A DNA stretch of 64,000 nt from NCBI GenBank assembly GCA_025351795.1, contig JANXVG010000029.1:1-64000 (forward strand). The letters run 5' to 3'. This DNA is from Salinibacterium sp. (GTDB taxonomy: Bacteria; Actinomycetota; Actinomycetes; Actinomycetales; Microbacteriaceae). Of this stretch, positions 1-64,000 are shown in pieces. The position numbers and the translations under genes were made by a program. The notes beneath the pieces are model-generated. The model was not told where the DNA came from. It was given only the letters and a program-made list of their open reading frames with translations, and did no database searches. The first letter of the stretch is position 1, and the number at the start of each line of letters is the position of its first letter.

Positions 1-1205
1 GTTCGGGTCGGAGAGCGTGTCGCCCGTCGTCGTATCTTTGAGGCCAATGACCGCGTAGATGTGGCCTGCGGCCATCGAGTCGACCGGGTTTTCCTTGTTG
101 GCGTGCATCTGGAAGATCTTGCCAATGCGCTCCTTCTTGCCCTTGGTCGAGTTGACGAGTTGTGCACCCGAATCTGCGTACCGGAATACACCCGAACGTA
201 GGTGAGTCGCCCGAAAAACGGGTGGGTCATGATCTTGAACGCGAGGGCCGCAAACGGCTCGCTCGAGTCGGGGTGACGCTCGATGATCTTCTCGTCGTCG
301 CGCACGTCGTGGCCCTCAATAGCGGGAACATCGAGCGGGCTCGGCAGGTAGTCGACTACCGCATCCAACATCGGCTGCACGCCGCGATTTTTGAATGCTG
401 AACCACACAGCACCGGGTAAATCAGGCTGGCGATCGTGAGCTTGCGGATGCCCGCTTTAATGTCGGCGACCGAGAAGTCGGTGTCGCCGTTCAGGAAGCG
501 CTCAAGCAGATCATCGTCAGTCTCCGCGACAGTCTCGAGGAGCAGGGCGCGGTACTCGTTCGCCTTCTCGATGAGGTCAGCGGGAATCTCTTCGATGGCA
601 TACTTGGCGCCCAGTTCGACGTCACCCTTCGAGTCGCCACGCCACGTGAGTGCGCGCATCTCGACGAGGTCGACAACACCCTCAAAGGTGTTCTCGAAGC
701 CGATCGGAAGCTGAATGACGAGCGGCTTCGCGCCGAGGCGCTTGATGATCGTGTCAACCGTGTAGTAGAAGTCGGCGCCCAGCTTGTCCATCTTGTTGAC
801 GAAGCAAATGCGTGGAACGTCATACTTGTCGGCCTGTCGCCACACCGTCTCTGACTGGGGCTCAACGCCTTCTTTACCGTCGAACACAGCGACAGCACCG
901 TCGAGAATGCGAAGGTTGCGCTCTACCTCCACGGTGAAGTCCACATGCCCCGGAGTGTCGATGATGTTGAGTTGGGTACCGTTCCAGAAACACGTGGTGG
1001 CGGCAGACGTGATCGTGATGCCGCGCTCTTGCTCCTGCGCCATCCAGTCCATCGTCGCTGCACCATCATGCACTTCGCCGATTTTGTGGGTGATACCCGT
1101 GTAAAACAGGATGCGCTCAGTGGTCGTCGTCTTACCAGCATCGATGTGCGCCATGATGCCGAAGTTGCGGACCTTATTCAGGTCAGTCAGCACGTCCTGT
1201 GCCAC
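1..1205 (-). CDS. fusA: Elongation factor G, N-terminal part (gene continues past the left edge)
   Basis: Reverse-strand translation from GTG at 1205 gives (M)[27 protein letters not shown]..., the EF-G GTPase N-terminus; GGAGG upstream of the start; lies after rpsL-rpsG. Confidence 0.97.
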
Positions 1206-1323
1206 GGTGGTCCTCCGAAAGATTGTGAATGAGTGCTGAGGCAGGGAGCCTGGACGTTGGTCACAGGCCCCCTCGGCACTGGCGTCGCGCGATCGTTCAC
1301 GCGAGTGCCTTAGCGTGAGCGCG

Positions 1324-1794
1324 TTACCAGCGGTAGTGCGCGAATGCCTTGTTGGCGTCTGCCATTTTGTGAGTGTCTTCACGACGCTTCACTGCGGCCC
1401 CCAGGCCGTTCGATGCATCGAGGATCTCGTTGGTCAGGCGCTCGGTCATCGTCTTCTCACGACGGCCCTTGGCGTAGCTCGTGAGCCACCGCAGAGCGAG
1501 CGTGTTTGCACGGTGCGGCTTGACCTCGACGGGCACCTGATAGGTCGATCCACCGACGCGGCGGGACTTGACTTCAATGGTCGGGCGCACGTTGTCGAGC
1601 GCCTTCTTGAGCGTGACAACCGCATCCTGGCCATTCTTGGCAGAGACGCCCTCAAGTGCACCGTAGACGATGCGCTCAGCGAGCCCCTTCTTGCCATCGA
1701 GCAGGATCTTGTTGACGAGCTGGCTCACAATGGGAGCTCCGTAGACCGGGTCCGCAACTACGGGACGCTTCGGTGCTGGTCCTTTACGTGGCAT
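1324..1794 (-). CDS. rpsG: 30S ribosomal protein S7
   Basis: 156 aa, [36 protein letters not shown]...AFAHYRW, typical S7. Confidence 0.99.
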
Positions 1795-2168
1795 TACTTC
1801 TTGTCCATTTTCGCTCCGTAGCGGCTGCGAGCCTGCTTGCGGTTCTTCACGGCCTGGGTGTCGAGCGCGCCGCGGATGATCTTGTAGCGCACACCGGGCA
1901 GGTCTTTAACGCGACCGCCGCGCACGAGCACCATCGAGTGCTCCTGAAGGTTGTGGCCCTCGCCGGGAATGTAAGCGGTAACTTCGGTGCCGTTAGACAG
2001 CTTGACGCGCGCGACCTTGCGGAGGGCGGAGTTCGGCTTCTTAGGGGTGGTCGTGTACACGCGGGTGCACACGCCACGCTGCTGCGGGTTGGCGCGCAGT
2101 GCGGGGGCCTTGGTCTTGACGACCTTCGGCGAGCGGCCTTTGCGGACCAGCTGCTGGATGGTTGGCAC
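1794..2168 (-). CDS. rpsL: 30S ribosomal protein S12
   Basis: 124 aa, (M)[11 protein letters not shown]...[18 protein letters not shown]..., typical S12; GTG start preceded by AAGGAG. Confidence 0.99.
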
Positions 2169-2455
2169 TAACTAACTCCTTGAAATGACTGCACGGTGAC
2201 AGCTTGTTGCATGATGGTTTGCATCGCGCCCACCGCTGTCGCAGAGTATTTCTGCGGGTTGGTGGACATGCCGTGGGGGCCGCACTGAGAAATCGATGCC
2301 GAACCCAACTGTGCGAAGCGGGGCAGCTCGCCGGCACCCTAACTACGGGAAACCAACAAGCGTGCGAATCCGCACACACTCGCTAAATGGTACTCGGGCG
2401 ATGCCATCCGGTCAAATGATCGGGGCCCGATTCGCTCGAAGCGCAATTGCGATCG

Positions 2456-2896
2456 TCATCGTGATTCGAGTCGGCGAATGCTCTCGACCGATACGACCGT
2501 GAGCCCAGCAAGCACCCCGGCCCCGAACACGAACGGGTTTGCCGCATAGCTGCCGATGAAGAGAATAAGCCAGGCCATATCGCCGCGAGTTACCGCATAG
2601 CCGATCGCACCGATAACGAGCATCGCCGCGACGACGGATACTGTGGCTGCACCCGCGCGCAACCAGACTCCGTGAACCCTGCGCCGCGCAGCCAGCCAGG
2701 TCACCACACAGGCCACCGCAGCCATCGCCGGACCGAGAAGTGGGCCAGCATCCGCTTGGCCAATCACCTCGACGTCTAATAGCAGACTGGTAAGGCCCCA
2801 CAGCGCGACGAGCGCAGCGAGATAGACGACCGTTGCCAGGACCGGAAGCAGCCTGAGGTTAGTCGGCGGTGGGAGCTGCTGCGGACCCGCGCTCAT
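2456..2896 (-). CDS. Small multi-TM membrane protein (DUF6121-like, tentative)
   Basis: Start at MSAGPQQLPPPTNLRLLPVL; four predicted hydrophobic segments; overlaps the end of the upstream ORF. Confidence 0.6.
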   Translation of the reverse strand: MSAGPQQLPPPTNLRLLPVLATVVYLAALVALWGLTSLLLDVEVIGQADAGPLLGPAMAAVACVVTWLAARRRVHGVWLRAGAATVSVVAAMLVIGAIGYAVTRGDMAWLILFIGSYAANPFVFGAGVLAGLTVVSVESIRRLESR

Positions 2897-3623
2897 GCTC
2901 GGCCTTCTTCTCCACGAGGTCGCGGTCGAACGCGACGCGAGCTTCAACGTTGCGAGCCTTCACCTTCCGACCGCGTGCTGCAATCGCTGCACCAAACCAC
3001 AGGCTCACCTCACGGGCGAGGAGGGCCGAGACGACGATAAACGGGTTTCGCAGTCCGGCAGCGAAGCGTGCGGCCGCCTCAGCTTGAGTGTTCTGGATGA
3101 TGCCAGTGCCGAGCAGGCCAAGGCCGATGGTGCCGAAGTAGACGAACACGGCGAGTACAAGACTACCGATGATGTAGGCCGACCACGAGGCGCGATTGAG
3201 GGTGAGCACGAGCAGCAGGAAGCCGATGACGTAGAACAGCACGGGAATGTAGAACTGGGCCTGCGCGAGGAAGCTGAAGCCGAGTGGTGCGCCACTGGCG
3301 ACTCCGACAATCGCGGTAATCGCGGCGAGCAGAGCGGTGAACACGATGGCGGAGAGCACGGCGATGAGAGAGCCGACGCCTCGGTTACCCTTCTTGACGG
3401 GAACGGCTGGTGTGGTCAGGTAGACGATGCGCTCGGCAGGCTTCTCGACCACAGGTGCCGCATCCGGCGCGACGACAACGGGTTCGGCCGAATCGCGTGC
3501 TGGCACGGTTTTACCACCCACTGCTGGGCTGTGTTCGGCGACGACAGGTGGCTGGGCCACTTCGTCGGTCGACGTGTCTGTGCGTGGCCTCTTCGGTGCT
3601 GAGGCCGGGGTTTCGTCGCTCAT
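2859..3623 (-). CDS. Hypothetical membrane protein with charged/Pro-rich N-terminus
   Basis: MSDETPASAPKRPRTDTSTDE... then several TM segments (GVGSLIAVLSAIVFTALLAAITAIVGV...). Confidence 0.7.
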   Translation of the reverse strand: MSDETPASAPKRPRTDTSTDEVAQPPVVAEHSPAVGGKTVPARDSAEPVVVAPDAAPVVEKPAERIVYLTTPAVPVKKGNRGVGSLIAVLSAIVFTALLAAITAIVGVASGAPLGFSFLAQAQFYIPVLFYVIGFLLLVLTLNRASWSAYIIGSLVLAVFVYFGTIGLGLLGTGIIQNTQAEAAARFAAGLRNPFIVVSALLAREVSLWFGAAIAARGRKVKARNVEARVAFDRDLVEKKAEHERGSAAAPTAD

Positions 3624-3741
3624 TGCCTGCTCCTCCTGCTCTGCCCGGTTGTGCGAGCCAGTCGCACACACTCTAGCAACGCAAGGTGCCTCAGCGGCAG
3701 GGGTGACCGACCTGCTCGGTCATATATATACCGCCGAGCGG

Positions 3742-4548
3742 TCAGTTAGTGGGCGTAGGCGTCGGCGAACCGGGCGACGTGGCAGTGGGCGAACCAGTCG
3801 GCGTGGCAGTGGGCGAACCGGTCGGGGATGGAGTGGGCGTCGGAGTGGGAGTCGCGGCAGCCTTCGGCTTCTGGAACAGGGGGATGTTCGGCGAGGGCAC
3901 AACGAACACGTAGCCGGTGAGGATGCCCTGCAGCCCGGATGAAGACCATGTCGCCTTCGACGAAAGGAAGAATCGTTGCCCGAGTTGAACTGCTTTCGTA
4001 AAGGCGATGAACTGTGCCGACTGCCCACCGACGGTGATCGAGACCTTGATCGTGTATTCCTGAGATTGCCCACCGGTCGCGGCAGCCACCTGCGTCGCCG
4101 GCGCTGACTCTACCGACGCGGCCGGGCTGGGCGTTGCTGTGGATGAGGGCTTCGATGATGGTGTCAGCGGTACGGGAGCGGTTGCAGCCCCGGTTGTGGC
4201 TGAGCCATAAGGCTGCGCTTCGTCCGCCGCAACGAGGACAATGGCTAGTCCATTGGCGATCGCAGTCGATTGCAAGAAGTCATAAAAGTCTCCAAGGTTG
4301 GCTGAATCCGGAATAGATTTCCGCAGGGCATCAAGTGTTGTTTTCGACGTGGCAATATGCGTGAACTGATCGTGCAGGACAACCAATTGCGCCTCCTGCG
4401 CAGTGTTCTGTGCATCCACGCTGTCCACACTCTGGAGCGCGAGGTTCGCTTGGTCAAGCTTCGGGGACACCCCCACGAACCAACCAAGAGCCAGTACGAC
4501 GACGGTCGCTAAGGCGGTGCCAAACAGCCAAATTCTGTTGTCGGTCAT
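3742..4548 (-). CDS. pilO: PilO-like type IV pilus inner-membrane alignment protein with PT-rich C-terminal tail
   Basis: Single N-terminal TM (WLFGTALATVVVLALGWFVGV), coiled coil, position directly after pilN; tail TPTPTPSPTGSPTATPTGSPTATSPGSPTPTPTN. Confidence 0.8.
   Translation of the reverse strand: MTDNRIWLFGTALATVVVLALGWFVGVSPKLDQANLALQSVDSVDAQNTAQEAQLVVLHDQFTHIATSKTTLDALRKSIPDSANLGDFYDFLQSTAIANGLAIVLVAADEAQPYGSATTGAATAPVPLTPSSKPSSTATPSPAASVESAPATQVAAATGGQSQEYTIKVSITVGGQSAQFIAFTKAVQLGQRFFLSSKATWSSSGLQGILTGYVFVVPSPNIPLFQKPKAAATPTPTPTPSPTGSPTATPTGSPTATSPGSPTPTPTN
3779..3826. repeat. 24-bp tandem repeat (2 units) encoding the PT/GSPTAT tail of the PilO-like protein
   Basis: gtggcagtgggcgaaccagtcggc / gtggcagtgggcgaaccggtcggg. 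Confidence 0.85.
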
Positions 4549-5228
4549 TTTGTTACCTTCGCTCCGCCGACCGGGAACCGGTTCTCAAACGCGTCTTGGT
4601 TGATGTTGAACGAAATGGTTGTCTTAAAGCTGGCCCCGCCATCGACGGCTTCAACTTTGTCTTGGGTCGCATCCGCAAACCCCTTGACCATATTGAGTTG
4701 ATGGGCGAAAACTGTTCCGTCAAGCACAGTGGCGGATTGGATGACGAGCGTGAAATTGCCGGTGCGGGGCTCGCGCAGCGGTCCCGCTGGCATCAGGGCC
4801 GAATCCCATGGCAGGCGCTGAACTCCATCAAGCGAAAAATAGGAACCGCCCGGGGGCAGCAAAGCAGTCAATTTGTCGAGCACACTGGCCCAGATGACCT
4901 CGTAGCTTGCCCCGACCTCACGTGCTTGGGTAGTCGTCTTGAGCAGATTGGCGACCGCCGTCGCGTCAGACAACTTCGCCTTCTGCGCCAGGAGGTCGGC
5001 GGTACGGGCTTGGGCCGCAACGAGTTTGGACTGTGTGTCTGCCGCATAGAGGTATGCGCCAACATAGCCCGCAGCAACTACGACCACCGCGCCGATGACG
5101 ACGGCGATGAGAGCACGGCGAGTGGCCTTGACTTTGCTGCGCTGCGCGACCTCGGGCGGCAGCAGGTTAACCCGTGGTTCACCGCCCCACTGTGCGATCG
5201 ACGGCGAGTTCGGTGACCGTGAACTCAC
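4545..5228 (-). CDS. pilN: PilN-like type IV pilus assembly protein
   Basis: VNLLPPEVAQRSKVKATRRALIAVVIGAVVVVAAGYVGAYLYA: PilN-type start with NLLPPE and a single TM; follows pilM with an overlap. Confidence 0.85.
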   Translation of the reverse strand: MSSRSPNSPSIAQWGGEPRVNLLPPEVAQRSKVKATRRALIAVVIGAVVVVAAGYVGAYLYAADTQSKLVAAQARTADLLAQKAKLSDATAVANLLKTTTQAREVGASYEVIWASVLDKLTALLPPGGSYFSLDGVQRLPWDSALMPAGPLREPRTGNFTLVIQSATVLDGTVFAHQLNMVKGFADATQDKVEAVDGGASFKTTISFNINQDAFENRFPVGGAKVTK

Positions 5229-6274
5229 GATGACGTCCCCAACGTCAGAGCAAACGCGGTCGTCATTGCATCTTGCTGTTCTCGTGTCGGGCGCACCTTC
5301 GCATTGCCGCCGAGGTGCGCTCCACCGAGGGGTTCGGCCCGCACGACCGGCACACCAGTGAGTTCTGCCAGCGCACGCTCGAGACCAGGCAATTGGCTGC
5401 CACCGCCGGAGAGGATCACCCGACTGAGAACCATGCCTGGCTTGGTGTTCACGTAGTAGTTGAGCGTGTTGCGGATGCTGTTGAGCTGCTCGCCGGCCAC
5501 CTCATAGATCACTTCGACAACGGGACGGAGCTCCGAACGAATTTCCGCCGAGCCGAGCCCGACCTCACGCTTCGCTGCTTCGGCCTGGCCGGGTGCGAGC
5601 TTGAGTCGAGAAACCATGGTGCGTGTGATGTCATCGCCTCCGGCCGGAATGATGCGCACGAATTGCGGAACACCATTCTGTACGATAACCACGTTTGTCG
5701 TATTGGCACCAATACTGACGACGGCCGAAAGCCCGGTCGGGCCGCTAGCGGGAGCGAGCGCACGCACGAGGGCGAACGGGATGAGGTCGACCTGAACCGG
5801 CCGGAGACCCGCGTTCGTCACGGCGGCGATATTCGCGGCAACGGCCTCCTTGATCGCGGCAACCAGAAGCCCGTTGACAACCGGGCCGTTCTCCCCTTCG
5901 CCCTCGGAGATCGGATAGAAGTCGAGGAGAGCTTCAGATACCGGAACGGGCAGAAGTTCCTGCACGTGGAACGGAAGTGCTTCCCGAATCTGGGCGAGCG
6001 GTGCCTTCGGCATTGCGAGGTCACGCGAGAGCACCCGCGGTCCGCCCATGCCGAGCACCACATCCTTGGTCTTGAATCCGCCATTCGCCCACAGCCGCTT
6101 GATCGCGGTGGTGACAGTGCCGATCTCAAGTACTTCACCTCGGCGAACCGACCCGTCAGGCAACGGCATCTCGAAATACCGTGAGATGACCGGCTTCGCC
6201 GTATCTGCGTTCTTCACCTCAACGGCGCGTACGCTGACGCTTCCGATATCAATTCCGACAATCTTTGAACTCAT
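5225..6274 (-). CDS. pilM: PilM actin-like ATPase
   Basis: MSSKIVGIDIGSVSVRAVEVKN...; ATPase phosphate-binding motifs; SIGANTTNVVIV; ILSGGGSQLPGL. Confidence 0.93.
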   Translation of the reverse strand: MSSKIVGIDIGSVSVRAVEVKNADTAKPVISRYFEMPLPDGSVRRGEVLEIGTVTTAIKRLWANGGFKTKDVVLGMGGPRVLSRDLAMPKAPLAQIREALPFHVQELLPVPVSEALLDFYPISEGEGENGPVVNGLLVAAIKEAVAANIAAVTNAGLRPVQVDLIPFALVRALAPASGPTGLSAVVSIGANTTNVVIVQNGVPQFVRIIPAGGDDITRTMVSRLKLAPGQAEAAKREVGLGSAEIRSELRPVVEVIYEVAGEQLNSIRNTLNYYVNTKPGMVLSRVILSGGGSQLPGLERALAELTGVPVVRAEPLGGAHLGGNAKVRPTREQQDAMTTAFALTLGTSS

Positions 6275-7101
6275 GATCCCCCCAGACCAAACAGTGACAG
6301 GTACCCGGCCGCCAATTCATGGCCGCCAATGATGCCGACCCACGCGCCAGCGAGCATCCACGGACCGAACGGCACCCTCGTTTTCCGCGACGCTCTGCGG
6401 ATCACGAGAAGCACCACTCCAAACAACCCACCGAGAATGAACGCGGCAAGTGCGCCCACCACCAGAGTGTCCCAGCCGAGCCAGCCCAAGAACAGGCCAA
6501 GCACGCCCGCAAGCTTGACATCGCCGAATCCCATTCCCCCCGCAAACACCAATGCGAGCGTGAGATACACCACGAACAACGCGACAGCAGCGATGCCCGC
6601 GGTAGCAAGCGCCGCGACATTGCCGGTTGCGAGAGACGCTCCACCCAAAAACACGAACCCTACTGCGTATGCGGGAAGCACGATTGAGTTGGGCAATGTG
6701 GCCGTGTCTAGATCGATCAGGGCAAGCGCGATACTGATCGCGGCGAGGTACAAAAACGCGATGAGCGCGAGAATCTGGCCGATGGCGGCCTGGTTGGCGC
6801 CCGCATCCACGATGGCCGGCACGAAGCGGATCGCGACGACGGCAAACAAGACCGCTCCCCCGAGCTCGACGAGAGGATACCGAGCAGAGATGCGGCTTCC
6901 ACAATCTCGACATGTGCCGCGCAACGCCAGCCACGACACCACCGGGATGTTGTCGTGCCAACGCACGACGTGGCCGCAGCTACCGCACGCGCTCGGTGGC
7001 GAGATGATCGACTTCTTCACCGGTACCCGATAGATAACAACGTTGAGAAACGACCCAATGAGCGCACCGAAGATGCCGATCGCGACTGCCACGCTAACCA
7101 C
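6271..7101 (-). CDS. pilD: Type IV prepilin peptidase/N-methyltransferase
   Basis: GALIGSFLNVVIYRVP, CGSCGHVVRWHDNIPVVSWLALRGTCRDCGSRISARYPLVE, GMGFGDVKLAGVLGLFLGW. GTG start near 7101 chosen; exact start uncertain. Confidence 0.93.
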   Translation of the reverse strand: MVSVAVAIGIFGALIGSFLNVVIYRVPVKKSIISPPSACGSCGHVVRWHDNIPVVSWLALRGTCRDCGSRISARYPLVELGGAVLFAVVAIRFVPAIVDAGANQAAIGQILALIAFLYLAAISIALALIDLDTATLPNSIVLPAYAVGFVFLGGASLATGNVAALATAGIAAVALFVVYLTLALVFAGGMGFGDVKLAGVLGLFLGWLGWDTLVVGALAAFILGGLFGVVLLVIRRASRKTRVPFGPWMLAGAWVGIIGGHELAAGYLSLFGLGGS

Positions 7102-8881
7102 CGAGGTTGCGTATCGAGACGGCGGACCACGAGTTCGTGGCCGTGGCCGTTGTCGACTGAAGCCCGGTCGACAGGTCAAAGCCGGGCAACCCGACGGCGC
7201 TGTAGAACAGTCTCGCTGCGCCATCCACCGTCGTCGTTCCGCCAAACAATTGGCCGTAGAACTGGATGCCGGAGCCGACGTTGATCTGGCACGGTGAGTA
7301 GATCAGTGCATCGATATTGGGATCGAACGTGAAACCGCCGCTAATGGTGACCGTCGACCCCGACGGGCACGTCGGAGTGGCGGGACTCTCCACCGTGGTG
7401 TCCGGCGTTATCAGCCATAGGTTGTGTGGCGCGCTGGAGATGAACCCGCTCGAACCTGCGAACGTAAATCCCTTGGTTGAGATGATTGCGAGGTCATTGC
7501 TCATCGTTAGCTTCTGGTAGCTCGAAATGGTGATCGCCCCCGAGCAGGCACGAGCGTCGATGACACCCTTGCCGCCGGAGAAACCATTGATTGCCGTTTG
7601 CAGGGCTGTCCAGTCACAAGTGCTACCCATGGTTGCTTGGCTAAAGCCTGTCCAGTCCGACTGGTTGTACGCGAAGTTCACCCAAGCGGGGACCGTTGGA
7701 GCGATCGGAGTGGCCGTCACCGGAGTTCCTGCACCGGGTCCGGCGGGCACCAGCGTGATCCCACCTTGGGCGGTCATGCCGTTTGGAACTGATTGCGCGG
7801 TCATGTGGGCCTTGATCGAGTACCAGGTAACGCCAGTCACGGCTCCTCGTGACCACGCCTCGTTGGACGTCGTGGTTCCGACGTTTCCACCAGTCAAGTT
7901 GAGCGTCTGAGCCGTCGCGTTTCCTTTGATCCAGTCGCCGTTAGTGATCGTTGAGCCCCCAGACGACCACAGGCTTCCACCGATAGTGTTGCTTCCGCCA
8001 GAGGTGAACGAATTTCCTGTCACGCTCACGCCGCCCGTAACAGTGCCGCTCGACATCGAGGTGGATCCGGACGTCCACACGCTCCCACCGATGCTGCCGG
8101 AGTTGACGGTCAGGGAGTTCGCCACTATGTTTCCGCCAACGCTCACGCCGCCCGACAGGGCAACTTGTCCCTTACCGGCGCCCGATGCCCATGCGCTGCC
8201 TGCAACCCCGCACGACCCGCTTAACGTCAGATTTCCGTTGTTCACTACGAGGTCACCGCTCGCCGCTGCCCCGCCGCTACACGAGACATCGCCCGTGCGA
8301 ACCATGACATTGGCATCATTCGTACCATCTTGCGACACCAGCGTGCCTGACCCGCCGAACGACTGCGAGGAGTATGCGTAAACGGCTGGGCCAGTCGCAA
8401 GGATGACGGCCGAGCTGACCGGGCGAGTGTAGATCGCTTCGATGGTGCGCGAATCGCCGGTCTTGTTGCCACTGGTTCCCAAGGCGGCCGCGGTACCAGC
8501 CGAGGTCACTTTTACAAATGTCGCCGACGCTGAAGGGCAACCAGCCGTCCACGTAAGGCCGGTGGTCGTCAGCGTCGCCGCGGTTGTGTAGCTCAGGCGC
8601 GCGGAATAGATCGGCGCCGTCGTGGTCGTGTATGTGCTCGCGCACGAGGTGCCGGTTATAAGAGAAGCGAGTGCAACGTCGACACCCGCCTGGGCGGATG
8701 CCTCAGACTGCACTCCAGCCCGCGTCGATGTCGTGGTTCCCAGGCTCGTCACAACAGAGGTCAAAATGAGTGTGGTCAGCAGCATCCCGACCATCATGAG
8801 TCCCATGACCGCTGCGAGGGCGGCTCCGCTCTCGTCGCCGTGAGCACGAACTACCCGTCTCTTCAGAATGTTCAGTAGCAT
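7094..8881 (-). CDS. Large PilX-like minor pilin / pilus-tip candidate with repetitive C-terminal region
   Basis: N-terminus GDESGAALAAVMGLMMVGMLLTTLILTSVVTSLGTTTSTRAGVQSEASAQAG resembles PilX; repetitive VSVGGNIVANSLTVNSGSIGGSVWTSGSTSMSSGTVTGGVSVTG suggests a beta-solenoid; sits in the pil operon. Confidence 0.75.
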   Translation of the reverse strand: MLLNILKRRVVRAHGDESGAALAAVMGLMMVGMLLTTLILTSVVTSLGTTTSTRAGVQSEASAQAGVDVALASLITGTSCASTYTTTTAPIYSARLSYTTAATLTTTGLTWTAGCPSASATFVKVTSAGTAAALGTSGNKTGDSRTIEAIYTRPVSSAVILATGPAVYAYSSQSFGGSGTLVSQDGTNDANVMVRTGDVSCSGGAAASGDLVVNNGNLTLSGSCGVAGSAWASGAGKGQVALSGGVSVGGNIVANSLTVNSGSIGGSVWTSGSTSMSSGTVTGGVSVTGNSFTSGGSNTIGGSLWSSGGSTITNGDWIKGNATAQTLNLTGGNVGTTTSNEAWSRGAVTGVTWYSIKAHMTAQSVPNGMTAQGGITLVPAGPGAGTPVTATPIAPTVPAWVNFAYNQSDWTGFSQATMGSTCDWTALQTAINGFSGGKGVIDARACSGAITISSYQKLTMSNDLAIISTKGFTFAGSSGFISSAPHNLWLITPDTTVESPATPTCPSGSTVTISGGFTFDPNIDALIYSPCQINVGSGIQFYGQLFGGTTTVDGAARLFYSAVGLPGFDLSTGLQSTTATATNSWSAVSIRNLGG

Positions 8882-9480
8882 GCGAAACTTCCCGTCAATC
8901 CGGTTCTACTAGAGATGGAACTCTGAAACACGATCGCAGAGTTGTTTGACCCCACGTCTTCCCTAAAAGCGAGCGTGAGGCCCTGGGTGCCTCGCAGCGA
9001 AAAAATTGTGGTGCTCCCGGAGAGCGGGGTGACCCCGCCAGACAGGCGGGTCCAACTGGCGAGAGCAGATGCCGTTGGCGCAGCGATAGCGCTGCTAGAC
9101 GACGTATAGCTGATGGTCTTTTGAGAAGCCGAGTAATACCACGCAACACACCTGCCACTGGCGACTGCTGCGTTTCCCACGACGAGCGCAACGACCATCT
9201 GATCTGAGCCGCTCGGGGTGGTGAGCTGGAATGGGATGGTGGTATTGACCGAGACGGCCGAGTTGCGGATACCGGACTCAATCGAGTTGGTCACGAGCTG
9301 GCCAGCAGACGTGGCCTGGCTGACGGTGCGAACAGAGTTCTCGGTCTTCGTCGAACTGAACATGATGCCGCCGACAACACTGAGAACCACGACGGTCAGG
9401 AGAGCAGCCACCATGAGCTCAACGAGTGTGAATCCGCTATCGTCACGAGATCTTCGGGCTATCGATGGCATGTCAGCCAC
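8872..9480 (-). CDS. PilW-like minor prepilin
   Basis: Class III/IV prepilin leader SGFTLVELMVAALLTVVVLSVVGGIMFSS. Confidence 0.85.
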   Translation of the reverse strand: MADMPSIARRSRDDSGFTLVELMVAALLTVVVLSVVGGIMFSSTKTENSVRTVSQATSAGQLVTNSIESGIRNSAVSVNTTIPFQLTTPSGSDQMVVALVVGNAAVASGRCVAWYYSASQKTISYTSSSSAIAAPTASALASWTRLSGGVTPLSGSTTIFSLRGTQGLTLAFREDVGSNNSAIVFQSSISSRTGLTGSFACY

Positions 9481-9907
9481 CGTTCACGTAGATACGGGTG
9501 GTGAGCTGGGCGAGATTCTGTGACGTATCGGTGCGAGTGACCGTGACCGTGAATGTCACCGTGCCTGGCGTCGTGGCAGTGGGTACCGGGTTCGGGCAGG
9601 CGCCCACGATTTTGGTGACCTGTAGCGGAACTCCGCGATACAGACTAGCTGCGCCGACGGCGACGGCCGGCGTCGAGCCGAGCGCCGTGCACGTCGAGGC
9701 TTGCGCCCTGGCAAGATCCAACTGGCCATTGGCAAGCTGGATCGCGCTGGCAATAGTGGCCGTCTGAGAAGACTGCTTGAGTCCCTGAACGAGAAGCGGC
9801 AGCAGTGCGACAGAGAGCAACGCGAGAATGAACATCGAGACGACAATCTCGATCAGGCTGAATCCTGCGTCGGTCGAAGACGCGCTGTGCGCAGCTGGAT
9901 GCGTCAT
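9473..9907 (-). CDS. PilV-like minor prepilin
   Basis: Prepilin leader AGFSLIEIVVSMFILALLSVALLPLLVQG; start at ATG 9907 with GAGGAGG upstream. Confidence 0.85.
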   Translation of the reverse strand: MTHPAAHSASSTDAGFSLIEIVVSMFILALLSVALLPLLVQGLKQSSQTATIASAIQLANGQLDLARAQASTCTALGSTPAVAVGAASLYRGVPLQVTKIVGACPNPVPTATTPGTVTFTVTVTRTDTSQNLAQLTTRIYVNGG

Positions 9908-9991
9908 TGGCCCTCCTCGGCTTCGATGATCAGCGGGCGATATAGCTGTGGGGCACCACCACTGGCGGCACCCCACAACGTCGACAAACTG

Positions 9992-10441
9992 TTAGCCAGT
10001 AACTGCTGCGCAGGCCGCGGTGCCGGCCACCACTCCGCCGGAGTCGAGGATCTTGAACCAGTTGCCGGTACTCGACTTCTCGCTGATGCAGAATGCACCA
10101 GCACTGCTGGCAGTCACCGTGAATGCCGATGTGTTGTTCGATCCGGTGAAGCCGTAGGTGGAGAGGTCGGACGCCACGAGGTTGGTAGTGCCCGTCGAGA
10201 AGTACGCGCCGTTGTTGGCCGTTGCGTACGAGATGACCGCGATCTTGGCGTTGCCGAGGTCAGACTTGGCCGCGGCATCCTTTGCCTGGTTCTGCTGGCC
10301 GAGGAAGACCGGGATGGCGATCGCGGAAAGAATACCGATGATCAGAACGACGACAAGGAGTTCGATGAGAGTGAAGCCCTTTTCGTTGTTCTCGAGGCGG
10401 TCGCGCTTGGCGGCCATGGACTTGTGAATTGCAGAAATCAT
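9992..10441 (-). CDS. pilA: Type IV major pilin, paralog 1
   Basis: MISAIHKSMAAKRDRLENNEKGFTLIELLVVVLIIGILSAIAIPVFLGQQNQAKDAAAKSD.... Confidence 0.93.
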   Translation of the reverse strand: MISAIHKSMAAKRDRLENNEKGFTLIELLVVVLIIGILSAIAIPVFLGQQNQAKDAAAKSDLGNAKIAVISYATANNGAYFSTGTTNLVASDLSTYGFTGSNNTSAFTVTASSAGAFCISEKSSTGNWFKILDSGGVVAGTAACAAVTG

Positions 10442-10569
10442 GTGTGTTTCCTGTTCCGTCGAGAAAGAATGGACAGGAGGCCCCCCAGTACTACTGACCC
10501 CCACAGATGATTTTCCCGCCTTTCCGCCGCCCCGAACATCCCTCTTAGGGGGCACATCGGGCATAAACA

Positions 10570-10586
10570 CGCCCCCAAAACGAGGG
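10570..10586. promoter_or_regulatory. CCCC-N7-GGG box upstream of pilA paralog 1
   Basis: cgcccccaaaacgaggg; 129-145 nt upstream of the start; counterpart of the pilA2 box. Confidence 0.45.
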
Positions 10587-10623
10587 CTACCGTGCGCTCT
10601 TTAGACCATCCCTACAAAGAAAC

Positions 10624-10649
10624 GAGGGTGTCGCTATCGCGACACCCTC
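10624..10649 (-). terminator. Rho-independent-type terminator after pilA paralog 2
   Basis: gagggtgtcgc-tatc-gcgacaccctc: perfect 11-bp stem; T-rich GTTTCTTTG follows on the minus strand. Confidence 0.85.
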
Positions 10650-10663
10650 ATGATTCGGCTGGC

Positions 10664-11086
10664 CTATGCGACGTCAGTCGCGACGCAGCCTCCACTGGTG
10701 ACGCCGGTGGCATAGGTGGCCTTGAAGGTGGTTCCCGTTGCCGACGTAGCTTGGATGCAGAATCTGCTGGTGGTGGCTCCCAAGGTTATGGCGGTGCTCG
10801 TGACCGACGGGCTAGCGGCATAGCCCCACGTGGTGAGGTTCGCCAAGACAGACGTGTACGTGCCCTGATTCGCGGTTGCGTACGACACGAGGGCGACCTT
10901 GGCCGCGCTCACGTCGGACTTGGCTGCCGCGTCCTTAGCCTGATTCTGCTGGCCGAGGAACACCGGGATAGCGATCGCCGATAAGAGGCCAATGATCAGT
11001 ACCACAACGAGCAGTTCGATGAGCGTGAAGCCGGCGGCACCTCGCTGGCGGCGAGTCACGAGCGAGCGGTGAAGTCGAATCATCAT
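10664..11086 (-). CDS. pilA: Type IV major pilin, paralog 2
   Basis: MMIRLHRSLVTRRQRGAAGFTLIELLVVVLIIGLLSAIAIPVFLGQQNQAKDAAAKSDVSAAKVALVSYATANQGTY...; N-terminus near-identical to paralog 1. Confidence 0.93.
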   Translation of the reverse strand: MMIRLHRSLVTRRQRGAAGFTLIELLVVVLIIGLLSAIAIPVFLGQQNQAKDAAAKSDVSAAKVALVSYATANQGTYTSVLANLTTWGYAASPSVTSTAITLGATTSRFCIQATSATGTTFKATYATGVTSGGCVATDVA

Positions 11087-11214
11087 GTTCAGTTCCTGTT
11101 CAGTCAGACGTGCAGACAGAGATCCTCTAGTCGACTTCGTGACCCCCACCGTTCATGCTCCCGTACGAAGCAGACTCAGGTACATCCCTCAAAGTGGGGC
11201 AAAGACAGCAGAAA

Positions 11215-11230
11215 CGCCCCCAGAATAGGG
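11215..11230. promoter_or_regulatory. CCCC-N6-GGG box upstream of pilA paralog 2
   Basis: cgcccccagaataggg; 129-144 nt upstream of the start. Confidence 0.45.
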
Positions 11231-11237
11231 TGCTTGC

Positions 11238-12470
11238 CTAGTGAATCTGGTTGAAAATGGTGAAGATCGGCATGTACAGCGCGATGATCATGCCGCCGAT
11301 AATCACGCCGATCACGCCGATCATGAGCGGCTCGATGAGCGACGTAAGCTGCTCGGTCGTCGATTGTACCTCGTCATCGTAGAAATCGGCAATCTTGTTG
11401 AGCATTTGCTCCATCGAACCGGAATCCTCGCCCACCGCGATCATCTGCGTGACCATGGACGGGAAAATCGGCTCAGCCATCAGTGGCTCGGCGATTGTCT
11501 TACCGGCTCGCACCGAATCCTGCACCTTGCGTAGCGCGGTCTGGATTACCCAGTTTCCCGAAGTGTCGCCCACGATCGAGAGCGATTGCAGAACGGGTAC
11601 CCCAGAACCGGTCATCGTCGCGAAGTTGCGGGTGAACCGCGCAATCGCCACCTTACGAAACAGGTCACCGAACACCGGCAGCTTGAGCTTCAGCGGATCG
11701 AAGACACTGCGCACCTTGTCGGTGTTCTTGTTTCGCTTCCACCAGACCGTAAACGCGATGATCGCGACCACGAGAATCGGCCCGAGCCAGGTCATAGCCT
11801 CTGAAATGCCCACCAAGATGAGTGTCGGCACCGGTAAAGGAGCACCGAGGTCGGCAAACATCTTCTTGAACACCGGAACGATGAAGATGAGCATCGCCAC
11901 GACCGATACTAACGCCATGCAGAGAACGACGACGGGGTAGGTCATGGCGGACTTGATGGTGTTCCTCAACTTGACGTCGGCTTCGAACGTACCGGCGATC
12001 GACTCGAGAGACTGGTCGAGAAAGCCACCCGTTTCGCCAGCGCGGATGAGGTGAACCATGAGCGGTGGGAACACCCGGGAGTGCCTGGCAAGCGCCTCCG
12101 AGAACGACGAACCGGATTCCACCTGCTGGCGCACGGCATCCAGAGTCTTCTTGAGTGTCGTGTTCTCGGTCTGGTCGGCGAGAATCGTGAGCGCACGAAT
12201 GAGAGTCAGCCCGGCAGCAACCATTGTGGCCAACTGACGGCTCATGACTGCGAGATCCTTGAGGCCGACACCCTTCTCGAATACGCCGAGGTTGATCTCC
12301 ATGCGAAGCCCGGAGCCGCCGGCGGCCGCATCGATAGACACCGGCGATAGGCCCAGAGTGCGCATGCGTGACACTACTGCCGATTCGCTGGGTGCTTCGA
12401 TGCGCCCCTTGACGAGCTTGCCATTTGCGTCGCGCCCGCGATACGCCCACGCCTGAACTACTGTAGACAC
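11238..12470 (-). CDS. pilC: Type IV pilus inner-membrane platform protein
   Basis: 410 aa, AYRGRDANGKLVKGRIEAPSE..., T2SSF repeats (RQLATMVAAGLTLIRAL; RNFATMTGSGVPVLQSL), C-terminal YMPIFTIFNQI. Confidence 0.96.
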   Translation of the reverse strand: MSTVVQAWAYRGRDANGKLVKGRIEAPSESAVVSRMRTLGLSPVSIDAAAGGSGLRMEINLGVFEKGVGLKDLAVMSRQLATMVAAGLTLIRALTILADQTENTTLKKTLDAVRQQVESGSSFSEALARHSRVFPPLMVHLIRAGETGGFLDQSLESIAGTFEADVKLRNTIKSAMTYPVVVLCMALVSVVAMLIFIVPVFKKMFADLGAPLPVPTLILVGISEAMTWLGPILVVAIIAFTVWWKRNKNTDKVRSVFDPLKLKLPVFGDLFRKVAIARFTRNFATMTGSGVPVLQSLSIVGDTSGNWVIQTALRKVQDSVRAGKTIAEPLMAEPIFPSMVTQMIAVGEDSGSMEQMLNKIADFYDDEVQSTTEQLTSLIEPLMIGVIGVIIGGMIIALYMPIFTIFNQIH

Positions 12471-12473
12471 CTG

Positions 12474-13931
12474 CTACCTCACTTCGTTGGTTGAAGCGAA
12501 TTCCTGACCGAGCTGGCGCCCCGTCGGTTCGGCTCGATGGACGAGCCTCTTGAACGTCTCGATGTCGTGCACCTTTTCCAGCGCCGCGCCGTGAGTGATG
12601 AGGCCCTCGTTGACCAGGTCGGCCAAATGCTGATCCATGGTGTGCATACCAAGAGAGCGCCCAGCCTGAATCGCCGTCGGAATCTGGAATGTCTTCCCTT
12701 CGCGGATGAGGTTGGCAATGGCCGGGGTGGTGGTCATTACCTCGGTCGCGACAACCCGGCCGCGACCGCTCGCACTCTTCACGAGGGTCTGGCATACGAC
12801 ACCGTGCAAAGTGGCGGCGAGCTGCGTGCGCACTTGCCCCTGTTGGTGAGGCGAAAAGACGTCGATTATGCGGTCGACAGTCTGCGGAGCATCCTGCGTG
12901 TGCAGAGTGGCGAACACCAGGTGGCCGGTTTCGGCGGCAGTGAGCGCAACCGAGATGGTCTCGAGGTCACGAAGCTCCCCAATCAAGATCACATCCGGGT
13001 CCTGACGCAGTATGTGCTTGAGTGCGGCTCCGAAACTGTGTGTGTCGTTGCCAACCTCGCGCTGATTGACGAGCGACTTGTGGTTGCCATGAAGAAACTC
13101 GATCGGGTCTTCAACTGTCATGATGTGGTCGGTACGGGTGCGGTTCACAAGATCGAGCAACGCGGCGAGCGTTGTCGATTTTCCAGAACCGGTTGGTCCG
13201 GTCACGAGCACGAGTCCGCGCGGCAGGGTTGCGAACGTGGCGACCGAGTCTGGTATTCCCAGATCCCGTAGCGTCTTGATCTCGGTCGGGATGAGGCGGA
13301 ACGCTGCACCCATCGAGTCGCGCTGCTGGTAGAGGTTTACGCGGAAGCGCGCGTTAATCGACACGGTATACGCGAAGTCGAGTTCGAGATCACGATCGAA
13401 AACCTCCTGCTGGGCGTGCGAGAGCAGGCTGCGCAGAGCGGAGGACACCTTGTCGGGGTTCCAGGGCACAGCGCCCGGAAGCGGGGTCAGAGCCCCATCA
13501 ATGCGCAGTAGCGGTACCGAGTTCACCGAGACGTGAAGATCGGATGCGTTCAAGCGCAGCACCTCCTGCAGCGCCACCATGAGATCCGCATCCGCGGTCA
13601 GACCGTCGTTGCGAGCCATCGCGGCAAGGTACGACTGCCGCACGAACTCGTTCGTCGGAACCGAAGGTGGAGCAAACATTGCTACTGGATCCGCATACAT
13701 GGGCGGAGCAAGAACGGGAGCCGCAAACATCGGGTCGGACATCAAGAAGGCGTTGGCCGACGGGGCAGGCGCAGCAACCGGGTCGCTGAACGGCTGCCGT
13801 GTCTCAGCCGCCGGTGGTGGCGGCGCGTCCATATAGTTCTTCGGTCGCTGTCTCAGCGATGGCGGCGAAAAAACTGGTGACTGTGTGCCGTCATCACCGC
13901 TGACAGGTATTTCGTAGACAGGATTGTTCAT
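12474..13931 (-). CDS. pilT: Type IV pilus retraction ATPase with long N-terminal extension
   Basis: LNASDLHVSVNSVPLLRIDG, Walker A GPTGSGKSTT, HIMTVEDPIEF, DVILIGELRDLETI; about 100-aa Pro/Ala-rich N-terminal extension. Confidence 0.95.
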   Translation of the reverse strand: MNNPVYEIPVSGDDGTQSPVFSPPSLRQRPKNYMDAPPPPAAETRQPFSDPVAAPAPSANAFLMSDPMFAAPVLAPPMYADPVAMFAPPSVPTNEFVRQSYLAAMARNDGLTADADLMVALQEVLRLNASDLHVSVNSVPLLRIDGALTPLPGAVPWNPDKVSSALRSLLSHAQQEVFDRDLELDFAYTVSINARFRVNLYQQRDSMGAAFRLIPTEIKTLRDLGIPDSVATFATLPRGLVLVTGPTGSGKSTTLAALLDLVNRTRTDHIMTVEDPIEFLHGNHKSLVNQREVGNDTHSFGAALKHILRQDPDVILIGELRDLETISVALTAAETGHLVFATLHTQDAPQTVDRIIDVFSPHQQGQVRTQLAATLHGVVCQTLVKSASGRGRVVATEVMTTTPAIANLIREGKTFQIPTAIQAGRSLGMHTMDQHLADLVNEGLITHGAALEKVHDIETFKRLVHRAEPTGRQLGQEFASTNEVR

Positions 13932-13950
13932 CTAGCATTCCCCCCAGGAA

Positions 13951-15621
13951 CTAGGCGACGACTCTCAGGATTTCTTCGACGGATGTGTGGCCGAGCTTAG
14001 CTTTGGCCCACCCGTCTTCGCGCAATGTGAGCATCCCCTGCTGCCGCGCAATTGTCGCAATCTCCGAACTGGACGCTCGTGCGACAGCAAGTCGTTCAAT
14101 TTCTTCGGTGACCGTCATGACCTCGTGGATTGCGATGCGCCCCCGATACCCGGTTTTGGAGCAGTTCGTGCAGCCCACCGCGCGGAACAGCGACGGTGGT
14201 GCCTCGGCGGGGTCGTAGCCCACGCGCAGATTGACGAGCTCTTGGGCGTCGTGCACATACGGTTGCTTGCAACGATCGCACAGCCGACGAGCAAGACGTT
14301 GAGCAACCACGCAATCGAGAGCCGAACCCACCAAAAACGGCTCGATATCCATTTCGATGAGTCGCGTGATTGCGCTTGGGGCGTCGTTTGTGTGGAGCGT
14401 GGAGAGCACGAGGTGACCGGTGAGCGATGCTTCAATGGCGATCTGTGCTGTCTCGTGGTCGCGAATCTCGCCGAGCAGCACCACATCCGGGTCGGATCGT
14501 AGGATGCTGCGCAGAGCACTCGCGAAGGTGAGCCCCGCCTTAGGGTTCACCTGCACTTGGTTGATTCCCGCCATGCGGTACTCGACCGGATCTTCAACCG
14601 TAATGACGTTGATCTCAGGACGTGCCACCGCGTGAAGAGTTGTGTACAGCGTCGTCGACTTGCCAGAGCCGGTGGGACCGGTGACGAGGATCATGCCGTA
14701 CGGCTTCGTGTAGGAAGCCTTATACGCCTGAAAATTGCGATCGAGCAAGTGCAATTCTTCCATGCCCATGCTCGTGTTCGAGTTGTCGAGGATTCGCATG
14801 ACGACCTTCTCGCCATACACCGTGGGCAGGGTAGCCACACGCAAATCGATCTTGCGCCCACCATGGCTGACCGACATGCGGCCATCCTGCGGCTTGCGGC
14901 GCTCGGCAATGTCAATGTCGGCCATGATTTTGAGGCGCGATATCACACCATTTTGAATCGCCTTTGGAGCGGTCTGCATCTCGTGGAGCACACCGTCAAT
15001 GCGGTAGCGAACCCGCACTTCGTGTTCACCCGGCTCGATGTGAATGTCAGACGCGTGGTCCTGAATTCCCTGACTGATCAACAGGTTGACGAAGCGCACG
15101 ATCGGCGCATCATCTTCACGCGGCTCATTCTCGCTCGCCAAGGCGAGGTCGCGCGAGCCGCTCTCTTCCTCAAGAGCCGTGGTGAGTGAGGTGAGCTCCC
15201 CATCGGCGCGGTGGTAGCGATCGATGGCCGCGCGCAGGTCAGCGCGCTCGGCGACGACCGCCCGAGCGTGCATTCGGGATGCGGCGCGCACGTCATCAAG
15301 CGCGAATACGTCGCCGGGGTCGACCATGGCCACCATGAGCTGGTTGCCGACAATGCCGATCGGAAGTACTTCGTGCCGGCGGCACATCGCGGCGGGAACA
15401 AGCGCCACCGCCGCGCGATCGATCGGATAGTCGAGCAGCTCTACGTACGGCAGTCCAGCCTGGGCAGCACGGGCTGACGCCAGTTGTGCCGGAGTAACGA
15501 CTCCACGGTCGAGAAGCTGCAGGATTGCTTGCTCGTCATGGCTGCGGTCACCGACAATCGAGTCGAGATTTTCAATCGGAACTATTCCGCGCAGAATCAA
15601 AATTTCGGTAAGCGACGCCAC
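13951..15621 (-). CDS. pilB: Type IV pilus extension ATPase
   Basis: N-terminal MshEN-like region, SDIHIEPGEHEVRVRYRIDG, GPTGSGKSTTLYTTL, DVVLLGEIRDHETA, CDRCKQ...CTNCSKTGYRGR. Confidence 0.96.
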   Translation of the reverse strand: MASLTEILILRGIVPIENLDSIVGDRSHDEQAILQLLDRGVVTPAQLASARAAQAGLPYVELLDYPIDRAAVALVPAAMCRRHEVLPIGIVGNQLMVAMVDPGDVFALDDVRAASRMHARAVVAERADLRAAIDRYHRADGELTSLTTALEEESGSRDLALASENEPREDDAPIVRFVNLLISQGIQDHASDIHIEPGEHEVRVRYRIDGVLHEMQTAPKAIQNGVISRLKIMADIDIAERRKPQDGRMSVSHGGRKIDLRVATLPTVYGEKVVMRILDNSNTSMGMEELHLLDRNFQAYKASYTKPYGMILVTGPTGSGKSTTLYTTLHAVARPEINVITVEDPVEYRMAGINQVQVNPKAGLTFASALRSILRSDPDVVLLGEIRDHETAQIAIEASLTGHLVLSTLHTNDAPSAITRLIEMDIEPFLVGSALDCVVAQRLARRLCDRCKQPYVHDAQELVNLRVGYDPAEAPPSLFRAVGCTNCSKTGYRGRIAIHEVMTVTEEIERLAVARASSSEIATIARQQGMLTLREDGWAKAKLGHTSVEEILRVVA

Positions 15622-15701
15622 GTGTGTTTCACCCCCCAGTGTGCGGCATGCAAGAAAGATGCCACAGCGCTAATTTATCCCGGCGTGTCAACTCGGGCCA
15701 G

Positions 15702-15716
15702 TCCCGCAATTGGGGG
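15702..15716. promoter_or_regulatory. CCCC-N6-GGG-like sequence upstream of pilB
   Basis: + strand tcccgcaattggggg; on the pilB sense strand CCCCCAATTGCGGGA; 81-95 nt upstream of the start. Confidence 0.25.
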
Positions 15717-15743
15717 TGCTCGTGTGCTACGTACTGCGAGCAA

Positions 15744-15774
15744 CGAAAAGCCCTCGCAATGCGAGGGCTTTTCG
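15744..15774 (-). terminator. Intrinsic terminator after rpoC
   Basis: cgaaaagccctcgc-aat-gcgagggcttttcg: perfect 14-bp stem, 3-nt loop, with A/T tracts on both flanks. Confidence 0.93.
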
Positions 15775-15811
15775 TGTGGTGACGCTGGCGCGCACCTACC
15801 CAACCAGCGAT

Positions 15812-18800
15812 CTAGTTGTACGTTCCTGGCGTATAGTCATCCGACGAGAAGCTGTCGAAGTCGACGAAACTGAGGTCGGCCTCACTGAACGTCGAGTCAT
15901 CAGTGAAAATGCGGTTCGGATAACGCTCCGCTTTCGCCTCTTCTGTCGCCTCCACCGAAACGTCGCGGTACTTTGCGAGTCCGGTGCCAGCAGGGATGAG
16001 CTTGCCGATGATGACGTTCTCTTTGAGGCCCCTGAGCGGGTCGGACTTGCCTTCCATAGCGGCCTGAGTCAGAACGCGCGTGGTCTCCTGGAACGACGCC
16101 GCCGACAACCACGATTCGGTTGCGAGAGATGCCTTGGTGATACCCATGACCTCCTGGCGGCCTTCGGCGGGCTTCTTACCCTCCATGACCGCGGCGCGGC
16201 TGACCGCCGTGAAACGAGCGCGGTCAACAAGCTCACCCGGAAGCAACTCGGTGTCACCGTGGTCAACGACCGTCACCTTACGAAGCATCTGGCGCACAAT
16301 GACCTCAATGTGCTTGTCGTGGATGGGCACACCCTGCGACCGGTAGACGCCCTGCACACCGTCGACGAGGTGTAGCTGCACCGCACGCACACCCTTGACG
16401 CGGAGAACTTCCTTCGGGTCGAGATTTCCGACGTGAAGCTGGGTGCCGAGTGCAACGCGCTGGCCGTCTTCGATCAGGAGCGTCGCGCGGCGAAGCACAG
16501 GATAGGCGATCGGCTCGTCACCGTTATCTGGAGTCAGGATCAGGCGACGAGCGCGATCCGTGTCTTCAATGGTGATGATTCCGTCAGCCTCGGCGATCGG
16601 GGAGGCACCCTTAGGGGTGCGAGCCTCGAACAGTTCGGTGACGCGCGGAAGGCCCTGGGTGATGTCGTCAGCAGACGCCACACCACCGGTGTGGAAAGTA
16701 CGCATCGTGAGCTGAGTACCCGGCTCGCCGATCGACTGGGCGGCGATGATGCCGACGGCCTCGCCGATGTCGACCAAGAGTCCGGTCGCAAGCGACCGAC
16801 CATAACAGACAGCACACACACCGACAGCAGACTCACACGTGAGCACCGAGCGCACCTTGACCTGCTCAACACCGGCAGCGATGAGCATTTCGATGAGCAC
16901 GTCGCCAATATCACTTCCGGCTTCTGCAACAACCTTGCCGGCGGCATCCTTAGCGTCCTCAGCGAGGCTGCGTGCGTACACCGAATTCTCAACGTTGGAG
17001 TCACGAACCAATTGGCCACTCGCATCCTTCGCCGCGATCGCCAAGTCAAGGCCTTTTGACGTGCCGCAGTCGTCTTCGCGGATGATGACATCCTGCGAGA
17101 CGTCGACGAGTCGACGCGTGAGGTACCCCGAGTCCGCCGTACGAAGAGCGGTATCTGCCAGTCCTTTACGAGCGCCGTGGGTGGAGATGAAGTACTCGGC
17201 GACGGTCAGGCCCTCCTTATAGGAGTGCACGATCGGGCGAGGAATGATCTCACCCTTCGGGTTCGACACGAGCCCACGCATCCCGGCGATTTGGCGCACC
17301 TGCATCCAGTTACCACGAGCACCCGACGACACCATTCGATTGATGTTGTTGTCTGCCGCGAAGTTCGCCTGCATCGCGTCGGCAACCTCTGTGGTCGCCT
17401 TGTTCCAGATCTCGATGAGCTCCTGGCGACGCTCGGCATCTGTCGTAAGGCCCTTGTCGAACTGGTCTTGTACCTTCGCCGCAAGCTTCTCGTAGGTGGC
17501 GATGATTTCTGGCTTGTTCGGCGGAGTCACAATGTCAGACAGCGCAACCGTCACACCGCTTCGGGTCGCCCAGTGGAACCCGGCATCCTTGATGCGGTCG
17601 AGCGCAGCGGCAACTTCAACCTTGGGGTAGCGCTCGGCCAGGTCGTTGACGATGGCCGAGATCTGGCCCTTGTCTGCGACAGCCTCGACATAGGGGTAAT
17701 CGGCAGGAAGTGCCTCGTTGAACAGTGCTCGACCGAGGGTCGTGTTCATGAGTACTGTCTTGCCCTGCTCGAAGCCCTCGGGAGCCTCGCCGGCTGCGAA
17801 GTGCAGGTTCTCGAGACGGATGCGCACCTTCGCGTTGAGGTCCAGCGAGTGCTGGTCGAACGCGAGGATTGCTTCTGCGACGGATGAGAATGCCCGGCCT
17901 TCGCCCGTAACGCTGTCCTTCAACGTGGTCAGGTGGTGCAGACCGATGATCATGTCCTGGGTGGGCAAGGTCACCGGGCGACCGTCTGACGGCTTGAGGA
18001 TGTTGTTCGATGCGAGCATCAGGATGCGCGCCTCGGCCTGCGCCTCGACGGACAACGGTAGATGAACCGCCATCTGGTCACCGTCGAAGTCGGCGTTGAA
18101 CGCCGCACACACGAGCGGATGGAGCTGGATTGCCTTGCCCTCGACGAGCTGTGGCTCGAAGGCCTGGATGCCCAAGCGGTGCAAGGTAGGCGCGCGGTTC
18201 AGGAGCACGGGGCGCTCGCGAATGATCTCCTCGAGCACATCCCAGACCTGCGGGCGTGAACGCTCGACCATGCGCTTAGCACTCTTGATATTCTGCGCGT
18301 GGCTGAGGTCGATGAGTCGCTTGATGACGAACGGCTTGAACAACTCGAGTGCCATCTGCTTCGGAAGTCCACACTGGTGCAGCTTGAGTTGCGGTCCAAC
18401 GATGATGACGGAACGACCCGAGTAGTCAACGCGCTTGCCGAGCAGGTTCTGACGGAACCGGCCCTGCTTGCCCTTGAGCATGTCACTCAGTGACTTGAGC
18501 GCGCGGTTGCCAGTACCCGTCACGGGGCGACCGCGGCGACCGTTGTCGAACAGCGCGTCAACGGCTTCCTGGAGCATGCGCTTTTCGTTATTCACGATGA
18601 TCTCGGGAGCACCGAGGTCGAGCAGCCGGCGACGGCGGTTGTTGCGGTTGATCACACGACGGTAGAGGTCGTTAAGGTCGGAGGTCGCGAAGCGGCCACC
18701 GTCGAGCTGCACCATTGGGCGCAGTTCCGGCGGGATGACCGGCACCACTTCGAGAACCATAGCGGCCGGCGAGTTGCCGGTCTGCAGGAACGAGTTGACC

Positions 18801-19693
18801 ACGCGCAGTCGCTTGATCGCGCGGATCTTCTTCTGGCCCTTACCGTTAGCGATCTGGTCGTGGAGCTCAATGCTCTCCGCGTCGAGGTCGAAGGCTTGCA
18901 GGCGCTTTTGGATAGCCTCGGCACCCATGTACGCCTCGAAATAGATGCCGAAGCGGTCTTGAAGATCGTGGAATACGGCATCCTCAGGCTTGAGGTGACC
19001 GACCTTGAGCGTGCGGAAGTCTTCCCAGACACGCTCGAGCTGGGCGATCTGCTCATCGAACGACTTGCGGGCCTGCCCCATCTCCTTCTCGGCGCCATCT
19101 TTCGTGCGACGCTTCTGGTCGCTCTTGGCACCTTCAGCTTCGAGAGCGGCAAGGTCTTCTTCGAGCTTCGAGAGTCGCTCTGCGATGCGAGCATCGCGCT
19201 GGCCCTCGAGTGTCTTGATCTCAAGGCGGAGCTCGTTCTCGAGACCGGGCAGGTCTGCATGACGGCCCTCTTCATCCACCGAGATGATCATGTACGCGGC
19301 GAAGTAGATGACCTTCTCGAGGTCTTTCGGCGCCATGTCGAGCAGATAGCCGAGTCGACTCGGCACACCCTTGAAGTACCAGATGTGCGTGACCGGAGCA
19401 GCGAGCTCAATGTGCCCCATGCGCTCACGGCGTACCGAGGACTTGGTGACCTCTACCCCACAGCGCTCGCACACGATGCCTTTGAAGCGCACTCGCTTGT
19501 ACTTTCCACACGAGCACTCCCAGTCCCGTGACGGACCGAAGATCTGCTCACCGAATAGGCCGTCTCTCTCTGGCTTGAGCGTTCGGTAGTTGATTGTCTC
19601 TGGCTTCTTTACCTCACCGTGTGACCAACGACGGATGTCGTCTGCGGTCGCGAGGCCAATCTTGATTTCGTCAAACGCGTGAACGTCGAGCAA
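15812..19693 (-). CDS. rpoC: DNA-directed RNA polymerase beta' subunit
   Basis: 1293 aa; [16 protein letters not shown] active-site motif; TTG start. Confidence 0.99.
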
Positions 19694-19762
19694 TGTCTTC
19701 TTCTCTCTTAGAAAAAAGCTTTGTAGCTAGTAAGCGGGGTCGCGACGAAGGGAGCTATCAGC

Positions 19763-22700
19763 TCAGATCTCATCAATGGACGATGATTCAAACCGCGTGG
19801 AGATATTGATGCCGAGCTCTTCCGCTGCACGGAAGACCTCGTCGTCCGTGTCGCGCAGGTTGACCGCAGAGCCGTCGGCCGAGAGAACCTCGACGTTCAG
19901 GCACAGCGACTGCATCTCCTTAATCAAAACCTTGAAGCTCTCGGGAATACCGGGCTCCTGGATGTTCTCGCCCTTGACGATGGCCTCATACACCTTGACG
20001 CGGCCCAGGATGTCGTCAGACTTGATGGTCAAAAGCTCCTGGAGCGCGTACGCGGCACCGTATGCCTCGAGCGCCCAGACCTCCATCTCACCGAATCGCT
20101 GGCCACCGAACTGTGCCTTACCACCGAGTGGCTGTTGGGTGATCATCGAGTACGGACCGGTCGAGCGTGCGTGGATCTTGTCATCGACGAGGTGGTGGAG
20201 CTTCAGGATGTACATGTAGCCCACAGACACGGGCTCGGGGAACGGCTCGCCGGAGCGGCCGTCGAAGAGACGGGTCTTGCCGGTTGAGTCAATCAGACGC
20301 TCACCGTCGCGGGTGAGGGTCGTCGAGTCGAGCAGACCCGCGATTTCCTCTTCAAGGGCACCATCGAACACCGGGGTGGCGACCTTGGTTCCTGGAGCAG
20401 CACTGAGCGCATCATCCGGAATCTTCGCGGCCCACTTCGGGTGCCCCTTGACCTCCCAGCCCTGCTTCGCGACCCAACCAAGGTGGGTCTCGAGCACTTG
20501 GCCGAAGTTCATACGGCCGGGAATGCCCAGTGGGTTCAGGATGACGTCGACGGGGGTACCGTCGGCGAGGAACGGCATGTCCTCTACCGGCAGGATCTTC
20601 GAAATAACACCCTTGTTTCCGTGACGACCAGCGAGCTTGTCACCAGCGGTGATCTTGCGCTTCTGGGCGATATAGACGACAACGCGTTGGTTGACGCCCG
20701 AGCCGAGCTCGTCGTCGTTGTCGGCGTTGAACTCCTTCACGGCAATGATCGTGCCCTCTTCACCGTGCGGAACCTTGAGAGAGGTGTCTCGAACCTCGCG
20801 GCTCTTCTCGTTGAAGATCGCGCGCAGTAGCCGCTCCTCGGCCGAGAGCTCGGTCTCGCCCTTGGGCGTCACCTTGCCGACCAAGATGTCGCCCGGGCGA
20901 ACCTCGGCACCGATGCGGATGATGCCGCGCTCGTCGAGGTCGGCGAGAAGCTCAGGGCTCACGTTCGGCAGATCGCGAGTGATCTCTTCCTTACCGAGCT
21001 TGGTGTCGCGCGCATCCACTTCGTATTCCTCGATGTGGATCGAGGAGAGCGTGTCGTCTTTCACCAGATTCTGGCTCAGGATGATCGCGTCTTCGAAGTT
21101 GTGACCTTCCCACGGCATGAACGCCACAAGGAGGTTCTTGCCGAGAGCCAGCTCGCCGTTCTCCGTCGCGGGGCCATCTGCAAGAACCTGACCCTGCTCA
21201 ACACGGTCGCCCGCGCTCACGATGACGCGGTTGTTGTAGCTCGTGCCCTGGTTAGAGCGGTCGAACTTGCGCAGATAGTAGTCTTGCGTGCCGCCCTCGT
21301 CCAGCTGAATGGTGACGACGTCGGCCGAGACCTCGGAGACGATACCCGCCTTGTCGGCCGTGATGACATCCCCCGCGTCGATGGCCGCGAAGCCCTCCAT
21401 ACCGGTTCCGACGAGCGGCGACTCGCTACGCAGCAACGGCACTGCCTGACGCTGCATGTTGGCACCCATGAGGGCGCGGTTCGCGTCATCGTGCTCGAGG
21501 AACGGGATGAGCGAGGTCGCGACGGACACCATCTGGCGCGGCGAGACATCCATGTATCCGATCTGCTCGGTGGGGATCAGGTCGACCTCACCGCCCTTCT
21601 TGCGCGCCAGAACGCGGGGCTCGGCGAAGTGCGAGTCCGGCGTAAGCGGCGCGTTGGCTTGAGCCACCACGAAGTCGTCTTCTTCACTCGCGGTGAGGTA
21701 GTCGATCTTCTCCGACACCTTGCCATTACTGACGCGGCGGTACGGGGTCTCAATGAATCCGAATGCGTTGATGCGAGCGAACGATGCGAGAGACCCGATA
21801 AGGCCGATGTTCGGGCCTTCCGGGGTCTCGATCGGGCACATGCGACCGTAGTGCGAGGGGTGAACGTCACGTACCTCGACACCGGCACGCTCCCGTGACA
21901 GACCGCCAGGCCCCAACGCACTCAGGCGACGCTTGTGGGTGAGCCCAGCGAGCGGGTTGTTCTGGTCCATGAACTGGCTCAACTGCGATGTTCCGAAGAA
22001 CTCCTTGATCGCCGCGACGACGGGACGCACGTTGATCAGGGTCTGCGGGGTTATCGCTTCGATGTCCTGCGTGGTCATGCGCTCGCGAACGACGCGCTCC
22101 ATGCGCGAGAGACCGGTGCGCACCTGATTCTGGATGAGTTCGCCGACGGCGCGGATGCGACGGTTACCGAAGTGGTCAATGTCGTCCACATCGAGACGCA
22201 CATCTACCTTCTTGCCATCGCGGATGCCCTTGATAGTCGAGAGGCTGTTGTCGTGGACCGTTACATAGGGGGCGGTCTCGTCGTGGAGGGCCACGAGGTA
22301 CTTGATCGTCGCGAGAATGTCTTCGATGCTCAGCACCGAGTTCTTCAGTTCGGCGTCGATGCCCAGCTTGCGGTTGATCTTGTAACGACCGACCTTTGCG
22401 AGGTCATAACGCTTCGGGTTGAAATAGAAGTTGTCGAGCAGGGCCCGTGCGGCCTCGGCGGCAACCTGCTCGCCCGGGCGCAGCTTGCGGTAGATGTCTT
22501 TGAGGGCCTCATCCTTGGTCAGGATGTTATCTTTCTCGAGGGTCAGGGCGATCGAAGGGAAGCCTTCGAACTCCGTGAGGATCTCCTCGCTCGTGAGGCC
22601 GAGAGCCTTCAAAAAGACCGTGACAGACTGCTTGCGCTTGCGGTCGATGCGCACGCCGACCTGGTCGCGCTTGTCGATCTCGAACTCGAGCCAGGCACCA

Positions 22701-23305
22701 CGGCTCGGGATGATGCGAGCCGAGTAGATGTCTTTGTCAGAGAGCTTCTCCGGGGCGCGGTCGAAGTAGACGCCCGGCGAGCGCACGAGCTGCGACACCA
22801 CGACACGCTCGGTGCCGTTGATGATGAACGTGCCCTTTTCCGTCATGAGTGGGAAGTCGCCCATGAAGACGGTCTGCGTCTTGATCTCACCGGTGAGGTG
22901 GTTCATGAACTCGGCGTTGACGTACAGCGGAGCCGCAAACGTCTTACCGCGCTCCTTGCACTCATCGATCGAGTACTTGGGCTCTTCGAGCTCCGGCCCG
23001 GTGAAGGAGAGCTGCATGGTTTCGCCGAGGTCTTCGATGGGAGAAATCTCTTCGAAGATCTCATCGAGTCCACTACGCGTCGGAAGGTCGGTGCGGCCTT
23101 GAGCCAGACCTTCCTCAACGCGCCTTTTCCAGATGTCGTTTCCGACGAGCCAGTCGAAGCTCTCGGTCTGCAACGCGAGCAGATCCGGAACCGTCAGGTT
23201 GTCGGTGATCTTTGCGAACGAAAGCCGCGATGCTCCGCGGCCGTTCTTAGGAGACACACTCTTTTTTGATGAACCGGTGGTGGACGCAGTGCGCGCAGCA
23301 GCCAA
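19763..23305 (-). CDS. rpoB: DNA-directed RNA polymerase beta subunit
   Basis: [38 protein letters not shown] (rifampicin region). TTG start at 23305 ([15 protein letters not shown]...) preceded by GGAGG; the longer ORF from 23623 reads through the leader. Confidence 0.98.
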
Positions 23306-23477
23306 GGAAATAACCTCCGTGGGCCCCGTCGGGCCCTCATGGTCAGCAGTGAACACTGACTGTCGGTAGTGAATATGCACCCCAGGACCTAATCGAAGGT
23401 CCACCCCGCCGCTATACTCGGGGCGCACCGGCCGTCCGCAATATGACGACACGAGTTGACTGGAAGCGCAAGGTTCA

Positions 23478-23507
23478 ACTATAGGACGACTCGGGCCCTG
23501 TTGTCCA
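23478..23507 (-). promoter_or_regulatory. Candidate sigma70-type promoter for rpoBC
   Basis: Minus strand TGGACA - 18 nt - TATAGT, about 170 nt before the rpoB start. Confidence 0.55.
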
Positions 23508-23537
23508 GTTGATTCTTGACCTCTTTCGAGGATTGAG

Positions 23538-24557
23538 CTATAAGGACCGGCTCGCACCGAGTGTTCGGGCTCTTTTCTTATACGCGAGCGCGGCGAGCGC
23601 TTCCCAGATGAGCCGATGCGCATTGTTGACCGTGAGGTCAGCGTGGTCGTATGGCGGACTCACCTCCATGATGTCGAACGCGACCACGTCGGTCTCGAGC
23701 ACGAGTCTGCGAACGATCCGCAAGAGGTCGATGGGGGTGAAGCCGCCGGGTTCTGGTGTTCCCGTCGCCGGGGCGAAGGCGGGGTCGAGCACGTCAATGT
23801 CGATGGAAATATAGATCTTGTCTGCGCGCTGTTTCGCAGCGGCGACCACATCGTCGAGCACGGCCTTGACTCCACGTTCCCAGAACTCCTGCATCATGAA
23901 GTGCCGCAGACCGTGGTCTCGCATCCACTTCTGGTCCTCCTCGCCCGGCCAGTAGCCACGAAGACCGACCTGAATGAAGTTCGGGCCCGGAATAGCCCCA
24001 GACTCGATGAGGCGGCGCATGGGCGTGCCGTGGCTCGCGAGGTTTCCTTCGATGATGTTCGCGGTATCGGCGTGCGCGTCGAAATGGATCATGGTGACAT
24101 TGCCGAAGCCGTGATACTCGGCCACGGCCGTCGCAGCCGGCCACGTGATCGAGTGGTCGCCGCCGATGATGACCGGGATGATGCCCCGACTCGACACGTC
24201 GTTCACGCGATCGTAGATGGCCTTCTTCGAGAGCTCCCACTTGCCGTGACTCGTGATGGCATCCCCGTAGTCCACGACTTCGAGATGATCAAACATCTCA
24301 ATGCCAAGATCGAGATGATAGGTGCCGGGGTCATATGAATCAGCCCGCAGTGCACGCGGACCGAACCTGGCACCTGGCCGATTGGTGGTGTTGTCGTCCC
24401 ACGGGGCACCGACGATCGCCACGTCGGGCTGCCATTCGTCGAGCTGCGACGGCTCGGTGAGGAACGGCCGCATGCCGAAGGTCGCTGGCCCAACATAGGA
24501 CGCAGCGTCGAGCTGGGCGCGGAGACCGGGCGGAATGTAACGCTGGGGTTCTTGCAT
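23538..24557 (-). CDS. speB: Agmatinase/ureohydrolase family protein
   Basis: [43 protein letters not shown] metal-binding motifs. Confidence 0.93.
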
Positions 24558-24561
24558 GCGC

Positions 24562-24873
24562 TCAGCGTAGTTCGACGATCGCCACTCTCATCGATTCGAT
24601 ACGGCCGACGATGACCTTCACGAAGGGCTCTGGAACGCCAACCCCCACGAGGGCAGTGGCAAGATGCTCAAGAGCCACGGTGTACGCCTCATCGGTGATC
24701 CCGAGACCGCGATGGGACTCGCGCATGCTGCGACCGTCGTAGTGCTCCGGTCCGCCGAGGCCAACCCCGACAAATCACCGAGACAGCTCGGGGTCGGCGG
24801 TCATCCGCGCGTAGAAGATGTCGACGGCGCCGTCAACCGTGGGCTCACCCCCGATCACGTCAAAGACATTCAT
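24562..24873 (-). pseudogene. Group I truncated haemoglobin (GlbN-like) pseudogene
   Basis: Single frame reads MNVFDVIGGEPTVDGAVDIFYARMTADPELSR*FVGVGLGGPEHYDGRSMRESHRGLGITDEAYTVALEHLATALVGVGVPEPFVKVIVGRIESMRVAIVELR*: in-frame TGA (24775-24777) plus apparent loss of about 16-19 residues before LGGPEHY. Confidence 0.85.
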
Positions 24874-24960
24874 GCACCACCCCGTGTAGTGAGCGTCGCC
24901 AACCACGCGACTGCTGAAAACGACCATTCCGAGGGCCAGCAGTTGTGGCAGGGTCATAGG

Positions 24961-25827
24961 GTGCCCGACTATCCATCACGCACCCTCGCGTTCAGCGGGC
25001 TGCGCGCCGAAATCCATCCAGACCGCTGGGTGCCGGGCGCGTTCACGCTTGTGGTGGATGGCACACCACAGTCCCACGTGAACCTCGACGACCCGTCACA
25101 ACTGTTCTTCGAATACATCCAGCGCATGGGGCACACCATCGACCAACTTGGGATGCCCGGCCAACCGCTTACCGCAGTGCACTTGGGGGCGGGGGCCCTG
25201 ACCATTCCGCGCTATGTCGAGGCGACACGCCCGGGTTCTCGCCAGCAGGTGATCGAGCTCGAGTCTGACCTCATGGACTTTGTTCGAGCCGAGCTGCCAT
25301 GGTCGAAGCGCGCACAGATTCGGGTGCGACACGGAGATGCCCGTGAGGTCGTTGCGAAGCTGCCGAACGGCTTGCTCGGGACGGTCGACCTCGTGGTCGT
25401 GGACGTCTTCAGCGGAGCGCGCACGCCCGCGCACATCACCAGCATCGAGTTCTACCGCACCATCGTTCCGCTGCTCAAGCCCGATGGGATCGTGCTCGTC
25501 AACGTCGCTGACGGCCCGGGCCTCGCATTCGCGCGTGGACAGGCCGCGACCCTCGTGGCTGCCATCGGAAACGTCGCGGCACTCGCGGAAACCCAGATTC
25601 TGAAGGGACGTCGCTTCGGCAACATCGTGCTGGTAGGGTCACCCGGTCCACTACCTCTCGAGTGGATGCCACGACTGCTTGCGGGCGGCCCGCACCCGTC
25701 GAAGGTGGTCGACGCCCGCGAGTTGCGCGAATTCATCGGTGGGGCATCCGTTGTCACGGATCTCACCGCGGTCAGGTCGCCACCGCCGTCCAAGGGCATC
25801 TTTCAGGTGCGGCCGGGGGGCGACTGA
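24961..25827 (+). CDS. Spermidine synthase-like SAM-dependent methyltransferase-fold protein
   Basis: GTG start; AVHLGAGALTIPRYVEATRPGSRQQVIELESDLMDF, DLVVVDVFSGARTPAHITS: spermidine synthase-like motifs. Confidence 0.85.
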   Translation: MPDYPSRTLAFSGLRAEIHPDRWVPGAFTLVVDGTPQSHVNLDDPSQLFFEYIQRMGHTIDQLGMPGQPLTAVHLGAGALTIPRYVEATRPGSRQQVIELESDLMDFVRAELPWSKRAQIRVRHGDAREVVAKLPNGLLGTVDLVVVDVFSGARTPAHITSIEFYRTIVPLLKPDGIVLVNVADGPGLAFARGQAATLVAAIGNVAALAETQILKGRRFGNIVLVGSPGPLPLEWMPRLLAGGPHPSKVVDARELREFIGGASVVTDLTAVRSPPPSKGIFQVRPGGD

Positions 25828-26118
25828 GGGTTCACTCGGTCGTGTGCTCACTGCGGGGCGTCGCCTTTTGTTCGCTTTTCAGGAGCTATCGGGTATCAGT
25901 CACAGCCGTTACCCCTACATCTCCCTCCAGCAGCTGATCCTCCGGAAAAGCGAGCACAAAGAGGCGGATGACGCAGCGACGGGGACGGGGCACGACCCGT
26001 CGACACGCGGAAACCATCCGGGTGCGGCTCTAGTCCCCCGAACGAGATCGATGGCTCAATCATTACCATCATCGTGGCCGATCCCTTTCTGAACGGCATC
26101 GGGAGTTAGCCTCGACAG

Positions 26119-26586
26119 GTGGCTGATCTTAACCGAGTGCGAACCTGGGCGGATGCCCTCATTGCGCTCCACCTCGACGCGGCCGAGTGGTCGTTCGGCT
26201 TCGACAACGCGAAGACCCGCGCTGGCCTGTGCAACTACACCGCAAAGCGCATCACGGTGTCAAAATACCTGGCCGCGCGCTACGGCGACGACGAAATTCA
26301 CCAAGTACTGCTGCACGAGGTAGCGCACGCGGTCGCGGGGACTCGTGCGGGTCACGGCCCTCAGTGGAAGGCCATTGCGCGCGCCCTCGGCTATGCCGGT
26401 AAGCGGCTGCATGACGGAGCGATCGCGAACGAGCTCGCCCCGTGGGTCGGCAACTGCCCGGCTGGCCATCTGCACTACCGCTATCGGCGCCCGTCGCGGC
26501 CGCTCGCGTGTGGCAAGTGTTCTCGCCGATTCGACATCGCGCATCTCATCGGGTGGCACCAGCGCGCGGTGTTAGGAGCGAGTTAG
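26119..26586 (+). CDS. SprT-like zinc metallopeptidase domain protein
   Basis: LLHEVAHAVAGTRAGHGPQWKAIARALG (HExxH) and CPAGHLHYRYRRPSRPLACGKCSRRF zinc-ribbon. Confidence 0.88.
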   Translation: MADLNRVRTWADALIALHLDAAEWSFGFDNAKTRAGLCNYTAKRITVSKYLAARYGDDEIHQVLLHEVAHAVAGTRAGHGPQWKAIARALGYAGKRLHDGAIANELAPWVGNCPAGHLHYRYRRPSRPLACGKCSRRFDIAHLIGWHQRAVLGAS

Positions 26587-26993
26587 AACCGCGAAGCAAT
26601 CGCCCCGATCACGTTCTTCCAGTGGCCGAGCATCATCTTGCGCTCGTCACGATCGGCGAGCTGTTCGTGGTGGAAGCCGATCGTCGTTCCCGTGGTGGCT
26701 TCGCGCACCGCGACCTGGAGGAGGGTGTCGTGCGGCCAGTCCTCCGGCCACCAGGTGATGCGAATCTTCGCGTTCGGGGTGCAGCTGCGTACCTCGCCGC
26801 GCACGCCATCCGTCGTCTGGTATGTCGCACCGGTATCAAGCAGAAGCGTCGTTTCGCCGAGCCACAGACTCACCCCGTCGCCGATAAGAAATTGCCAGAC
26901 GGCGGGCAGTAGGGCGTTCACGGTTTCGCGCACGCCGACCTCCCAGCCCTTGTCGTTAGTGCGTCGTGTGCTGTCTTCGCTCAAACCCGTCAT
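26583..26993 (-). CDS. SRPBCC / AHSA1-like protein
   Basis: WEVGVRETVNALLPAVWQFLIGDGVSLWLGETTLLLDTG...LGHWKNVIGAIASRF. Confidence 0.75.
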   Translation of the reverse strand: MTGLSEDSTRRTNDKGWEVGVRETVNALLPAVWQFLIGDGVSLWLGETTLLLDTGATYQTTDGVRGEVRSCTPNAKIRITWWPEDWPHDTLLQVAVREATTGTTIGFHHEQLADRDERKMMLGHWKNVIGAIASRF

Positions 26994-27014
26994 GTAACCA
27001 ACTATATTGGTTAC
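26994..27014. promoter_or_regulatory. Palindromic intergenic operator / bidirectional leaderless promoter (candidate)
   Basis: GTAACCAA-CTATA-TTGGTTAC: 8-bp perfect inverted repeat filling the entire gap between the ATG (26993, -) and GTG (27015, +); TATATT at -12 to -7 of the + gene, TATAGT at -13 to -8 of the - gene. Confidence 0.65.
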
Positions 27015-27620
27015 GTGCGCCAGACCGCTGTGCAAACCCATCCGACCGGCCAGTGGTTCGAGTCGCGCACCCGCCACCGGTGGTGGTTCGACTCCGGTTC
27101 GCTCGCGCTGGATTTTGCCTACACGGGCGCGATGGGCGACACGGCACGGTGGGAATCTCTGCATGAGCCAGCCGACCTGGCAGGCTGGCTCGACACGCGC
27201 TTCACCGGTATCGATGGCTCGGTCAGCGACCGCGACCTGACGGATGCCACGGCACTGCGTGCGGCGATCGCCCGGGCGATGACGGCCGCAAGCCGCGGAG
27301 CCACACCCACACCCGGCGATGTGGACCTGATCAATCTGTTTGCGGCGACGCCAGACATACCGCCGTCGCTCACCGGCGGCACCCGTCAGGCAGGCCGATC
27401 TCGAGCGCGCGCCGCACAGGCATTCTCAGCGATGGCTCGCCAGACGGTGGAGTTGCTGGTTGACCGGTCTGACGCTCGCATCCGCGAGTGTTCGGCCAGC
27501 GACTGCGGGCTCATCTTCTACGACGACTCGCGCTCGAACAACCGGCGCTGGTGCTCGATGCAGCGTTGCGGCAATCGAGCCAAGGTGCGCACCCATCGAG
27601 CGCGCACCTCACCACACTGA
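27015..27620 (+). CDS. CGNR zinc-finger (ABATE domain) transcriptional regulator
   Basis: WWFDSGSLALDFAYTGAMGD...RECSASDCGLIFYDDSRSNNRRWCSMQRCGNRAKVRTHR. Confidence 0.93.
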   Translation: MRQTAVQTHPTGQWFESRTRHRWWFDSGSLALDFAYTGAMGDTARWESLHEPADLAGWLDTRFTGIDGSVSDRDLTDATALRAAIARAMTAASRGATPTPGDVDLINLFAATPDIPPSLTGGTRQAGRSRARAAQAFSAMARQTVELLVDRSDARIRECSASDCGLIFYDDSRSNNRRWCSMQRCGNRAKVRTHRARTSPH

Positions 27621-27621
27621 C

Positions 27622-27924
27622 CTACTCGACGACCTTCACTTCTTTCCAGAAGGCGACGTAGTTGGAGAAGTCCTTACCAACGCGGTCGAACGAGTCGGGG
27701 TACGGAGTGGGGTAGCTCCAGGCGCGATCCTGCAAAAGCGTGTCGCCATCCTTCACCGAGAAGTACTGGCATTCACCTTTCCACGGGCAGGTGTATGGCG
27801 TCGCGCTTTTTACCAAATATTGCTCGTTGACGCTCGTCGACGGGAAGTACCAGTTTCCTTCGATTGAAATGAGGTCTTCTTTCGCCGCTTCTGCGACAAC
27901 CGTGTCTCCCAGTAGTGCCTTCAT
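27622..27924 (-). CDS. DUF427 domain protein
   Basis: MKALLGDTVVAEAAKEDLISIEGNWYFPSTSVNEQYLVKSATPYTCPWKGECQYFSV...WSYPTPYP. Confidence 0.88.
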   Translation of the reverse strand: MKALLGDTVVAEAAKEDLISIEGNWYFPSTSVNEQYLVKSATPYTCPWKGECQYFSVKDGDTLLQDRAWSYPTPYPDSFDRVGKDFSNYVAFWKEVKVVE

Positions 27925-28040
27925 CTTTTTCCTCCAACGCCTGTGGTAAAGCCTTCTTCCCGAAGAACAATCGAAAGCGGCGGCGAATTCCCGCAACATT
28001 GGGCATTGCCGTCGACTCGACTCGCGCGCAGGATGGAATC

Positions 28041-28511
28041 ATGCGGATCCTCCTCAAGCTCATTCTGGATTGCGCGCCGGATGCCGCGTGGACGGCCATC
28101 AGGAGCCCGGAAGTGTTTCGCGCCGTCTCCGCCCCGTTCCTGCGTTTCGACTCGCTCGAACCCGACGGGTTTCCCGGGTCGTGGTCCGCCGGCGAGCACC
28201 CGGTCTCGGTACGCGTGCTAGGCCTCATCCCGGCCGGAGAGCAGATCATCAGAATCTCGTTCCCGGAGGGTCGGGCAGGCGTGCGAGCGGTGCGCGATAC
28301 TGGCGGCGCGGTGTCTGGCCCCTTGACCGTGATCACTCGCTGGGATCACACGATGGCGGTGTCATCGGCTCGCGGCGACCGCACCCTGTACCGCGATCAG
28401 CTCGTGGTCGAAGCCGGTGTGCTCACTCCGCTGCTATGGATCGCTTTCTGGGCATTCTGGCAGTGGCGAGCGGCCGGGCTGAGACGATTCGCGCCCGCCT
28501 GGCGCGCGTAG
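28041..28511 (+). CDS. Hypothetical SRPBCC-like protein
   Basis: MRILLKLILDCAPDAAWTAIRSPEVFRAVSAPFLRF...; C-terminal hydrophobic stretch. Confidence 0.65.
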   Translation: MRILLKLILDCAPDAAWTAIRSPEVFRAVSAPFLRFDSLEPDGFPGSWSAGEHPVSVRVLGLIPAGEQIIRISFPEGRAGVRAVRDTGGAVSGPLTVITRWDHTMAVSSARGDRTLYRDQLVVEAGVLTPLLWIAFWAFWQWRAAGLRRFAPAWRA

Positions 28512-28600
28512 CCTGAGCAGATGACCGCAGCCCGTCATCCTCACCACCAGACCCTCAGTGGCTTAAGAATCATCGGGATATCGAACTGCCGGTCGAGCGC

Positions 28601-29257
28601 ATGACCGCGCTTCAGGTAGCCGACTGGAGACGCCGCGTACACGCCATCTACTCGAGTGTGCGGCAGTGCGCCGACCCGTTTGCAGCGCACGAACTGTGGA
28701 GACGCGGGCGCGACGAACTGTTCGCTACGCATCCGTCGACGCCGCTCCTACCCGACGACCGTGCGAAGTTCACCGGGCTGCCGGTGCGCCCGTACGACCC
28801 GAGCTGGCGCTTCGAGGTCGCGGTCAGGATCGACCGAGTGGCAGTCGATGATGTCAGGACCGACGCGGCCTACGTCGAGCCGCGCACCTTCGAGTTCGAG
28901 ACGGGAACCGACGGCATCGTTCCGTTCGAGCTGATCGGAGTCGCCGATCTGCCGGGGATCGGCTCGCTCGACGTGTGGCGACTCTCCTCATACGGTGGCG
29001 GCATTTTCATTCCCGTGAAGGATGCCCTGCACGGCACGAAAGGCGGCACCTACGGTGGGGGACGCTACCTTCTCGACACCGTCAAGGGCGCTGACCTCGG
29101 GCCAGGGGCAGAACTCGAATCGCTCGTGCTCGACTTCAACTTCGCCTACAACCCATCGTGCGCGTACGACCCCAGGTGGGCATGCCCGCTCGCTCCGGCC
29201 GGCAATTCGGTTGACGTCGACATCCCGACGGGTGAGCGGTACTCGGGGGCCTACTGA
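28601..29257 (+). CDS. DUF1684 domain protein
   Basis: LPDDRAKFTGLPVRPYDPSWRFEV...GGGRYLLDTVKGADLG...FNFAYNPSCAYDPRWACPLAPAGNSVDVDIPTGER. Confidence 0.9.
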   Translation: MTALQVADWRRRVHAIYSSVRQCADPFAAHELWRRGRDELFATHPSTPLLPDDRAKFTGLPVRPYDPSWRFEVAVRIDRVAVDDVRTDAAYVEPRTFEFETGTDGIVPFELIGVADLPGIGSLDVWRLSSYGGGIFIPVKDALHGTKGGTYGGGRYLLDTVKGADLGPGAELESLVLDFNFAYNPSCAYDPRWACPLAPAGNSVDVDIPTGERYSGAY

Positions 29258-29292
29258 GCCCCGAGTCGCGCTGACCGTGCCTGCAATGAAGC

Positions 29293-29325
29293 GATGTGCG
29301 GCCGGTGACGTCCCGGCCGCACATC
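29293..29325. terminator. Bidirectional hairpin between convergent genes
   Basis: gatgtgcggccgg-tgacgtc-ccggccgcacatc: perfect 13-bp stem. Confidence 0.8.
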
Positions 29326-29339
29326 AGGCCTGAGTGGCT

Positions 29340-32300
29340 CTACGAGTGGTGCTTCCCGAGTCGGCGACGACCGAGAGAAGCCACCGTGAACATTCCGCCG
29401 AGCAGCAGTAGGGTGAATCCGATCCAGATGGCTGCGCCGCTCGCGAAGCCCGTCATGGCGAGCGTGCCCAGCGTGACGACTGTGGCCGAGTCATTCATAG
29501 TCAGCGTGGTCGGCGGCACACCCGGAAGTCGGCTGGTGCTGCTCTCGATCGCCGTGAGCGTCGCCGTGTTCACGAGCACCCTCGGCGGTACCGACGGGTC
29601 GACCATCACGGACAGCAGCACGTCAGGGGCATCCTGCAGTGCGCCGAGTGGGCGATCCAAGTCGCAGGTAACCGTGCCACCGTAGCCGGCGGCGTTGCGG
29701 TTGGTTACTGTACACGAGACCCAACCGGGCTGTCCCGTGGCAGGGTCAGCGGGGTTCACGCCGCTGACCTTGAGGGTCGACGGCACGACGTCGACAAGCA
29801 CGACCTGCTCGACTGCACCGAGGCCGTGGTTGCCCATGCTCATGCGGTAGGTGAAGGCCTGATCGGCACCGACGATCGCCTGGGACGCGGTTTTCGTGAG
29901 CCAGAGGCTGGATTTACGGCCCGCGGGGGTCTCACCACACGTCGGGTTCGACGGCGGGTAGTGCACCGTGAAGCTGGTGGTGGCGTTGATCGAGATCGTC
30001 ACGACCGCGTCAGCGCGCAGGCCGTAGCCGTAGGCACTCGGGTCGAGCTTGAGGTTCTGCCACTGGGGAGTCTCCCCTGGCAGCACGGGGCGCCAGCCCG
30101 GCCAGCCGATCCCGACGCCGTCGGCGTTGACCTCGGCTCCCGGCCACAGGATGCTGCCGGAGACCACGCCGCTCGCCGTGATCGGCAGGGTGTCGGTGTG
30201 GATCACGTTGCCGTTCACGTCTGCCCAGGTAATCGTCACGGTCTTGCCGACTACAGCTACGTTGTGGGCGTTGATCGAATAGTCGAGGTAGGGAGCATCC
30301 TTGACGCAGGTGGCCACAGCCGTTCCGTCGAGCCACTTCACGTCGACCCGCGCTTCGGCCTCGTCACCGGCTACCACCCGGGTCGTCGAGCTCGTGACCG
30401 CGACATTGACGATGGTGTCTTGCGCAACGAGCGGGTTCACGTGTGCTGTCACGCTAAACGGCACGGCCGCGTTCCCAGCGGCGAGCACTGGCGCGTAGTG
30501 GCACTCGAGCGTACCGCCGTAACCGTTGCTGTCCTTGCCGGTGACGGCACACGAGGTCCACACCGTCGAGTCGGCCGTGACGGCCGTGATCTTGAGCGTG
30601 GCGGGGATGGCGTCGATGACCTTCACGCCCGCGGCATCCACCGGTCCCACGTTGGAGACGGTGAAGCTGTAGTCGAAGGTGGTGTCACCCTGAACGACCG
30701 CCACCGATGGAGTCTTCTCGATGTGCAGTTGGCCGATGAGGAAGGTGTTCGTCACCGTGACGCTGGCGGGAGTGGCTGTTCCTGACTCGACGATCGTGAC
30801 CGTGCCGTCGGCGGGGCTGGATGCGCTCGAGACCGCGAGCCCGGCGTCCGTCTCGGTGACGGTGCAGGTGGCACCCGTGAGGATGCCGTCGATGGTCGCG
30901 CGGTAGTCCTTTGTGGGGTCGGCGTTCGGGCCGAGCACCTGGGTCGCGCCACTACCGAGGTCCACGGCCACGGCCGAGCCGTTGCTCTGGTAGGCACAGC
31001 TGACGGCCACCGTGAACGGTCCGGCGCCGAACTGGCTCGCGCCGGCACCGGTGCGCGTCTTGATGATCGTGAGTGACCCGGTCGTGAACGTGTTGGTGAC
31101 CGAGACGACGCTGGTTCCGTTCGCCGGGATGACTGCGGGAGACATGGCGCCGACGGTCGAGTTGTTAGCGCCGCCCTGAGCAGTCTCTACGACCGAGCAG
31201 GATGCCCCGGCGATGAGCCCCGTGACGGTCGCCGTGTATGCGTGGCCGGCATCGAGCGTCACGTAACCGGAGTTCGACAGCGGAATCGTCAGCGGGAGTC
31301 CCGTGGGTGACTTCTGCCAGGTACAGATGACCTGGGCGGTGAACGGGCCTGCGCCGAACGCCGCCTTGCCAGCACCGAGCACGGTCTTATCCACCTCGAG
31401 CGAGCCGATGGTGAACGTGTTCGTGATGCCCGCGTTAATGAGGCCTGCAACCTGCACTCCAACCGGGCCGGGGATCGTCACGCTGGAACTGGCACTGTGC
31501 GTGCTCGCGCCGCCGGCATTTGTTTCATCGATGGCACAGCTCGTGCCGACCGGGAAGACCGGGGCGAGCAAATGCGACTCGCCATTGCTGATCGTGAACG
31601 AGTCATCGAACAGCATCTGCGTGTTGTAGGTGCAGGCCACGTGGATCGTGAAGGGGCCAGTGCCGTACGCGGTGCCGCCAGCACCGTCGACCGTCTTGGT
31701 CACGGTTAGCTGGCCGCCGGCAAAACTGTTGGTCACGGCCGCCGTGTACTGCGCGGAGGTTCCGAGCGGGATAGACACGGCCTGGTTCTGGGTCACCGTC
31801 GTCGCGGTGGCTGAGCCCACCTTCACGCTGATCTTCGTCGCGTTGTCGGAGTTGGTCTCGCGCAGCCCGCACACCGCGGTGACGGGCAGGCTCTGCACAA
31901 GCTTCTGCTCGCCGTCTGCGAGCGTGAACGCTGCGTCAGCAGCGGCGAGCGGCACCGCGAGTGTGGTTGTGCCGTTGTTGACAGTGCACGCGAGAGTGAA
32001 GTCGAACGGTCCGAAAGCGCCGACCGTAGTGGTGTGGGTGACGGCCTTGGTCACCAGCAGCTCGGTCGTGCCGTAGCTGTTGGTCACCGTGGCCTGCTGT
32101 GCGGCGGGCACAGCCGCGCTTGAGGCCGCAGGCAGGGTGATGGTAACCTCGGCGGCCGGCGAGCCGGATGACGCCGCCGGCGAGTACGCCACTGAACTCG
32201 CGCCCGTCGTGTTCTCGACCACACGGCACACCGCCCCGACGGGTATGCCGTCGATGCGGCCGGTATAAGCGATTGCGTTGGTCGCGGCGAGGGTCAACAC

Positions 32301-35300
32301 CCCACCGGCGGGCAGCGAGACGGTCGCGCCCGAGACGGTGCAGCTGACGGTGACCTGGTAACTCGTGGGAGCGTACGCGGCCGTGCTGCCGGTGATCGCC
32401 TTCGTGACGGAGAGCGGGCCCGTGGCCAACTGCACGCCCGCTTTGACAGGCTCGACGCTGCGGCTCGCGTTGCCGGTTCCGAAGGTGGCGTAGGCGCCGA
32501 AGCTGTTCCAGGCCCTGGCATTGGTGACGGGAACCGAGACCGGGGCGCGACCATCGCCCGCCGCGGTCGTCGGCGTGTTGACGGTCGTGTAGGTCACGGA
32601 TACCGCGGCCCCGGGTGCCAAGTTGTGCGAAGCGGTTGCTGTGAAGTCGAAGACGACCCGGATGGCCTTCACCGAAGCGTAATCGCCTGTGAAGGCCTGC
32701 CAACTGGCTGTGATGTCACAGGTGGGGTCAGAGGTGAAGTTCGGGCATGGATTCGCGACCGTGGACACCTGGTAGGTGTATGAGGTTCCCGTGGACAAGT
32801 CGTCAACCGCCAACGCCAGACCGCCGGTGAAGATCGGGGCGAAGGCGGAGAGCCGAGCCGAGCCGGTCGTCAGGTACGTGTCGCCAAACTTGGGCAGCAC
32901 ATCCACGATCATCGCGGTGTCCGAGGCGATGTTGCCACCGTTGGTCACTTGGAGCTTCCAGAGGTCGGTCGCGCCGATCACGGTGTTGGCCGCACAGGGG
33001 CTGCGGTAAAAGCCTTGCGAGTCTGCGACGCAGGTGTTGGCCGGGTTAGTGACGTTAGCCGCTCCGCTCGTGGACACATTCGAAGCATCCACGTTGCCTT
33101 TGACGCCCTTGAACGTGCTGATCGCGGATGCCGAGATCGTCGTCACATCGTTGACCGTGTTACAGCGCGTGTTCGTGTTGGTGAGCGTCGAGCCCTTGCC
33201 ATTGCCGGAGGTGTTCGTGCAGGAACTGAGCGTGCGATCGCTCGAGACGCCGAACGAGTTGGTGATCGCTCCGTAGGTGGATATCAGGCCGGGCGCGACC
33301 TGCAGCGGCAGCAGGATCGTGTACTTCTCACCCGGGGCCATGCGCGAGCCGGCGGGCCAGTTGAAGGTGATCTTGCGAGTGGCCGAGTCATAGGCGACCG
33401 TAACGCCGGTGACAGGAAGAAGGCCGCCCGTCGAGGTCGTGTAGGTGATCTCGGCCGTGGGGTCGAAGAGCAGCGGTCCGCCGAAGCGCTGCGTGGCATC
33501 CACCGGAAGCGAGTCGATGACGACGGGGTTGTTCAGAAACCCGGTGCCCGTGTTGCCGAAGATGAGCGAGAAGTTGTCGACTGCGCCCGAGGTCGTCACC
33601 TTGTCGGTGGGGCGTTTTTCGACGTCGAGCGTGAAGGTTCCGGGGTCGAGCGCGATGCTCGTGGATCCCGTGGCGGTCGCGACGGCGAACGAATCGTTCG
33701 TCGAGGTCGCCGAGACGGGAGCCGCCACGCTGGACGGGAACGCGATCGCCGCACTCGTCGAAAGAAGGGAATCCCGCAGTCGCACCGTGTACTTGATCAA
33801 GCTCGACCAGGTCTGGGCTGGCGCGGTGGTGGAGAAGATGGTGCCATCGGCCTTGGAGAAGACGTAACGCAGGCCGGTGACGCCGCCGAGTGTGACGCCG
33901 GGAAGGGTCGGGACCATGCCGTTGGATGCCACCACTGTCGTTCCGGTGACCCACGTCGCCCCACCGTTCAGTTGGTAGTCGATGCGCAACCGGTTCGCAC
34001 CGGTGGGGATCGTTGTGACAGCGCCGAGCGAGCGCAGCCCGAAGGTATTCCAGAACACCGAGCCGTTGTCTTGAATGACGACCTCACGCGGCGAAACTGT
34101 GGAGTTGTTGTAGCCGCCGGTGAGGGTGGCGATGATGTCGTTCGCGCGGTCCTTCTCAAGGAGTGTCGTCGCGGACAGTGCCTTGGTGACCGAGACCCGG
34201 ATCGAGCCGGCGACGACGGACACGTCTGCGCTCTTCGAGTCGTAGCGGTTAGCATCGGCGAGCACGTTGTCCCAAATTTGGGTGAACGCGGAGTTCGTGA
34301 TCGTGGTCGGCGTAACGAGCGTGGTCGCGTCGCTGCGCAGGTACTGGCGCAGGCGTACGTCGAACTTCATCGCGACGCTCGCGCCTGACACTATCGTGCC
34401 ACCGTTGGAGGTGTCGGTGCCGGTGTACAGCACGCTCACGCCGACGACGTCGGTGAAGGTGGCGGCCACAGCGAGCGAGGCACTGTTGGCTGCGAGTGTC
34501 GTGGTTGTCGGCACGCCGTTGTTGTACTTCCACAGCGTCACGACCGACTTCGACAGGTCAATGCCGGAGTTGGTGGACGGAGTCAGCGTCACCTTGGTGA
34601 TGAGCAGGCGCTCGAACGGGTTCGTGGTGGAGTCATACGCGGCGGTCGCATATGGCGCGACGTCGTAGCCGCCGGCCGTGCCAACCGTGTTGTGCACACA
34701 CGTCGTGATGGTGGTCGTGGTGCATGGCATCACGTCGGAAACCCTCAAGAACCAGGCGCGGGCGAGAGAAGTGTTCGTGGCGGTCGTTGTGAACGACGTC
34801 GTCGGGTACCCGGTAGCCGCGACATCCAGCGGGTTGGGTACAGCGAGGATCGGGGTAGTGCCGGTGCCGGCGATCTTGGCGAAGCCCACGTTCGGCGAGT
34901 TGTCGATGATGGTGATCGTGTCGCTGCCATCGAGGGTGAAGGTGCCGGGCGTTCCCGTTGCCGTGAGACGAGCCGAGTTGGACGCGATGCCGGCGGCGGC
35001 GTTGAGCACGGTGGACTCGGTGATCCACGGGGTGGAGTGCCCCGCGACATCCCGCAGCTTGTTGCGCAGCTGGAAGACCAGGCTGACCGGGCGTGAACTC
35101 GGGCCGCTCGCGACGCCGGATCCCACGGGCGGAGCCAGCGGATCGGTGGAGCGCGGGGTGGCCCACTCGGCGAAGGTGACGCGCACACCGACTGTTGAGC
35201 CGGCCTGGGGGCCGGTCAGGGTATAGCCGGTGAACCTGCCGAGACAGTTGGCCGCGGTCGCACATGCGTTCACGTCGACCCAGCTGGTGCCATCGAACAG

Positions 35301-37778
35301 TTCGACCTTCGTCACCCGGTCGTAGGCGATGAGCGGATCATCAGTTGTGGTGATCGGCTTGATTCTGATGAGATCGAACGACTGGAAAATCGTCTGGGAG
35401 ACGGCAGCGGTGGCATCCACCGGGTCGGCAACGACGACGCTCGAGTAACCGTCGATCTCGGTGCCCCAGCTCAGCATCGCGTCGCGCTGCTGGCTGGACT
35501 GCGAGTTGACCGTTGCCGAGCCGTTCACGAGCACCCAGGTTTTGTCGAACATCAGGCCGCCGGAGCCAGCGGGAATGGTCTTGACGACGGCGACAGAGCT
35601 ACGGGCGGGCGAGTCGGCCTCGACGGTCTTTGGCTCACCGTTGAGAGTGACGATGCCGATGGCGTGAGCGGTCGCGGTGTTCGAGTAGGTGACGGGAGCG
35701 CCGTCCGTTGCCGTGGAGTCCATCGAGCCGCGCATCGTGGAGCGGGCCCGGAACGAGATGTAGGGGCGCACGGTCGTGCCGAGACTGTAGCCGTTCGCGT
35801 TCGCGAACAGAAAACGCAGACCGATGATGTCATCGAGTGGGGCCGGGAGCGCCGCGGAGTAGCTCTGCGCAGCACTCGTGGCGTCGACGACGGCGAGCTG
35901 GTGCCAGATCGTGTCGGTGGTCTGGTAGCTCACGGTGAGCGTCGATCCGAGCGGCACCTGGGTAGGTGCCACGGCGACGGCGTTGAATGCGCGCCAGTAG
36001 TCGGTGGTCGAGGTCGTCATTGAGTCCTCGACCACGATGCTCGTCGGCGACACGTAGCCCGAGTCGCTCGATGTGGTCGCGGTGAGGCGCACGAGGGAGC
36101 GACCTCCCGCGGGAATCGGGGAGGCCGGTGTTACCGTCTTGTTGAGGTCCACCGAGACGGCGGGAGACATCACGATTAGTGAGGCGGTCGGGTACTGCGA
36201 TATAGCGGGCCCGGCGTCGTTATAACCGTCGACCTGCGCCTTGTTGGTGAAGGTCTTCGTTCCCGTCGCGGCGTCGACGGTTGCGGCGTCCACCGCAACA
36301 CGGAACGGTACAGATGCCGTTGCCCCCGTCGCGATCGAGCCGGAGTAGACGATCGAGAAGCCCGTTATGCGCTGCCCGGTGGCAAGCGCGGGGAGCGCGG
36401 GGAAGCCGCTTGCGCTTGTGAAGTCGGGCGAGGTTGGGGCTGTGCCGGTGGTGACGTACCAGGTGATCGCGGCCGAGGTCGCGCCAGCTGGCCAGCTTGA
36501 GCCGCTCACACGGAAGCCGTCGAAGACGATGTTCGCGTCAAGCAGGGTGTTAGTGGCGGGCTCGGTGATCGTCAGGGTGGACAGCACGCCATTGGACGCG
36601 TTCTGGCCAGTGATCGCCACGATCGAGCCGGTGCCGGCAGGGATGCGCGCGCCCGTGAACGTGGTGCCACCGATGACCTTCGAGTCGAGGCCATGGACGA
36701 TATAGGAAGCAGTAGTCGCCTTGGACACGGATGTCTGGCCGGGAACCACGACGGTGCCGGTGATGGCGGCCGTGAAGGTCGTGCCCGTGACGAGTGTGAC
36801 GCCGCTCGTGCGCTGCGCCGCTCGCTGTGCGAGAGTGAGGGCGACCGAACCGACGCTTCCGTTGGCGGCGATCGTTACGCCCGTGGATGACGTGAAGATG
36901 ACCCTGAGGCCGGTGACCGAGCCGGGGGTGACCGTCGCATCGAGCGCAGGAGAGACAGCAGCTGCGCCGTTCACCCAGGCGCCATTCACCCAGGCATCCA
37001 CCTGGATGCGGTCCGCGCCAGTCGGGTAGACGACAGTACCGAAGCCCGTGAGGTTCACTCCCTCGAAGAAGTTACCCGCCGCCGTGGGGTCTGTCGGGGC
37101 GAGAAGCGTGAGGCTCTGCGCGGCAGCGTTCGAGGTGTTCGCGGTCGTGAGCGTCATCGCGGACGCCTCACCCACCTTGTACTGCGTAGGCGAAGGAGTC
37201 CAGGTTGCGCCGAGGGTCGTGTCGACGACGTAGGGGATCGTGACCGTGACATCCCGCGTCGCCTGCGCGGTGGGTGCGTTCGGGGATGACGCGACAGCCG
37301 TGTTGGTGACGGGAACGCCGTTGGATGCCCAGTCCGGGCCGAGGGTTCCCGGCACGGCCATCGTGACCTGCACGGAGTAGCCGGAGCCGCTCTGTAGTCC
37401 TACGCCGCCGCCATCGAGCGGCTTGAGAAAGCTGACGGTTAGGGTGCGGTTGTTGGTTCCGCCCCAGCTGAAGCTCGAGGGCCCGCCAGTGACGGCAACC
37501 GTGTTGCTGAGCGTGAGTGCATCGAACTGTGGCGGGATGACGTCGACGAGCGTCGCATCCGGGCAGTCGTCGGGAGAGCAGTTGACGGTCACCGTGTAGG
37601 TGAACGAGTCCCCGGGAACGACGTTGGGTTTGGTGACCGCTTGGGTGATGGAGAAGACGGATGTCGGGGCGGCATTGGCGGGCACGGCGACGAGCAACGA
37701 CCCCACGAGGCCGAGGAGTACTGCCCCCAGGGCGGCGAGAGAGAAGGCGCGGCGTGACCGGCGTGCGGATCCGAGCAT
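29340..37778 (-). CDS. Giant (2812 aa) secreted/cell-wall surface protein with DUF11/isopeptide-type and DUF5979-like repeats and LAMTG sorting-like signal
   Basis: Signal peptide MLGSARRSRRAFSLAALGAVLLGLVGSLLVAVPANA; many Thr/Ser-rich Ig-like repeats; C-terminal LAMTG + TM + RRRLGKHHS. Confidence 0.93.
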   Translation of the reverse strand: MLGSARRSRRAFSLAALGAVLLGLVGSLLVAVPANAAPTSVFSITQAVTKPNVVPGDSFTYTVTVNCSPDDCPDATLVDVIPPQFDALTLSNTVAVTGGPSSFSWGGTNNRTLTVSFLKPLDGGGVGLQSGSGYSVQVTMAVPGTLGPDWASNGVPVTNTAVASSPNAPTAQATRDVTVTIPYVVDTTLGATWTPSPTQYKVGEASAMTLTTANTSNAAAQSLTLLAPTDPTAAGNFFEGVNLTGFGTVVYPTGADRIQVDAWVNGAWVNGAAAVSPALDATVTPGSVTGLRVIFTSSTGVTIAANGSVGSVALTLAQRAAQRTSGVTLVTGTTFTAAITGTVVVPGQTSVSKATTASYIVHGLDSKVIGGTTFTGARIPAGTGSIVAITGQNASNGVLSTLTITEPATNTLLDANIVFDGFRVSGSSWPAGATSAAITWYVTTGTAPTSPDFTSASGFPALPALATGQRITGFSIVYSGSIATGATASVPFRVAVDAATVDAATGTKTFTNKAQVDGYNDAGPAISQYPTASLIVMSPAVSVDLNKTVTPASPIPAGGRSLVRLTATTSSDSGYVSPTSIVVEDSMTTSTTDYWRAFNAVAVAPTQVPLGSTLTVSYQTTDTIWHQLAVVDATSAAQSYSAALPAPLDDIIGLRFLFANANGYSLGTTVRPYISFRARSTMRGSMDSTATDGAPVTYSNTATAHAIGIVTLNGEPKTVEADSPARSSVAVVKTIPAGSGGLMFDKTWVLVNGSATVNSQSSQQRDAMLSWGTEIDGYSSVVVADPVDATAAVSQTIFQSFDLIRIKPITTTDDPLIAYDRVTKVELFDGTSWVDVNACATAANCLGRFTGYTLTGPQAGSTVGVRVTFAEWATPRSTDPLAPPVGSGVASGPSSRPVSLVFQLRNKLRDVAGHSTPWITESTVLNAAAGIASNSARLTATGTPGTFTLDGSDTITIIDNSPNVGFAKIAGTGTTPILAVPNPLDVAATGYPTTSFTTTATNTSLARAWFLRVSDVMPCTTTTITTCVHNTVGTAGGYDVAPYATAAYDSTTNPFERLLITKVTLTPSTNSGIDLSKSVVTLWKYNNGVPTTTTLAANSASLAVAATFTDVVGVSVLYTGTDTSNGGTIVSGASVAMKFDVRLRQYLRSDATTLVTPTTITNSAFTQIWDNVLADANRYDSKSADVSVVAGSIRVSVTKALSATTLLEKDRANDIIATLTGGYNNSTVSPREVVIQDNGSVFWNTFGLRSLGAVTTIPTGANRLRIDYQLNGGATWVTGTTVVASNGMVPTLPGVTLGGVTGLRYVFSKADGTIFSTTAPAQTWSSLIKYTVRLRDSLLSTSAAIAFPSSVAAPVSATSTNDSFAVATATGSTSIALDPGTFTLDVEKRPTDKVTTSGAVDNFSLIFGNTGTGFLNNPVVIDSLPVDATQRFGGPLLFDPTAEITYTTSTGGLLPVTGVTVAYDSATRKITFNWPAGSRMAPGEKYTILLPLQVAPGLISTYGAITNSFGVSSDRTLSSCTNTSGNGKGSTLTNTNTRCNTVNDVTTISASAISTFKGVKGNVDASNVSTSGAANVTNPANTCVADSQGFYRSPCAANTVIGATDLWKLQVTNGGNIASDTAMIVDVLPKFGDTYLTTGSARLSAFAPIFTGGLALAVDDLSTGTSYTYQVSTVANPCPNFTSDPTCDITASWQAFTGDYASVKAIRVVFDFTATASHNLAPGAAVSVTYTTVNTPTTAAGDGRAPVSVPVTNARAWNSFGAYATFGTGNASRSVEPVKAGVQLATGPLSVTKAITGSTAAYAPTSYQVTVSCTVSGATVSLPAGGVLTLAATNAIAYTGRIDGIPVGAVCRVVENTTGASSVAYSPAASSGSPAAEVTITLPAASSAAVPAAQQATVTNSYGTTELLVTKAVTHTTTVGAFGPFDFTLACTVNNGTTTLAVPLAAADAAFTLADGEQKLVQSLPVTAVCGLRETNSDNATKISVKVGSATATTVTQNQAVSIPLGTSAQYTAAVTNSFAGGQLTVTKTVDGAGGTAYGTGPFTIHVACTYNTQMLFDDSFTISNGESHLLAPVFPVGTSCAIDETNAGGASTHSASSSVTIPGPVGVQVAGLINAGITNTFTIGSLEVDKTVLGAGKAAFGAGPFTAQVICTWQKSPTGLPLTIPLSNSGYVTLDAGHAYTATVTGLIAGASCSVVETAQGGANNSTVGAMSPAVIPANGTSVVSVTNTFTTGSLTIIKTRTGAGASQFGAGPFTVAVSCAYQSNGSAVAVDLGSGATQVLGPNADPTKDYRATIDGILTGATCTVTETDAGLAVSSASSPADGTVTIVESGTATPASVTVTNTFLIGQLHIEKTPSVAVVQGDTTFDYSFTVSNVGPVDAAGVKVIDAIPATLKITAVTADSTVWTSCAVTGKDSNGYGGTLECHYAPVLAAGNAAVPFSVTAHVNPLVAQDTIVNVAVTSSTTRVVAGDEAEARVDVKWLDGTAVATCVKDAPYLDYSINAHNVAVVGKTVTITWADVNGNVIHTDTLPITASGVVSGSILWPGAEVNADGVGIGWPGWRPVLPGETPQWQNLKLDPSAYGYGLRADAVVTISINATTSFTVHYPPSNPTCGETPAGRKSSLWLTKTASQAIVGADQAFTYRMSMGNHGLGAVEQVVLVDVVPSTLKVSGVNPADPATGQPGWVSCTVTNRNAAGYGGTVTCDLDRPLGALQDAPDVLLSVMVDPSVPPRVLVNTATLTAIESSTSRLPGVPPTTLTMNDSATVVTLGTLAMTGFASGAAIWIGFTLLLLGGMFTVASLGRRRLGKHHS
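29448..29462 (-). other. LAMTG cell-wall sorting-like motif (LAxTG type)
   Basis: Codons for L-A-M-T-G followed by hydrophobic segment and basic tail GRRRLGKHHS. Confidence 0.75.
30735..32428 (-). repeat. Five tandem DUF5979-like protein repeats inside the giant surface protein
   Basis: Recurrent pattern (L)x(V/I)xKxxxGxxxxxFGxGPFTxxVxCxYQ...CxVxETxxGG...VTNTFxxG. Confidence 0.75.
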
Positions 37779-37893
37779 GACGAGAATTCCCCCACTTTCG
37801 CGCCACGACGAAGCGCACGCGCGTGGTAACGCGCGTAAAAAGTCTCGGGTGACACGTCACACGTTAGTAGATCGAACTATTCGGGGCACATTC

Positions 37894-37920
37894 CCCAGAA
37901 TGGGGCGCCCCGAAATAGGG
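37894..37920. promoter_or_regulatory. Two adjacent CCCC-N6-GGG boxes upstream of the giant surface protein gene
   Basis: + strand ccccagaatgggg and ccccgaaataggg, 116-142 nt upstream of the start. Confidence 0.45.
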
Positions 37921-37964
37921 GGCACCCGGTATATCGCTTCGAGAACTGCTAAGCTAAGCTCACC

Positions 37965-37985
37965 GGGAAACCATGACGGTTTCCC
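37965..37985 (+). promoter_or_regulatory. Hairpin in the 5' leader of the DEAD-box helicase gene
   Basis: gggaaacc-atgac-ggtttccc: perfect 8-bp stem, 180 nt upstream of the ATG. Confidence 0.5.
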
Positions 37986-38164
37986 TGCGTCGTAGAACGC
38001 TTCCCTCTGCGTCATGTGCACGGCCCCGCCTCATCAGAAGGCCTGGGTGCCGGTCACATCACGTAGATAAATTCTCCGGCGAACGGATGTGGCTCAAGCC
38101 ATCTTCGCCATTCCGCTGGTTGGTCGTGCGTATTGACGCCGCCAGCATGCTCAAGAAAATACTC

Positions 38165-39733
38165 ATGACTGAACTCTCATTCGGCACGCTCGGCGTGCCC
38201 GCTCCTCTTGTTGACGCGCTCAGCGCCACCGGCATCACCGAACCGTTCCCGATCCAGGTCGACACGCTTCCAGACACCCTCGCTGGCCGCGACGTTCTTG
38301 GCCGCGGAAAGACCGGATCCGGCAAGACGCTCGCGTTCGCCATCCCCATGGTGGCGCGTCTGGGCGGAAAGCTCGCGGGTGGCCACCGCCGCCCGGGCCG
38401 CCCGCTCGCCCTCGTACTCGCGCCGACACGCGAACTCGCCACCCAGATCAGCGCTGTGATCGAGCCGCTCGCAGCGGTATACGGACTCACCAGCACGACG
38501 ATTTTCGGCGGCGTGTCGCAGCAGCGTCAAGTTGCTGCACTCAAGGCCGGCGTCGACATCGTCGTGGCCTGCCCCGGCCGCCTAGAAGATCTCATGAAGC
38601 AAGGCTTCGTCTCATTGGATGCGGTCGAAATTACGGTGCTCGATGAGGCCGATCACATGGCCGATCTCGGTTTTCTCCCCGTCGTCACCCGCATCATGGA
38701 CAAGACGGCGCAGTCCGGTCAGCGCCTCCTGTTTAGCGCGACGCTCGACAACGGGGTAGACAAGCTCGTGCGCAAGTACCTGCACAACGAGGTGTTGCAC
38801 TCGGTTGACGAAGCCACCAGCCATGTCTCGGCAATGACTCACCACGTGTTCGAGGTTGACGGCACGGAGGCCAAGCGCCTCCTCGTCGAGACGCTGGCCT
38901 CGGGCACCGGCCGCCGCATCCTCTTCATGCGCACCAAACATCACGCCAAGAAGCTCGCGAAGCAACTGACGGATGCCGGCATTCCGAGCGTCGATCTACA
39001 CGGCAACCTCTCGCAAGTTGCTCGCGACCGCAACCTGGCAGCATTCAGCGCTGGCGACGTTCGTGTGCTCGTTGCAACGGATGTCGCAGCTCGCGGCGTT
39101 CACGTCGACGACATCGAACTCGTGATCCACGTCGACCCGCCATCGGAGCACAAGGCTTACCTGCACCGTTCTGGACGCACCGCTCGCGCTGGCAAGGAGG
39201 GTGAGGTCGTCACGATCGTGCTGCCCGAGCAACGCACAGACACCGCAGCCTTGCTTCGTAAGGCCGCGATCACGGTCACCCCGCAGCGTGTCACGGCAGA
39301 CTCGGAAGCTGTCACCGCCCTTGTCGGCGAGGTCGCAGCCTACGTCAAGCCCGCCCCGCGCCAGGCACCGCAGCAGCAGGGCGTCGGTCGCTCGCAGGGC
39401 GGCACTCGGTCGCAGGGCGGCACTCGGTCGCAGGGCGCGAACGCGCAGCGAAAGCGTGCGCTCGAGCATGAAGGAACGCGCGAGCGTTCCCGCACCGCGA
39501 ACGCCGACGGCGCTGCTCCCCGTCGGGACCGCGCTGGTCGCCCGGCAGCGGCATCCGCCAGCAAGTCCGCCGGTGCCCGTACCGAGCAGCGCGCGCCCCA
39601 ACAGGCGCGCACGACGGATGCCCCCTCCCGCCCGCGCGGCGGAAATGGTCGCGCCCAGGCGTCCGGTGGCCCCATCCGCGTCGGTCAGATCGTGCGCTCG
39701 AACTCCGCTGGCGGACAGCGCCACGGGCGTTAG
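38165..39733 (+). CDS. DEAD-box ATP-dependent RNA helicase
   Basis: GRGKTGSGKTLAFAIP, VLDEADHMADLGF, SATLDN, DVAARGVHVDDIELVIHVDPP, HRSGRTARAG; basic Gln/Arg/Gly-rich tail. Confidence 0.96.
   Translation: MTELSFGTLGVPAPLVDALSATGITEPFPIQVDTLPDTLAGRDVLGRGKTGSGKTLAFAIPMVARLGGKLAGGHRRPGRPLALVLAPTRELATQISAVIEPLAAVYGLTSTTIFGGVSQQRQVAALKAGVDIVVACPGRLEDLMKQGFVSLDAVEITVLDEADHMADLGFLPVVTRIMDKTAQSGQRLLFSATLDNGVDKLVRKYLHNEVLHSVDEATSHVSAMTHHVFEVDGTEAKRLLVETLASGTGRRILFMRTKHHAKKLAKQLTDAGIPSVDLHGNLSQVARDRNLAAFSAGDVRVLVATDVAARGVHVDDIELVIHVDPPSEHKAYLHRSGRTARAGKEGEVVTIVLPEQRTDTAALLRKAAITVTPQRVTADSEAVTALVGEVAAYVKPAPRQAPQQQGVGRSQGGTRSQGGTRSQGANAQRKRALEHEGTRERSRTANADGAAPRRDRAGRPAAASASKSAGARTEQRAPQQARTTDAPSRPRGGNGRAQASGGPIRVGQIVRSNSAGGQRHGR
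39389..39442. repeat. Three 18-bp tandem units (RSQGGT) in the helicase tail
   Basis: cgctcgcagggcggcact / cggtcgcagggcggcact / cggtcgcagggcgcgaac. Confidence 0.9.
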
Positions 39734-39973
39734 TTCAGTCCGTCAAAATCCGACCTGTGCCGGCGGGAGGTGCGGCTCGCTGCGATTCGGTGCGCCCTAC
39801 GGTTCTCCGCGCGACGGTTCTCCGCGGCAACCTCGGGTTCGCCGCCGAGAGTGCACCTTTGCACAGTTGATCCATCATCAGCCGTGTGTTTCTGCACTCT
39901 CGGGCCGAAGTCGCCGGTCGTGCCGCGCAGCCGCGCGTGCCGATCCTGCCGCTCGTGCCGAGACTCGCCGCGC

Positions 39974-40513
39974 TCAGCCCAGCACGCCCACCGACGCGAG
40001 CGCCGCGCGAAGTAGCGCGCCGCGGCCGCCCTCCATGTCTGCGGAGACCGCGTCGGATGCGGCCTCGCGCGGCGACATCCACGTCAGTTCGAGCGCGTCC
40101 TGCCGCGGCTCGCAGGTGCCGGTCACCGGCACGACGTAGGCGAGGGATACCGCGTGCTGGCGGGCATCCATGAATTGGCTCGATCCTGGCCACGGAAAGT
40201 ATTCGGCCACGGAGAAAGGCACGGGCGAAGCCGGTAGCAGCGGGAAAGCCATGGGCCCGAGGTCCTTCTCGAGGTGGCGGAAGAGCGCCTCTCGCAGAGT
40301 CTCGCCGTAGAGCACGCGGCCGGAGACGAGCGTGCGCGTGATCGAGCCCTCGTGAGCGCGCAGGAGGAGGCCCACCTCAGTGACGCGGCCGAGGCCGTCG
40401 ACGCGCACTGGAACGCCCTCGACGTACAGGAGCGGGAGGCGGCGGCGGGTCTCCGCGAGTTCCTCCTCGGAGAGCCAGCCGGGATTGCGGTCGGGGGTTC
40501 CTATCGAACTCAT
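39974..40513 (-). CDS. NUDIX hydrolase family protein (DUF4916-like)
   Basis: MSSIGTPDRNPGWLSEEELAETRRRLPLLYVEGVPVRVDGLGRVTEVGLLLR...GETLREALFRHLEKDLGP. Confidence 0.8.
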   Translation of the reverse strand: MSSIGTPDRNPGWLSEEELAETRRRLPLLYVEGVPVRVDGLGRVTEVGLLLRAHEGSITRTLVSGRVLYGETLREALFRHLEKDLGPMAFPLLPASPVPFSVAEYFPWPGSSQFMDARQHAVSLAYVVPVTGTCEPRQDALELTWMSPREAASDAVSADMEGGRGALLRAALASVGVLG

Positions 40514-40896
40514 GGTCCATTCTTGCAAACCTTGGCGAGTTCAGACAGCAACCGCACCACTCGGCAGCCGGTAAAGCCCCGGTGCTGCACATACGCACGG
40601 TTCGCACAGGTACACCCAGATAAGGTGGCCCGCGGCGATGGTTGGGTTGCATCCTGCGTACGGCTGGCGTCGTCAATCAACTCACCGAGAGGCTCCGTGC
40701 GGTTATGCCAGCAAGCATCCCTGCCCACCCTGAGCGTGAGCGCAGTTTTCTCGGGAAACACTCACAATTTATGCCCACGCATCGTGCATTCTGGTCGTAG
40801 CGAGAGCGATGATCGAACGGTGGTCGACTTCTCTCGACGACGTTCCCCTAGATTCGACAGTGCGCAAGACAATCACACCGATGCGAAAGCAGAACC

Positions 40897-41832
40897 ATGA
40901 GCCAAATCAGCTATTTTGAAGCCATCGTGATGGGCGCAATTCAAGGCATCTCCGAACTGTTTCCGGTGTCGAGTCTGGCTCACTCCATCCTGATACCTGC
41001 CGTGCTCGGCGGGTCATGGGCGGCAGACCTGAACGTCTCAGCGCCAGAATCGCCCTACCTCGCGTTCATTGTGGGATTGCACGTAGCCACGGCAGCGGCT
41101 TTGCTGCTGTTCTTCCGCAAAGACTGGGCGCTCATCGTCGTCGGATTCGTCACCTCGATTCGCTATCGGCGGCTGAGCACCGGCCCCGAGCGTCTGGCTT
41201 GGCTGCTGATCGTCGCCACGATCCCGGTAGGAATTGCCGGTCTGTTGTTGGAACACACTTTTCGCACGGTGTTGGGCCAGCCCTACATCACGGCCATTTT
41301 CCTCACTATCAACGGAGTAGTACTCCTCGTAGGCGAGCGATTCAGACGTCGGTCGCACGCTGCGGCTGAACGTGCCGCAGCCGAACGTGCCGCCGCCGAA
41401 CACGACGACACCAGTCAGGATTTTGCTGACGGTGATCCGGATGCCGCAATCGCGCAACTTTCCTTTGCCAAGGGGACCGGCGTTGGTGCTACCCAGATAC
41501 TCGCACTTCTCCCGGGGATAAGTAGATCCGGCATCGCGATGCTCGGCGGCATGGCAGCAGGGCTCACCCATCGTGAAGCGGCCAGGTTCTCCTTCCTGCT
41601 GGCGACTCCGGTCATACTGGCAGCGGGTCTCCTCAAACTCCCCGACCTGCTTGGGCCGCTCGGCAACGGCATCCGGGGGCAGGTTCTCGCCGGCAGTGCC
41701 GCCTCATTCATCTGCGCATTGCTGGCGGTCGGGTTTCTTGACCGGTACTTCCGAACCCGCACGCTCACGCCGTTCGCGGTCTACTGCATCCTCGCCGGAG
41801 TATCGGCATTCACGGTACTTACACTGCGCTAA
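40897..41832 (+). CDS. uppP: Undecaprenyl-diphosphatase
   Basis: EAIVMGAIQGISELFPVSSLAH, LLPGISRSGIAMLGGMAAGLTHREAARFSFLLATPVILAAG. Confidence 0.96.
   Translation: MSQISYFEAIVMGAIQGISELFPVSSLAHSILIPAVLGGSWAADLNVSAPESPYLAFIVGLHVATAAALLLFFRKDWALIVVGFVTSIRYRRLSTGPERLAWLLIVATIPVGIAGLLLEHTFRTVLGQPYITAIFLTINGVVLLVGERFRRRSHAAAERAAAERAAAEHDDTSQDFADGDPDAAIAQLSFAKGTGVGATQILALLPGISRSGIAMLGGMAAGLTHREAARFSFLLATPVILAAGLLKLPDLLGPLGNGIRGQVLAGSAASFICALLAVGFLDRYFRTRTLTPFAVYCILAGVSAFTVLTLR
41359..41403. repeat. Three 15-bp units (AAAER) within uppP
   Basis: gctgcggctgaacgt / gccgcagccgaacgt / gccgccgccgaacac. Confidence 0.8.
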
Positions 41833-41945
41833 GTGCAGGAAGTCACCAGCGGCATCACGCGAACCGGGAGCCGCGCTGGCACGGTGCAGCACCAGTTGAA
41901 TGAAAGTATCGACGAAGCAGCACGCTCCGAGAGAGAGGACCACCC

Positions 41946-42575
41946 GTGAAAATCGATCCGAACGCCGTTCGGTGGTCGGCACCCGAGGGCGAGCGCGCAG
42001 CGCGTCCCCTCCTGGTATTGCTGCATGGGTATGGTTCGAATGAGGGCGATCTGTTTACACTGGCACCGCAACTGCCGGCGGACCCGGTGGTGGCATCCGT
42101 TCGCGCGCCCATTGCGACCAACGGCGGATACAGCTGGTGGGACATGACCGGCGGGCGCCCGGGCGCCCCCTCCTCCAACAACGTAAATGCCGCTGCACTC
42201 GCCGTGATCGACTGGTTGGACAGCCTCGAATACGCCAGCGTGAGCCTCTTCGGATTCTCGCAAGGAGCCGCGCTAGCGCTGCAACTCAACCGCCACGCGC
42301 CCGGGCGGTTCGCCGCTACCGTCTCGCTCGCCGGCTTCGTGCCGCCGGGCGGGCACGCTGGCGACGCTCAACTCGAGTCGGTGCGACCGCCAATCTTCTG
42401 GGGTCGCGGAACGCTCGATCGGGTGATTCCCGCCGAAGCTGTTGAGAGAACGAGTGTCTGGCTCCCCCAGCACTCGACTCCCACAATTCGCGTCTATGAA
42501 AATCTCGCGCACTCCATTTCTGCCGTCGAGCTCACGGAACTGAACGAGTTTCTGCGCGACAACTGCGAAGCATGA
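41946..42575 (+). CDS. Phospholipase/carboxylesterase family alpha/beta hydrolase
   Basis: LLVLLHGYGSNEGDLFTLAPQLP, SLFGFSQGAALALQLNRHAPGRFAATVSLAGFVP. Confidence 0.9.
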   Translation: MKIDPNAVRWSAPEGERAARPLLVLLHGYGSNEGDLFTLAPQLPADPVVASVRAPIATNGGYSWWDMTGGRPGAPSSNNVNAAALAVIDWLDSLEYASVSLFGFSQGAALALQLNRHAPGRFAATVSLAGFVPPGGHAGDAQLESVRPPIFWGRGTLDRVIPAEAVERTSVWLPQHSTPTIRVYENLAHSISAVELTELNEFLRDNCEA

Positions 42576-42907
42576 GAATCGTTGACACCGGCGACTCCAC
42601 CGCTCGCGTCATCGACGAATACGCAAGTGTTCGCTTGTCAATCGCGCCGCTCGCCCAGGGTGACAATGTGTTTGTCGGCGTTACCAGGCTCGCAGCAGGC
42701 GGCTCGATCGGGCGGCACCCGACCGCACGCCGACAACTGCTTTCCGTGATCGCGGGATCGGCAGTCGTCTCGGGGGCGGATGGCGCCGAACAGTCGATCG
42801 GCGAAGGCCAGGGCGCGCTGTGGGAGCCTGGTGAGTCGCATGAGGTCCACACGATCGATGGGATGACCGCGATCAGCATCGAGGGCGACATCCAGACGAT
42901 GGGCTGA
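42572..42907 (+). CDS. Cupin domain protein
   Basis: GGSIGRHPTARRQLLSVIAGSAVVSGADGAEQSIGEGQGALWEPGESHEVHT; ATGA overlap with previous gene. Confidence 0.85.
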   Translation: MRIVDTGDSTARVIDEYASVRLSIAPLAQGDNVFVGVTRLAAGGSIGRHPTARRQLLSVIAGSAVVSGADGAEQSIGEGQGALWEPGESHEVHTIDGMTAISIEGDIQTMG

Positions 42908-42935
42908 TGCCCAGCGTTTCCGTAGCCCGGCAGGT

Positions 42936-42985
42936 GCGCGCTGGACTCGCGCCGACATTTGCGCGCTGGAGTGGCGCCCACATTT
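42936..42985. repeat. 25-bp tandem repeat (2 units plus partial third) upstream of lhr
   Basis: gcgcgctggactcgcgccgacattt / gcgcgctggagtggcgcccacattt (22/25 identical), then acgcgct.... Confidence 0.88.
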
Positions 42986-43126
42986 ACGCGCTTTTCCGGA
43001 GCATCCACTCATAATGGGCCCAATTCGTGTCACGCCTGAGGTTTGAGGGCGCAACCTCCGGAGAAACGCGCGAGTATGCCCACCGACCACGCAGCGGGTG
43101 TCAGCAGCCCGAGGGAAGATAGACGG

Positions 43127-46100
43127 ATGGCCGCCGTGCTCGACAAATTCTCCCCGGCCACCAGGGAGTGGTTTTCGGGCGCCTTCACCGAGCCGACCCC
43201 GGCGCAGGTCGGGGCGTGGCACGCCATCTCGTCGGGTTCGCACACGCTCGTCGTCGCCCCCACCGGATCGGGCAAAACGCTCTCGGCGTTCCTCTGGGCG
43301 ATCGATCGGCTGACGACAAGCGCGCAGCCCGACAACCTGATGCGCAGAACCCGCGTACTCTACATCTCACCGCTCAAAGCACTCGGCGTAGACGTCGAGC
43401 GCAATTTACGCGCCCCGCTCATCGGCGTGACGCAGACCGCCCATCGGCTCGGGCTGCCCGCTGTGGACGTGACGGTGGGGGTGCGATCTGGAGACACGAC
43501 GACTCAGGATCGGCGGCTGCTCGCGCGCGTGCCGCCAGACATCCTGATCACCACCCCTGAGTCGCTGTATCTGATGCTCACGTCGGCCGCGCGCGAAACG
43601 CTCATGGGCGTCGAGACGGTGATCATTGACGAAGTTCACGCGGTGGCGTCGACGAAACGCGGGGCGCATCTGGCCCTCTCCCTGGAACGACTCGACGAAC
43701 TCCTCGCACAACCGGCACAGCGCATCGGGTTGTCTGCCACAGTTCGGCCACACGACGAGGTGGCGCGATTTTTGGCTGGGCGCGCGCCGGTAACGATCGT
43801 CGCTCCGCCCTCGACGAAGAAGTTTGACCTGCGTGTGGTCGTGCCGGTGGAAGACATGACCGAACTTGGCACGGCTGCCCCCGTCGAAGGATCGGCTGCG
43901 GGAACCGTGCAGCACGGATCGATCTGGCCGCATGTCGAAGAACACATCGTTGACCTTGTGCTCGAACATCGATCGACGATCGTGTTTGCCAACTCCCGGC
44001 GGCTGGCCGAGCGGCTCACGGCTCGGCTGAACGAGATCTACAGCGACCGCATCGCTCGGCCGGAGAACGAAATCGTCGACAGCAGGATCGTCGAGACCGA
44101 CAAGGGCAAGCCTCAATCGGCTCGAATCCCAGCCGCGATAATGGCGCAGTCAGGTTCCACTTCCGGCGCCGAGCCGTTGTTGGCGCGGGCACATCACGGC
44201 TCCGTGTCCAAAGACCAGCGCGCGTTAATCGAAGATGACCTCAAGAGCGGGCGGCTCCGCTGTGTGGTCGCTACCTCGTCTCTCGAACTTGGCATCGACA
44301 TGGGCGCCGTTGACCTTGTCGTGCAGGTCGAGTCGCCACCGTCGGTCGCGAGCGGCCTCCAGCGCGTCGGCCGCGCCGGTCATCAGGTGGGGGAGGTGTC
44401 GCGGGGGGTGCTGTTCCCGAAGCACCGAGCCGACCTCATCCACACCGCGGTCGTGAGTGAGCGCATGCTGGCTGGCCAGATCGAGCGGATGCGCATCCCG
44501 ACGAACCCGCTCGACGTACTCGCGCAGCAGACGGTTGCCGCCACCGCGCTCGGTCCGATCGATGTCGAGGAGTGGTTTGACATCGTGCGCCGCAGCGCAC
44601 CCTTCGCTACCCTGCCGCGCTCGGCCTACGACGCCGTTCTCGACCTCCTCAGCGGCCTCTATCCGAGCGACGAGTTCGCCGAACTGCGCCCGCGGATAGT
44701 CTGGGATCGGGTGAAGGGGTCTCTCATCGGTCGACCAGGTGCGCAGCGGCTCGCCGTGACCTCGGGAGGCACTATTCCCGACCGTGGGCTGTTCGGCGTA
44801 TTCATGGTCGGCTCGTCACCGACCGACCCGTCAACCGGGTCGGGCCCGGGTCGCCGTGTCGGCGAGCTTGACGAAGAGATGGTCTACGAATCCCGCGTCG
44901 GAGACGTGTTTGCTCTCGGTGCGACGAGTTGGCGCATCGAAGACATCACCCACGACCGCGTGATCGTGAGCCCCGCATTCGGTGTGCCAGGTCGAGTGCC
45001 GTTTTGGAAAGGCGACGGGCTGGGCCGGCCAGCCGAGCTGGGCGCGGCGATCGGTGCATTCACTCGAGAGATCGCCTCAGCACACTCAGCGGATGCCAGG
45101 TCGCGGGTCGCTGCCAGTGGGTTGGATGAGTTCGCAATCAACAACCTCGTCGCGTTTATCGACGATCAGAAGGCGGCAACCGGTCACGTGCCGACAGACA
45201 GAACACTCGTCGTGGAACGGTTTCGCGACGAGCTCGGCGACTGGCGCGTCATCCTTCATTCCCCGTACGGCATGCAAGTTCATGCCCCCTGGGCGCTCGC
45301 GGTCGGGGCACGGGTACGTGAACGGATGGGCATCGCCGGTGCCGCGATCGCGAGCGACGACGGCGTGATCGTGCGGATCCCCGACACCGATGCTGAGCCT
45401 CCGGGTGCCGAACTTTTCATCTTCGAGCCGGACGAGCTGCCCGAGATCGTGACACGTGAGGTCGGCGGTTCCGCGCTGTTCGCGTCGCGGTTCCGCGAGT
45501 GCGCGGCCCGAGCGCTGCTGCTGCCGCGCTACAACCCGGGCAAGCGGTCGCCGCTGTGGCAGCAGCGGCAACGGGCATCGCAGTTGCTCGATGTCGCCGC
45601 CAAGTTTCCGAGCTTTCCGATCGTGCTCGAAACCGTGCGCGAGGTTCTTCAGGACGTGTACGACCTGCCAGCCCTCACCGACGTCGCGAGCCAGATCGTG
45701 TCTCGGAAGATTCGCATCGTCGAAACCGAGACGGATGTGCCGAGTCCGTTTGCGCGGTCGCTGCTCTTCGGCTACGTCGCGGCCTTCATGTACGAGGGCG
45801 ACTCCCCGATCGCCGAACGCCGGGCTGCCGCGCTCTCGCTCGACCCGACGCTTCTCGCCGAACTGCTCGGCCGAGCCGAGTTGCGCGAACTGCTCGACGC
45901 TGGAGTCATCGAGCAGCTGGAACGTGAGTTGCAGCGTCTTACTCCCGATCGAAAGGCGCGTGACGCCGAGGGCATCGTCGACCTGCTGCGCCTGCTTGGG
46001 CCCCTGTCGCTCGACGAGATCGTGGAGCGTACGGCGTTCAGCGAGTTGCCCGCTTCGGCAGCGAGTGCGCCCGTAGCCAGTGCGCCGGTAGCCAGTGCAG

Positions 46101-47773
46101 TGCTGCTGGTACTCGACCAACTCGCGCGAGCGAACCGCGTTCTTCACCTGCAGTTCGCGGGCGCGCAGCGCTGGGCCGGTATCGAAGACGCGAGCCGCCT
46201 GCGCGACGCCCTCGGCGTTCCCTTGCCGATCGGTGTTCCCGCTGCATTCATGCAGCCGGTCGCTGACCCCGTCGGTGATCTGGTCGCACGATTCGCGCGC
46301 ACCCATGGGCCGTTCGTCGTACAGGTTGCCGCTACCCGTTTCGGCCTCGGAACGGCGATCGTGCTCGACACTCTGCACCGTCTCGGTGGTGAGCACCGGG
46401 TGCTGGAGGGCGAGTTTCGTCCGGGCTCGAGCGGCAGCGAGTGGTGCGACGCCGAGGTGCTGCGCCGGGTGCGAAGCAGATCGCTCGCGGCACTGCGCCA
46501 CGAAGTCGAGCCGGTTGACACGGCAACCCTGGGGCGGTTTCTTCCGGCCTGGCAGAACGTCGGCGGATCGCTGCGCGGAATTGACGGGCTAGCGCAGGTG
46601 ATCGACCAGTTGTCTGGGGTCGCGCTGCCGGCATCCGCATGGGAGAGCCTCGTGCTGCCCGCACGCGTCTCCAACTACTCACCAGCGTGGCTCGACGAAC
46701 TCACGATGACGGGCGAGGTGGTCTGGTCGGGTGTTGGCGTTCTTCCCGGATCTGACGGCTGGGTGAGTCTGCACCTCGCGGACAGCGTGCGGCTGACCAT
46801 CGCCGAGCCGCACGACGATGAGACCTCCGAGCTGCAGCGCACCACACTGGCTACCCTCACCGGGGGTGGGGCGTACTTCTTCCGCCAGCTATCAACCGCG
46901 ACAGCGAGCACCGACGACGCATCGCTCGTCACCGCACTCTGGGGCCTGGTGTGGGCGGGCCTCGTGACCAACGACACGTTCTCGCCGCTGCGGTCATATC
47001 TTGGGGGAGCGGTAGCGCCGAAGCGCGCCGCGCGTACCCGGGCCTACCGTGGTGGCGGCCGACCTGCGATGCCGAGCCAATCCGGACCGCCCAGCGTCGG
47101 GGGACGGTGGTCACTTCTTCCGCTCGCCGAACCAGACGCTACCGTTCGCGCAAAGGCGATGGGCGAGCTTCTGCTCGAGCGGCACGGTGTCGTGACTCGG
47201 GGCTCTGTGGTGAGCGAGGGAATCCGTGGTGGGTTTGCTCTCGCTTACAAAGTCTTGAGTGGATTCGAGGAGACCGGGCGCGCCCGTCGCGGCTACTTCG
47301 TTGAGGGCCTCGGTGCCGCCCAGTTTGCCACCGGAGCCACGGTGGACCGCCTGCGCAGCTTCACGCGCGACACCGCCTCACGGGATGCACCCCTCGCACT
47401 CACGCTCGCCGCGACCGACCCGGCAAACCCGTATGGAGCCGCGCTGGCGTGGCCAAACTCGAGTACCGAGGCTGACCCCAACACACCGCGCGGCCACCGC
47501 CCTGGCCGAAAAGCTGGCGCGCTGGTCGTGATCGTCGATGGTCGCCTCGCCCTCTACATCGAGCGTGGAGGTAAGACAAGTCTCACCTTCGGCCTCGGTG
47601 CTGCTGCGCTGGCCAGCGCCGCCGAATCACTCGCAAGAACCGTGCGCGCAACTCTGGGAAAGCTGCGCATCGAACGGGTAGACGGCGACTTCGTGATCGG
47701 TACCCCGCTGGGCGCCGCCCTCGCTGATGCGGGCTTCGCAGCAACGCCTCAGGGAATGCGACTCCGTGCCTGA
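43127..47773 (+). CDS. lhr: Lhr-family ATP-dependent DNA helicase
   Basis: VVAPTGSGKTLSAFLWAIDRL, VIIDEVHAVASTKRGAHLALSLERL, VATSSLELGIDMGAVDLVVQVESPPSVASGLQRVGRAGH; about 1550 aa. Confidence 0.95.
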   Translation: MAAVLDKFSPATREWFSGAFTEPTPAQVGAWHAISSGSHTLVVAPTGSGKTLSAFLWAIDRLTTSAQPDNLMRRTRVLYISPLKALGVDVERNLRAPLIGVTQTAHRLGLPAVDVTVGVRSGDTTTQDRRLLARVPPDILITTPESLYLMLTSAARETLMGVETVIIDEVHAVASTKRGAHLALSLERLDELLAQPAQRIGLSATVRPHDEVARFLAGRAPVTIVAPPSTKKFDLRVVVPVEDMTELGTAAPVEGSAAGTVQHGSIWPHVEEHIVDLVLEHRSTIVFANSRRLAERLTARLNEIYSDRIARPENEIVDSRIVETDKGKPQSARIPAAIMAQSGSTSGAEPLLARAHHGSVSKDQRALIEDDLKSGRLRCVVATSSLELGIDMGAVDLVVQVESPPSVASGLQRVGRAGHQVGEVSRGVLFPKHRADLIHTAVVSERMLAGQIERMRIPTNPLDVLAQQTVAATALGPIDVEEWFDIVRRSAPFATLPRSAYDAVLDLLSGLYPSDEFAELRPRIVWDRVKGSLIGRPGAQRLAVTSGGTIPDRGLFGVFMVGSSPTDPSTGSGPGRRVGELDEEMVYESRVGDVFALGATSWRIEDITHDRVIVSPAFGVPGRVPFWKGDGLGRPAELGAAIGAFTREIASAHSADARSRVAASGLDEFAINNLVAFIDDQKAATGHVPTDRTLVVERFRDELGDWRVILHSPYGMQVHAPWALAVGARVRERMGIAGAAIASDDGVIVRIPDTDAEPPGAELFIFEPDELPEIVTREVGGSALFASRFRECAARALLLPRYNPGKRSPLWQQRQRASQLLDVAAKFPSFPIVLETVREVLQDVYDLPALTDVASQIVSRKIRIVETETDVPSPFARSLLFGYVAAFMYEGDSPIAERRAAALSLDPTLLAELLGRAELRELLDAGVIEQLERELQRLTPDRKARDAEGIVDLLRLLGPLSLDEIVERTAFSELPASAASAPVASAPVASAVLLVLDQLARANRVLHLQFAGAQRWAGIEDASRLRDALGVPLPIGVPAAFMQPVADPVGDLVARFARTHGPFVVQVAATRFGLGTAIVLDTLHRLGGEHRVLEGEFRPGSSGSEWCDAEVLRRVRSRSLAALRHEVEPVDTATLGRFLPAWQNVGGSLRGIDGLAQVIDQLSGVALPASAWESLVLPARVSNYSPAWLDELTMTGEVVWSGVGVLPGSDGWVSLHLADSVRLTIAEPHDDETSELQRTTLATLTGGGAYFFRQLSTATASTDDASLVTALWGLVWAGLVTNDTFSPLRSYLGGAVAPKRAARTRAYRGGGRPAMPSQSGPPSVGGRWSLLPLAEPDATVRAKAMGELLLERHGVVTRGSVVSEGIRGGFALAYKVLSGFEETGRARRGYFVEGLGAAQFATGATVDRLRSFTRDTASRDAPLALTLAATDPANPYGAALAWPNSSTEADPNTPRGHRPGRKAGALVVIVDGRLALYIERGGKTSLTFGLGAAALASAAESLARTVRATLGKLRIERVDGDFVIGTPLGAALADAGFAATPQGMRLRA

Positions 47774-48542
47774 GGGTGACACCGTGTGGCTCGCGGCGAG
47801 AAACCTCCACTCTGCGCTGGCCGGTGAGCTGCTCACCGGGTTTGACCTTCGGGTACCCCCATTCGCAACCGCCGACCTGACCGGCGAGAAAATCATTGAG
47901 GTGGTCAGTCGTGGCAAGCACCTACTGCACCGCATCGGTGACTTCACGCTGCATTCACACCTGAAGATGGAGGGCGCCTGGCATCTCTACCGACCGGGTT
48001 CGCCGTGGCGGCGGAGGGTCTTCGAGGCGCGTGCCGTGCTCGAAACCGAACCCTGGCAGGCCGTGGGGTTTGCGCTGGCAATCACCGAGCTCATCCGGCG
48101 TGACGATGAGCACACCGTGGTGGGCCACCTCGGCCCCGATCTGCTTGGGGCAGATTGGAACCGCGGCGAGGCGATCACACGGCTATCGGCAGAACCCAGT
48201 ACACGCGCGTTCATCGCCATCCTCGACCAACGCAACCTTGCCGGGATCGGCAACGAGTACGCGAACGAACTGTTGTTCCTGCGCGGTGTCTTACCGACCC
48301 GCTCGATCGGTGATATCGATGTGGCACCGCTCGTGGATCTCTCACAGCGGATGCTGCAGTCCAACCGCGAGCGCAGCATCCGTTCGACGACCGGCGACCT
48401 GCGGCCCGGTCACACGAGCTGGGTGTACGCGCGGGCTGGCAAGTCATGTCGCCGCTGCGGTACACCGATCCGGCGCGGCATGCTCGGGCCGACGCCGCTT
48501 ACCGAACGGCTGACCTACTGGTGCCCGTGCTGTCAACGCTAG
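47766..48542 (+). CDS. Fpg/Nei family DNA glycosylase
   Basis: (M)PEGDTVWLAARNLHSALAG...; C-terminal zinc finger CRRCGTPIRRGMLGPTPLTERLTYWCPCCQR; overlaps lhr stop. Confidence 0.95.
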   Translation: MPEGDTVWLAARNLHSALAGELLTGFDLRVPPFATADLTGEKIIEVVSRGKHLLHRIGDFTLHSHLKMEGAWHLYRPGSPWRRRVFEARAVLETEPWQAVGFALAITELIRRDDEHTVVGHLGPDLLGADWNRGEAITRLSAEPSTRAFIAILDQRNLAGIGNEYANELLFLRGVLPTRSIGDIDVAPLVDLSQRMLQSNRERSIRSTTGDLRPGHTSWVYARAGKSCRRCGTPIRRGMLGPTPLTERLTYWCPCCQR

Positions 48543-48965
48543 GCATTCGCGAGCGCGGCACAGATTCTCGGTATCGGGCCAGCACGCGGTTCGATGGTGT
48601 CGGTGCGGCATTCGACTGGTCATTCCCGCAGTCGACGGATACCGCGCGGCGGGGGCCATTGTCACTACGACGTGAGCGGTGCCATCCCACACACGGTGAC
48701 AGTGTATTGACCAGCCGCTGTGGGCCAGCCGAGGGAATGTGTCGGGCGGCTCATCACGAGCGCGATGCGAGAGGTGGCTCGGCGTCAGGAATGAATGGCA
48801 CTCGACAACCAGGTGAACGTTTCGCGGGATCTCGCCGGTCGGCGCTTTTTCGCCCCGGTCGGCGCGTATTCTGGCGAGAGCCCCGCCAGAGCGTGCTTCA
48901 CCCGAGACGACGAATGCGAACCAGACCCGTGACCCCGCTGCCTACGCAATCGTGAGCGGCCACCG

Positions 48966-51900
48966 ATGATCGAGGCGACTTCGGGCGTCATGAGTGCGAG
49001 TGAGCGTGCACCGGCTCCACGCACGCTGTTTGATATCTTGCGCGAGACCACCGAGCTGTACCCGCAGGCGTCCGCGCTCGACGACGGCGTGGGCGCCTTG
49101 AGCTATCGCGAGCTGATGGCGCGGGTCATCGACGTTTCTGCTCGGCTCAATACCGCCGGCGTGCGCCGCGGAGATCGGGTCGGGGTGCGAATGCCCTCGG
49201 GCTCGCGCGAGCTGTACGTGTCGATCCTCGCCATTATCGCGGCCGGCGCTGCGTATGTACCGGTCGATGCCGATGACCCGGACGACCGCGCGGCTCTGGT
49301 ATTCCGCGAAGCAAACGTGCGGGGTATCATCGCCGGCGACGGCACATTCACCGCGACCGGCCGCGACCTCAGCATTGTCTTCAGCGACGTGGATGACGAG
49401 TTATTCGCGGGTCGCGCGCCTCACCCGAGCACGTCGTCGCGCGCCGTTGTCGGCCCGCCGTCAGTCAGCGACGATGCTTGGATCATCTTCACTTCGGGAT
49501 CGACCGGCGTGCCGAAAGGTGTCGCTGTCAGCCACCGATCTGCCGCCGCATTCGTCGACGCCGAAGCGCGGCTCTTTCTCGTGGAAGAACCCCTTGGGCC
49601 GGGGGACCGGGTGCTTGCTGGCCTGTCGGTGGCCTTCGATGCCTCCTGCGAAGAGATGTGGTTGGCTTGGCGCACGGGCGCGTGTCTCGTTCCAGCACCA
49701 CGAGCACTCGTGCGCAGTGGCATGGATCTCGGCCCGTGGCTCATCGCTCGTGGCATCACCGTGGTATCTACGGTTCCGACTCTCGCATCACTGTGGCCGG
49801 TCGAGTCGCTCGAGAATGTTCGACTGCTCATCTTCGGCGGAGAGGCCTGCCCGCCTGAGCTCGTCGAGCGGCTTGCCATCGATGGCCGTGAAATGTGGAA
49901 CACCTACGGGCCGACCGAGGCCACTGTCGTCGCGTGCGCGGCACTGCTCAGCGGCGGAACAGCCGTGCGCATCGGGTTGCCCCTCGACGGCTGGGATCTC
50001 GCCGTGGTCAGCGCAGACGGAACCCCGGTTGCCGAAGGCGAGATCGGCGAACTCATCATCGGGGGTGTTGGGTTGGCTCGCTATCTGGACCCACTGAGAG
50101 ACACCGGGAAGTTTGCTCCCCATGAGGGCCTCGGTTGGGATCGCGCATACCGAAGCGGAGATCTCGTACGATTCGAGACGGCTGGCCTCATTTTTCAGGG
50201 CCGGGCAGACGACCAGGTCAAGGTCGGCGGCCGGCGCATCGAACTGGGCGAGATTGAGACGGCTCTGCGAGAGCTGCCCGGCGTGACCGGGGCTGCGGCG
50301 GCTGTTCAAGAAACAGACGCCGGCAACCACGTCATCGTCGGCTACCTGACGGTGGAATCCTCTCGCACGTTCGACCGTACGGTCGCCGTCACCCGATTGC
50401 GCAGCGAACTTCCTGATGCGCTCGTTCCGCTCATCGCCGTCATCGACGAGTTGCCCATTCGCACCTCTGGCAAGGTTGACCGGGCCGCGCTGCCGTGGCC
50501 TCTGCCCGGCCTGCCGATCGAGGGAACCATGCTTGACCCGCGCCAGCAACACCTCGCAGAGCAATGGCAAGCCGTGCTCGGGATTGCGGTCACAGACCCG
50601 ACCGCCAATTTCTTCGACCTCGGCGGCGGATCACTTGCGGCGGCCCAACTGGTCGCCCGAATTCGCGAGGACGACCCCGAGTTCGCGGTTGCGGACATCT
50701 ACGCGCACCCCCGACTGCGCACTATGGCCGATGCCATCGCCGCGCGCGCGGGCACGCTACCCTCCAGCACACACGACTTTCATCGCAACTCACCGACCCC
50801 GCGAAGCATGCAGTGGCTGCAGACCATTCTCGGTGCACCCCTCTATATTCTCAGCGGCGTTCGCTGGCTGGTCTACCTGCTCGCCGCGGGTACGGTGTTG
50901 CACGCCATCGGCGGATTTGACCTACTCCCGGTCGTGCCGCTGTACCTGCTCATTCCGGCCATCCTCATCTTCGCAACACCGTTCGGGCGAATGGCGATCG
51001 CCGTCGCCTGCGCGCGGCTACTGCTGACCGGGTTGCGCGCTGGTGACTACCCGCGCGGGGGCAACGTGCACTCGCGGTTGTGGCTCGCCGAACAGGCAGC
51101 GCTCCTGCTCGGAGTGGTGAGTCTGGCCGGCGCTCCATGGATCACCTACTACGCCCGCGCCCTCGGGGCGAAGATCGGTCGCGACGTGCAGCTCCACACC
51201 CTGCCGCCAGTCACCGGCATGCTCACGGTCGGCTTCGGTGCATCCATCGAGCCCGAGGTCGACCTCTCTGGATACTGGATTGACGGTGACATCGTGCGGG
51301 TGGGAGCGATTCGCATCGGCGCACACAGTTCGGTCGGTGCGCGAAGCACTCTGCTGCCGGGAACTCGAATCGGAAAGCACGCGGAGATCGCGCCCGGCTC
51401 TGCGGTGTTCGGGCGCGTTCCCGCCGGGCAGCTGTGGGCGGGATCTCCCGCCCAACGGGTGGGCAAGAGCACCGCGTGGTGGCCACGCGAGGCTCCCCCA
51501 CGCGGGCGCCGCTGGGTTGCGGTGTTCGGGGCGTCATCCGCTGTGCTGTCATTGTTGCCCCTCATCGCTCTCGGCTGCGGGGCGGCTATTGTGGCGGCAG
51601 GCATCCGTCAGGCCCACTCGTTCACCGAAGCTGTGAGCCAAACCGTCCTCACCGTGGTGCCAGCAACCCTCGTGGCTGGCGCCGTGTTCGCCGCTCTCGT
51701 CGTCGTGATCGTGCGACTACTCGGCATCGGCGTGCACGAGGGTATCTACCCGGTTCATAGCCGAGTCGGCTGGCAGGTGTGGAGTACGGAACGGCTGCTC
51801 GATCTGTGCCGAACCTTCCTGTTTCCGCTCTATTCGAGCCTGTTTACGCCGATCTGGCTGCGGATGCTGGGAACCCGGGTTGGTCGTGACGTTGAGGCAT

Positions 51901-52925
51901 CCACTGTGCTCTTGCTCCCGGTCATGACGACCATTCGAGACGGCGCCTTCCTCGCCGATGACACCATGGTGGGCTCATACGAACTCGGCGGCGGATGGTT
52001 GCGGGTCGGGCCGGTCGAGATCGGCAAGCGGGCGTTCATCGGCAACTCGAGCATGGCCGCCGGTGGACATACCGTGCCGCGCGATGGGCTCGTCGCTGTG
52101 CTCTCGGCGGCGCCCCGCACCTCGAAGGCTGGGTCGTCGTGGCTCGGGTCCCCCGCCGTTCGGTTGCGGCGCACCGTAGCGGTCGCGGATGATGGGCGCA
52201 CGTTCCGCCCACACGCGGGCCTTCGGGTGGCGCGCTCGCTCTGGGAACTCTGCCGAATCGTGCCCGTGATCGTGACCTGCTCACTGGGTATCGCTGTGCT
52301 GTTCGCACTCGCCGCGATCACCATGGCATGGGGTGTGCTGGCTGCCACTCTTCTCAGCGGACTCGTGATGCTCGCTGCCGGGGCCGCCGCTGCTGGCGTC
52401 AGTACCGCGGCGAAGTGGGCGTTCGTCGGACGCATCCGAGCGGGCGCGCATCCGCTCTGGTCGTCGTTCGTGTGGCGCACCGAGGTCTCGGATACCTTCA
52501 TCGAGATGGTCGCGGCGCCCTGGTTCGCCCAGGCGGCGCTTGGCACTCCCGCCCTCAACATCTGGCTGCGCAGCCTTGGCGCGAGCATTGGTCGTGGGGT
52601 CTGGTGCGACACCTATTGGTTGCCGGAAGCAGATCTGGCCCGACTGGGTGATGGGTCTACGGTGAACCGGGGCTGCGTTGTGCAAACCCACCTGTTCCAT
52701 GATCGAATCATGAGCATGGATACGGTGACGCTCGAAACCGGTGCCACCCTCGGGCCACACAGCGTGATTCTGCCCGCCGCGCGCATCGGCGAGCACGGCA
52801 CGGTCGGACCAGCATCGCTCGTGATGCGCGGCGAGTTCGTACCGGTCGGAAGTCGCTGGAGTGGCAACCCCATCGGACCGTGGCGCGAAGTGACATTCGC
52901 GGACTACCACGCGAAAGCCCGCTGA
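48966..52925 (+). CDS. Pls/PosA-family nonribosomal peptide synthetase (A-PCP-membrane/LbH terminal domain)
   Basis: A domain: IIFTSGSTGVPKGVAVSH, FDASCEEMWLAWRTGACLVPA, NTYGPTEATV, YRSGDLVRF, GRADDQVKVGGRRIELGEIE, RTSGKVDR; PCP: FFDLGGGSLAAAQLV; C-terminal TM segments with hexapeptide (left-handed beta-helix) stretches; no condensation domain. Confidence 0.93.
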   Translation: MIEATSGVMSASERAPAPRTLFDILRETTELYPQASALDDGVGALSYRELMARVIDVSARLNTAGVRRGDRVGVRMPSGSRELYVSILAIIAAGAAYVPVDADDPDDRAALVFREANVRGIIAGDGTFTATGRDLSIVFSDVDDELFAGRAPHPSTSSRAVVGPPSVSDDAWIIFTSGSTGVPKGVAVSHRSAAAFVDAEARLFLVEEPLGPGDRVLAGLSVAFDASCEEMWLAWRTGACLVPAPRALVRSGMDLGPWLIARGITVVSTVPTLASLWPVESLENVRLLIFGGEACPPELVERLAIDGREMWNTYGPTEATVVACAALLSGGTAVRIGLPLDGWDLAVVSADGTPVAEGEIGELIIGGVGLARYLDPLRDTGKFAPHEGLGWDRAYRSGDLVRFETAGLIFQGRADDQVKVGGRRIELGEIETALRELPGVTGAAAAVQETDAGNHVIVGYLTVESSRTFDRTVAVTRLRSELPDALVPLIAVIDELPIRTSGKVDRAALPWPLPGLPIEGTMLDPRQQHLAEQWQAVLGIAVTDPTANFFDLGGGSLAAAQLVARIREDDPEFAVADIYAHPRLRTMADAIAARAGTLPSSTHDFHRNSPTPRSMQWLQTILGAPLYILSGVRWLVYLLAAGTVLHAIGGFDLLPVVPLYLLIPAILIFATPFGRMAIAVACARLLLTGLRAGDYPRGGNVHSRLWLAEQAALLLGVVSLAGAPWITYYARALGAKIGRDVQLHTLPPVTGMLTVGFGASIEPEVDLSGYWIDGDIVRVGAIRIGAHSSVGARSTLLPGTRIGKHAEIAPGSAVFGRVPAGQLWAGSPAQRVGKSTAWWPREAPPRGRRWVAVFGASSAVLSLLPLIALGCGAAIVAAGIRQAHSFTEAVSQTVLTVVPATLVAGAVFAALVVVIVRLLGIGVHEGIYPVHSRVGWQVWSTERLLDLCRTFLFPLYSSLFTPIWLRMLGTRVGRDVEASTVLLLPVMTTIRDGAFLADDTMVGSYELGGGWLRVGPVEIGKRAFIGNSSMAAGGHTVPRDGLVAVLSAAPRTSKAGSSWLGSPAVRLRRTVAVADDGRTFRPHAGLRVARSLWELCRIVPVIVTCSLGIAVLFALAAITMAWGVLAATLLSGLVMLAAGAAAAGVSTAAKWAFVGRIRAGAHPLWSSFVWRTEVSDTFIEMVAAPWFAQAALGTPALNIWLRSLGASIGRGVWCDTYWLPEADLARLGDGSTVNRGCVVQTHLFHDRIMSMDTVTLETGATLGPHSVILPAARIGEHGTVGPASLVMRGEFVPVGSRWSGNPIGPWREVTFADYHAKAR

Positions 52926-52927
52926 TC

Positions 52928-54244
52928 GTGGCCCGGGCTGTCGGGGCGGCGAGCGCCGGCGATTCCTACCTGCCCACTAGCGGCAACGGTGGATACGGCG
53001 TCGAGCACTATGAGCTCGACCTGCGCTACCGGCTGGTCACCAATCGGCTGGAGGGTACCGCGACCATCCATGCCGTCAGCACTCAGGTTCTCGCGCGCTT
53101 CAGCCTCGACCTCTCCCGACTACGCGTCAGTCGGGCGCGAGTGCAGGGGCAACGGGGCACTCGTTTCAGCCAAACCACCCACAAGCTCGTGATCGTACCC
53201 GGCACCGCTATTGCCGCCGACACCCCGTTTACCGTCGTGATCGACTACGCCGGTGCTCCCGCTCCGCGCTCGAGCAAGTGGGGCGCAGTCGGCTGGGAAG
53301 AGCTCGATGACGGCGTGCTCGTCGCGGCGCAGCCATCCGGGGGCCCCACTTGGTTTCCCTGCAACGACCACGTCGCCGATAAGGCGAGGTACAGCATCCG
53401 GTTCGCGACCGACCAGGCATATGCCGTGGTCTGCAACGGGGTACTCGCGGAGCATCGAAACGCAGCGGGCCAAGGCCACTGGCGGTACGAACAAGACGAG
53501 CCCACTGCCACCTACCTCGCCACCGTCCAGATCGGCCGCTACGTCAGAACGGCTACAACCTGGAACGAGATTGCGGGAGTGCTCGCGTATCCGAAGTCCA
53601 TCGAGAGTCGCGTGCTCACCGATTTCGAGCCACTGGGCGCCATGATGAGCCTCTTCGAGTCTCGGTTTGGCCCCTATCCATTCGACAGCTACACGATCGT
53701 GGTCACTGCGGATGACCTCGAAATTCCTTTGGAAGCCCAAAGCCTGGCCATCTTCGGCGCCAATCACGTCGACGGCCACCGAGTGGCGGAGCGGCTCGTC
53801 GCCCACGAGCTCGCCCACCAATGGTTTGGCAATAGCGTGGGACTCGGTGCGTGGAAAGACATTTGGCTCAACGAGGGTTTTGCCTGCTACTCGGAATGGT
53901 TATGGTCGGAGCACAGCGGCGGCCCGAGTGCGGACACCCTGGCGCGCCAGTTTCGCCGCCAACTGAGCGGTCAAAGCCTCGACATTGTGCTCGGCGACCC
54001 GAGCGCTGCGCTCATGTTCGACGACCGGGTCTATAAGCGCGGGGCCCTCACGCTGCACGCCGTGCGCCGTACGATCGGCGACGGGCCGTTCTTCGACCTA
54101 CTGCGGGCTTGGACCGGCCAGTATCGCTACGCAACCGTCAGCACCGCTCAGTTTCGCGCCCTCGCCGCGGCCTTCTCGACTGTTCCACTTGACGCACTGT
54201 TCGATGGCTGGCTGGTCGGCACCGCCCTGCCGCGACTGCCCTAA
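52928..54244 (+). CDS. M1 family metallo-aminopeptidase
   Basis: VAHELAHQWFGNSVGLGAWKDIWLNEGFACYSEWLW (HExxH-x18-E); GTG start 2 nt after the NRPS stop; no signal peptide apparent. Confidence 0.94.
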   Translation: MARAVGAASAGDSYLPTSGNGGYGVEHYELDLRYRLVTNRLEGTATIHAVSTQVLARFSLDLSRLRVSRARVQGQRGTRFSQTTHKLVIVPGTAIAADTPFTVVIDYAGAPAPRSSKWGAVGWEELDDGVLVAAQPSGGPTWFPCNDHVADKARYSIRFATDQAYAVVCNGVLAEHRNAAGQGHWRYEQDEPTATYLATVQIGRYVRTATTWNEIAGVLAYPKSIESRVLTDFEPLGAMMSLFESRFGPYPFDSYTIVVTADDLEIPLEAQSLAIFGANHVDGHRVAERLVAHELAHQWFGNSVGLGAWKDIWLNEGFACYSEWLWSEHSGGPSADTLARQFRRQLSGQSLDIVLGDPSAALMFDDRVYKRGALTLHAVRRTIGDGPFFDLLRAWTGQYRYATVSTAQFRALAAAFSTVPLDALFDGWLVGTALPRLP

Positions 54245-54840
54245 ATGGCCACAGCAACGCTCAGGTGCAGCCGTGCGTCGAGGTGCGGCTCGGTGAGCCG
54301 ATAGCGGGCCGAGCGATCGAGAACGCTGCTCTCCACACGCGACTCCCGTTCACTCACCGTCACCTGTCGCGGATCAACGCGGAGCCCGCGCCCGTCTGCT
54401 TTGAGGGTCGCCTCCACACGCGTCCAGTGCCGGATCGACTCGACCCCGCCGACCAGCCGCACGGCTGCACGTCGCTCGGCAGTTGCCTCGACCCGCTCGA
54501 CATCGACCCCAATCGCGCGGCCCCAGATCGCCGCTGCGACGATCACCGACGAGCACCGCGACAGGCTGAGCCTCAGGTGTGAGCCCACCAACACAGGCTG
54601 GCCGTGGGGGCCGCCGCAGTCTGGGCAGTGAGCCGTGAGCGGTACCTTCCCGGGTTGCATGCCGGTCAGCTCGGCGGCAAAACGACGCAACAGAACTCGG
54701 CCCTGCAGAAACGTATCGCGGCTGGCAAGCGGAGCGCGGTCGTATCGCTCACGTTCGGCCGCAGAAATGATCGCGAGGGCAGCCGCGCGCTGCGGTTCAT
54801 CGATCTCGGGGCGGATCCACCTGATCTCGGGCAACTCCAC
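54241..54840 (-). CDS. 4'-phosphopantetheinyl transferase
   Basis: LRLSLSRCSSVIVAAAIWGRAIGVDVERVEATAERR...RHWTRVEATLKADGRGLRVDP: Sfp-type GVDVE and W(T)RxEAxxKAxGxG motifs; GTG start. Confidence 0.9.
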   Translation of the reverse strand: MELPEIRWIRPEIDEPQRAAALAIISAAERERYDRAPLASRDTFLQGRVLLRRFAAELTGMQPGKVPLTAHCPDCGGPHGQPVLVGSHLRLSLSRCSSVIVAAAIWGRAIGVDVERVEATAERRAAVRLVGGVESIRHWTRVEATLKADGRGLRVDPRQVTVSERESRVESSVLDRSARYRLTEPHLDARLHLSVAVAI

Positions 54841-54963
54841 CCGTCGATTGTGGCACGTGCGGCAGGCGTGGCCGTCGGAACCGTGCGCTTCACGGCCGGA
54901 AACGCCGGGTCCGGGGGACTTTCGACCCTGCCAGGGGCCGGGTAACTTGTCGAGACTTGGGTC

Positions 54964-55410
54964 ATGGCGTACCCACCCCTCACAACGGTATCTCGTCGGC
55001 TGCTGATCATTTTGCTCTACTTCGGTGCCGTGTCCGCGGTCGGCGGCGGCGTGCTCGGTGTCGTAGCAAATGGCGCGGGGGTTCCTCTCGACTATCTCAC
55101 CAACACTCCGTTCCGGTCTTACCTGGTTCCTGGGTTGCTCCTCGGCGTCGTGATCGGCGGCACCCAAGGTCTTGCCGCGATTGCCACACAGCGAGCGCAC
55201 CCATACGCCCGGGTGATGGGTGCCGTTGCCGGCTTCGGCATGATGATCTGGATCTTCGTCGAACTCGCCGTCATTAGCGAGTACTCGTGGTTGCAGACCG
55301 TGTATTTCACGCTCCGGGTAGCCGAACTGTTGCTCATTCTCGTGCTTTTGGATGTGCTCAGTCCCGCGGCCCGAGTAGCGCCGCACGATGATGCGAGGGT
55401 TCACACATGA
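54964..55410 (+). CDS. Hypothetical membrane protein
   Basis: MAYPPLTTVSRRLLIILLYFGAVSAVGGGVLGV...; four TM segments. Confidence 0.7.
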   Translation: MAYPPLTTVSRRLLIILLYFGAVSAVGGGVLGVVANGAGVPLDYLTNTPFRSYLVPGLLLGVVIGGTQGLAAIATQRAHPYARVMGAVAGFGMMIWIFVELAVISEYSWLQTVYFTLRVAELLLILVLLDVLSPAARVAPHDDARVHT

Positions 55411-56210
55411 CGGTCGCCACGGTGGCTCGCAGAGGGGTCGGCAGACCGCTCGGTAACGCGATCTGGCCGAAAATTGTTCTCGGGCTGCTGTTCTTCGTTC
55501 CCGCGATCGCGCAAATGGGGTACGACCCGGCTGGAACGAGCGTGGTCGTTTCGACGGTTCTCGCTCATCCGCTGAGCCTGTCGATTCCGCTCTTGCTACC
55601 GCTGTCGAAAGGTCTTCTGCTCGCGGTCGCCGTCGTGGTCTTGGTGTCCAGAGGGAACACCGGCCCGATCGTGCTCACCTACTACGCGTTCATTCTGGTC
55701 GTGGTCGGGATTTTCCAGAATATGGCTGTGACCGATCGTTTCGGCTTCGCTTGGCTGATCGGCAATACCGTGTTGCAACTCATCGTCGCGGGATGGTGCG
55801 TCTGGGGCCTCGGGCACACAGGATTGGTGACCTCGCGTGACACGATGAATCGGAAGAGGCTGTGGGTGCTGCTGCCGATGACGGTCGCGTTCCTGTTTCC
55901 CTACAACTTCGACTCGATCCAGACCGCGGGAGTCGTCCACCCCGCTTTCGGGCTGGCTATTTTCTACAACGACGCCGGGCTGACGTACTGCATGATCACC
56001 CCCGTCGTGCTCGGCATCATGATCATCTTCTCCCGCGGGATCACCAGCGGGCTGCTGTCAATCACATCGTTCGTGGGCGCTGGCTTCGGTGTACTGAATA
56101 TGGCAACCTGGTTCGCGCTGCAGCCGCAGAATTGGTGGATGGGGGTGCTGCATCTACCCCTGATGGTGCTCTCCAGTTACGGTCTTCTGGTGGCACACCG
56201 CGAGCGATGA
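55407..56210 (+). CDS. Hypothetical multi-TM membrane protein
   Basis: ATGA overlap with previous gene; many TM segments. Confidence 0.75.
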   Translation: MTVATVARRGVGRPLGNAIWPKIVLGLLFFVPAIAQMGYDPAGTSVVVSTVLAHPLSLSIPLLLPLSKGLLLAVAVVVLVSRGNTGPIVLTYYAFILVVVGIFQNMAVTDRFGFAWLIGNTVLQLIVAGWCVWGLGHTGLVTSRDTMNRKRLWVLLPMTVAFLFPYNFDSIQTAGVVHPAFGLAIFYNDAGLTYCMITPVVLGIMIIFSRGITSGLLSITSFVGAGFGVLNMATWFALQPQNWWMGVLHLPLMVLSSYGLLVAHRER

Positions 56211-56374
56211 CGCCTGCCGTCGGCCACGACACCCGCTACGACGCGCTCGCCGTCACCGACCGGCGCGGCGGCGTGCTCCCGCCGATCATTGGCTGGCTCG
56301 ACGCTTTACGACGCAGGCCAGAGCGCGTTCGTGCCCCCACAACCCGCGAATTCTTCACTCCGCCGCTGCGGTAG
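56207..56374 (+). CDS. Possible 55-aa Arg-rich small protein
   Basis: ATG overlaps the upstream TGA (ATGA); MTPAVGHDTRYDALAVTDRRGGVLPPIIGWLDALRRRPERVRAPTTREFFTPPLR; 20-bp antisense overlap with lgt 3' end. Confidence 0.35.
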   Translation: MTPAVGHDTRYDALAVTDRRGGVLPPIIGWLDALRRRPERVRAPTTREFFTPPLR

Positions 56375-57239
56375 CGACGAGATCGGCGGCCGGGCCGCGG
56401 CCGTCTTGGTAGGGTGACGGCGGCGGTTGGAGGTGGCGGCGAGACTGCACGACAAGCAACACGATCCCCAAGGCGACCGCCACGAATGAGGCCCAGATGT
56501 TGGCCGGAATACCCCACAGCGCGTTGCTGGTCGGATCGATGCGAATCGCCTCAAGCCAACTTCGGCCCAGCCCGTACCAGATCAAGTAGACGGCAAATAC
56601 GCGTCCCCAATCCAAGCTGAATTTGCGCTCCAGCACCAGAATGATCGCAACGCCCAGAAGGTTCCAGCTGATCTCATAGAGGAACAGCGGGTGGAAAAGG
56701 GTACCCGCCGGCAGATTCTTCGGAAACATCGTATCGGTGGGCAAGATTTCGAGACCCCAGGGAAGCGTTGTCGGCAGACCGAATAGTTCGTGATTGAAAT
56801 AATTGCCGAACCGACCGAGTGATTGCGCCACCAGCATCGCGGGCGCAACCGCATCCACAAATGACCAGAACCGGATCCCGGTGCGGCGACAGCCAATGTA
56901 CGCACCCACTGCACCACCTAGTAACGATCCATAGAGTGCATTTCCGCCATCCCAGATGGCAAAAACGTTCCACAGGTTTGCACCGGGATGGAAGTAGTCG
57001 CCGATGTGGGTGAACACATGGTAAAAACGCGCACCAATCAAGCCGACGGGAACCGCCCAAATGATGATGTCGAGCACCACACCACTCGCGGCTCCTCGGT
57101 CTGAGAGCCTGCGCTGGGTAATCACCACCGCCGCGATAATTCCCGCGAGAATGCACAAGGCATAGGTGTGGATCGTCAGTGGACCCAGGTGAAACTGAGC
57201 CCATGCCGGATCCGGACTGGGGATGCTAGCGAAGAGCAA
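56355..57239 (-). CDS. lgt: Prolipoprotein diacylglyceryl transferase
   Basis: GLIGARFYHVFTH, WDGGNALYGSLLGGAVGAYIGCRR, AQSLGRFGNYFNHELFG, YGLGRSWLEAIRID. Confidence 0.97.
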   Translation of the reverse strand: MLFASIPSPDPAWAQFHLGPLTIHTYALCILAGIIAAVVITQRRLSDRGAASGVVLDIIIWAVPVGLIGARFYHVFTHIGDYFHPGANLWNVFAIWDGGNALYGSLLGGAVGAYIGCRRTGIRFWSFVDAVAPAMLVAQSLGRFGNYFNHELFGLPTTLPWGLEILPTDTMFPKNLPAGTLFHPLFLYEISWNLLGVAIILVLERKFSLDWGRVFAVYLIWYGLGRSWLEAIRIDPTSNALWGIPANIWASFVAVALGIVLLVVQSRRHLQPPPSPYQDGRGPAADLVATAAAE

Positions 57240-57325
57240 CTCGACTACCTCATCTATTGATTAGCGCAACACCCCCATCATCGCCCACTTGCCAGCCAGG
57301 CTGAGACCGACGCTGCTCGCTGACA

Positions 57326-58387
57326 TCAGCTTGCCACGATGTGTTTCGTGAGAGCCGCCAAGAATTCTTCGGGCCGTTCCAGATGTGCCGAATGTCCACA
57401 CCCCTCAAAAGCCAGTTCAACATACCTGCCACCGGCGGCGGCGTACCTGTCGAACACAGCGCGGGTCTGTTGGATCATTGGTTGGGGTGGGGCTGTCTCG
57501 GTGCCCGGCCAGCCCGGGATGGCGCCCAGCTGCCCGAGGAAATTGATATCGAACAGTGAAGTGTCAGAGACGATCACGTCGTCGATACCCCGACACCAGA
57601 GAATATCCGGTTTCGTGGGCAGGTCCACAATTCCACTCACGTTGAAATAGCGCGGTGTCATGGTGTTCAGTACCCCTCGAGTACCGGGACCAAAGCCTGG
57701 CCACTCGTGGCAAGGATGGGAATCCCCCGGATAGTTGTCGAGTCCGGTTGCTGTGGTGAGCATGGAGTCGACCCACACGTCTTCATGCCGCGGAAATGCA
57801 TCAGGGTTCGCGACGTACGTAGTGCGATAGACGTTGCGGGGCGACGTCGGCGAGTCGGCAGTCGTGTCATGCGCCTCCAGCCGAGCCACGAACTCCGGGT
57901 TCGCGCCACCCCCACCGGTTCCTGCGCAGTCCTCGTACAGAAGGCGCCCGTCCTCGCCCGTGGTCCCGCCAAACCCGAATGGTGAGATCGGGGACACCAG
58001 CGCGACGGACAATACCCGGTCGGGATGGTCTAGGAGGAGCTGGAGAACCACGCCCCCGCCCATGCTCCACCCGACGAGGTTGACGGTCTCGATACCCAAC
58101 TCGTCGAGAACCGACACCACGTCGTCGGAAAAGTCGCGCACTCCGCGGGTTGCGTCGATCGGCAGGATCTCACTGTCTCCGAATCCCCGCAAGTCGATGG
58201 CGATTGCACGCACGTTCGCGTCAAGCGCGAGCATGGTTGGCTGCCAGAACAACGAGGAGGAGACATTGCCATGCACGAAGACGACCACCCGGGAAGCCTG
58301 ATCCGATGGTCTTTCGAGAATGGATGCTCGCAGTCGGGAGGTCTGGATCGTACGGCCAACGATCCCGTCCAGTAAGGTTTCGGTCAT
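57326..58387 (-). CDS. Alpha/beta hydrolase
   Basis: VVVFVHGNVSSSLFWQPTMLALDANVRAIAIDLRGFGDSE, LVGWSMGGGVVLQLLLDHPDRV. Confidence 0.88.
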   Translation of the reverse strand: MTETLLDGIVGRTIQTSRLRASILERPSDQASRVVVFVHGNVSSSLFWQPTMLALDANVRAIAIDLRGFGDSEILPIDATRGVRDFSDDVVSVLDELGIETVNLVGWSMGGGVVLQLLLDHPDRVLSVALVSPISPFGFGGTTGEDGRLLYEDCAGTGGGGANPEFVARLEAHDTTADSPTSPRNVYRTTYVANPDAFPRHEDVWVDSMLTTATGLDNYPGDSHPCHEWPGFGPGTRGVLNTMTPRYFNVSGIVDLPTKPDILWCRGIDDVIVSDTSLFDINFLGQLGAIPGWPGTETAPPQPMIQQTRAVFDRYAAAGGRYVELAFEGCGHSAHLERPEEFLAALTKHIVAS

Positions 58388-58388
58388 T

Positions 58389-59042
58389 TCACGCATCTCC
58401 TTTGCCAGCGATATCAAGAATGAGCGGGGGCTCAGTGGCTGCCACCACGGTTGCCTCATCAACGCCAGGGGCGAGCTCCCGCAGGACGAGCCCTGCTGGC
58501 GTGACGTCTATCACCGCGAGGTCGGTAATGATGCGGTCGACTACACCGCGACCGGTCAGAGGCAGAGAGCATTCGTTGACGATCTTGAAACTGCCGTCCT
58601 TCGCAAGGTGCTCCATGAGAACAATTACCCGTCGTGCGCCGTGCACGAGGTCCATCGCACCCCCTGGCCCTTTGATCATCTTTCCGGGGATCATCCAGTT
58701 CGCGATGTCCCCCCGCGCAGACACCTGCATCGCACCTAAAATTGCGGCATCGATTTTGCCACCGCGGATCATGGCAAAACTGAGCGCGGAATCGAAGAAT
58801 GCCGAGCCGTCGAGAACGGTGATCGTCTCCTTGCCGGCGTTAATGAGATCAGGGTCTACATCGTTCTCGCTCGGGTACGGCCCCACTCCGAGAATCCCGT
58901 TCTCGGACTGCAGAACGACAGTGCGGCCAGCCGGCACGTAGTTCGGTACGAGCGTGGGAAGACCGATTCCCAGATTGACGTACGAACCGTCGTGAAGTTC
59001 ACGCGCGGCACGCGCCGCCATCTCCTCCCTGGTGAGCGCCAT
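58389..59042 (-). CDS. 3-oxoacid CoA-transferase subunit B
   Basis: [74 protein letters not shown]. Confidence 0.95.
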
Positions 59043-59821
59043 TAGGCCGTTTCCTCATGTGTCACGGTGCGGCGCTCAACACGCTTTTCGATCGTGCGGC
59101 CGACCTCGAGGATCCGCGACACGAAGATGCCCGGCAGGTGGATGGCATCGGCATCGATCTGGCCCGGCTCGACCAGCTCCTCAACCTGCGCGATGCAGGT
59201 TTCCCCCGCCATCGCCGCGAGCGGCGAGAAGTTTCGCGCCGACTTCGAGAAGACGAGATTGCCATGACGATCACCGCGCAGGGCGTGAACTAACGAGAAG
59301 TCGGTCGTAATAGCCTCTTCGAGTACGAACTCGTGACCGCGACCGCGTACGTCAAACGCGCGCACTTCCTTTATGGGCGACGCAATCACCACGCGGCCGC
59401 TGTTGTCGTAACGTCGCGGCAGCCCACCTTCAGCGACTTGGGTTCCCACCCCCGTCTGCGTGAAAAACGCGGCAATACCCGAACCCCCGGCACGAAGCTT
59501 CTCGGCAAGCGTGCCCTGCGGCGTGAGCTCTACCTCCAGCTCGCCAGACAGAAACTGCCGCTCAAATTCTTTGTTCTCGCCGACATACGACGATGTCATC
59601 TTGCGGATGCGATGTGCCGCCAACAACACTCCCAACCCCCAGTCATCCACTCCACAGTTGTTGCTCACAATGCTGAGGTCGCCAACACCCGACTCCAAAA
59701 GCGCGGCAATCAAGATCATCGGTACCCCGCACAGCCCGAATCCACCCACCGCGATCGACGCACCCGGCGGGATGTCTGCGACCGCTTCTGCAGGTGAGCT
59801 GACGGTCTTATCGATGCTCAC
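59042..59821 (-). CDS. 3-oxoacid CoA-transferase subunit A
   Basis: GTG start; [75 protein letters not shown]. Confidence 0.95.
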
Positions 59822-60723
59822 GATCCTGCCCCACTCGGGCTGACGGCCATGACACCATTCACGGTAGCTGCCACAGCCAGAGCTCCACGCTGCGACATCA
59901 CGATCGTGTAGTGGTTGACGTCGGGTACGTCGTGCACCTGAAGATTCGGTAGTCGTCGTTGCCATTCGTGGATCTGTTCGGGCGAGTACAGAGCCGGCAA
60001 CTGGTTAAGCAATCCGCGGGGTGCCCGAAGGAACTGGATGGGGTAGGAAATGCTCGCAAGCACCTCTAGGTAGCCGTCGAATCCAGCAAGCTGCAGCGAG
60101 TCGGCACTGACTGCCTCGAGCGAGCTCGCGGGACTCAAACCAAACTCACCAGCAACCAGGTCGTAGTCGACGTACTCCTCGACGGCCGAGCTCCAGTTAT
60201 CAACGAACGCAGGGTGGACTTTCCAAAACTCGCGATAACTCTGGCGATCGGCAAAGGTCATCGACAGCCGCTCCGCGGCTGGCCCCAAAAGCGCCTTGGG
60301 TAGGTCTTCCCCGATGGCTCCCGCCGGCAATGGAAGTGGCAACCCGCCATCGACGAGAACGAGTCTGCTCACTCTGTCGGGGTAACGGTGCGCGAGCGTG
60401 ACAGCCGCGAACGCACCCATCGAATGGGCCAAGACGGTTGCCCGTTCGACCCCGGTTGCATCGAGCAGCGCCACAAGGTCAGTCGCGTGCTGAGGCATGC
60501 CCCACGGTCCGGGAAGAGTGCGGCTGCCACCGCGCCCGCGCAGATCTGGTGCAATTACACGAGCCCCCGGTAGCGCAGCTGCGACGAGCTGCCATGCCAG
60601 GTGCGATGCCGAAATTCCATGCACGGCGAGCACAGCATCGCTCGACGGCGCATCGGGCTCCCACACGCCCGCGGTGAGTTCGCCGCCACGAACGGGCACA
60701 GTGATCCTTCGATAGTTACTCAT
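59818..60723 (-). CDS. Alpha/beta hydrolase
   Basis: VLAVHGISASHLAWQLVAAALPGARVIAPDLRGRGGS, VLAHSMGAFAAVTLAHRYPDRV. Confidence 0.88.
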   Translation of the reverse strand: MSNYRRITVPVRGGELTAGVWEPDAPSSDAVLAVHGISASHLAWQLVAAALPGARVIAPDLRGRGGSRTLPGPWGMPQHATDLVALLDATGVERATVLAHSMGAFAAVTLAHRYPDRVSRLVLVDGGLPLPLPAGAIGEDLPKALLGPAAERLSMTFADRQSYREFWKVHPAFVDNWSSAVEEYVDYDLVAGEFGLSPASSLEAVSADSLQLAGFDGYLEVLASISYPIQFLRAPRGLLNQLPALYSPEQIHEWQRRLPNLQVHDVPDVNHYTIVMSQRGALAVAATVNGVMAVSPSGAGS

Positions 60724-61466
60724 CTCGCGCTCCATCCTCCGTCCATCGTGTACGACGCTCCGGTTACGAGCCCGGCACTCTCGCTGCAGAGCCACAGCAC
60801 GAGATCCGCGACTTCCTCTGGGTTAAGTAGGCGTTTAATCGCACTCTCGGCGAGCATTACTTTTTCGATGACTTCCGATTCGGGAATGCCGTGCACTCGC
60901 GCCTGATCTGCAATCTGCTTCTCGACGAGGGGCGTGCGCACATAGCCGGGATTCACACAATTGCTCGTAACTCCGTGCTCGCCCCCCTCGAGTGCTGCCA
61001 CCTTCGAGAGTCCCTCGAGGCCGTGTTTGGCGGCAACATAGGCCGACTTGAACGGCGAAGCGCGTAAGCCATGCACCGAGCTCACATTAACGATTCGTCC
61101 GAAGCCGCCTGCATACATGTGCGGGAGCGCTGCGCGCATGAGGAGAAAGGGCGCCTCAAGCATGAGCGAGAGCATGCGCGAGAAGGTAGCTGGGTCGAAG
61201 CTCTCGATCGGACTAACGTGCTGGATGCCGGCATTATTCACAAGGATGTCGACCCCAAGCGACACGTCAGCGAGCGCCGCGGTATCGGTAAGGTCGACTT
61301 CCCAGGCTTCCCCGCCGATTGCGGTTGCTACCTCTGCGGCCTTCACTCCGTCTAGGTCGGCAACGATGACGTGAGCACCCGCAGCAGCCAGTGCTGCGGC
61401 GCACGCCGCTCCGATGCCGCTCGCGGCACCAGTGACGAGGGCCCTGCGGCCCGACAGGTCGATCAC
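60720..61466 (-). CDS. 3-hydroxybutyrate dehydrogenase-like SDR
   Basis: ALVTGAASGIGAACAAALAAAG, NNAGIQHVSPIESFD, VHGLRASPFKSAYVAAKHGLEGLSKVAALEG. Confidence 0.87.
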   Translation of the reverse strand: MIDLSGRRALVTGAASGIGAACAAALAAAGAHVIVADLDGVKAAEVATAIGGEAWEVDLTDTAALADVSLGVDILVNNAGIQHVSPIESFDPATFSRMLSLMLEAPFLLMRAALPHMYAGGFGRIVNVSSVHGLRASPFKSAYVAAKHGLEGLSKVAALEGGEHGVTSNCVNPGYVRTPLVEKQIADQARVHGIPESEVIEKVMLAESAIKRLLNPEEVADLVLWLCSESAGLVTGASYTMDGGWSAR

Positions 61467-62122
61467 GAACGTTCTCCTTCTGCTGACTGCGAATCCGGTG
61501 CGGCAAGGCCACGATGAATAAATCGCATCATGTTGTCAAATACTGCGTCCGGCACGCGCGAGGTACCGCTGGCCATCGGGTCCGCGTCTTCGCCAGACTC
61601 AGACCCATCGCCCCAGAGAACCCAGCGCATGCCGATCATCTCGCCGATGCCCATGAGTGCCCATGCCGCGACCGCCGGATCGATGTCGCCCACCTCGCCG
61701 TGAGCCTGAGCATCTTGCAATCCTGTGATGTACCCCTCGACGATGCGCGAGTAGTGCAAACGCAGTGCCTTCGGTGAAACAAACTCGGCCTCGCGCACCA
61801 CTCGGTAAAGCGCGGGATGCTGCGCGGTGAACTCGAAGAACGCGCGAAATCCCGCACGTTCAGATTCAATGCGGTTTGTGGCTCCGGAAGAGGCCTCACT
61901 CATTGCGTGCCGTACACGGCGGTTGAGGTCTTCAACAAGCTCCTCAAAGATCTCGAGCTTGCTGCTGAAATACAGATAAAAGGTGCCCTGGCCCACGCCG
62001 GCATGTTCCGTGATACGCACAACAGACGCCGCCGTGTAGCCATACTTGGCGAATACGGCTTCGGCAGCTTCGAGCAGCTTTGCGCGAGTTCTGGTTCCGC
62101 GTTCCGTCGTTGGAAGACTCAT
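61463..62122 (-). CDS. TetR/AcrR family regulator
   Basis: RTRAKLLEAAEAVFAKYGYTAASVVRITEHAGVGQGTFYLYFSSKLEIFEELV helix-turn-helix. Confidence 0.95.
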   Translation of the reverse strand: MSLPTTERGTRTRAKLLEAAEAVFAKYGYTAASVVRITEHAGVGQGTFYLYFSSKLEIFEELVEDLNRRVRHAMSEASSGATNRIESERAGFRAFFEFTAQHPALYRVVREAEFVSPKALRLHYSRIVEGYITGLQDAQAHGEVGDIDPAVAAWALMGIGEMIGMRWVLWGDGSESGEDADPMASGTSRVPDAVFDNMMRFIHRGLAAPDSQSAEGERS

Positions 62123-63681
62123 GGAGCACCCTTTCCCACAGATACCATCGACGCATTCCATTGGTCTAGGAGCACCCGTCGCATCGCCTTGGTGCTCGCC
62201 GATCGGGGAATCGATGGCACAAAACAAATAGTCTTCGGTACCTTAAACCGCGCGAGCGCCGCACGGCAATAGTCGAGCAGGTCGATCTCGTCAGTCGCCA
62301 CCCCCGGTCGCACGACGACCCAGGCGACTCCCACTTCACCCCATTGTTCATCGGGAACCCCGACCACCGACACGTCGGCAACCGCGGGATGGCCGAACAG
62401 AACGCCTTCGACCTCCGCGGGTGCGACGCTCTCACCCCCGGTAATGAAGATGTCCTTAAGTCGGTCGATCACTCGGTAGTAGCCCTCGGTGTCCCGGCTC
62501 ACCAGATCGCCGGTCGCGAGCCACCCATTGCGCATCGCTGCCTTCGTGGCATCCGGTGCGCGAAAATAGCCAGCAAAGACACCGGGTCCACGAACGAGCA
62601 GTTCGCCCGTACATTCGCCAGTGAGGTGCTCGCCGGTGGCGGGCTCCGCAACGGCAACCTCGACATGCGGGTACGGCTTTCCCGCGGACCCGACTCGCAG
62701 GCGAGCTTCATCATCGGGCAGGCACAACACATTTGGTGATGCCTCGGTGAGTCCGTACCCCTGCGTCAATGCGACTCCGCGACCGTGCCACACCCGCAGA
62801 AGCGGCTCCGGCATCGGCGCACCGCCCACAATTGCGTGCGCGAGACTGGAAAGATTCGTCGTCGCGAATGTCGGATGCTGGGCGAGAAGCAGGTAGTTCG
62901 CTGGTACCCCCATCATGGTGGTAATGCGCCGCTCCTCAATGAGCTGAAGCACACGCCCGGGGCCAAAGGTGCGCTCAAGAACAACGGTCGCACCGATCCA
63001 CCACGCGAGCAATGGCTGAATATTCCATCCGCCGACGTGGTATTGAGGCATGACCGCCAGAACCGTATCCCGGCTCGTGATCTCGGCGATTCGCGACAAC
63101 GACAAATTCGTCCAAAAGCAGTTTGCGTGGGTGAGGATAACGCCCTTGGCTTGCTCAAGTGTGCCGGAGGTAAAGATGATGAGAAGTGGATCATCGTCAT
63201 GCACCGAACGATCAATGACGACATCCCCTCGCTGTCGCACCGGCGATATGACTCCACTCTCCACACCATGAGCGCCGAGAGAACCAAGGCCAACAGGCTG
63301 AACAAGGCGTTCGAGGGCGGCGGCGGCAAGCGATCCAAACTCGTCTTCGACAAGTAGCAACGCCGGGTCTGCCTGGGTGAGCTGTTGAGCAAGCTCACGC
63401 GGCGACAACCGCCACGACAGGGGAACGAGAACGATTCCCGCCTTCGCGCAGGCGAAAAACAGAACCACGTGGTCTGCACTGTTTCCCGTGAGCGTGGCGA
63501 TCCTGTCGCCCACGCCGAATCCCGCGGCGGCGAGAGACGCAGCGAGGATGGTCGCCCGGTCATCGAGTTCACGGTAGGTGAGTACAACGCCGCGATCGTC
63601 TACGGCTACCCGGCTAGGGGTAGCGAGCGCGCGGTCTGACGTCCATCGTCCAAGCGTGTGCAGGCCATCTGTGCTACTCAT
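62119..63681 (-). CDS. AMP-dependent acyl-CoA synthetase/ligase
   Basis: IIFTSGTLEQAKGVILTHAN, MPQYHVGGWNIQPLL, GYGLTEASPNVLCL, GWLATGDLVSRDTEGYYRVIDRLKDIFITGGESVAPAEVE. Confidence 0.94.
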   Translation of the reverse strand: MSSTDGLHTLGRWTSDRALATPSRVAVDDRGVVLTYRELDDRATILAASLAAAGFGVGDRIATLTGNSADHVVLFFACAKAGIVLVPLSWRLSPRELAQQLTQADPALLLVEDEFGSLAAAALERLVQPVGLGSLGAHGVESGVISPVRQRGDVVIDRSVHDDDPLLIIFTSGTLEQAKGVILTHANCFWTNLSLSRIAEITSRDTVLAVMPQYHVGGWNIQPLLAWWIGATVVLERTFGPGRVLQLIEERRITTMMGVPANYLLLAQHPTFATTNLSSLAHAIVGGAPMPEPLLRVWHGRGVALTQGYGLTEASPNVLCLPDDEARLRVGSAGKPYPHVEVAVAEPATGEHLTGECTGELLVRGPGVFAGYFRAPDATKAAMRNGWLATGDLVSRDTEGYYRVIDRLKDIFITGGESVAPAEVEGVLFGHPAVADVSVVGVPDEQWGEVGVAWVVVRPGVATDEIDLLDYCRAALARFKVPKTICFVPSIPRSASTKAMRRVLLDQWNASMVSVGKGAP

Positions 63682-64000
63682 TCAGCATCCTCCAATCGGT
63701 CCCGCTCAGTGACGCCGGGCGCCACGAGGCTGCGGCGAGAGCGGCCGCCCACGCGTCCTAGCGCGCCGGCAATGCCGCCGGGAAGGAACATCACAACAAG
63801 GATAAACAGAGTGCCAAGAATGAACAGAGGTTCCGACAGCGGAATTCGCAATATCGGCGGTAGTGCGGCAATCGCGTCAGACGAAGCAAGTGCTGTCAAC
63901 CGCTGGTCAAGCAGCGTGTAGACAATGCCGCCGACGACTGCGCCCCACCTGGACCCCACCCCACCCAACACCACAATGACCAATATCGTGAGCGTAAAGT
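63678..64000 (-). CDS. Branched-chain amino-acid-type ABC transporter permease, C-terminal part (continues past right edge)
   Basis: VIVVLGGVGSRWGAVVGGIVYTLLDQ...FLPGGIAGALGR: LivM-type C-terminus. Confidence 0.83.
   Translation of the reverse strand, partial: FTLTILVIVVLGGVGSRWGAVVGGIVYTLLDQRLTALASSDAIAALPPILRIPLSEPLFILGTLFILVVMFLPGGIAGALGRVGGRSRRSLVAPGVTERDRLEDAE

Follow-up and report, generated by a model that had tools for sequence, protein, structure and literature searches.

A short box was identified upstream of the two type IV pilin genes pilA1 and pilA2, the assembly ATPase gene pilB and the gene for a giant surface protein in 64,000 nucleotides of Salinibacterium sp. DNA (this whole stretch is called the window). 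On the sense strand the box reads CCCC-N4..8-GGG, a short spacer with a CCCC run on one side and a GGG[A/C/T]NT half on the other. Sequence comparison gives good support to a conserved operator for surface-attachment genes, and it is probable that the box is a protein-bound operator of these genes, the identity of the protein being left aside. The pilA genes, pilB and the giant gene all lie on the minus strand of the window:

9992..10441, minus strand: pilA1 CDS, type IV pilin, N_methyl (Pfam PF07963)
10664..11086, minus strand: pilA2 CDS, type IV pilin, N_methyl (Pfam PF07963)
13951..15621, minus strand: pilB, assembly ATPase, T2SSE and MshEN (Pfam)
29340..37778, minus strand: giant surface protein of 2812 aa, DUF5979, DUF7601 and DUF11 (Pfam)

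Further pil genes in the window encode PilC and a second T2SSE-type ATPase (both by Pfam), the latter PilT-like by position. Named relatives of pilB put the window within Microbacteriaceae, close to Glaciihabitans, Galbitalea and Salinibacterium. rpoB was found upstream of the pil cluster, with a 1293-aa ORF, which we take to be rpoC, between them (window 15812-23623). In the interval between pilA2 and the pilA1 promoter, GAGGGTGTCGCGATAGCGACACCCTC at 10624-10650 resembles an intrinsic terminator of pilA2.

Seven copies of the box were located at these four genes:

10572..10586, minus strand: pilA1 distal box (box 1), sense CCCTCGTTTTGGGGG, kept in relatives as ...CTGGGG
10540..10552, minus strand: pilA1 proximal box (box 2), sense CCCCCTAAGAGGG, then ATGT
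11217..11230, minus strand: pilA2 distal box (box 1), sense CCCTATTCTGGGGG
11186..11199, minus strand: pilA2 proximal box (box 2), sense CCCCACTTTGAGGG, then ATGTACC
15703..15716, minus strand: pilB box, sense CCCCCAATTGCGGG, then ACTGG, conserved in most Microbacteriaceae pilB promoters
37908..37922, minus strand: giant-gene distal box, sense CCCCCTATTTCGGGG, 15 nt from the proximal box
37893..37905, minus strand: giant-gene proximal box, sense CCCCATTCTGGGG, then AATGTGCCCC

All box sequences quoted in the first-pass annotation are present, some of them one base away from the positions given there. The single box it had reported for each pilA gene is real, and each pilA gene has a second, promoter-proximal box that was overlooked. 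Its placement of the boxes about 115-145 nt from the start codons does not hold throughout. The distance from GGG to start is 114 and 129 nt for the giant gene, 98 and 129-130 nt for pilA, and 81 nt for pilB. The pilB version, described there as weaker, turned out to be the best conserved of all.

In same-genus (Salinibacterium-like) genomes the box was found again upstream of the pilA, pilB and giant-gene homologs. The pattern match at the proximal box of the giant gene spans 37861-37905, and a similar box is present at the giant homologs of G004, G007, G008 and G024; distant giant homologs in several genomes had no clear box. Beyond the genus, the pilB box was observed in Galbitalea, Glaciihabitans, Microcella, Homoserinibacter, Leifsonia, Amnibacterium, Agromyces, some Cryobacterium and others, and many of these genera also have the box upstream of pilA. 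Some Cryobacterium pilB copies are without it, and it was not found in Demequina. A score of at least 14 was reached by 81% of 69 pilB upstream regions and by 0.2% of dinucleotide shuffles, figures that are descriptive, since the scoring was designed with the sequences already in view and partly from those scored. At that threshold neither the coding controls nor the reverse strand gave a match (0% each), nor did any of 11 loci from other families. Lack of conservation at pilA orthologs, named in advance as grounds against the box, was not what was observed, as the pilA double box is kept across the family Microbacteriaceae.

The frequency of the motif is of little help. Bare CCCY-N6-RGGG occurs 5 times in the window against 3.8 expected, a count reached by 38 of 100 shuffles, and thus shows no excess over chance. 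With an A/T-rich core there are 7 occurrences against 0.76 expected, and no shuffle reached 7, the core having been picked after the sites had been seen. A loose pattern gave 6 matches in the window's own genome and 3 in the control. With the bare motif at background level and the core chosen post hoc, the case rests on conservation and fixed geometry and not on frequency.

Specificity was analysed by scanning 27 genomes with two profiles: R1, a sequence-only profile of the pilB and giant-gene promoters, and R2, which covers the pilA double box. R1 matched the pilB promoter in 25 of the 27 genomes and ranked it first in 22, with giant-gene promoters next; in the window it finds pilB (15667-15718, 24.7 bits) and the giant gene. 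Strong R2 scores were obtained at pilA promoters only, with weak or partial matches in a few genomes and no match in G009, which has neither pilB nor the pilA double box. The R2 scores in the window were 60 bits for pilA1 (10496-10589; E 3.9e-16 in the window's genome) and 40.8 bits for pilA2 (11141-11234; E 3.7e-10). R1 was partly built from sequences that it scores; many of its matches belong to this training set, and the telling matches are those beyond it. One untrained target was a secreted protein with a CAP domain (CAP/SCP-like, named by eye), whose promoter has the box and a -10 in several relatives. The best palindrome, AGTCCCC-N6-GGGGACT, and GCGTAGCGT were found at CAP-protein promoters in several relatives, a related site occurs in G021, and the loci with the box are L242-L245, L250, L251 and L261. 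Weaker profile matches (among them L246-L249, L252, L254-L257 and L260), most of them inside genes, were set aside as chance. The matches were therefore not spread at background frequency without bias to surface genes, the outcome on which the first-pass annotation would have given up its proposal; they lay mainly at pilB and pilA, then at giant-gene and secreted-protein promoters. In G019 and G014 (L088 and L086) a giant-type promoter stands before a peptide of about 35 residues with a single membrane span (MTTTAEPLGIVIAVVLFAIVVTAMILGIRRSV in G019).

The geometry of the promoters is nearly constant. From the GGG of the box it is about 24-27 nt downstream to a predicted -10 hexamer (TAGCGT/TAnnnT), which puts the GGG next to the -35 region. 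Among 61 selected pilB promoters, TA[G/C]CGT or a similar sequence comes 24-26 nt past the GGG (23-27 nt were allowed in the search), and the same distance, 24-26 nt, was found at giant-gene promoters. When 39 pilA promoters were anchored on the proximal GGG, A was present at +26 in 33 and T at +30 in 32, and a G run is conserved at +38 to +42, a pattern that fits a -10 hexamer followed by a putative start site. The distance between the two pilA boxes (GGGG to GGG, 24-40 nt allowed) is 34 nt in 31 of the 39 promoters; in two others it is 24 nt, shorter by one helical turn. Tandem boxes 15 nt apart were seen by eye at some pilB promoters as well as at the giant gene of the window. The following -10 elements are proposed, while that of pilA2 is poor:

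10510..10515, minus strand: putative pilA1 -10, GAAAAT, with A at GGG+26 and T at GGG+30, after the 39 pilA promoters
15672..15677, minus strand: putative pilB -10, TAAATT, 25 nt after GGG, after the N24-26 of the 61 pilB promoters
37861..37866, minus strand: putative giant-gene -10, TAACGT, 26 nt after GGGG

The spacer between the C run and the G run varies from 4 to 8 nt, which is unusual for a rigid dimer site.

A gene for a NarL-type response regulator is divergent from and adjoins pilB in 17 of 27 genomes. The pilB-linked regulator forms one supported clade, and the strict clade is present in 21 of the 27. It is missing from G009, together with pilB and the pilA double box. No member of the strict clade was found in G016, G023 or the window's own genome, and both G023 and the window do have boxes; the window's own genome has only a distant homolog of 51% identity on contig C49. 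In the wider family, matches at E <= 1e-50 were obtained in only 23 of 147 genomes, while the box occurs in many genera. The regulator gene is itself preceded by a conserved TGACACCC-N4-GGGGG in some 20 genomes, and also in further genera; in several genomes a -10-like hexamer was seen by eye at a distance of about 15-18 nt from it. This similar box, in several genomes near a -10, suggests that the regulator gene may be autoregulated, and its position is more like repression than activation. Judged from these patterns, there is a little less than an even chance that the pilB-linked regulator is the factor that binds the box.

It is also possible, though unlikely, that another conserved regulator binds, for example a paralogous response regulator (C77:74595-75248 in the window's own genome). 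The paralog is 43-46% identical to the pilB-linked regulator and is present in all 27 genus genomes, even where the strict pilB-linked clade is missing. It has, however, no linkage to pil genes, and no box was seen upstream of the copies examined. Other LuxR-type genes of the window's own genome had no convincing upstream boxes.

RamA of Corynebacterium glutamicum is known for carbon metabolism. A role at the box for a RamA-like GAF-LuxR regulator was considered, as RamA binds CCCC and GGGG motifs, given as A/T/C-CCCC-N and A/T/C-GGGG-N (PMC4847777). The RamA regulon is similar in being actinobacterial and in having sites of short C and G runs (PMC4847777). Furthermore, a full-length RamA relative is present in the window's genome, and in eight relatives a TACCCCCGAAAGTTGGGAAT box stands directly before the start codon of the RamA-like gene, a further likeness to the RamA regulon. 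Despite these similarities, just 10 of the 27 genus genomes were found to have the gene, and G003, G007, G024, G019 and others have boxes without it. A close RamA homolog is missing from most genomes with boxes, and the candidate was rejected as quite improbable since its distribution does not follow the box. The RamA-like gene (L184-L191) is apparently divergent from an acyl-CoA synthetase-like gene, and a conserved CCCCCGAAAGTTGGG box abuts its start codon, which suggests autoregulation.

Two known response-regulator systems were compared with the box. DosR/DevR of Mycobacterium tuberculosis is a NarL-family response regulator with converging half-sites, GGGACT-N2-AGTCCC. It shares the protein family with the candidate, and a GGGACT like that of its half-sites occurs at pilB and CAP promoters, whereas the half-sites of the Microbacteriaceae box diverge (AGTCCCC-N6-GGGGACT). 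A DosR-like regulator was rejected because it is missing from at least 11 genus genomes with boxes (G001, G005, G006, G010, G017 and others), and a literature search on GGGACT/DosR half-sites found nothing. In Gram-negative bacteria pilA is under the two-component control of PilR/PilS, where PilR belongs to the sigma-54 activators and has a different motif. Pilin expression governed by a two-component system would be a shared feature, here with a candidate regulator only; the candidate is of the NarL type and the predicted -10 is of the sigma-70 type.

The near-constant distance to the -10 could also indicate that the box is part of the core promoter for an alternative sigma factor, with no separate regulator. 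The usual spacer between -35 and -10 is 15-19 nt, and a GGG 24-27 nt from the -10 is too far away for a -35 hexamer. With a second pilA copy 34 nt upstream and a -10 that is an ordinary TAnnnT, this explanation is very improbable.

The first-pass annotation had left it between a transcription-factor box and an RNA element. CCCC and GGG hairpins in the leader RNA would be consistent with C runs and G runs able to pair, the variable loop length of box 1 and the long pilA leaders. Compensatory change on both sides was, however, seen in 0 of 120 cells, the spacing of the pilA boxes is fixed at 34 or 24 nt, and the window had no Rfam match. Since the predicted -10 lies downstream of the boxes, and at a near-constant distance, the boxes would be outside that transcript. 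The helix-scale spacings, the constant downstream -10, the absence of covariation and of an Rfam match argue for a protein beside the -35 and make an RNA element scarcely credible. The transcription-factor alternative is accordingly the part of the earlier proposal that is favoured, and the proposed co-regulation of pili and the giant adhesin is supported for the box as a DNA element, as far as sequence can tell. The pilA leaders (window 10441-10510 and relatives) share G runs and CCTGTCC, with which the Shine-Dalgarno region (GACAGGA/GAACAGGA) might base-pair. A hairpin sequestering the Shine-Dalgarno sequence was plausible in single folds, but the consensus fold gave no pairs.

Returning to the box as a protein-bound operator, the bound protein is likely an activator. 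A dedicated transcription factor would dock at the box, at pilA on two boxes about three helical turns apart, and control surface-attachment genes. From its place on one face of the DNA it could recruit RNA polymerase to promoters with a weak -35, as in class II activation. Such recruitment may switch pilA and pilB together with the giant protein and also, in some species, with the secreted CAP-domain protein, the regulator gene being possibly controlled through its own upstream box. A broader reading is rather doubtful, namely a family-wide, pilus-linked two-component regulator that recognizes divergent GGG half-sites across an elastic spacer, with the sites set in helical phase, and that acts as master switch not only for type IV pili but also for giant adhesins and further secreted proteins of the surface.

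Searches of the open-access literature found no regulator or operator described as controlling type IV pili in Microbacteriaceae. With an operator conserved across the family and a candidate for the protein that binds it, pilus control in Microbacteriaceae can be tested directly. The box connects two further proteins with the pilus programme, the uncharacterised giant surface protein and the secreted one with a CAP domain, and provides a motif for finding more surface genes.
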